This document shows positions 1 through 32,845 of a stretch of 32,845 nucleotides of DNA, piece after piece. The number at the start of each line of letters is the position of its first letter. Within the stretch, counting starts at the first letter, position 1. Below the pieces are notes generated by a model. That model was not told the origin of the DNA and searched no databases. It was given only the letters and a program-made list of their open reading frames with translations. Position numbers and translations under genes: made by a program. Source of the DNA: Candidatus Bathyarchaeota archaeon RBG_13_60_20 (GTDB lineage: Archaea; Thermoproteota; Bathyarchaeia; TCS64); contig MEZG01000082.1 in NCBI GenBank assembly GCA_001775965.1, positions 3,471-36,315 of the forward strand, in the 5' to 3' direction.

Positions 1-337
1 CTTTGAGTCCATCTTGGGTTCGGGGGTGCCCCTCCTCGCCATAATTATATTGGTTCCCCTGTTAATCGGCGCTATTTCAGGGACCCCCGCCATGGGCATT
101 GGCATCAGCTTCCCTATACTGCTGCCCCTCTTCGGGGAGCCCAACATCCACCTCACCAGCATCATATTCCTGGGCCTGACCAGCGCGTACCTCACCTCCC
201 CCATCCACCTCTGCCTCGTCCTCAGCAACAGCTACTTCAAGTCGGACCTCAACAAGGCCATAAGGTACCTGGCACCAAGCAGCGCCGCCCTCTTCACCGC
301 AGGCGTACTCTACCACCTGGCGCTGAACGCGCTGTAG
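1..337 (+). CDS. DUF401-family membrane protein, C-terminal part (5' end outside window)
   Basis: Frame is open to the window edge (F-E-S-I-L-G-S-G...); hydrophobic protein with GxxxGxSFPILLPLF and SPIHLCLVLSNSYF, typical of DUF401 C-termini. Confidence 0.7.
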   Translation, partial: FESILGSGVPLLAIIILVPLLIGAISGTPAMGIGISFPILLPLFGEPNIHLTSIIFLGLTSAYLTSPIHLCLVLSNSYFKSDLNKAIRYLAPSSAALFTAGVLYHLALNAL

Positions 338-381
338 GGCAACCCCTTTTAGCCCCCGCGGCCACTCACAGATCGGTTCCG

Positions 382-1407
382 TTGGGCGTCCCCCTAACCC
401 CCATCATAGTCAAGAAGACCCTCAAGCTGGGCGACCTCAAGGGCAGGAGCTTCGCCGTCGACGCCTTCAACGTGCTCCACCAGTTCCTCGCCCTCATAAG
501 GACCAGGGACGGGACGCCCCTCATGGACCGCGAGGGCCACGTCACCAGCCACCTAGTGGGCCTCGCCTTCAGGACCACGCGCCTCATCTCGGACTACGGC
601 ATGAGGCTCGTCTTCGTCTTCGACGGCAGGCCGCCCAGCCTCAAGGCGGGGGAGGTGGAGAAGCGGCGGGAGGCCAGGATGAAGGCGGAGAGGGAGTACG
701 AGGAGGCGGTCAGTAGGGGTGACAAGGCTCAGGCCTACTCAAAGGCCGTGATGACAGGCCGCCTAACCGGCCAGGCGCTGGATGACGCTAGGAGGCTCCT
801 TGACCTCCTGGGCATACCGTGGGTTCAGGCGCCCGGCGAGGGCGAGGCCCAGGCCGCATACATGGCCAGGCGGGGCGACGTCTGGGCGGCCAACAGCAGG
901 GACTATGACTCCCTTCTCTTCGGTGCGCCCCGCCTCGTCAGGTACCTGACTATTAGCGGCGAGGAGTGGCTCCCCAGTAAGGGCAGGGCACGCAAGCTGG
1001 AGCCTGAACTTATAGAGCTGGAGGCCATGCTGGTGAAACTCGGGATTACCCGGGAACAGCTCATCGACCTGTCCATCCTTGTGGGTACCGACTTCAACCA
1101 GGGCGTCAAGGGCGTCGGCCCCAAGACCGCCCTGAAGCTCATAAGACGGCACGGCTCCATAGAGAACCTTCCCACTGAGGTGCGCGAGAAGCTCCTAGGC
1201 TTCGGGGAGGTGAGGAGGATATACTTAGAGCCCGACGTAACCGATGACTACAGCGTCAAGCCGGGGCGTCTGAGGGAGGACGATCTGAGGGCGTTCCTGT
1301 GCGGCGAGCGCAGCTTCTCCCCCGATAGAGTCGGGACCCTCATCGAGAGGATGAAGACGGCCGGCAGACAGCGCAGCCTGGGCGACTACCTGGGGGAGCC
1401 GAGATGA
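382..1407 (+). CDS. fen: Flap endonuclease 1
   Basis: 341 aa; FAVDAFN, VFVFDGRPPSLK, VQAPGEGEAQAAYMA, SRDYDSLLFGAPRLVRYL, VGTDFNQGVKGVGPKTALKLI; TTG start; C-terminal PIP-like QRSLGDYL. Confidence 0.95.
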   Translation: MGVPLTPIIVKKTLKLGDLKGRSFAVDAFNVLHQFLALIRTRDGTPLMDREGHVTSHLVGLAFRTTRLISDYGMRLVFVFDGRPPSLKAGEVEKRREARMKAEREYEEAVSRGDKAQAYSKAVMTGRLTGQALDDARRLLDLLGIPWVQAPGEGEAQAAYMARRGDVWAANSRDYDSLLFGAPRLVRYLTISGEEWLPSKGRARKLEPELIELEAMLVKLGITREQLIDLSILVGTDFNQGVKGVGPKTALKLIRRHGSIENLPTEVREKLLGFGEVRRIYLEPDVTDDYSVKPGRLREDDLRAFLCGERSFSPDRVGTLIERMKTAGRQRSLGDYLGEPR

Positions 1408-2993
1408 CCGAGACCACCTTCAGGGCGCTGGCCCTCCTCGCCCACAGCCTGGAGGCCACGCCGAGCCGGAATGAGAAGACTGCCCTCATCTCAGGGTTCC
1501 TGCGGGGCCTGCAGCCCGGCGAGGTGGGCCCCGCCGTGCTGCTGCTGGTGGGCTCAATCTTCCCCGAGTTCGAGCCCAGGAGCCTCGACGTGGGGTGGAG
1601 GACCGTCAAGCGGGTCCTCGAGGGCGGCGGCCAGACGACCCTGTTCAGGGAGGCGCTGACCATCAACCGCGTCCACGGTGCCCTTTCGGACGTAGCCCGG
1701 AGGGTGGGTCAGGGCTCCCGGAGGGCCAAGGAGCAGCTCATCGAGGGGCTGCTGGTATCAGCCGACCCCCAAGAGGCCGACGTTTTAGTCCGGATAATAT
1801 TCGGTGAGATGAGGATCGGCGTCAACGAGGGCTTAATGCTTGAGGCCGTCGCCGAGGCCGCTGGCGTCCCCCCGGGCGCTGTGAGGAGGGCCCTCATGGT
1901 GACGGGGGACCTGGGGAAGGTGGCGCAGGCGGCCATGGAGCTGGGCGAGGAGGGTCTCAGGTCCATGGGTGCCACCCTCTTCGTGCCCCTGAAGCCCATG
2001 CTCGCCAGTGTCGCCGAGGACCCCGAGGAGGCGTTGGAGGAGCACGGCGGGGAATCCGCCTTCGAGTACAAGTACGACGGGGCCAGGATACAGATACACC
2101 GGCGCGGCGGCGACGTGAGGGTGTTCAGCAGGAGGCTCTCCGACGTGACGGGCAGCCTCCCCGACATCGTGGAGCTTGTAGGGGAGACGATACCGGGCGG
2201 GGATGTCATACTGGAGGGCGAGGTCGTGGCCGTAGGCGAGAACGGCAGGCCCCTCCCCTTCCAGGACCTCATGAGGAGGTTCACCCGCGTCACGGACGTC
2301 CAGGAGATGGCCCAGAGGGTGCCTCTGCGGCTGTTCCTCTTCGACGTCCTCCTCGCGGGGGGGGACCTGCTCATAGACGAGCCCTACAGCAGGAGGTGGG
2401 TGACCCTTGAGGGGATCGCCCCGAACCGGCTCCTCGCCCGAAGGCTGGTCACCTCCGACCCCGAGGCCGCCCGATCCATGCTGGACCAAGCCCTGGCTGA
2501 GGGGCATGAGGGCCTCATGGCTAAGAGACTGGGCAGTGTCTATACCCCGGGGACCAGAGGTAAGGCGTGGCTCAAGATCAAGGCCGCGGAGACCCTTGAC
2601 GTGGTGATAGCCGCCGCCGAGTGGGGCTCGGGGAGGCGGAGGGGCTGGCTCAGCAACTACCACCTGGCAGTCTGGGGCGGCGGCGAGGCCCTGGTGATAG
2701 GCAAGACCTTCAAGGGGCTCACGGACGATGAGTTCAGGTGGATGACGGACCGTCTCAGGTCCCTCAAGACGAGTGAAACCGACTACACGGTCCACGTGCG
2801 TCCCGAGCTGGTGGTGGAGGTGGCCTTCAACGAGATTCAGCGGAGCCCCCGATACGCGTCGGGGTACGCACTCAGGTTCGCCCGCATAACCCGGATAAGG
2901 GAGGACAAGGCCCCGGGGGACGCGGACACTCTGGGCAAGGTGGAGGAGCTCTACGCCAGGCAGTTTAGGTACAAGGACAGGGCCGGCTTCTAG
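1404..2993 (+). CDS. lig: ATP-dependent DNA ligase
   Basis: 529 aa; adenylation motif EYKYDGARIQIH, LEGEVVAV, EGLMAKRLGSVYTPGTRGKAWLKIK; overlaps fen by 4 nt (ATGA). Confidence 0.95.
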   Translation: MTETTFRALALLAHSLEATPSRNEKTALISGFLRGLQPGEVGPAVLLLVGSIFPEFEPRSLDVGWRTVKRVLEGGGQTTLFREALTINRVHGALSDVARRVGQGSRRAKEQLIEGLLVSADPQEADVLVRIIFGEMRIGVNEGLMLEAVAEAAGVPPGAVRRALMVTGDLGKVAQAAMELGEEGLRSMGATLFVPLKPMLASVAEDPEEALEEHGGESAFEYKYDGARIQIHRRGGDVRVFSRRLSDVTGSLPDIVELVGETIPGGDVILEGEVVAVGENGRPLPFQDLMRRFTRVTDVQEMAQRVPLRLFLFDVLLAGGDLLIDEPYSRRWVTLEGIAPNRLLARRLVTSDPEAARSMLDQALAEGHEGLMAKRLGSVYTPGTRGKAWLKIKAAETLDVVIAAAEWGSGRRRGWLSNYHLAVWGGGEALVIGKTFKGLTDDEFRWMTDRLRSLKTSETDYTVHVRPELVVEVAFNEIQRSPRYASGYALRFARITRIREDKAPGDADTLGKVEELYARQFRYKDRAGF

Positions 2994-3024
2994 CCCCCTC
3001 TCATGAACGGCGACCCGACGCGGC

Positions 3025-3579
3025 TCAAGGCGCTGAGGTCGCGGTGCCCCCCGGAGGTATCCTGGTTCCCCTCCCGTCCGATGAGCTGTGGACCCTGGAG
3101 AACTTCCTCTCGATGAGCTGGTACTCCAGCAGCAGGTACAGGGTGGCCAGGAGGCCGCCCACCAGCAGCCACCAGCTGAAGCTGGTGAGGTAGAGGGTGT
3201 ACCCCAGGGGTAGCCCCAGGCCCTCCGTGAAGACCAGGCCCCCGCCCGAGAAGACGACGGATGCGAAGGTGAAGTAGTAGACCACGTGTATCCTGTTCAC
3301 GAGCCTGCCCCGCTCGGCCTTCATCTCGTCGACGCCGGCGAGCATCTGCTTCCACTTCTCCCCGAAGCCCATGACCTCAACGGCCTCAGGGTCCAGGTCG
3401 ATGATGCCCTTCATGGTGTGGACGAACTTCTCGTTCTCCTCCACCATCCTGGCCTTCTGGGCCTCCCTGTACAGCTCGAACCTGGCCTCGAACCCGTCGT
3501 CGAAGGTGAGGCGGAAGATGACCGCGTGGCTCAAGGACATGACCACGGCCAGCAGGATCAGTATGTAGGGCTCCAGCAC
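3025..3579 (-). CDS. Membrane protein of unknown function (paralogue of the next gene)
   Basis: N-terminal TM, FRLTFDDGFEARFELYREAQ, charged central region with FGEKWKQML, then TM helices. Confidence 0.6.
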   Translation of the reverse strand: MLEPYILILLAVVMSLSHAVIFRLTFDDGFEARFELYREAQKARMVEENEKFVHTMKGIIDLDPEAVEVMGFGEKWKQMLAGVDEMKAERGRLVNRIHVVYYFTFASVVFSGGGLVFTEGLGLPLGYTLYLTSFSWWLLVGGLLATLYLLLEYQLIERKFSRVHSSSDGRGTRIPPGGTATSAP

Positions 3580-3612
3580 TCCGGTTGATGGTTGAGCTCT
3601 GGCAATAAAAAC

Positions 3613-4128
3613 CTACGGCTGCGGCTGGAGGCCCCTCTCCGTCTCCCCGAGGGACGCGGCGAGCCTCCTGTAGGAGAGCTGGTAGAGCACCAGCAGCGCC
3701 GACGTGAACAGTATGAATCCCCAGCCGATGGTGGCCGCTGTGACCGTGACCCCCGCCACATCTGTGAGGGCCCCCGGGTACACGAAGAACAGAAACGAGT
3801 TGAGCAGCCCAAGCATGAGCATGTAGTAGATGAACACGACGTGGCCGTCCATCCTCTCGCGCTCCGCGTTCAGGGTGTTCAGGACGGCCAGCCTCTTCCT
3901 CCAGAGCTCGCCGAACTCGACCAGCTCGCGGGGCTCCTCCCCCGCCTCGATGCTCGCCCTGTGCCTCTCCTCCATCTCGCTGTTGGCCCTGAGCATCCTC
4001 TCCCTTAGGCCGCCCTGGGCCCTCGCGAAGCGGCCCCGGAAGTCTTCCCCGTAGAAGGACCGGAACACCACGTGGTTAGCCAGCCCCATTAGCACTATGG
4101 TCGCCGGTAGAGCGTAGGCGTACGCCAA
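3613..4128 (-). CDS. Membrane protein of unknown function (paralogue of the previous gene)
   Basis: N-terminal TM, FRSFYGEDFRGRFARAQ, charged central region with FGELWRKRL, then TM helices. Confidence 0.6.
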   Translation of the reverse strand: MAYAYALPATIVLMGLANHVVFRSFYGEDFRGRFARAQGGLRERMLRANSEMEERHRASIEAGEEPRELVEFGELWRKRLAVLNTLNAERERMDGHVVFIYYMLMLGLLNSFLFFVYPGALTDVAGVTVTAATIGWGFILFTSALLVLYQLSYRRLAASLGETERGLQPQP

Positions 4129-4190
4129 TCTGACGTTTATTCTCTGAAAATGTGTTAAAGGGGTTTATGGAGTAGGATAATTGGGGGTTC

Positions 4191-5618
4191 CTACGCGTCC
4201 TTGAGCTGGTCCAGCGGGGGCTTCAGGTCCAGCGGGATGGGGGGTTTGTACTCGCGTCCCGCGAGCCTCTCCACCCACTCCTCCTTCACCTTCTTCATCA
4301 GCTCCGGCTTCGTGAGTAGCTCCAGGGCGCAGGCCGCGTGGACCTTGGTGCTGAACAGGAGCCCCTTGTGGCCTATGCTCATCCCGTTCTGGGCCACGAA
4401 CTGCCAGCTGTGGCCCGGGGTGCCCAGCATGCTGCACGATGTGCTGTACTCCACGGTGGGGACGACCCAGCTCACGTCGCTGACGTCGGTGCTGCCGGCG
4501 CCCACCATCCCGGCCCTGTAGTCGTCTAGGACCCGCTCGTCGAAGTGGACGTCCCGCAGCTTCTCCCAGCCCGGCCTGTTGCTCTTCTGGAGGCCGTTCA
4601 TCTTCTGGTCGATGTTTATGGATTCAGCCATCTTGTCCGCGAACTTGAGGTCCTCCTCGCTGAACTTGGGTGCGCCCACCAGCCTCATCTGCTCCACGAC
4701 GAGCTCGGCGAGCACCTTGTTGGGCAGCGAGTTGTAGCAGCCTGTCAGGAACTCCACCTTGTGGGTGGTCCTTGCCATGAGGTCCGCGCCCTTGACGATG
4801 TCCATGATCCACCTGTAGATCTCATCGACCTGGGCGCGCTCCGGAGCCCTGTTATAGTACCACGTCCTGGCGTAGGCGGGGACCACGTTGGGCTGGCCTC
4901 CGCACTCCTCGTGGATGTAGTGGACGCGGGCCTTCTCGATGACGTGCTCCCGCATGAAGTTGACGCCGTTGCTCATGAGCTCCACGGCGTCCAGCGCGCT
5001 TATCCCGTTCTCCGGGTCCCCTGCGCTGTGGGCGGTTCTGCCGTAGAAGTGGACCTTGAAGCTGTTCATGGCGTTGCTGCTGCCTGTGCCGGCAGTGTTG
5101 GCGCTGCCCGGGTGGTGGGCTAGGACCGCGTCCACGCCCTTGAATAGGCCGTGGCGCACCATCCAAATTTTACCTACCAGGGTTTCCTCGGCTGGGCACC
5201 CGTACACCTTGACGGTGCCCTTCACCTTGTGCTCCTCCATGGCCGTCTTGAGGGCGATGCCCGCGGCGACCGCCCCTGAGCCGTAGATGTTGTGGCCGCA
5301 GCCGTGGCCGGGGGCCCCTTCCTTCACAGGCTCCTTCCAGGGGACCGCTTTCTGGCTGATGCCCGCCAGGGCGTCCAGCTCGCCCAGGATGCCAATTGTT
5401 GGGCCCTTACCGTTGCTCCACGTAGCCACGAAGGCCGTGGGCATCTCGGCGACGCCCCTCTCCAGCCTGAACCCATACTTCTCGGCCACGTCCGAGAGGT
5501 ACTTGCTGGTCTTGTGCTCTAGGAGGCCCAGCTCGGCGAACTCCCAGACCTTGTCGCTCCACTCGATGATCCTCTTCTCGTTCTCGTCTACCCACTGATA
5601 AGCGGTTTCCTTCAACAC
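4191..5618 (-). CDS. M20-family amidohydrolase, AbgB-like
   Basis: 475 aa; GILGELDALAGIS, GHGCGHNIYGSGAVAAGIALK, GCPAEETLVGK, DVSWVVPTVEYS, TPGHSWQFVAQNGMSIGHKGL. Confidence 0.9.
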   Translation of the reverse strand: MLKETAYQWVDENEKRIIEWSDKVWEFAELGLLEHKTSKYLSDVAEKYGFRLERGVAEMPTAFVATWSNGKGPTIGILGELDALAGISQKAVPWKEPVKEGAPGHGCGHNIYGSGAVAAGIALKTAMEEHKVKGTVKVYGCPAEETLVGKIWMVRHGLFKGVDAVLAHHPGSANTAGTGSSNAMNSFKVHFYGRTAHSAGDPENGISALDAVELMSNGVNFMREHVIEKARVHYIHEECGGQPNVVPAYARTWYYNRAPERAQVDEIYRWIMDIVKGADLMARTTHKVEFLTGCYNSLPNKVLAELVVEQMRLVGAPKFSEEDLKFADKMAESINIDQKMNGLQKSNRPGWEKLRDVHFDERVLDDYRAGMVGAGSTDVSDVSWVVPTVEYSTSCSMLGTPGHSWQFVAQNGMSIGHKGLLFSTKVHAACALELLTKPELMKKVKEEWVERLAGREYKPPIPLDLKPPLDQLKDA

Positions 5619-5669
5619 AGATCAGAGTGAATGCTGCCGGTGAGGCTTTAAAACCCTCGGCCGGGCGGG

Positions 5670-6233
5670 TTACCCGGGCAGCCGCTTCCTCACGGCCCCG
5701 TCCAGAAAGACCCCGAGGCCCACGGTGATAGCCCCCTGAGCGAGATTGAACACCGCTATCAGGGGCAGCAGCCCGTAGGTGGCCTCCAAGGGGACCCCGT
5801 AGAGGTTTGGCAGCACGTACAGGTTGACCAGCGTCATGGCAGCGACCCTGGTCGTGATGGCGATGACGGACGCGGCGCCCAGCCACCTTCCGCCCAGAGT
5901 CCTGTCAACGACCACCCTTAGCCCCAGGTGGAAGCCCGCCACCGTGGAGAGCTCTGCCAGCGACTTGATGGACGCCGAAAGCAGGTTGCCGCTCCTCGCC
6001 AGGATTCCGAGGCCAGCCACCGTGGACGTGACCACCGCCGAGTCCGGCCCATACATGAGGAGGCTGAGCATTATGGGGACGCCCGTGAAGTCGAACTTGA
6101 GGTCGGGGTACCAGGGGAAGGGTATCTTGAGGCCCGAGTACTTGAGGGCGTAGTCGAAGACGAGCACCAGAGCGGCCAGGATCGAGGTGCCCATGAGCTT
6201 GGCTGTCCTGCTGCGAGGCGTGTTGAGGTACAT
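5670..6233 (-). CDS. ECF transporter S-component-like membrane protein
   Basis: Hydrophobic, multiple TM helices; LKFDFTGVPIMLSLLMYGP...AGLGIL pattern of substrate-binding S components. Confidence 0.65.
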   Translation of the reverse strand: MYLNTPRSRTAKLMGTSILAALVLVFDYALKYSGLKIPFPWYPDLKFDFTGVPIMLSLLMYGPDSAVVTSTVAGLGILARSGNLLSASIKSLAELSTVAGFHLGLRVVVDRTLGGRWLGAASVIAITTRVAAMTLVNLYVLPNLYGVPLEATYGLLPLIAVFNLAQGAITVGLGVFLDGAVRKRLPG

Positions 6234-6472
6234 CTCGTTACACTCAGGTCAGCCATGGGTGGTATATGAGCTTGTAGCTGGACCGCTACATTATACCACG
6301 ATTATTCGGGTCGGCGGGCACGGAGGCTTGGGGCCAGATGCCCTTTCAGGCTCAGTCGGGGGACAGGTTCACCTGCCCAACACCTTTAAAAAGGCTGGTG
6401 CCCGGGGTAACCCCTAGTGACGGATGTGCATCACCTCCAATATCAGACGGCGGAGCTAAAAACCTCCGCAGA

Positions 6473-6751
6473 TTGATTCTACGCACCCTTAACCAGAACC
6501 AGGTAATCGTCCTCAACGCAGTAGCGGGGAACGACCAGTCCCTCACGAGCCTACTCAGGCAGCTATCGGAGGACCACGGGGTTCCCCTCTCCACCCTGAA
6601 GCTGAACGCCAGGATACTCCGGGAGCTGAACCTCATCTCATACGGGTCTATCAGGGACAGGAAGGCCGCAAGGCTGGAGGACCTGGGGAGGTTCGTCTTC
6701 GGGCTTCTAGGTGAGAGAGGCGGGGGCGCCATGCTTAGGTACGCGGACTAG
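6473..6751 (+). CDS. Winged-helix DNA-binding protein
   Basis: ORF track 6338-6751; TATA-like ctttaaaaagg at ~6384 argues for a downstream start, and TTG at 6473 is the next in-frame candidate. QVIVLNAVAGNDQSLTSLLRQLSEDHGVPLSTLKLNARILRELNLI reads as wHTH. Confidence 0.55.
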   Translation: MILRTLNQNQVIVLNAVAGNDQSLTSLLRQLSEDHGVPLSTLKLNARILRELNLISYGSIRDRKAARLEDLGRFVFGLLGERGGGAMLRYAD

Positions 6752-8442
6752 GGCTCCTCTCCGCTCCCCTCAACATGTTCCTTGATCTTTTCATCTATCA
6801 TCCGCAGCAAGGCCCCCCTGTCAACCTTACCCATTGTGGTCACGGGTATGTTGTCCACGAACGTGATCCTTGAGGGCAGCTCATACTCCTTGAGCCTCCC
6901 CCTGCACAGCTCCAGCAGCTCGTCCTCCAGCCCCTGTGTGGGCTGGTGGTCCTCCCTGAGCTTGACGATGGCCATCACGTCTGTGGAGCACCTTAGGGGG
7001 TCGGGGACCCCGAAAGCGGCCGCCATCTCCACGTATGGGTGGGACTGCAGCGCCTCCTCGACCACGGCGGGCCACACCGTGTGCCCGCGGGCCAGGATCC
7101 GCTCCATCTTCCTTCCAACGACGTACAGGTACCCGGCCTCGTCCATGTAGCCGGTGTCCCCCGTGTAGAGCCAGCCGCCGCGCAGCGCCTGGGCCGTAGC
7201 CTCAGGGTCTCCCCAGTAGCCCTTCATCAGCTGGGGCCCCCTGACCCTGATCTCGCCCACCTGGCCCGGGGCCATCTCCAGCTCGCCCAGCTGGAGGTCC
7301 ACGATGCTGATCTCCGTGTCGGGGTATGGGAGCCCTACGCTGGCGTAGTTGGGCTCCCCCTCCACGGGGGTGGCGCAGACGCCGGGCCCCGCCTCCGTGA
7401 GCCCGTAGCCCTGGTGCATGCGGGCGCCTGCCACCTTCTCGAAGGCCCTCATGTGCTCCACAGGTATGGACGCGCCCCCGGAGGCGCACGTGGTGAGGCT
7501 CGTCAGGTCGTACCTGGCGAGACCCGGGTGGCCCAGCACCTCCTTGATGAGCCTCGGGATCAGGGGGAAGTGGGTCACCCTGTGCCTGTCGACGGCTCCT
7601 ATTATCTCCTCCGCGGTGGGGTTGGGGAGCAGCACCATGGTGCACCCGAAGCTCACGGCCTCGTTCATGACCATAAGCCCGTAGCTGTGGAAGAACGGCA
7701 TGGCGCACAGGATGACGGGCCACCCCGCCGCCTGAGGCTTGGCGCTGTAGCCCCAGCCCCTGAGCCAGTGGTACGACTGGAGGGCGTTGGCCACCAGCCC
7801 GTAGTGGGTGAGGGTGACGCCCTTGGGGTCGCCCGAGGTGCCGCTGGTGAACATGATGACCGCCGCGTCCTCCCTGGCGTCGATCTCGGCCTCATCAGCC
7901 AGCCCGGGGCCCGTGATCAGGTCCTCGAATCTCAGGGCGCCCCGGGGGCGCCGTGCTCCCCTTTGCCTGAGCCGGGACAGGGCACTCAGGTGAGCCGGGG
8001 CGTAGTGGGCGGCCTCCGCCACCAAGACCGTCCCAGGAGTCTCCTCCGGCAGCCTGTCCAGGAGCCTGTCCAAGGCGACCAAGACCTTGCACCCCGTCTC
8101 CTCGAGCTCCCTCCCGATCTCTGGAGCCGGCATCAGGGGGTTCAAGGCGACGACCACGGCCCCCAGCAGGTGCGCCGCATTGTAAGCGACGATGAAGTGG
8201 GGCGTGTTGGGCAGCAGCAGCCCCACCCTGTCCCCCCTCCCCACGCCCAGCTCCCTCAAGCTGGAGGCGAGGCTCCGCGCCTGCCCCCAGAGCTCCTTGT
8301 AGGTCCACCTGGCCCCGAAGTACAAAGCGGCGGGCCTGTCGGGGAACTTCCGGGCGCTGTTCCTCCAGAGCTCATGGACGGGCATCTCGGGGTACTTGAT
8401 GCTTATGGGAACCCCCTGGGGGTAGCGGCCGGAAACGGTCAT
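6748..8442 (-). CDS. AMP-dependent acyl-CoA synthetase/ligase
   Basis: 564 aa; IMFTSGTSGDPKGVTLTH, HQGYGLTEAGPG, GWLYTGDTGYMDEAGYLYVVGRKMERI, TTMGKVDRGAL. Confidence 0.95.
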   Translation of the reverse strand: MTVSGRYPQGVPISIKYPEMPVHELWRNSARKFPDRPAALYFGARWTYKELWGQARSLASSLRELGVGRGDRVGLLLPNTPHFIVAYNAAHLLGAVVVALNPLMPAPEIGRELEETGCKVLVALDRLLDRLPEETPGTVLVAEAAHYAPAHLSALSRLRQRGARRPRGALRFEDLITGPGLADEAEIDAREDAAVIMFTSGTSGDPKGVTLTHYGLVANALQSYHWLRGWGYSAKPQAAGWPVILCAMPFFHSYGLMVMNEAVSFGCTMVLLPNPTAEEIIGAVDRHRVTHFPLIPRLIKEVLGHPGLARYDLTSLTTCASGGASIPVEHMRAFEKVAGARMHQGYGLTEAGPGVCATPVEGEPNYASVGLPYPDTEISIVDLQLGELEMAPGQVGEIRVRGPQLMKGYWGDPEATAQALRGGWLYTGDTGYMDEAGYLYVVGRKMERILARGHTVWPAVVEEALQSHPYVEMAAAFGVPDPLRCSTDVMAIVKLREDHQPTQGLEDELLELCRGRLKEYELPSRITFVDNIPVTTMGKVDRGALLRMIDEKIKEHVEGSGEEP

Positions 8443-8527
8443 CGACTGAGGGGGGGAGCCGCCTGACTATAAATGTTGGCGCTCGACACCGTTTTAACCG
8501 GGGACGCCGTTCAAAGGGTGAACAAAC

Positions 8528-9409
8528 TTGAAGCCTGAGGGAGTCTACGTGCCGACCATAACACCCTTCGATGAGAGCGGCGAGATCGTCTTCGACGCCC
8601 TGGGCCGACTCATCGAGTTCTGGGCCGGGTGCGGCGTGTCCGGGCTGGTGGTGAACGCCAGCACCGGCGAGGCCCCTTACCTGACCCGGGATGAGAAGAG
8701 GAGGATCATCGAGTACGCTGTCGAGAGGGCCGACGGCAAGTGCAGCATCTTCGCTGGGACCGCCGACCTGAGCACCCGCGGCACCATAGAGCTGACCCGG
8801 GACGCCCTGGACGCCGGCGCAGAGGCCGCCCTGATAACCACCCCATTCTTCTACAGGCCGAGCCGCGAGGAGACCGCCGGGTACTTCGCGGACGTCATCG
8901 GCGCGGTCGACCTCCCCATCATACTGTACAACGTCCCCAAGTTCACGGGCTACAGCGTGGAGCCCCGGACGGTGGCGGCCATAGCCGAGGAGTGCAGCGG
9001 CCTCGTCGCCATCAAGGACAGCAGCGGCAACCCGGGCACCATGGCCGAGGTGATAAGGCTCTGCGGCGACAGGATAAGCTGCTTATCCGGCTCAGCCGAC
9101 ATGATGCTGCCCACCCTCAGCCTCGGCGGCAAGGGGGCCATCATCGCCGTGGCCAACGTCGTCCCGCGGCAAAGCGTGGCCCTGTACGAGGCTTGGAGGC
9201 GCGGCGACGCGGCCGCGGCAGGCGAAGGGCAGCTGACGCTGAGCTACGTCAACAAGGTCCTGGTGCTTGACAACCCGCAGATAGCAGCCATAAAGACCGT
9301 CCTGAACGACGCCGGCTACGGCGCGGGCATACCCAGGAGACCCCTCCTACCACTGAGCCCCACGGCCGCCAAGAGCGTGGCGGACGCCATGAGGCACGTG
9401 GGCGTATAG
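8528..9409 (+). CDS. Dihydrodipicolinate synthase / N-acetylneuraminate lyase family protein
   Basis: 293 aa; VNASTGEAPYLTRDEK, ILYNVPKFTGYSV, LVAIKDSSGN Schiff-base lysine region. Confidence 0.9.
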   Translation: MKPEGVYVPTITPFDESGEIVFDALGRLIEFWAGCGVSGLVVNASTGEAPYLTRDEKRRIIEYAVERADGKCSIFAGTADLSTRGTIELTRDALDAGAEAALITTPFFYRPSREETAGYFADVIGAVDLPIILYNVPKFTGYSVEPRTVAAIAEECSGLVAIKDSSGNPGTMAEVIRLCGDRISCLSGSADMMLPTLSLGGKGAIIAVANVVPRQSVALYEAWRRGDAAAAGEGQLTLSYVNKVLVLDNPQIAAIKTVLNDAGYGAGIPRRPLLPLSPTAAKSVADAMRHVGV

Positions 9410-9432
9410 GATGGCCCCCTAAAGGAGCCGCT

Positions 9433-9885
9433 TCACCTGCCGGGCACCCTCTTGATCATAGAGACCTTGCCCCCGTAGAAGGTTCTGCCGGTCTCCTCGA
9501 AGCCTACCCGCAGCCAGAAGCCCACCGCGTCCCGCTCCGAGTCAATCTGCATCCACAGGGCCCCAACGTTGCGCGCGAAGCCCTGGACCCTCAGGAACAG
9601 GGCCTCGCCGTGGCCCATACCCCTGTCCTCCCGCTTCACCTCCAGGTTCTCCACATAGAGCGTACCGGGCCTGAGGGACTCCGAGCCCCTCATGAGCTCC
9701 ACCTCGGCGAAACCATGCCCGTCAGCCAGGGTCCACCTGGAGCCCTCCCCGTAGCGCTCCCCCGGGCCCCTCAAGACCATCAACCCCTCGGGGGCGTAAG
9801 GCCGGAGGCGACGGGCTTCGGCTGTTTTCTGGATCAAAGTCTTCACCAGTGTAAAAGACACAAACACCATATTTATCGGTTGCAC
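9433..9885 (-). CDS. GNAT-family N-acetyltransferase (start uncertain)
   Basis: YVENLEVKREDRGMGHGEALFLRVQGFARNVGALWMQIDSERDAVGFWLRVGFEETGR: V-x3-RGxGxG/A-like motif and GNAT C-terminus. Confidence 0.75.
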   Translation of the reverse strand: MQPINMVFVSFTLVKTLIQKTAEARRLRPYAPEGLMVLRGPGERYGEGSRWTLADGHGFAEVELMRGSESLRPGTLYVENLEVKREDRGMGHGEALFLRVQGFARNVGALWMQIDSERDAVGFWLRVGFEETGRTFYGGKVSMIKRVPGR

Positions 9886-10119
9886 GGGGCAGCCTGAGGC
9901 TCCGGCTGTGGAGGGCGGTGACCACGGTATCGCATGTGAGCCTCAGCCTGCCGCGTTCTCCCCGCCCTCGTCCCCCGCCTGCGTCACGCCTCTGCCGCCC
10001 CTGCTGATGCACCTCTCCCTGAGGGCCCAGTCTATCCCCTACAAAGCGCAGGCGCACCTCGACCTCGCAAACAGCGTCAGCGAGGCAGACGCCCGGCCCC
10101 CGGCCACAGGGGACAGCCG

Positions 10120-10140
10120 CAAGTGGACATTTATAGGACA
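10120..10140 (+). promoter_or_regulatory. Candidate TATA-containing promoter for the srp54 run
   Basis: Sequence gtggacatttataggacacc about 30-40 nt upstream of the likely SRP54 start. Confidence 0.4.
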
Positions 10141-10165
10141 CCTCCATCAGTACAAGACATACCGG

Positions 10166-11500
10166 GTGAACGCAGTGGTCCTCGAGAATCTGGGCAGCAA
10201 CCTCTACAAAGCCATACAGAGGATCATCAAGGCGCCGGTCGTGGACGAGGCCGCAGTCAAGGAGCTCATAAAGGACTTCCAGAGGGCCCTCCTCCAGGCC
10301 GACGTCAACGTCCAGCTGGTCATGGAGCTGAGCCAGAGCATACAGAAGAGGGCCCTGGACGAGAAGCTGCCCCCCGGCATTAGCCGCCGGGAGCACGTCG
10401 TCAAGGTCATCTACGACGAGCTCACCAGGTTCGTAGGCGAGAAGCCCCAGGAGATCAGGATCTCCCCGGGCAAGCAGAACATCATAATGATGGTTGGCAT
10501 CCAAGGCAGCGGCAAGACCACCCACGCGGCCAAGCTGGCCCGCTACTTCCAGAAGCGGGGCTTCAGGGTCGGCCTCATATGCGCCGACACCTTCAGGCCC
10601 GGTGCCTACAGCCAGCTCAAGCAGCTCGCCGAGAGCATAAACGCCCCCTTCTACGGGGAGCCCGAGGCTAAGGACCCCGTCTCCCTCGCCGCGCGGGGCG
10701 TGGCACGCTTCAGGGACGCCGAGGTCGTCCTGCTGGACACCTCCGGCCGCCACAAGGAGGAGGCCAGCCTCATCAGGGAGATGCAGCAGATAGAGGCCGC
10801 GGTCAAGCCCCAGGAGATCATACTGGTCCTAGACGGTACCATAGGGCAGCAGGCCGCCTCGCAGGCCAGGGCCTTCCAGGAGGCGACGGCCGTTGGCAGC
10901 ATCATCGTCTCCAAGCTGGACGGCACGGCCAGGGGCGGGGGGGCCCTCAGCGGCGTCGCCGCCACGGGTGTCCCCATCAAGTTCATTGGAACCGGGGAGA
11001 AGATCGAGGACCTGGAGGCCTTCGTGCCCAGCAGGTTCATAGGCCGCCTCCTGGGCATGGGGGACATCGAGGGCCTCGTCGCCAAGGTTAAGGAGGCGGA
11101 CATGCCCGTCAGCGAGAAGGACGTGGCGGCCATGCTCAGCGGCAAGTTCAGCCTCCAGGACATGTACGACCAGTTCGAGGCCATGCAGAACATGGGGCCC
11201 CTCCAGAAGGTGCTCAGTATGATACCCGGGATAAGCTACAAGCTGCCCACAGACGAGATGGAGAACGCTGATGAGAGGCTAGCTAAATACAAGGTCATCA
11301 TCCAGAGCATGACCCCGGAGGAGAGGGAGACCCCCAAGGTCCTAAACGCAAGCAGGATGAGGCGGGTCGCCAGGGGCAGCGGCGCGGAGGAGCGGGAAGT
11401 AAGAGAGCTTATTAAACAGTATACTACTATGAGGAAAATGCTTAAGCAGATGAGGGGCAGCCGAAGGATGAGGCGCCAGATGCCCTTCAAGCTAGGTTAG
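10166..11500 (+). CDS. srp54: Signal recognition particle SRP54
   Basis: VLENLGSNLYKAIQRI N domain; GIQGSGKTTHAAKLA, DTFRPGAYSQLKQLA, DTSGRH, SKLDGTARGGGALSG, M domain to the C-terminus. ORF track start 9908 adds an implausible leader. Confidence 0.93.
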   Translation: MNAVVLENLGSNLYKAIQRIIKAPVVDEAAVKELIKDFQRALLQADVNVQLVMELSQSIQKRALDEKLPPGISRREHVVKVIYDELTRFVGEKPQEIRISPGKQNIIMMVGIQGSGKTTHAAKLARYFQKRGFRVGLICADTFRPGAYSQLKQLAESINAPFYGEPEAKDPVSLAARGVARFRDAEVVLLDTSGRHKEEASLIREMQQIEAAVKPQEIILVLDGTIGQQAASQARAFQEATAVGSIIVSKLDGTARGGGALSGVAATGVPIKFIGTGEKIEDLEAFVPSRFIGRLLGMGDIEGLVAKVKEADMPVSEKDVAAMLSGKFSLQDMYDQFEAMQNMGPLQKVLSMIPGISYKLPTDEMENADERLAKYKVIIQSMTPEERETPKVLNASRMRRVARGSGAEEREVRELIKQYTTMRKMLKQMRGSRRMRRQMPFKLG

Positions 11501-11512
11501 GAGACGGAGTCA

Positions 11513-11812
11513 ATGGGAAAAAGCAGTAGCGGTATACGAAGAAAGAGCAGGGCAGCCCTGAGCAAACGGGTCCGAGAGAAGGGGAGGCTCCCCCTGAGCA
11601 GGCTGCTCACGAAGTACGAGGCAGGCGAGAAGGTAGTCATAACCATAGACCCGGCGGTCCAGAAGGGCATGCCCCATAAGCGGTTCCAGGGGCAGATCGC
11701 CAACGTTGTGGGCCAGAGGGGGCGGGCCTACGTCCTGGAGATACCCCAGAGGAAGACCGTTAAGACCATCATAGCCACTCCCGAGCACATTAGAAAGCAC
11801 GCGGGGGGCTGA
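11513..11812 (+). CDS. rpl21e: 50S ribosomal protein L21e
   Basis: MGKSSSGIRRKSRAALSKRVREKGRLPLSRLL...VITIDPAVQKGMPHKRFQGQ. Confidence 0.93.
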   Translation: MGKSSSGIRRKSRAALSKRVREKGRLPLSRLLTKYEAGEKVVITIDPAVQKGMPHKRFQGQIANVVGQRGRAYVLEIPQRKTVKTIIATPEHIRKHAGG

Positions 11813-11815
11813 GGC

Positions 11816-12142
11816 GTGTCCGTCACCAACAAGAGGGAGATCACGGTCGCCGAGGCCAGGAAGCTCCTCATGGACAAGGCCGAGGAGCTGGACCCCCTCC
11901 AGCGGCGGGTGCTCGAGTACACCATCAGGTTCAGCAAGCTGGACAGCGACGCCGCGGCGGCGCTCACCGACGAGTTGGTCGAGAAGGCCAAGATCGACAG
12001 GGCCCTGGCCGTGCAGATAGCCAACTGCATGCCCGAGACCGTCCCGGAGATACGCACCTTCCTGGGGAGACAGCGCATCGTGGCCGAGGACACCCTGACG
12101 GGGATTTTAGGGATAATTGAAAAATACCGGGTCGCGGAATAG
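11816..12142 (+). CDS. rpo4: RNA polymerase subunit Rpo4 (RpoF)
   Basis: Small protein directly after L21e; REITVAEARKLLMDKAEELDPLQRRVLEYTIRFSKL...NCMPETVPEIRTFLGRQ. Confidence 0.88.
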   Translation: MSVTNKREITVAEARKLLMDKAEELDPLQRRVLEYTIRFSKLDSDAAAALTDELVEKAKIDRALAVQIANCMPETVPEIRTFLGRQRIVAEDTLTGILGIIEKYRVAE

Positions 12143-12172
12143 ATACCCGGACAAGCCCTGGAGCTGCGAGAG

Positions 12173-12739
12173 TTGTACAAGGAGCCTAAGAAGTACGAGG
12201 AGTACGCATACGTTTTGGACTACCTGCCTCACGGTAGGCCGGGGGCGCCCAGGACGGCCCACACGGCGGCGGGGGTCATCCAGCTCCTCGGCGAGGTGTA
12301 CTTCACGCTGCTGGAGGCCACGCCTAACAGGGACGCCGAGTACAACATTAGGGACAGGATATACGTAGGGAAGGGCGACAGGGCCCTCGTCAGCCACGTG
12401 CTGGGCAGGATCAACTACGAGGACCTCACCTCGGCCGCCAAGGCCGAGCTGCCCGCCGTCACGGAGGCCGTCGTGCAGGCCAACGAGGGGCGGTTCCTGG
12501 AGTTCATAAACACGAGCCCGCCCCTGACGCCACGCATGCATTCCCTGGAGCTCATACCGGGCATCGGCAAGCGCCTCATGTTCCAGATACTGGAGCTGCG
12601 GGAGAGGGCGCCCTTCACCGGCTTCGAGGACCTCAAGGAGCGGGTGAACCTCACGGACCCGGTGAAGCTCATCGCGCGCCGCGTTCAGGAGGAGCTGAGC
12701 CAGGAGCAGAAGTACTACCTGTTCGTGCGGCCAGCGTGA
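12173..12739 (+). CDS. DUF655 family protein
   Basis: EEYAYVLDYLPHGRPG, HSLELIPGIGKRLMFQILELRERAPFTGFEDLKERV; expected position after rpo4. Confidence 0.88.
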   Translation: MYKEPKKYEEYAYVLDYLPHGRPGAPRTAHTAAGVIQLLGEVYFTLLEATPNRDAEYNIRDRIYVGKGDRALVSHVLGRINYEDLTSAAKAELPAVTEAVVQANEGRFLEFINTSPPLTPRMHSLELIPGIGKRLMFQILELRERAPFTGFEDLKERVNLTDPVKLIARRVQEELSQEQKYYLFVRPA

Positions 12740-12777
12740 CCCCACACATATATATTGATCTGAACGTAATTTAAACG

Positions 12778-12948
12778 ATGGATCAAGCCGTAATCTACGT
12801 GACCCTGGTCGTCCTCGCGGCCGCCACCGCAGCCATACTGGCGCTTCTTGTCAGGTTGCTGAGGGCGGATCGCGGGGCCTCGGTGAAGGTGGAGGTGCTG
12901 GGCGGGAAGGAGGAGGACTGGGGCGAGGAGGCCGCCCCCATGCAGTAA
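12778..12948 (+). CDS. Small single-TM protein with acidic tail (56 aa; below ORF-track cutoff)
   Basis: MDQAVIYVTLVVLAAATAAILALLVRLLRADRGASVKVEVLGGKEEDWGEEAAPMQ*; TATA-like acatatatattg ~25-35 nt upstream. Confidence 0.6.
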   Translation: MDQAVIYVTLVVLAAATAAILALLVRLLRADRGASVKVEVLGGKEEDWGEEAAPMQ

Positions 12949-12976
12949 CTTTTTATTAATCGTCTGGGCTAGTCTG

Positions 12977-13483
12977 GTGGGACAAGCGTTGAACGCCAGC
13001 AACTTCAAGTTCAAGAAGAACATGCCCTACACCAAGCGCAAGTACATGGGCGGCGTCCCGGGGTCAAAGATCGTCAAGTTCACCATGGGTAACACGGGCC
13101 GCGGGTACGCCTACAGGGTGGAGCTCATCAACCTCAAGGACGTCCAGATCAGGCACAACGCCCTGGAGTCAGCCAGAGTCGCGGCCAACAGGGTCTTCGA
13201 GAAGTACGTGGGCAGGGATAACTTCATGCTCAAGGTGGTGCCCTTCCCCCACCACATCATCCGCGAGCACAAGAGGGTGAACGTGGCCCAGGCCGACAGG
13301 TTCCAGGAGGGCATGAAGAATGCCTACGGGAAGCCCACGGCCGTCGCCGCGAGGATCAGGCAGAACCAGCCCATATTCGTCGCCGAGGTGGACAAGGAGT
13401 ACCTGGAGTACGCCAAGGAGGCCCTCAAGCGGGCCGGCGACAAGTTCCCGGTTCCCACCAGGGTCGTGACCTCTGAGCTATAG
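12977..13483 (+). CDS. rpl10e: 50S ribosomal protein L10e / L16 family
   Basis: YTKRKYMGGVPGSKIVKFTMGN, LKVVPFPHHIIREHK, AQADRFQEGMKNAYGKPTAVAARI. Confidence 0.92.
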   Translation: MGQALNASNFKFKKNMPYTKRKYMGGVPGSKIVKFTMGNTGRGYAYRVELINLKDVQIRHNALESARVAANRVFEKYVGRDNFMLKVVPFPHHIIREHKRVNVAQADRFQEGMKNAYGKPTAVAARIRQNQPIFVAEVDKEYLEYAKEALKRAGDKFPVPTRVVTSEL

Positions 13484-13509
13484 CCTCATCTAGAGGCAAG
13501 CCACCCGTA

Positions 13510-14523
13510 TTGTTGAGCGCATTGTACAACATGGAGCTCCAGAGGGTCAAGGAAGAAATAGCGAGTAGGGGCTCTAGGCGCGTCCTTCTTCAGCTGCCGG
13601 ACGGGTTGAGACCCCACGCGTACCGGCTGGCCGCCGAGATTCGACGCGACACGGGGGCCCAGGTCATCCTGTCGGGGGACTCGTGCTACGGCGCCTGCGA
13701 CGTGGCGTCCAGGCAGGCCGAGGAGGTGGGCGCGGACCTCCTCGTACACTACGGCCACAGCCGCATGGTGGAGGACGGCGAGGTCCCCGTGCTCTACGTC
13801 GCGGCTGAGGTCGAGGTGGACGCCGGGAGAATAGTGGGGGGGTGCCTGCCCCACCTGGGCGGCTGGAGGAGGCTCGGCCTAGCCTCGACCGTGCAGCACG
13901 TTCACTCGCTGCCGGCCGTGGCGTCGGAGCTGGTCTGCCGCGGCTTCGAGGCCCAAGTGGGCGAGGGCGACGAGGCGGCGCCCCACCCTGGCCAGGTCCT
14001 GGGGTGCCACTACGGCTCCGCCCGGAGGGTGGCCGGCGGCGTGGACGCGTTCCTCTTCATCGGCGGCGGCCGGTTCCACCCCCTCGGCCTGGCGCTGTCC
14101 ACGGGGAAGCCCGTGGTGGCCGCGGACCCCTACGACGGGTCGGTCGCTGTGCTGCGGCCGGAGGAGCTCATGGGCCTGGCCCGGAGGAGGTACGCCGGCG
14201 TAGTCGCCCTGAGGGGCGCGGAGAGGGTCGGCATAATCGTTTCGTCGAAGCCGGGGCAGATGGCCCTGGCCGCGGCCGATGAGCTGGAGCGCAGGTTCAG
14301 GGAGAGGGGCGCCGAGGCGGCCATCATCTACCTGGACGAGGCGAGGGCCGAGCACCTTAACAACTTCTCGGAGCCCCAGGCCTTCGTCGCGGCGGCGTGC
14401 CCCAGGATAGCCCTGGACGGCGTCGCCGGGGTCGACAGGCCCGTTCTCACCGTGGGGGAGGCGCACGTTGCGTTGGGGGATCTGCCCTGGGAGGAGGCGT
14501 GGGGCGCGGGCATCCTGGGGTGA
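13510..14523 (+). CDS. dph2: Diphthamide biosynthesis protein Dph2
   Basis: VLLQLPDGLRPHAYRLAAEI, LSGDSCYGACDVA, LLVHYGHSRM, FIGGGRFHPLGLAL, AACPRIALDG. Confidence 0.93.
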   Translation: MLSALYNMELQRVKEEIASRGSRRVLLQLPDGLRPHAYRLAAEIRRDTGAQVILSGDSCYGACDVASRQAEEVGADLLVHYGHSRMVEDGEVPVLYVAAEVEVDAGRIVGGCLPHLGGWRRLGLASTVQHVHSLPAVASELVCRGFEAQVGEGDEAAPHPGQVLGCHYGSARRVAGGVDAFLFIGGGRFHPLGLALSTGKPVVAADPYDGSVAVLRPEELMGLARRRYAGVVALRGAERVGIIVSSKPGQMALAAADELERRFRERGAEAAIIYLDEARAEHLNNFSEPQAFVAAACPRIALDGVAGVDRPVLTVGEAHVALGDLPWEEAWGAGILG

Positions 14524-14641
14524 CCGCTGGGTTTTTAAAACACGCCGTGTTAAGAGCCATGCATTCACATTCACGCTCAATATGCTTCGCCCGGGGACCG
14601 AAACCGGGTGAGAAACAACGGGGTACTGAAGGAAGACTGCA

Positions 14642-15214
14642 TTGGCGAAGAAGCCTGAGGGTATGGAGGTCTTCCCCGGGGACAGGCTGGCCGTCGCTGA
14701 GGAGTTTAACGACGGGGCGGGGGCTTACCAGCTGGACGGGGAGGTTAGGTCATCTGAGATAGGGGTTACTGCCATCGACTCGCGGACCAGGTCCGTTGAG
14801 GTGAGGAAGCTGACCCCCGAGATACTGGTGCCTAAGGAGGGCATGGAGGCCGTGGCCGAGGTGGGCTCCGTGGCGAGGAGGGACGCGCGGGTCGACATAT
14901 TCATGCTTGACGGTAAGCACGTTCACCCCACGTACAGCGGCGTCGTCCACATAAGCGACATAAGCAGCGAGTACGTGAAGAACATTGACATGGCGCTGCG
15001 CAGCGGGGATGTCGTGAAGGGCAGGATAGTAAACGTCAAGAACAGGCTCAACCAGATGAGCCTGGCCGCGCCCGAGCACGGCGTCGTGTACGCGTACTGC
15101 GGCAGGTGCGGGACCCTCCTAGAGAGGAGGGAGGGGAACCTGACGTGCCCGAGCTGCGGCAGGGTGGAGCGGAGGAAGACGGCCAGGAGCTACGGCAGGG
15201 AGGAGATGGCGTGA
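14642..15214 (+). CDS. csl4: Exosome subunit Csl4
   Basis: VFPGDRLAVAEEF, S1-like domain HPTYSGVVHISDIS, C-terminal zinc ribbon CGRCGTLLERREGNLTCPSCGRVERRK. Confidence 0.92.
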   Translation: MAKKPEGMEVFPGDRLAVAEEFNDGAGAYQLDGEVRSSEIGVTAIDSRTRSVEVRKLTPEILVPKEGMEAVAEVGSVARRDARVDIFMLDGKHVHPTYSGVVHISDISSEYVKNIDMALRSGDVVKGRIVNVKNRLNQMSLAAPEHGVVYAYCGRCGTLLERREGNLTCPSCGRVERRKTARSYGREEMA

Positions 15215-15501
15215 GGATCAACGTCGTCCGGCAGGAGGGCGAGTACATGGAGATGGAGTTCAGCGGCGAAGGCCACACGCTGCTGAACCTTCTGCAGAGC
15301 AGCCTCCTGGAGGACCCCGAGGTGGAGATGGCCGGGTACAGCAAGCCGCACCCACTGATGGACAGGAGCAAGCTGTTCATAAAGCTCAGGAAGGGAGACA
15401 AGCACCTCGATGCGCTGAGGAGGGCGATCGGGGCCGCCGGCGGCAAGCTGGACGAGTTCCTGGAGGGGTTCGAGGCGAGCCTCCGGGAGTACGGGAAGTG
15501 A
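15211..15501 (+). CDS. rpo11: RNA polymerase subunit Rpo11 (RpoL)
   Basis: GTG start overlapping csl4 stop; EFSGEGHTLLNLLQSSLLEDPEVEMAGYSKPHPLMDRSKLFIKL. ORF track start 15106 lies inside csl4. Confidence 0.9.
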   Translation: MRINVVRQEGEYMEMEFSGEGHTLLNLLQSSLLEDPEVEMAGYSKPHPLMDRSKLFIKLRKGDKHLDALRRAIGAAGGKLDEFLEGFEASLREYGK

Positions 15502-15529
15502 GGCTTCTCTCCGGGGGGCCCAGGGGCCT

Positions 15530-16015
15530 GTGAGGATCGGGCAGGTCAAGGCCAACATAAGGGTTCTGGGGTTAGCGATGGCTCCGCTGGGCGGCGGCTT
15601 CGCCGCCGTAGGGGCCGTGTACAGGGGCCGCGTTGGCCTTGAGGGAGTCATCTGCGCCTGGTCGCCAGGGGGGGACGTCACGGATGGCTTCTTGGGGGCC
15701 CTGGCGGGCTCGCGTCACCGCGGCCAGGTGAGGGTCATACTGGTGGACGAGGCTTCGCTGCCCGAGGGCTGCACCGTCGACCCCCTCAGGCTGGCGGCGG
15801 GCTCGGGCAAGCCAGTGCTGGCCCTGGGGGCCGGGGGTACCCTGGACGCGGTGACCGCGTTCGCGTGGGGGGACCGCAGGGTGGTCTGCGCGGGGCTGGG
15901 CGAGACCGACGCAGCGAGGCTGCTGGACGCGGTGTCCGCGGGGGGGCACCCGGAGGCCCTGCGGGTGGCCGGCCTGGTGGCCGGGGCCCTGGGCGCCGGC
16001 TTGCACAAGGTTTAA
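15530..16015 (+). CDS. DUF99 family protein
   Basis: YRGRVGLEGVICAWSPGGDVTDGFLGALAGSRHRGQVRVILVDEASL. Confidence 0.8.
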   Translation: MRIGQVKANIRVLGLAMAPLGGGFAAVGAVYRGRVGLEGVICAWSPGGDVTDGFLGALAGSRHRGQVRVILVDEASLPEGCTVDPLRLAAGSGKPVLALGAGGTLDAVTAFAWGDRRVVCAGLGETDAARLLDAVSAGGHPEALRVAGLVAGALGAGLHKV

Positions 16016-16034
16016 AAACAGTTCCTGCTGGATA

Positions 16035-16379
16035 GTGTGCGAACGGAGGGAGCGAGAGCTGAAGTTCTGTCCGGAGTGTGGGGCTTTCTGCGAGGCGGAT
16101 AACGGTAAGAGGTGCTACGTGTGCCCCAGGTGCGGTTGGGAGGAGCCTCTGGAGGAGACCCGGACGGTGAGCCGCGGCAGCCGCGGGGACGAGAAGATCA
16201 TCGTGGTTGGCCAGAAGGAGCGTAAGCTGAGCACGATGCCGAAGACGAGGGCGAAGTGCGAGAAGTGCGGCAACGACGAGGCATACTGGTGGATGGTGCA
16301 GACGCGCGGGGTGGATGAGAGCTCCACGCAGTTCTTCAGGTGCACCAAGTGCGGGCACACGTGGCGCGACTACAGTTGA
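16035..16379 (+). CDS. tfs: Transcription factor S (TFIIS/RPC11-like)
   Basis: Two zinc ribbons: KFCPECGAFCEADNGKRCYVCPRCG and CEKCGNDEAYWWMVQTRGVDESSTQFFRCTKCGHTWRDY. Confidence 0.93.
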   Translation: MCERRERELKFCPECGAFCEADNGKRCYVCPRCGWEEPLEETRTVSRGSRGDEKIIVVGQKERKLSTMPKTRAKCEKCGNDEAYWWMVQTRGVDESSTQFFRCTKCGHTWRDYS

Positions 16380-16429
16380 CCACGGGGTTTTTATGGTGTT
16401 GCGTCGATTAGTGTGCAGCATATCTGAGG

Positions 16430-17191
16430 TTGTTTGCTTTGTTCGAGGTTGAGGTTTCCAGGATCGACCCCTTCAGGAGCCTTGTGAAGGCGCTGAGCGT
16501 CATCGTTGAGGAGGGGACGTTCGTGCTTAACGAGGCTCAGGTAAGGCTGCTGGCCATGGACCCGAGCCACGTGGCCATGGTGGACTTCGAGCTCCCAGGG
16601 GGCTTCTTCGACGGGTACAGGTGCGAGGGCGAGCCGAGGCTCAGCATCAACATCAAGGAGTTCCTCAAGTTCCTGGACAGGGTGGACAAGGACGAGCAGG
16701 TCAGGATCGTGCTGAACGAGGAGAAGGCCCGGCTGGTCATCCACTGCAAGCGGGGCGGGCACAGCAGGCGGTTCGAGATGCCTGTGCTGGAGCCGCTGGA
16801 CGAGGAGGTGCCTCAGCCGAAGATCTTCTTCAAGGCGAGGGCGCGGCTTACGACGGGCGCTCTGAGGATGGCGATCCGTGACGCGGACCTGGTGTCCGAA
16901 CACGTGCGGGTCGAGGTGGATAAGGATGTGCTGAAGATAAGCGCCGAGGGGGACATGGGCAGCAGCTTCAGCGAGTGGGAGAGGGACAGCGACGACCTGC
17001 TGGACCTGAAGGTGGACGAGGCGAGCGGCGCGACGTTCACGCTGAGCTACCTGAGCGACATCGCGAATGCGGCTGGGAGTGTGAGCGAGGTGGCTGTGCT
17101 GGAGCTGAGCACGGATATGCCCGTGAAGATGGAGTTCGAGATCCCCCAGGGCAGACTGGTCTACTACCTGGCTCCCTGCATAGGCGTCTAG
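16430..17191 (+). CDS. pcn: DNA polymerase sliding clamp (PCNA)
   Basis: 253 aa; LLAMDPSHVAMVDFELP, LKFLDRVDKDEQVRIVLNEEKARLVI, LSYLSDIANAA, MEFEIPQGRLVYYLAPCIGV*. Confidence 0.95.
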   Translation: MFALFEVEVSRIDPFRSLVKALSVIVEEGTFVLNEAQVRLLAMDPSHVAMVDFELPGGFFDGYRCEGEPRLSINIKEFLKFLDRVDKDEQVRIVLNEEKARLVIHCKRGGHSRRFEMPVLEPLDEEVPQPKIFFKARARLTTGALRMAIRDADLVSEHVRVEVDKDVLKISAEGDMGSSFSEWERDSDDLLDLKVDEASGATFTLSYLSDIANAAGSVSEVAVLELSTDMPVKMEFEIPQGRLVYYLAPCIGV

Positions 17192-17245
17192 CCTCTACTC
17201 AATTTTGGTTATTTCGGCTAGCCTGTTATAGCAGGAAAAAATTTT
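17174..17245. repeat. pcna 3'-end direct repeat, copy A
   Basis: ccctgcataggcgtctagcctctactcaattttggttatttcggctagcctgttatagcaggaaaaaatttt; matches 30101-30173 at about 85% by eye. Confidence 0.85.
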
Positions 17246-17537
17246 GGGGTGTGGCCCTCGTGTTGGTGGATTTAACTGTGATTGGGTCCTATCTATTGCG
17301 TTTAGGTTAGTCAGTTCTCCACTCTGGGCTGTCACGTTTGGTGACCGCGTTTCTGTATGGAATGGACCGCGTTTTTGATAGAATGGCGGCGCATCGGACT
17401 GTTCCGAGGCTCCTTTAGGCGTGGGGAGGCAGTTTCCGGTTCGCATTGCTCACCCCCTCCCCTCTCACCGTTAGGGGCCGAGCTATGTGTTGGGATGATT
17501 AAGAAATGGGGGATTCTGGTTTGTGCGGGCGCTGGGT

Positions 17538-17741
17538 TTACTTGAGGGTTACCTTCACGGACCATCGGAGCTTCTTGGACAGCTCGTCTGGGCTGATGTC
17601 TATCTTGTTCTTCTTGACGTAGTCTGCGACCAGCTTGTCAACCTTGCCTTTGACGGTGGCGGCCCCCAGCTCGGCTACTAGGGCCTGACCGACGGTCTCG
17701 CAGAGCTCGTTGCCCTGCTTGTCTGTTAGGGTTTTAGCCAT
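17538..17741 (-). CDS. Small basic protein of unknown function, tandem copy 1
   Basis: 67 aa; TDKQGNELCETVGQALVAELGAATVKGKVDKLVADYVKKNKIDISPDELSKKLRWSVKVTLK, clearly paralogous to 18083-18295. Confidence 0.7.
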   Translation of the reverse strand: MAKTLTDKQGNELCETVGQALVAELGAATVKGKVDKLVADYVKKNKIDISPDELSKKLRWSVKVTLK

Positions 17742-17966
17742 TGGTTTTCACCTGTGAGATCGTCGGGTAGCTTTGTTTATTAAAGTTAAATCGGGCCCTT
17801 TACCGACTGGATGTTAGGATTTGAAACATGTGGGCTCAGCACAGCTCTCTGAGGAGTTCTGTGAGGGCGGTGGTGGCGCCTTCCCTGATCTCCCTCCGCG
17901 CCTCCTCTTCTTGGTTCTGGAGTGACGGTTGTGTGAGGGTCCTCGGAGGTTTATGGAGTTAGGCGG

Positions 17967-18068
17967 TCAGTTAGGCTTGTCCGCTGTCTGCACCCCTGCT
18001 CTTCCTGCTGCCTCGGCTACGCTTCGCTTGATGAGCAGTAGGAGGCTGCTGGCGTCGAAGATGGGCAT
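17967..18068 (-). pseudogene. Internally deleted vapC remnant
   Basis: Minus strand reads MPIFDASSLLLLIK-RSVAEAAGRAGVQTADKPN*: VapC N-terminus fused to VapC C-terminus (compare ...LAEAARRAGIQTADMASLTA at 18369-18788). Confidence 0.8.
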
Positions 18069-18082
18069 TCAGCGGCAGCTGT

Positions 18083-18295
18083 TTAGGATAGAGTTACCTT
18101 GACGGACCATCTGAGGCTCCTGGAGAGCTCCTGGGGATCTGCGTCCAGCTTGTTGGCTTTGACGTATTCTGCGACGAGTTTGTCTGCTTTGCCCTTGACG
18201 TTGGTTGTTGCGAGTTCTGCGACGAGCATCTGGCCGACGGTCTTGCAGAGCTGGTTGGCCTGCTTCCTGGTTAGGCTGCTCTTCACGGGCTTCAC
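18083..18295 (-). CDS. Small basic protein of unknown function, tandem copy 2
   Basis: 70 aa; TRKQANQLCKTVGQMLVAELATTNVKGKADKLVAEYVKANKLDADPQELSRSLRWSVKVTLS. Confidence 0.7.
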   Translation of the reverse strand: MKPVKSSLTRKQANQLCKTVGQMLVAELATTNVKGKADKLVAEYVKANKLDADPQELSRSLRWSVKVTLS

Positions 18296-18368
18296 CTGTG
18301 GTGTGGTTAATTGCGGATGGGTATTAAACTAAAAAAAGGGATGGAGGTTCCGTTCTTTAAGCTTATAT

Positions 18369-18788
18369 TCAGGCGGTCAATGATGCCATGTCCGCCGTCT
18401 GTATCCCTGCTCTTCGGGCAGCCTCGGCGAGGTGCCTGTCGTCCGTTATCAGCGGGGCCCCAAGAGATAATGCGACTGCCAGGTAAGCGGCGTCGTAGTA
18501 GGTTAGGCCGTGTTTGAGGCTTGTTCTCAGGGTCTCGGTCATGGCTTGGAGGCTGGACTGGTCAACGATCTTCATGTATTTGAGGCATGTGTGGATGTTG
18601 CCGAGGGTTGTCTCCGCGGTATCTGGAGCCATCTCGTGGTGGACCTGGACGCTTGTTCTCAGGGCGTTTCCAACCTCGTAGCCTGCGAGGGGGACCGTGG
18701 CCGCGTCCTTCAGTGCGTTGGCGGCCTCTGGGCCGCGACTCTTGATAAGGAGCAGGAGACTGCTGGCGTCCAAAACCATGGCAGTCAT
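18369..18788 (-). CDS. vapC: PIN-domain toxin, VapC family
   Basis: LDASSLLLLIK, YEVGNALR, LTYYDAAYLAVALSLGAPLITDDRHLAEAA; overlaps the upstream antitoxin. Confidence 0.9.
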   Translation of the reverse strand: MTAMVLDASSLLLLIKSRGPEAANALKDAATVPLAGYEVGNALRTSVQVHHEMAPDTAETTLGNIHTCLKYMKIVDQSSLQAMTETLRTSLKHGLTYYDAAYLAVALSLGAPLITDDRHLAEAARRAGIQTADMASLTA

Positions 18789-19015
18789 CGTGTGTCACGG
18801 CTCCTCCTGATGGATTCGATTATATGCTCGTCTGGGATGCTTTGGAGGCTTCTACTGGCCTCAGCCAGTGCCTTTTTGAGCTTCTCGTCTTCGATACGTT
18901 GGACCTCCCTCTCGACAGCTTCCTGGATGAGCCGGCTGACGTTGACGCGATGCTCCTGGAGGATTCTCTTGTGCTCGGCGGGCACCTTGCCTGAGACCGT
19001 CTCCGTCTGACCCAT
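18785..19015 (-). CDS. vapB: VapB-type antitoxin
   Basis: MGQTETVSGKVPAEHKRILQEHRVNVSRLIQEAVEREVQRIEDEKLKKAL, 4-nt overlap with vapC. Confidence 0.85.
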   Translation of the reverse strand: MGQTETVSGKVPAEHKRILQEHRVNVSRLIQEAVEREVQRIEDEKLKKALAEASRSLQSIPDEHIIESIRRSRDTR

Positions 19016-19191
19016 GTGGTTTACCAGATTGGTTATACCGATTCGGTGTTTATAGGTCTTGCTAGTTTCAGGCGGCTGATCAACCTGGCAAGAAAGGATA
19101 TTTTGCCTTCAACCATTCGAAGTTTATCCCCAGGGTTGTCCCCCCTTATAATATACAATTGAGGAAGAGCCGCGACGAGCACTGAGGCCGA

Positions 19192-19338
19192 TCACAGCCT
19201 CCCAAGGGCGCCCATAACCGCGTCGTACGTCCCCACGTCGCACCTCCAACCCGCCTGGATCATGTCCCTGAAGGCGTCCACCGCCCTCTCGATGAACCAG
19301 GGTACTTGAGCCAGAAAAATGAGAAATATTACACGCAT
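19192..19338 (-). CDS. Short ORF, possibly a gene remnant (48 aa; not in ORF track)
   Basis: MRVIFLIFLAQVPWFIERAVDAFRDMIQAGWRCDVGTYDAVMGALGRL*. Confidence 0.3.
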   Translation of the reverse strand: MRVIFLIFLAQVPWFIERAVDAFRDMIQAGWRCDVGTYDAVMGALGRL

Positions 19339-19418
19339 CGACTCACCCTCACCACCCATTTTCTGTTAATAAGCCACTGATCCAAGGATCAACCAGGAAA
19401 CCCCAGAAGGCACCCCCC

Positions 19419-20015
19419 ATGAGAAAGGTGATCCTGAGCATGCAGATGACCCTCGACGGCTTCGCCACCGGCCCCAACGACAGCATGGACTGGCTCCCAG
19501 CCTTCCAGGATCAGGAAGCGTGGAGAGACATACACGAGGCCATGTGGACCGAGCTACGAAACGCGGACACCCTCCTACTCGGACGGGTAACCTACCAGAT
19601 ATGGGAGAAGTACTGGCCCGCCGCCGCCACCAACCCCGCCAGCACACCCAGCGACATCAAGTTCTCCCGCTACGCCGACGAGACCCAGAAGATCGTGTTC
19701 TCACGCACCCTCGACAGCGTAGACTGGAAGAACACGAGGCTCATCAAGGCCGACATCCCCCAGGAGATAGCCAAGCTGAAGAGGCAGCCTGGCAAGAACA
19801 TGGTGGTGGCCGGCGGACCAGGCATCGCCCAGACCTTCACGAGGCTGGGCCTCATCGACGAGTACGGCATCACAGTGCACCCCGTCATCCTGGGCAAGGG
19901 GAAACCCCTGTTCAAGGACCTCTCCGAGAGGATCAACCTGAGGCTCGTGGACACCAGGAGGTTCAGCTCCGGCGCGTTCCACCTCCGCTATGAGACCGTC
20001 ACCAAGGAGGCGTAA
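19419..20015 (+). CDS. Dihydrofolate reductase-like / RibD C-terminal domain protein
   Basis: MRKVILSMQMTLDGFATGPNDSMDW, LLLGRVTYQIW, VVAGGPGIAQTFTRLGLIDEYGITVHPVILGKGKPLF. Confidence 0.92.
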   Translation: MRKVILSMQMTLDGFATGPNDSMDWLPAFQDQEAWRDIHEAMWTELRNADTLLLGRVTYQIWEKYWPAAATNPASTPSDIKFSRYADETQKIVFSRTLDSVDWKNTRLIKADIPQEIAKLKRQPGKNMVVAGGPGIAQTFTRLGLIDEYGITVHPVILGKGKPLFKDLSERINLRLVDTRRFSSGAFHLRYETVTKEA

Positions 20016-20023
20016 CCGATCAC

Positions 20024-20479
20024 ATGAGGAAAATGAACGACGAGGCTGAAAAAAGAGGAGACGACAACCAAGGTCTAGCCGAAAGTAACGGAGCTATTCA
20101 GATTCCGCGCAAAGGCTTCAACTGGCACGAGTTGATGACAACCGACCCTGAAGCAGCCCAGAGATTCTATCAAGAGGTAACAGGGCTGACCACAACACCA
20201 GGCGAATACAAGATGCTGATGGCCGGCAACATACCCGTCGGTGGACTGGTTGGCCCCAGACCTGAAGGACCCGTATGGCCGTCAGGCGGCCCGGAACCAC
20301 ACTGGATCGCCTACATCGGAGTAGAAGACGTCGACGCCGCGATTAAGAAGGCGCTTGAGCTGGGAGGCACAGTGTTTCTACCGGCGACGGACATCCCAGG
20401 ATTTGGGCGAGTAGCCGGTTTACGGGACCCTCAAGGAGCGGCTTTTGGCATATTCTCCCCCACTCAAGCCAAGAAATAG
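20024..20479 (+). CDS. VOC (glyoxalase/bleomycin resistance) family protein
   Basis: FNWHELMTTDPEAAQRFYQEVTGL, HWIAYIGVEDVDAAIKKALELGGTVFLPATDIPGFGRVAGLRDPQGAAFGIF. Confidence 0.92.
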   Translation: MRKMNDEAEKRGDDNQGLAESNGAIQIPRKGFNWHELMTTDPEAAQRFYQEVTGLTTTPGEYKMLMAGNIPVGGLVGPRPEGPVWPSGGPEPHWIAYIGVEDVDAAIKKALELGGTVFLPATDIPGFGRVAGLRDPQGAAFGIFSPTQAKK

Positions 20480-20518
20480 GCGTACTGGTTCTTTGGAGTT
20501 GTTGTAGGAGGAGGAAAA

Positions 20519-20644
20519 ATGAAGGAGAACGATCATGCTGCCACTGCCCTGGGCCGTGATGCCGTGGTTCTCAGCAGCGACCGCTCGTATGATCGTGTCA
20601 CGGGGCTGTCCCGGGTGGACCACCAGGATATAGTTGGGATGTGA
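20519..20644 (+). pseudogene. VapC C-terminal remnant
   Basis: MKENDHAATALGRDAVVLSSDRSYDRVTGLSRVDHQDIVGM* resembles the last ~40 residues of PIN-domain VapC; no N-terminal half upstream (VOC stop at 20479). Confidence 0.6.
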
Positions 20645-20703
20645 CAGGCTCCAGGAGGGTTTGCAGCCATGGTTCCCCGTTTTCGGTTTGCGGCTGTCGG
20701 GGT

Positions 20704-21120
20704 TCAGGTGGAGGTTTTCAGGTATTGGTCTATGGGTGTTGCCTTGGCGCCTGCGTCGTGTGCGGCCCCGAGGAGGTCCGTGTCCTCGGTTATTAGGGTG
20801 GTGGCTAATCCGTGGGCGGCTGTGAGGTAGGCTGAGTCGCAGAAGGTGAGGCCGTGGGCGGCGGCGTTCTCGGCTATGGCCGCCATCTCGCCAGGTTCTA
20901 TTCTCCTTATTTCCATGATGGAGAGGAGTCTCACGATGGTCTTCACCTTCTCCGAGGCTTCCTCCGGTGTCCCACCGGATGCCAGGTTCTCCTTCCAGAC
21001 GATGTTGCCGAGCTCGTATAGGGTGAGGTCAAGGACGGTCTGGCCCTCCAGGATGGGGGCGGCGTCTCCCCGCAGCTTTCTGAGGGCCGCCTGTACGCTG
21101 CTGGCGTCGAAGATGGGCAT
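20704..21120 (-). CDS. vapC: PIN-domain toxin, VapC family (second type)
   Basis: MPIFDASSVQAALR, LYELGNIVWKENL, AHGLTFCDSAYLTAAHGLATTLITEDTDLLGAA. Confidence 0.88.
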   Translation of the reverse strand: MPIFDASSVQAALRKLRGDAAPILEGQTVLDLTLYELGNIVWKENLASGGTPEEASEKVKTIVRLLSIMEIRRIEPGEMAAIAENAAAHGLTFCDSAYLTAAHGLATTLITEDTDLLGAAHDAGAKATPIDQYLKTST

Positions 21121-21345
21121 TCAGCGGGCCCTCCGGTCCTCTTTGATCCAGTGTAGGACCTGCTCCTCGGGTATCCTTGAGAAGTAGTCGCCGAGCTCCC
21201 TGGCGGCCTCTGTGGCTTCCTCCAGTTTCTTTCTTCGTATCTCCTCTTCTATGGCTCTTCTGGCCACGGCGCTGACCTCTATGTTGTATTTGTCTATGTC
21301 TCGTTTGGTCTCGTCGGGTACGCGGATGGAGATTACGGTGCTCAT
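21121..21345 (-). CDS. vapB: Ribbon-helix-helix VapB-type antitoxin
   Basis: MSTVISIRVPDETKRDIDKYNIEVSAVARRAIEEEIRRKKLEEA; ATG at 21345 preferred over ORF-track 21432; TGA-ATG junction with vapC. Confidence 0.85.
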   Translation of the reverse strand: MSTVISIRVPDETKRDIDKYNIEVSAVARRAIEEEIRRKKLEEATEAARELGDYFSRIPEEQVLHWIKEDRRAR

Positions 21346-21366
21346 AATACGTTGTATGTAATACGT
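21346..21366. promoter_or_regulatory. Candidate VapB autoregulatory operator
   Basis: Two exact direct AATACGT copies (21346-21352, 21360-21366) immediately upstream of the antitoxin start. Confidence 0.4.
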
Positions 21367-21524
21367 TTGGTGTATTAAGGGTTGTGGCCGTGGGCTCCGG
21401 TCGCGTGGATGGCTGCTGTGCACTAAGTGCATCTAATTTATTTTGAATTCATATTAAATATTCGTTGCTAGAAACTAATGGTAAGTCTTAAAACAATAAT
21501 TACTGTCTATACTGTATGATCTAA

Positions 21525-21660
21525 TGTCAGATCACAACCCGCGCAGGGTTACGCCGAGTGAGTTTTCGAACAGTAATCTCTGTCTGGGAACGACGGAAAG
21601 CGCTATGCCCCACGACGGGGTGAACGCCCTGTTGCCATTCAGCAGGGAATGCAAAAAGGA
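21525..21660 (+). ncRNA. Candidate structured 5' leader RNA 1 (unclassified)
   Basis: Shares ordered blocks with 24605-24785; hairpins CCCC-ACGAC-GGGG (21608-21620) and CCCTGTTG-ccatt-CAGCAGGG (21627-21647) just before ATG 21663. Confidence 0.45.
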
Positions 21661-21662
21661 AA

Positions 21663-22451
21663 ATGAACGAGATGTTAATTAAAGATGGACGGATCATAGC
21701 CTTCGTTCTACTGTTTGGCTCTTTTGTCCTCTACTACCTATTCACTAGAATGATGGAGCAAGGTAAGAACTTTAAAATCAGAACATTGGCCCCTCTGGAG
21801 GCGTTGCCTGAGGCTGTCGGCCGGTGCGCCGAGATGGGTAGGCCCATATTCTACATGCCCGGCATCGGTACATCGTTAAGCCTCTCAAGCGGCGCATACA
21901 TTCTGGCAGGCATCACGGTTCTTGGAAGATTAGCCCGCTTTGCGGCCAAAGCAGGTGTAAAGCTCAGACTGTTCACCGTGACGATTGACGCCATGCCCCT
22001 AATACAGGAAACTATCAGGAACGCCTATGCTCTTGAAGGTAAAGTCGAAGAATACAACGACGATGACATTGAGCTAATAGCAAACCAGAGCTCACTGGTA
22101 TCCAGATACATAGGTGCAGTGCAGAGGGAGAACCCGGCCGGCGCATGCCTGATCGGCTACCTCGCATACGAGTCTGTAGTACTTGCAGAAGCAGGCAACC
22201 TCGTAGGCGCCCTGCAGATAAGCGGGACTGTCAACCTGTACCAGATACCCTTCCTCGTAGCGAGCACGGACTACACTCTCATAATGGAGGAGCTGTTCGC
22301 GGCCGCCGCAGCCGTATCGGGCGACGCGGGAGCCGTGGGGCCAATAGCCGCTGAAGACGTGATCAAGCTCGTGTCCCTCGGGATAATGATCCTGGGGATG
22401 ATCCTCGCTCCCATTGGCATCAAGTTCCTGGTGAATCTACTAAGGTTGTGA
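21663..22451 (+). CDS. Membrane protein, DUF6754-like (cassette gene 1)
   Basis: N- and C-terminal TM helices; GRPIFYMPGIGTSLSLSSGAYILAGITVLGRLARFAAKAGVKLRLFTVTIDAMPLIQETIRNAYALEGK. Confidence 0.65.
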   Translation: MNEMLIKDGRIIAFVLLFGSFVLYYLFTRMMEQGKNFKIRTLAPLEALPEAVGRCAEMGRPIFYMPGIGTSLSLSSGAYILAGITVLGRLARFAAKAGVKLRLFTVTIDAMPLIQETIRNAYALEGKVEEYNDDDIELIANQSSLVSRYIGAVQRENPAGACLIGYLAYESVVLAEAGNLVGALQISGTVNLYQIPFLVASTDYTLIMEELFAAAAAVSGDAGAVGPIAAEDVIKLVSLGIMILGMILAPIGIKFLVNLLRL

Positions 22452-22455
22452 TACT

Positions 22456-23085
22456 ATGTCGTTTATCAAATCAACAGCTTTCAAATACATACCTATCCTG
22501 GTATTCGCAATAATCATCGCTGACTACTTCTTCGCGATCTCTGGCTTAGGGTCTATCGCTGAGGCGTTAAGGCAGTTCGCTGTGGTGATCTCAAACATAG
22601 CTCTAGGACTGGGCGTCATCAGCCTGCTAAAGATTCACGGGAAAAACGTGCAGAGAAGAGTGGAGGGAAGATGGCTGTACAGCATAGTGACTATAGTAAC
22701 ATTCCTCACGGTGTTCATACTGGGCTTAATCAACACGAATGGCGAACAGTACCAGTGGGCATTCAGAAACGTGTACACCACCTTGGAGCAAACAATGTAC
22801 GCGAGCACGGGGTTCTTCATAGTATCCTCAGCCTACCGAGCCTTCAGAGCCAGGAACATTGACGCAGCTCTGCTTCTCATATCTGGGTGCATCGTGGTCT
22901 TCACCAATGCTCCTATCGGAGAGGTGATCTGGTCAGGGTTCCCCGTCATCGGCGACTGGCTGCTTGGACCAGGCCAGCTACCTGGATACAGGGTCCTAAT
23001 GCTGATCGCAGGTTTCGGTACAATCGTGTACGCCTACAGAGTGATCACCGGTAACGAGAGAGGCTTCTTCGGAGGAGGGGAGTAA
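22456..23085 (+). CDS. Multi-TM membrane protein (cassette gene 2)
   Basis: 209 aa, hydrophobic; 4-nt gap to gene 1, directly abuts gene 3. Confidence 0.65.
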   Translation: MSFIKSTAFKYIPILVFAIIIADYFFAISGLGSIAEALRQFAVVISNIALGLGVISLLKIHGKNVQRRVEGRWLYSIVTIVTFLTVFILGLINTNGEQYQWAFRNVYTTLEQTMYASTGFFIVSSAYRAFRARNIDAALLLISGCIVVFTNAPIGEVIWSGFPVIGDWLLGPGQLPGYRVLMLIAGFGTIVYAYRVITGNERGFFGGGE

Positions 23086-23913
23086 ATGGCCAACCAAACT
23101 ATCTTTGATAGACTGGACAAGCTTGACCGGAGAGTCTACTACTGGCTCATCGTCCTCGTCATAACTTGGCCTCTGATATCTCCCATAGGACTGCCGATCA
23201 CCATTAAGCCCTCGACTAGGGCTCTATACGGCGGCCTGCAGACAGTTCAAGAAGGCGACGTTGTACTCATTGACATCTTCATGAGCGTAAGCACGTGGCC
23301 GGAGTGCATGGGAGGGCTAGTCGTAGAGACTAACACACTCATAGACCGAGGCGCAAGGCTTGTGTACATGGGGAACAGCGTGGATGTGGCTAGGTCCTGG
23401 GATCGTTTGAAAGAGCTAGTGCCAAAGCTTCAGACCCTTGAATACGGTGAAGACGTGGTTTTCCTAGGCTACTATGCCGGAGAGGATGCCGCAGCGGCTC
23501 AGATGGCTGTTGACATGAGCAGTGTCTTCCCAGCCGACCACTACGGGAGACCCATAGCGGAAATCCCCCTGATGAGTGACGCCAACCGCGCAGCAGACTT
23601 CGCAATGGTGTTATTCACAGCGGAGGGCGAGGTGAAGTGGATCCAGCAGTGGGGAGCAGCCTACGGCGTCCCGGTTGCAGGTATGGGCATCGCGATGAAG
23701 GGCTCAGCCCTAGCGCCCTACCTCGCCAGCGGGGACATCTTCGGCTTAGCAGTCGGAGTGAGAGGGGCAGCCGAGCTGGAGGCGCTCGCCGGTATGCCCG
23801 CCGCAGCCACGAAAACAATGGATGCCATTAGCTCCACGCACCTACTCTTCGTGATACTGATCATCCTAGCTAACCTGCCAGTAATATACAGCAAGATAAA
23901 GGGAGGAAACTGA
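23086..23913 (+). CDS. Protein with N- and C-terminal TM helices and a ~200-aa soluble domain (cassette gene 3)
   Basis: 275 aa; YYWLIVLVITWPLISPIGLPI TM, soluble region, LLFVILIILANLPVIYS TM. Confidence 0.65.
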   Translation: MANQTIFDRLDKLDRRVYYWLIVLVITWPLISPIGLPITIKPSTRALYGGLQTVQEGDVVLIDIFMSVSTWPECMGGLVVETNTLIDRGARLVYMGNSVDVARSWDRLKELVPKLQTLEYGEDVVFLGYYAGEDAAAAQMAVDMSSVFPADHYGRPIAEIPLMSDANRAADFAMVLFTAEGEVKWIQQWGAAYGVPVAGMGIAMKGSALAPYLASGDIFGLAVGVRGAAELEALAGMPAAATKTMDAISSTHLLFVILIILANLPVIYSKIKGGN

Positions 23914-23914
23914 A

Positions 23915-24550
23915 ATGGCGTACCCGACTGAGATATGGGGGCTACTCGGGCTGTGGGTGGGCGCTGTTCTCACAGTAGCCATCTACAGCTACATGCTGTA
24001 CAAAGAAAACCCACTCTACAGGCTGGCTGAACACATCTACATCGGCATCGCCTTTGCAATTACAGCCATTGTCGCGGTTCAGAACACGAACAGGATCGCG
24101 ATAACCCCGCTACTGAAAGGACAGTACATGTTCATCATACCCATACTCCTTGGCCTAGGTATGTACACCGTCTTCGTAGAAAAGTATAGGTGGATATCAA
24201 GGTACTCGATCGCTACCCTTGTAGGGGTGATGCTGGGCGTAGTGACCAGCGGCACCTTGGTGCCTAACCTCATCAACCAGATAAACTCCACCATCACCGC
24301 ACCGTCAGGCTCGTCTACGATGGATTGGCTGAACTTCCTCTACGTAGGAATCGGCACAATATGCGCTCTATCCTACTTCCTATTCACGAGAGAACACACG
24401 GGCGTACTAGCACCCACGGCTAGACTAGGGCGGCTCATCATAATGGTTGGCCTAGGCGTGATGTTCGGCAACACCGTGCTTTTCAGGATGTCTATGCTCT
24501 CAGGCAGAATCGAGTATCTACTCCAAGTACTAAAGATACTGCCAATGTAG
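23915..24550 (+). CDS. Multi-TM membrane protein (cassette gene 4)
   Basis: 211 aa, hydrophobic; 1-nt gap to gene 3; followed by cccctttttttt. Confidence 0.65.
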   Translation: MAYPTEIWGLLGLWVGAVLTVAIYSYMLYKENPLYRLAEHIYIGIAFAITAIVAVQNTNRIAITPLLKGQYMFIIPILLGLGMYTVFVEKYRWISRYSIATLVGVMLGVVTSGTLVPNLINQINSTITAPSGSSTMDWLNFLYVGIGTICALSYFLFTREHTGVLAPTARLGRLIIMVGLGVMFGNTVLFRMSMLSGRIEYLLQVLKILPM

Positions 24551-24558
24551 AATGAATT

Positions 24559-24571
24559 CCCCTTTTTTTTA
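24559..24571 (+). terminator. Candidate oligo-T terminator after the membrane cassette
   Basis: cccctttttttt shortly after the last stop codon. Confidence 0.5.
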
Positions 24572-24604
24572 ATGGAGGCATCCCCATAATATGCTTAACT
24601 CGTG

Positions 24605-24785
24605 CTGAGGGATCGCCAGAAACCTACCTCAGGGTATGGTACGCTGGAACGCACTTACCCCCACGACGGGGGGAAGGCCTTCATGGCGAGAGGTGGAAAT
24701 CTAGGTGAAAGCCAAGCCCCCTTTCCCCGTAGACGTTATGTGTCTAGCCTGCCACAGGCTGGCTTGCTTCAGGTATTCTACCCGC
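24605..24785 (+). ncRNA. Candidate structured 5' leader RNA 2 (unclassified)
   Basis: TATA-like cataatatgcttaa ~24587-24600; blocks CAGGGT, TACGC, GGAACG, CCCCACGACGGGG, GAAGGCC in the same order as RNA 1; TCGCCA/TGGCGA closing stem (24613-24618/24684-24689); hairpin CTAGCCTG-cca-CAGGCTGG (24744-24762). Confidence 0.5.
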
Positions 24786-24822
24786 CGTTTTGAAGGAATG
24801 TACAGTTGGAGGAATCATATTG

Positions 24823-25875
24823 TTGACGGATGAAGAAATCGATAAAATCGCTGAAAAAGTGTTGAAGAAACTAGTGATAAATGGAATGGAGTATGGGCCA
24901 CTGGCCCATATGCACGCGGCCACCCAGATGATGGTAGACGACGTTCTATGGTACCATAGAGTCGGCGGCATCGCATGTATCGACAAGGTTACCTTAACGG
25001 GCCCGCCTTCTCAGTACCAGCCCAGCTCAACGGCTCAGGGGGCAGGTAACCGAGTCACATTTGCGGCATACACGTTTGTCCCAAGAAGCCTTAAGGACGG
25101 AGAGAAAAGCCCGCTCATCGTCTTACCTCACGGGGGCGTACACTCTAACTTTAGCTCAATGGCTTCAAACGTAATAAGAGAGCTCGTCGAACAAGGATAC
25201 GTTGTGGTGGCGCCAGAGTATCGGGGCAGCACCGGGTACGGTAAAGAATTCTATGAGTTAATCGACTACGGCGGACTAGAGTCGGAGGACACCTACGAGT
25301 CCAGGAACTTCATGGTTGACAACTGTGACAGCGTAGACTCAGAGAGGGTGGGTATAATGGGGTGGAGCCACGGCGGGATGCACACCCTGTTCAACATATT
25401 CAACCACCCCGAGGACTACCAGGCGGCTCACGCGTCTGTGCCTGTAAGCGACGTCGTGGCCAGGATGGGCTACAAGTCGCAGGGCTACAGAGACCTGTTC
25501 GAGGCGGGGTACCACGTCGGTAAGAGCGCGAACGATGACTACGCTAACTATAAGCGGAGGTCTCCTGCCTGGAATGTCCCAGAGTACAAGCCGGGTGTAC
25601 ACCCCCCTCTGCTTGTTCACTCCACAGAGAATGACCAGGACGTCAATGTGTTAGAGGTGGAACACATGGTAAAATCGCTGAAATCCATGAACTGGGTCTT
25701 TGACCACAAGATCTACCCGCCTACGCCTGGGGCCCACGGCTTCAGCAGACTCGATGACAGGTTCTCGAAAGGGGTCCGCGGCGAGATATACGAGTTCCTG
25801 GCTAAACACCTTGATCCCCCAGGGGAGAACCCTGTGAAACGATACATAGGCACGCCAAACCCTCTTACCCCCTAA
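24823..25875 (+). CDS. Prolyl oligopeptidase-family serine hydrolase (alpha/beta hydrolase, S9-like)
   Basis: YVVVAPEYRGSTGYGKEFYE, GIMGWSHGGMHTLFN (GxSxG), LLVHSTENDQDVNVLEVEHMVKSL, PGAHGF His region; TTG at 24823 after ggagg. Confidence 0.88.
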   Translation: MTDEEIDKIAEKVLKKLVINGMEYGPLAHMHAATQMMVDDVLWYHRVGGIACIDKVTLTGPPSQYQPSSTAQGAGNRVTFAAYTFVPRSLKDGEKSPLIVLPHGGVHSNFSSMASNVIRELVEQGYVVVAPEYRGSTGYGKEFYELIDYGGLESEDTYESRNFMVDNCDSVDSERVGIMGWSHGGMHTLFNIFNHPEDYQAAHASVPVSDVVARMGYKSQGYRDLFEAGYHVGKSANDDYANYKRRSPAWNVPEYKPGVHPPLLVHSTENDQDVNVLEVEHMVKSLKSMNWVFDHKIYPPTPGAHGFSRLDDRFSKGVRGEIYEFLAKHLDPPGENPVKRYIGTPNPLTP

Positions 25876-25892
25876 TTTTTTTCGGTAAACTG

Positions 25893-26780
25893 CTAGCCTT
25901 TTTTCTTGAAGTGGAAGATGTAGGTAAACTCCCTCTTATCCTCGGGAAGAATATGCTTTAGCACGCTGGTGACCTGCTCCTTGCTCGCCCCGCTGGCGAT
26001 GACGATTCCCTCGATGACAGCGAACCAGGCGTCGTTGGCCCCCAAACCGTGGAGCTGTTTCCTTATTTTTCTGGAGTGGACCTCGCCCATCTGTCTATAG
26101 TAGAGCTTCATGTTGGCGGGGTCCTTGTTAACCAGCTCCTCGATCTCTTCCTCGTATCTCAGCCGGGTGCCGTTGTTTTTCAAGTAGAATTTCAGCAGCT
26201 CAGCGTCGGATTTCTTCTCGTCCCCTGTCCAGGGTAGTGACGTTACGACGCCGAACCTGTGTTTGGCTTCCCTGTACTCTTCGTTCAGATCATCCCGGAT
26301 TCCTTTGCCGAATATGACGTTGTAGGGGGTGACGAACCCGTCGTAGACGATCTGGTCTTTGAAGGGGAGAAGGACTGCCTCAAGCCGCACCGGGAGGCCG
26401 GGGCCCAGAATCTCGTCCAGGGTTTCGGACAGCGCAAGGACCCCGTAGGCGTGGGCAGGTGACTGTTCATCCAGGAATATGGCGTATTTCTTTAGGTACC
26501 GGAGTATGTAGAAGGTCCCTTTGACATGGTTTCTCCACTCTGAGACGGCTTTAAGCTCCTCCGAGTTGAGTCTTGAGGGGTTCTCTGCGATGAAGTCGTC
26601 GATGAGGCTGGGTTGGCTGTACAGCGCGTCTCTTACCTTCATCAGTTCCTTGATGCCTAGGTTGAGGAGCTGGTTGATTGTGGTGGCGTCCCTGTTCAGC
26701 TTTAGTCGCTGGTTGGTGTAGAGTAGCAGCGACTTATGCAGTTTTAGGAACTGTTTGAGGTCTTTTTGAGCTAGTTTCAC
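25893..26780 (-). CDS. Conserved-looking hypothetical protein (295 aa)
   Basis: Long intact ORF; LEAVLLPFKDQIVYDGFVTPYNVIFGKGIRDDLNEEYREAK, C-terminal EFTYIFHFKKKG. Confidence 0.65.
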   Translation of the reverse strand: MKLAQKDLKQFLKLHKSLLLYTNQRLKLNRDATTINQLLNLGIKELMKVRDALYSQPSLIDDFIAENPSRLNSEELKAVSEWRNHVKGTFYILRYLKKYAIFLDEQSPAHAYGVLALSETLDEILGPGLPVRLEAVLLPFKDQIVYDGFVTPYNVIFGKGIRDDLNEEYREAKHRFGVVTSLPWTGDEKKSDAELLKFYLKNNGTRLRYEEEIEELVNKDPANMKLYYRQMGEVHSRKIRKQLHGLGANDAWFAVIEGIVIASGASKEQVTSVLKHILPEDKREFTYIFHFKKKG

Positions 26781-27079
26781 GCTGTTTTCCCTTAGTCTTT
26801 CAGTATTGTTCGATAATATATGATGTCGTCTGTTAGGTGTGAAGGGTCGTGCTTACTGATGGTTTTCTCGGGGGATTATATTTTAGCCGTCGAGCTTGAG
26901 CTATTCATGTTCGATGCTAGAACCTAGGTTTTTGAGTAGGGGCCTCGTGAATCAGAGGAAGAAGGCGGGCTAATGTATTTTAGACTAGGCGTTAAGAAAG
27001 TGTGCCAGTCACCATTCTGTGATTAAAGGAGTAACGGCGCACAGAGACGACCACAATTAACCATAAGACTTGAGTTACT

Positions 27080-27382
27080 GTGAGGTATTTTAGCTGTGAG
27101 GGAGTCGTGAATCTGGCAGGGTCTGGCGTGACTGCGTTAAAGGTTGATAAGAACAGGTTCTACGTCCTTAGAATAGGCAAGGACAACTGGGTTTATGCTT
27201 CAGAGGACGAGGTCATGAAGGATCTAGTGGAGAAAATAAGGCTCAACGATGATTTAGAGTCTGAGGATGTTCGGGTGATTAAGGTCACTATTTTGAAGCG
27301 TAACTGGAGGATACAGGAGGTTCCGTGGTCTAGAGCTATTCTCGACCTGATTCGTTTAAGTAAAGCTGGGAACGTTGAGTAG
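27080..27382 (+). CDS. Hypothetical protein (100 aa)
   Basis: LKVDKNRFYVLRIGKDNWVYASEDEVMKDLVEKIRLNDDLESEDVRVIKVTILKRNWRIQEVPW; balanced composition. Confidence 0.55.
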   Translation: MRYFSCEGVVNLAGSGVTALKVDKNRFYVLRIGKDNWVYASEDEVMKDLVEKIRLNDDLESEDVRVIKVTILKRNWRIQEVPWSRAILDLIRLSKAGNVE

Positions 27383-27753
27383 AGTCACCTTGCAGACGTG
27401 GACAAGGTTCAACCATGGAGTGGTTGCTTCAAGTTATTTCCCCTTTTCACGCGTTAATTTGTAGAGGTTTATAGGCGTATGAAAGATGTTCTATAGATTC
27501 GTAGCTGGTATGTCCGCTGGTAACATGATCCCTCTGACTTGTGTTTGACTGGGCGGATCCAGGTTGCTGGTTTCTCAAGCCGATTTCCCCTTAAAAATAG
27601 GGGCGATTAGTTCAGATAGAAATCTTTGCCTCCATGCCCTCTCTGACCACTCATCACGGTTTTTTCTCGAGACGAGTTAACATAAAATTTTGAAGCCCAG
27701 TTTCAGGTATAGGCTGTACCAGCTGAGGGCCTCAATAAAAAATCAATTTTAAA

Positions 27754-28212
27754 TTATGGAAAATCAAGGAAGGCAATGCTTCTGTTTGGATTGTATACCA
27801 AAGTGACATCTTGTTCAGTAAGCCAATTCAAACCAACTATACTGGGTATATGCTGAGTATCTCTCATTGTTTGTTTATTTACCTTCGTGGGGGTCAACAA
27901 CTGCACAGTATCAGTCGTAACATGATAGTGTTCATCCTTATCGTCTGTAAGTGTTAGAGTAGCCTTGTCTAAAGGAAATTTTTTAAACAAAAACCCTGCT
28001 AGTTGAACCGTTTTCGCTTTTTGCCTCGCATATCGTTTTAGAGGAATTCTAAATCTAATCCCATCTCTTGGCGCAAGAACTGTGAATGGGCTGCCTGTGT
28101 CTACAAGTAATTGAATTTGGCCGGCAATCGTCCCTAAACGTATGAATGCTGGAAGAAAAATGAATTTTTCTTCCGAAGCAAACTTTCTCACCTGTAAAGG
28201 GACTCGGAACAT
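27754..28212 (-). CDS. Retropepsin-like aspartyl protease
   Basis: IQLLVDTGSPFTVLAP (DTG motif), later SIVGLNWLTEQDVTLVYNP. Confidence 0.75.
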   Translation of the reverse strand: MFRVPLQVRKFASEEKFIFLPAFIRLGTIAGQIQLLVDTGSPFTVLAPRDGIRFRIPLKRYARQKAKTVQLAGFLFKKFPLDKATLTLTDDKDEHYHVTTDTVQLLTPTKVNKQTMRDTQHIPSIVGLNWLTEQDVTLVYNPNRSIAFLDFP

Positions 28213-28223
28213 TCGATTTCACT

Positions 28224-28454
28224 TTATAGGATAAACGCTGCGTCCTTTGGGGGAACCACTTCTATTACCAAGAATGCGGGGTCTTCATTACGTTCTTCTA
28301 GCAAAGCCAGCATTTCTTCGTAATCCTCTGTTTCTAGGATTACTTCTTCGTTTTTTATAACGACTACTTTGTTTCCAGAATTCTGGATTTTTTCGTAGTT
28401 TTCCGTTAGCCATTTGCTATCTCGAGCAAGTGATCTAACCATTTCGGTTTCCAC
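28224..28454 (-). CDS. DUF5678-like small protein
   Basis: DSKWLTENYEKIQNSGNKVVVIKNEEVILETEDYEEMLALLEERNEDPAFLVIEVVPP. Confidence 0.7.
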   Translation of the reverse strand: METEMVRSLARDSKWLTENYEKIQNSGNKVVVIKNEEVILETEDYEEMLALLEERNEDPAFLVIEVVPPKDAAFIL

Positions 28455-28658
28455 AGTAATCCAATTATCTCATTATGGGCGAGATATATATATTTTCATG
28501 TTTGTTTAATCGTGGACACTCGTCCCTATCATTGAACTAGAATATTTAGTGCTCGACCACTTACATATATTAGACCTTAGTCTTTATTGGGGTTTTCTGG
28601 CCGTAGAACGGTTCTTTTATTAATATTAGGGAGAAATTTTACTCGGTAGCCCACATCC

Positions 28659-28973
28659 ATGATGAATTACGACCGGTTATCCCGAAAACCCCTGGATTTC
28701 AAGTCCTTCAGAGGCCTAGAGGTACCTGAGTTCGACGCCCTATTCTTCAAAATACAGGAATCCTACCCCAAGTACGAGGAGAAACGCCTCCACCGGGAGG
28801 ACAGGAAAAGAAGGATCGGTGCAAGCCACCCCTTCAAACTACCCCTAAGAGACAGACTCCTCATGCTGCTCATGTACCACCGACTCTACACCACCTCCAC
28901 CCTGCTGGGCTTCCTCACCTCCCCTACTTTTTTTGGGCGTCAGTCGCCTACAGCGGTGTGCCATGTGTGCTGA
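28659..28973 (+). pseudogene. Truncated DDE transposase, N-terminal HTH region only
   Basis: YEEKRLHREDRKRRIGASHPFKLPLRDRLLMLLMYHRLYTTSTLLGFL then a non-homologous tail after ~28920 and a stop. Confidence 0.6.
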
Positions 28974-28991
28974 ATGGAGCTGTGACATTGC

Positions 28992-29075
28992 GTGGATTGG
29001 ACGGCGTTTTTGCGTAGATTCGTCGCGGATCAGACGGTGTTTCTCGTGCCGTTTGGCGGATCGAGGGCTTTCATG
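28992..29075. repeat. Short degenerate tandem repeats (GYGGATYNGACGGYGTTT-like), ~32-bp spacing
   Basis: gtggattggacggcgtttttgcg (28992), gcggatcagacggtgtttctcg (29025), gcggatcgagggctttc (29056). Confidence 0.4.
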
Positions 29076-29182
29076 GTTTTTCGCTGTGACCCTCTCTCGT
29101 TTCTCTGCAGGCGCCATTAACTGCAACACTGTTGTCTGATCCCATTTGGTCAGGGGAGCCGCATTAGGAGTGGCGGCGATGA

Positions 29183-29587
29183 TTAGGCCGTTCTTGAGGT
29201 GATTCCATCGAAGTCTGTGTCGAAGCTGGCTATCCGTTCTATTCTCATGGTTTCCATGGTTGCGAGGGACGCGCAGTCGGTGAAGCTCAGGCCCCTCTGG
29301 GAGTGCCTCGTGAAGAGGGTCCAGGCCCTGGCGAATGTCTCATCGTCGATGTTCACCATCTCCATGAAGGGGGGCGTGCCCTGGCCGAGGATGAACCTGC
29401 CCAGGGAGACGGCGAGGTCGGGTCTGCCTGTGCGGGTGAGGGCCACTGTGACGGCCTCGTCGAAGACGTAGTCGGTGGTGTAGGCGGGGCCCATCTCGCC
29501 TCCCGCGATGGATTTGACGAGCCTGGTGGCGGCGTCGTGGTTCAGGTCCCGGGTGTTGTGGAAGGCTACGAGGACGCCCGTGTCCAC
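29183..29587 (-). CDS. vapC: PIN-domain toxin, VapC family (third type)
   Basis: VLVDTGVLVAFHNTRDLNHDAA, TTDYVFDEAVTVAL, LSFTDCASLATMETMRIERIASFDTDFDG. Confidence 0.88.
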   Translation of the reverse strand: MDTGVLVAFHNTRDLNHDAATRLVKSIAGGEMGPAYTTDYVFDEAVTVALTRTGRPDLAVSLGRFILGQGTPPFMEMVNIDDETFARAWTLFTRHSQRGLSFTDCASLATMETMRIERIASFDTDFDGITSRTA

Positions 29588-29595
29588 GAGGACGG

Positions 29596-29898
29596 TCAGG
29601 GGCGGGTGTCCTCCGCGGTTGCTCTGCGTCCGTAGAGGGTCTGGTCTATTTCCTCCTCCCGTGTCTCGGTGCCCCAGTCCGCGGGGGTGGCCAGGAGGGC
29701 TTCCAGCTGGCTCATGGTGAGGGGCCTGGCCTGCGTGGTGGCCTCCAGTATCTGGTCGATGTTGTCCGCGGAGAGCCTTATTATGGTGTCCAGGAGTCGT
29801 TGCTGGGGTATCTTGGCGCCTGTGGCTAGGGTGATCCTGGCTTGGAGTTTTTCGAGGGTCCTTTTGGCGTCCTCGCTGAGCTTAATAGATGTGCTCAT
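29596..29898 (-). CDS. Antitoxin (VapB-like)
   Basis: MSTSIKLSEDAKRTLEKLQARITLATGAKIPQQRLLDTIIRLSADN; immediately upstream of PIN gene. Confidence 0.8.
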   Translation of the reverse strand: MSTSIKLSEDAKRTLEKLQARITLATGAKIPQQRLLDTIIRLSADNIDQILEATTQARPLTMSQLEALLATPADWGTETREEEIDQTLYGRRATAEDTRP

Positions 29899-29912
29899 AG
29901 GTGCTGGTGGAA

Positions 29913-29939
29913 TTTTCTACTTATTATACTTTTCTACTT
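29913..29939. promoter_or_regulatory. Candidate antitoxin operator
   Basis: Two exact ttttctactt copies (29913-29922, 29930-29939) just upstream of the antitoxin start. Confidence 0.4.
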
Positions 29940-30100
29940 TATAGGTGGCGTTTAGCTGGGTTCTGATGGGTTGAGTGGGTCTGCCTTGTACTCGTGGTTG
30001 GGTGGTATGGCTTAGTATTGTTGGAGTCTTTTTTCGTAGATCTGGTGGTCTGGGTTTGTGGTGGAAGCCTTTCTGGTTGTGGAAGTGGGCGTGCTTGGCG

Positions 30101-30173
30101 CCCTGCAACGGCGTCTAGCCTCTACTCATTTTCGGTTATAACGGCTAGCTTGTTATAAGGCGGAAAAAATTTT
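30101..30173. repeat. pcna 3'-end direct repeat, copy B
   Basis: ccctgcaacggcgtctagcctctactcattttcggttataacggctagcttgttataaggcggaaaaaatttt; in frame with upstream ttggcg reads L-A-P-C-N-G-V-stop. Confidence 0.85.
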
Positions 30174-30485
30174 CCATCTTCTGACTCGTGCTTTCTCTAC
30201 GATCCTTCACCCCCATTTTTAGGGGGCGCCTTTTGCTTCACCACGTAGTTCTCTATACGTTTGTCTCCGCTGATCCGTGGGGGCGCGGTCCACGGATCCC
30301 ATTTTAGGGGTGTTTTCCTTCCTGCATTTGGTGCCCCCTACCTTTTTTCACATGAATCTCTGTTTTCACTTGTTGACCAAGATTTGGCAGGGGGTGTGGC
30401 GGGGTTGGGCCGGGCTCACTCTCTCTGTCTTAGGATCTGGTCGATGCGCGCGCAGGCGGATCAAAAATTTGGAGGATTTTTTGAC

Positions 30486-30905
30486 TTAAGCGGTCAGCGA
30501 CGCTGTGTCCGCTGTCTGTATCGCTGCTTTTCTGGCTGCCTCGGCGAGTTGTCTGTCATCTGTTATCAGCGGAGCCTTCAATGATAATGCGGCTGCTAGG
30601 TACGCTGCGTCGTAGTAAGTTAAGCCGTATTTGAGGCATGTTCTGAAGATCTCCCTCATGGCTTCAATGCTGGACTGGTCTACGAGTTTCATGTAGCCGA
30701 GGCACGTGTGAATATGATCCAGCGTCGACTCCGCTTTCTCGGGGGACATGTCGTGGTAGACTTGGACGCTGGTTCTCAACGCGTTTCCCACCTCGTAGCT
30801 TACAAGGGGGACTGTGAGGGCTTCCCTCAACGTGTTGGCCGCTTCCGCGCCGCGTCTCTTGATCAGTAGAAGCAGGCTGCTGGCGTCGATGACCATGGCG
30901 GTCAT
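30486..30905 (-). CDS. vapC: PIN-domain toxin, VapC family (paralogue of 18369-18788)
   Basis: 139 aa, same length and mostly identical along its length; ends QTADTASLTA. Confidence 0.9.
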   Translation of the reverse strand: MTAMVIDASSLLLLIKRRGAEAANTLREALTVPLVSYEVGNALRTSVQVYHDMSPEKAESTLDHIHTCLGYMKLVDQSSIEAMREIFRTCLKYGLTYYDAAYLAAALSLKAPLITDDRQLAEAARKAAIQTADTASLTA

Positions 30906-31132
30906 CGTGTGTCGCGGCTCCTTCGGATGGAGTCCACTATGTGTTCGTCGGGGACACTCTGCAGGTGTATGCTGGCCTCCGTTAGGGCTTTTCTCAGCTG
31001 TTCCTCTTCGATGCGTTTGACCTCCTTCTCTACGGCTTCCTGGATGAGTTTGCTGATGTTTACGTCGTGTTCCTGGAGGACCCTCTTGTGTTCGGTTGGC
31101 ACCTTGCCGGAAACCGTTTCCGTCTGACCCAA
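30902..31132 (-). CDS. vapB: VapB-type antitoxin (paralogue of 18785-19015)
   Basis: MGQTETVSGKVPTEHKRVLQEHDVNISKLIQEAVEKEVKRIEEEQLRKAL; TTG start; 4-nt overlap with vapC. Confidence 0.85.
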   Translation of the reverse strand: MGQTETVSGKVPTEHKRVLQEHDVNISKLIQEAVEKEVKRIEEEQLRKALTEASIHLQSVPDEHIVDSIRRSRDTR

Positions 31133-31413
31133 TTAGTATACCAAATTAGTCATACCTTTATGGTGTTAATAGGTCTTACTGATTGTATCGCGTAGTGCAA
31201 AGGATGGCAGGTTTCATTGGGTCATGAAAATCGCGGGCGTCTCCTATCCGGTACCTTTCAGTGGTTCCATTTTCGGTGAGGTGTTCTACGGCTGCGTTGG
31301 GGCTCTCGACGAGGACTGTCATGTAAAATGCCTTTTAGTTACCTGTGGGCTTACTTTTAGATAAGATTGACGGCGGAGCACTCCGAGCCATTCTTTGCGC
31401 TCGCCTTCTGTTT

Positions 31414-31842
31414 TTATCCTCTGATTGAAGGTATTCCGCTTATCTCTTTAGCCATCCTAACCAACACTGATGTGTTATAATCATCGTATTCTCTTACTCG
31501 CCTTGATATCCGTCCAGTTAATTCCTCGTTTTGCGCTTCCATTCTACCAAGGAGCCTTCGACCTTCCTCAGTAAGCTCATAGTCATACCGATAAGACCTA
31601 TAAAGAGTAGGAGTAACAGTCTCCCTGATCAGCCTCATACCAACAAGCGAGTTAATAGAGTCGGAAAGGTCATCCGAAAAAGGACCATAATAATAAGGCT
31701 TAAAACTAAAAGAAAAGGGGATACCATCCGCGTACTGTAACAAACAAACCAGCTTCTGAATCCTCGTTCTCCCCTCTATCCTTATTCCTCTCTCAGCGCT
31801 AAAAACCGCGAGCAATAGGGCAAGATCAAGATTCTCCGCCAT
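31414..31842 (-). CDS. YwgA-like / DUF4065-like protein
   Basis: RIEGRTRIQKLVCLLQYADGIPFSFSFKPYYYGPFSDDLSDSINSLVGMRLIRE...YELTEEGRRLL. Confidence 0.65.
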   Translation of the reverse strand: MAENLDLALLLAVFSAERGIRIEGRTRIQKLVCLLQYADGIPFSFSFKPYYYGPFSDDLSDSINSLVGMRLIRETVTPTLYRSYRYDYELTEEGRRLLGRMEAQNEELTGRISRRVREYDDYNTSVLVRMAKEISGIPSIRG

Positions 31843-32017
31843 ACTAAATCCCTTCAACTACTTCTTTTAGTGTATTAAGTATATTATCCTCATCGACCAA
31901 AGGAAGATTTAAATGATTATAAATTTATCCGTAAAATGACCTTTTTTATAATAGGTTAGAAGTGGGGACTGAACACAAATTTACGGGTAAAAGGCGGGTA
32001 GTAAATAAGTATCCGAC

Positions 32018-32173
32018 ATGGGAATGCCTGTGCCTGGGTACACCCTTCGTCTGCAAATTGCAAGGTTTTATGAGTCATGTGATTTCTGTGATGATTGTGA
32101 TTTTAAAGACTTGCTGTTTTTCGACGGTATTCCTCCTTCAATTATAGATTTGCCTTCTTCAGCGTCGCCGTAA
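32018..32173 (+). CDS. Short ORF with CxxCxxC cluster (51 aa; not in ORF track)
   Basis: MGMPVPGYTLRLQIARFYESCDFCDDCDFKDLLFFDGIPPSIIDLPSSASP*; TATA-like tttttataata ~31943. Confidence 0.35.
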   Translation: MGMPVPGYTLRLQIARFYESCDFCDDCDFKDLLFFDGIPPSIIDLPSSASP

Positions 32174-32328
32174 TAGGTTAGTGAGGTCAACCTATGTGGA
32201 TATTACGCGTAGGTTTATGTAAAATATTTAATAGTGATTTATTCAGCAGGATGGATCGTGATGGTGTCAGTGAGCTTTGAAGTATATACAGATAATTTGT
32301 TGAGCATCGAATTTATGGTCGAATATAG

Positions 32329-32845
32329 TTAAAGTTTCAGTTTATTAATGAAACTATCCTTGAACCTTATTTTTTCCATGTCCTTTAAGTCATCATATAT
32401 TCTTTTTAAGTTCTTAATCTCGATGTTTTCTCTTATCTCAGTATAATAACGCTCATATTTTTCAGGAATATTTTTAGAAGGCATGTAGTTCATGGGACCC
32501 ACCCATATTGATTCCGTGACATATGGTTCTAGTTCGTTGATGAGGTTGATTGGGTTTTTGTCTAGGAAGGGTTCAACTGAAACGCTTGTTTTATAGCTTT
32601 CCTTGAATGCGAGGATTAGCGATTCTTTTCTTTCTTCGTATATTGGTGCGTTGGGTTCCCAAAACGAGAGAAGCCCATCATTGTTTGATGTTATGGTGAA
32701 TCTGAATTGGATTTGATCTTGGTATTCTGATAATTGGTTTATGATCTCCTCGGTTACATGGTGATTGGGTTTTGAGGTTACTAGCACTTCGTTATCTGCT
32801 TGTAGTAATTTTGTTAATACTGTGAAACATGCTTCAATTATTTTA
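32329..32845 (-). CDS. Radical SAM protein, C-terminal part (5' end outside window)
   Basis: Frame continues open past the ORF-track start to the window edge: KIIEACFTVLTKLLQADNEVLVTSKPNHHVTEEII...FRFTITSNNDGLLSFWEPNAPIYEERKESLILAFKESYKTSVSVEPFLD. Confidence 0.75.
   Translation of the reverse strand, partial: KIIEACFTVLTKLLQADNEVLVTSKPNHHVTEEIINQLSEYQDQIQFRFTITSNNDGLLSFWEPNAPIYEERKESLILAFKESYKTSVSVEPFLDKNPINLINELEPYVTESIWVGPMNYMPSKNIPEKYERYYTEIRENIEIKNLKRIYDDLKDMEKIRFKDSFINKLKL

Follow-up and report, generated by a model that had tools for sequence, protein, structure and literature searches.

The same small folded RNA probably lies as a control element ahead of two neighbouring genes of a bathyarchaeal genome and is kept in close relatives

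Do two adjacent units of Candidatus Bathyarchaeota archaeon RBG_13_60_20 carry the same leader, and does that leader act as RNA? The question is raised by a stretch of 32,845 nucleotides (the window; source assembly G000, 1.2 Mb, unfinished, 64% complete), in which one leader (leader 1) lies upstream of a four-gene DUF6754 membrane cassette (genes A to D), and another (leader 2) upstream of an S9 hydrolase gene. A sequence-only reading had found an ordered set of short blocks in both leaders and proposed a cis-regulatory RNA or riboswitch linking the two units. We compared the window with L003, a contig of the syntenic relative Bathyarchaeota QDN_4, which encodes the cassette and the hydrolase at 75-81% protein identity. 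By this comparison the true starts are probably ATG 21672 (DUF6754) and TTG 24820 (hydrolase). Since a T-run follows the last cassette gene, gene D, the hydrolase is probably its own unit. For both genes the leader occupies the 5' UTR position, on the same strand and by the start codon, transcription being predicted (Table 1); the two stretches would be the 5' ends of two separate mRNAs, acting in cis as structured leaders.

All five strings of the proposed block set were found in both leaders, and the hairpin sequence CCCCACGACGGGG, said to be unique to them, occurs exactly twice in the whole 1.2-Mb assembly (none on the reverse strand, and none for a reversed-pattern control). The shared element is therefore real, but three of the five blocks (CAGGGT, TACGC and GGAACG) are chance matches: CAGGGT and TACGC are missing from leader 2 of L003 and lie within a variable hairpin in leader 2 of the window, while in leader 1 of the window GGAACG forms the 3' arm of a variable hairpin and is not found in leader 1 of L003. 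The blocks that are kept in all four copies (leaders 1 and 2 of the window and of L003) are CYCGYGC-nGRGG, GGAAMGCRCU and CCCCACRACGGGG-KGAnnGC; another conserved block, GRAUGYA, lies near the start codon. The sequence between blocks is indeed unrelated and variable, as the intervening hairpins differ in sequence between the window and L003. Local alignment of leaders 1 and 2 of the window gave 42 columns and a score of 34, which narrowly exceeded all of 1000 dinucleotide shuffles (best shuffle 33); the corresponding score in L003 was 30, equalled by 3 of 1000 shuffles. The sharing is real, but modest taken alone.

Table 1. Features of the two leaders and the adjoining genes (window coordinates).
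Feature	Position	Strand	Basis or remark
Candidate TATA box, leader 1, CTATACTG	21507..21514	+	Motif scoring, weak match; 31 nt before CCCGCGC
5' block, leader 1, CCCGCGC-AGGGT	21538..21549	+	GCGC 21541-21544 = P1 5' strand
Variable hairpin P1b, leader 1	21562..21591	+	z -0.9 in window; z -3.8 in L003, unrelated sequence
Conserved GGAAAGCGCU, leader 1	21595..21604	+	Alignment; GCGC 21600-21603 = P1 3' strand
Hairpin P2, leader 1, G-CCCC-ACGAC-GGGG-U	21607..21621	+	Pair probability 0.79; two exact genome copies
Hairpin P3, 8 bp, ahead of start codon, leader 1	21627..21647	+	z -3.0
3' element GGGAAUGCAAAAA, leader 1	21645..21657	+	Kept in both L003 leaders and in G249 leader 2
Possible small upstream ORF MPHDGVNALLPFSRECKKENERDVN	21605..21682	+	Open also in L003; frame closed in L003 leader 2
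DUF6754 protein, cassette gene A	21672..22451	+	PF20539, E 4e-60; probable start inferred from L003
Membrane cassette genes B, C, D	22456..24550	+	22456-23085, 23086-23913, 23915-24550
Candidate TATA box, leader 2, TTTTAATG	24567..24574	+	32 nt before CUCGUGC; overlaps U-tract after gene D
5' block, leader 2, CUCGUGC-UGAGGGA	24599..24612	+	Near-identical in L003; GUGC 24602-24605 = P1 5' strand
Variable hairpin P1b, leader 2	24616..24647	+	z -2.0 in window; z -3.6 in L003, unrelated sequence
Conserved GGAACGCACU, leader 2	24646..24655	+	GCAC 24651-24654 = P1 3' strand
Hairpin P2, leader 2, CCCCC-ACGAC-GGGGG	24658..24672	+	Pair probability 0.75
3' element AAGGAAUGUACA, leader 2	24793..24804	+	Aligned by position with GGGAAUGCAA of L003
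S9-type serine hydrolase	24820..25875	+	Peptidase_S9, E 4e-31; probable start TTG 24820 behind GGAGG
Blocks of the sequence-only reading, leader 1	21544-21549, 21550-21554, 21587-21592, 21608-21620, 21622-21628		String search
Blocks of the sequence-only reading, leader 2	24630-24635, 24640-24644, 24646-24651, 24659-24671, 24673-24679		String search

Both leaders are kept in QDN_4. The leader 1 stretch GACGGAAAGCGCUAUGCCCCACRACGGGGUGAAYGCCC has only 2 differences in ~38 positions between the window and L003, whereas the adjoining upstream sequence is unrelated, and leader 2 shows the same contrast between a conserved core and an unrelated flank. The 5' block of leader 1 is likewise kept in leader 1 of L003, and both copies of leader 2 have it in the form CUCGUGC-nGAGGG. 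Two copies 3 kb apart at one locus could be the leftover of a duplication, without present function, but so few differences in the leader 1 core next to unalignable flanks, and the retention of both copies in both genomes, make this highly improbable.

Searched with a covariance model built from the four copies, the 257 genomes of the class gave the same four and a single further copy, which precedes the hydrolase orthologue of a third genome, G249 (E 4e-5). This copy has only the 3' half of the element: P2, the linker, the third hairpin and GAAUGCAAAAAG are kept, and P1 is not clearly kept. The element is thus found in three genomes of one genus among the 257. The hairpin pattern was not found in the other 397 of 398 genomes drawn from the phylum, and the leader was not found upstream of more distant S9 orthologues (G242, G238). 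A laxer search of the order returned additional weak matches to the covariance model (E 0.003-0.1), which we took as chance; those that were read lie in, or resemble, coding DNA, some of them in M20-type genes with PHxGxNAL. Two matches of the hairpin pattern on viral contigs look unrelated.

Rfam gave no match in the window at the gathering threshold, nothing credible in the leaders at E up to 10, and nothing credible in L003 and L082 at E up to 1, in agreement with the earlier statement that the blocks form no recognised riboswitch. The crcB (fluoride) and TPP riboswitches are classes known from archaea (PMC2864571) and are likewise structured 5' UTR elements; unlike them, the leaders described here match no Rfam family. 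The earlier distinction from guanidine-II also held. That motif (mini-ykkC) consists of two hairpins with ACGR tetraloops (PMC5486947), and the leaders resemble it in having a GC-rich hairpin whose loop contains ACG(A). However, each leader has one CCCC-N5-GGGG hairpin rather than two linked similar hairpins, and the loop is a pentamer, ACGAC, rather than an ACGR tetraloop with its binding guanine; in leader 1 of L003 the loop is ACAAC, with A in place of that guanine. The existence of a conserved, undescribed and lineage-restricted element is well supported.

That the element acts as RNA is moderately supported. P1 pairs GCGC with GCGC in leader 1 and GUGC with GCAC in leader 2, which is one compensatory change from C-G to U-A. 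The closing pair of P2 changes from G-U to C-G and is lost in one sequence. In P3, seven of the eight pairs are common to the window and L003, with one G-C to U-A exchange and one pair lost. The covariation score of the four sequences, with double changes at two pairs, was reached by 43 of 500 shuffles. Because only five copies in three genomes are available, with two or three double changes, the covariation is far from significant and only suggestive. Of the two signs by which the proposal could be judged, homologous leaders thus share core blocks, and covariation is minimal.

Predicted folding agrees in part. P2 forms with pair probabilities of 0.36-0.79 across all five copies, and the P1b hairpins fold in both the window and L003 despite unrelated sequence. 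P3 was predicted with z of -3.0 in the window, -2.9 in L003 and -3.9 in leader 2 of G249. An 8-bp hairpin close to each start codon had been reported; that of leader 1 is real and kept in L003, but that of leader 2 is not kept there. As a whole, leader 1 is mildly more stable than shuffled sequences (z -1.4) and leader 2 is not (z -0.8). Leader 1 also has an alternative fold: its 5' block can pair with both arms of P2 to give a long rod, which competes with the local P2 hairpin. The rod is the minimum free energy structure, but the local hairpin prevails when the folded fragment is slightly longer. The two folds exclude each other, have similar predicted energies and could be two states of the leader.

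The hairpin could also be read at the DNA level, with CCCC-N5-GGGG as an inverted-repeat transcription-factor site that controls both promoters. The near-palindromic 13-mer is more strictly conserved than the remainder, and in leader 2 of G249 it lies near a TATA-like CTTAAG. This sequence is only 15-17 nt before P2, so part of P2 would fall outside the RNA, which counts against an RNA leader. In G249, the cassette and hydrolase leaders share a different, 65-nt block, CGGCCAGNCGGG...GGGCCGGCAAYAC (L082:1-66 and L082:3806-3872), the 3' half of which recurs in QDN_4 (L083:607-646) upstream of a paralogous cassette, which is followed by an amidohydrolase gene. This block is possibly an upstream promoter element, and since it may lie upstream of the TATA box it is a further point for an operator. 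However, the TATA candidate of leader 1 lies ~100 nt upstream of the site, the conservation around the palindrome is asymmetric, and an RNA-level cause is needed for the compensatory change in P1 and for the variable hairpins at matching positions. Control by a DNA operator is unlikely but a serious alternative, above all for the position of CTTAAG in G249.

An upstream ORF is a very unlikely explanation of the conserved stretch. In leader 1 the stretch could encode a peptide, MPHDGVNA...ECKK, ahead of and overlapping the DUF6754 gene; L003 has MPHNGVNA...ECKK, with five of nine changed codons synonymous, and leader 2 of G249 reads PHDGVIA...ECKK in frame with the hydrolase. However, G249 lacks the ATG, and a 25-codon frame is open by chance ~30% of the time. 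Leader 2 of L003 has an in-frame TAA directly before the motif, and the frame is shifted by 2 nt between two copies of leader 2, so coding cannot explain leader 2.

Further evidence for RNA comes from other cassettes. DUF6754 is a multi-copy family present in 46 of the 257 genomes of the class, and the A-B-C-D gene order recurs in nearly all cassettes examined. The cassettes nearest to that of the window have leaders of other sequence, each predicted to form one long hairpin (z -2.3 to -7.3, with ends chosen by hand). In a scan of uniform 90-nt windows, the median best z was -3.24 for 14 upstream regions of this clade and -1.30 for 33 other DUF6754 cassettes (Mann-Whitney p 5e-6, relatedness ignored). 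One upstream region, L148, reached only -1.7 in the uniform scan, and because several non-clade cassettes are also near -3 the contrast is a statistical one. In the protein A tree, the 13 group members that were included form one clade (support 100/99). Forty cassettes added later contained two new clear members of the clade, from another family, with a 14-bp hairpin in the same place (z -3.8 and -4.6), so that structured clade leaders occur in two archaeal families; L180 and L183 of this set repeat the sequences of L005 and L004, and L201, with 39% identity and the same bit score against both groups, was ambiguous and was not counted as a blind success.

In 13 of the 14 clade leaders, a predicted TATA box precedes the hairpin by 30-35 nt. 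In leader 1 the predicted TATA box lies 30-31 nt before CCCGCGC in both the window and L003, where the counterpart candidate is TTTATATC at 30 nt; the leader 2 candidate is not clearly conserved in L003. By this spacing, the structure should begin near the transcript start, all starts being predicted ones. Folding was better for the sense strand than for the antisense strand in 13 of 16 leaders (p 0.002), as expected from selection on RNA with G-U pairs and not on DNA. Since the rod clade lacks the P2 core, the rods are linked to the core by position and not by sequence. Leader 1 is a lineage-specific form of the structured 5' end of this clade and is part of a broader set of archaeal leaders that has not been described.

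In a metabolite riboswitch, small-molecule binding by the core and its GGG-CCC pseudoknot would free or form P3. The conserved unpaired residues (internal loop, ACRAC loop and KGAnnGC) next to variable helices, the same core ahead of two genes, and the ability of the leader 1 CCC to pair with an upstream or a downstream GGG are in keeping with it. We rejected the pseudoknot: it is pairable in four copies, but its GGG columns do not align and show no covariation. In addition, P3 leaves the ribosome site uncovered, the distribution is very narrow, and nothing points specifically to a small-molecule ligand. Such a riboswitch is distinctly unlikely. Of the original proposal, then, a conserved and probably structured element ahead of two units stands, while its small-molecule part has found no pointer.

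Our preferred reading, to which we assign a probability of about 45%, is that a cis-acting 5'-terminal leader RNA sets the stability or translation of the mRNA, and that the shared hairpin couples the two units as a recognition site present in each. A structured 5'-terminal leader would be an old property of this DUF6754 cassette clade and would most likely set mRNA lifetime and translation by keeping the 5' end concealed and giving shape to the sequence ahead of the ribosome site. Beta-CASP nuclease relatives are encoded in all 32 genomes of the order, some of them of the size of aCPSF2, which is a 5'-3' exoribonuclease in Sulfolobus (PMC3792030). The lineage of the window would then have gained the recognition core, namely P1 with its internal loop, the CCCC-ACRAC-GGGG hairpin and the KGAnnGC linker. 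With the same core before the hydrolase, one factor could control both units together. The narrow distribution and the uncovered ribosome site make a protein the first guess, so this factor would more likely be an RNA-binding protein than a metabolite. A bolder version, in which older undescribed 5'-terminal rod leaders gave rise to an archaea-specific RNA switch, the core, that senses a ligand or a protein and couples the cassette to the hydrolase, seems to us rather improbable.

Parallels are known from bacteria. The leaders of E. coli ompA and papA and of B. subtilis aprE are 5'-terminal stem-loops that stabilize the mRNA (cited in PMC3997798). As in these, the hairpin of a surface or membrane gene would lie at the 5' end of the mRNA or close to it, variable in sequence and fixed in position. 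In contrast to them, the leaders described here are archaeal, with longer, clade-specific rods, and the window copies carry an additional conserved core common to two genes; a stabilizing effect would be by analogy.

Several observations concern the proteins and the surrounding genes. The structure model of protein A (DUF6754; pLDDT 93.6) had no significant fold match in the PDB. The models of proteins A and C are both confident (pLDDT 94), and in each an N-terminal and a C-terminal helix flank an alpha/beta soluble domain; a comparison of A with C by hhalign gave a probability of only 12%. No paper naming DUF6754 was found in the literature library searched. In the rod-leader cassettes, a fifth gene with a DUF483 domain (L119:1314-2198, E 3.5e-11; same position in L117, L123, L127 and L116) occupies the slot that the S9 hydrolase has in the window and QDN_4. 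The minus strand of the window encodes four PIN-domain proteins (PF01850; 18369-18788, 20704-21120, 29183-29587 and 30486-30905), of which the first and the last resemble duplicates. A small ORF overlaps or adjoins the PIN gene in all three cases whose upstream side was checked, and the four are candidates for a cluster of VapBC-like toxin-antitoxin systems. Also on the minus strand, a small protein (27754-28212) has a VDTGSPFT motif, typical of retropepsin-like aspartic proteases, and has no Pfam match.

To our knowledge, few cis-regulatory leader RNAs are known in archaea. A core common to two neighbouring units, together with a structured 5' end across the clade, makes a compact test set for archaeal post-transcriptional control, and the shared core ties an uncharacterised membrane cassette to a hydrolase. 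Two neighbouring genes are probably preceded here by the same small folded-RNA control element, kept in close relatives.
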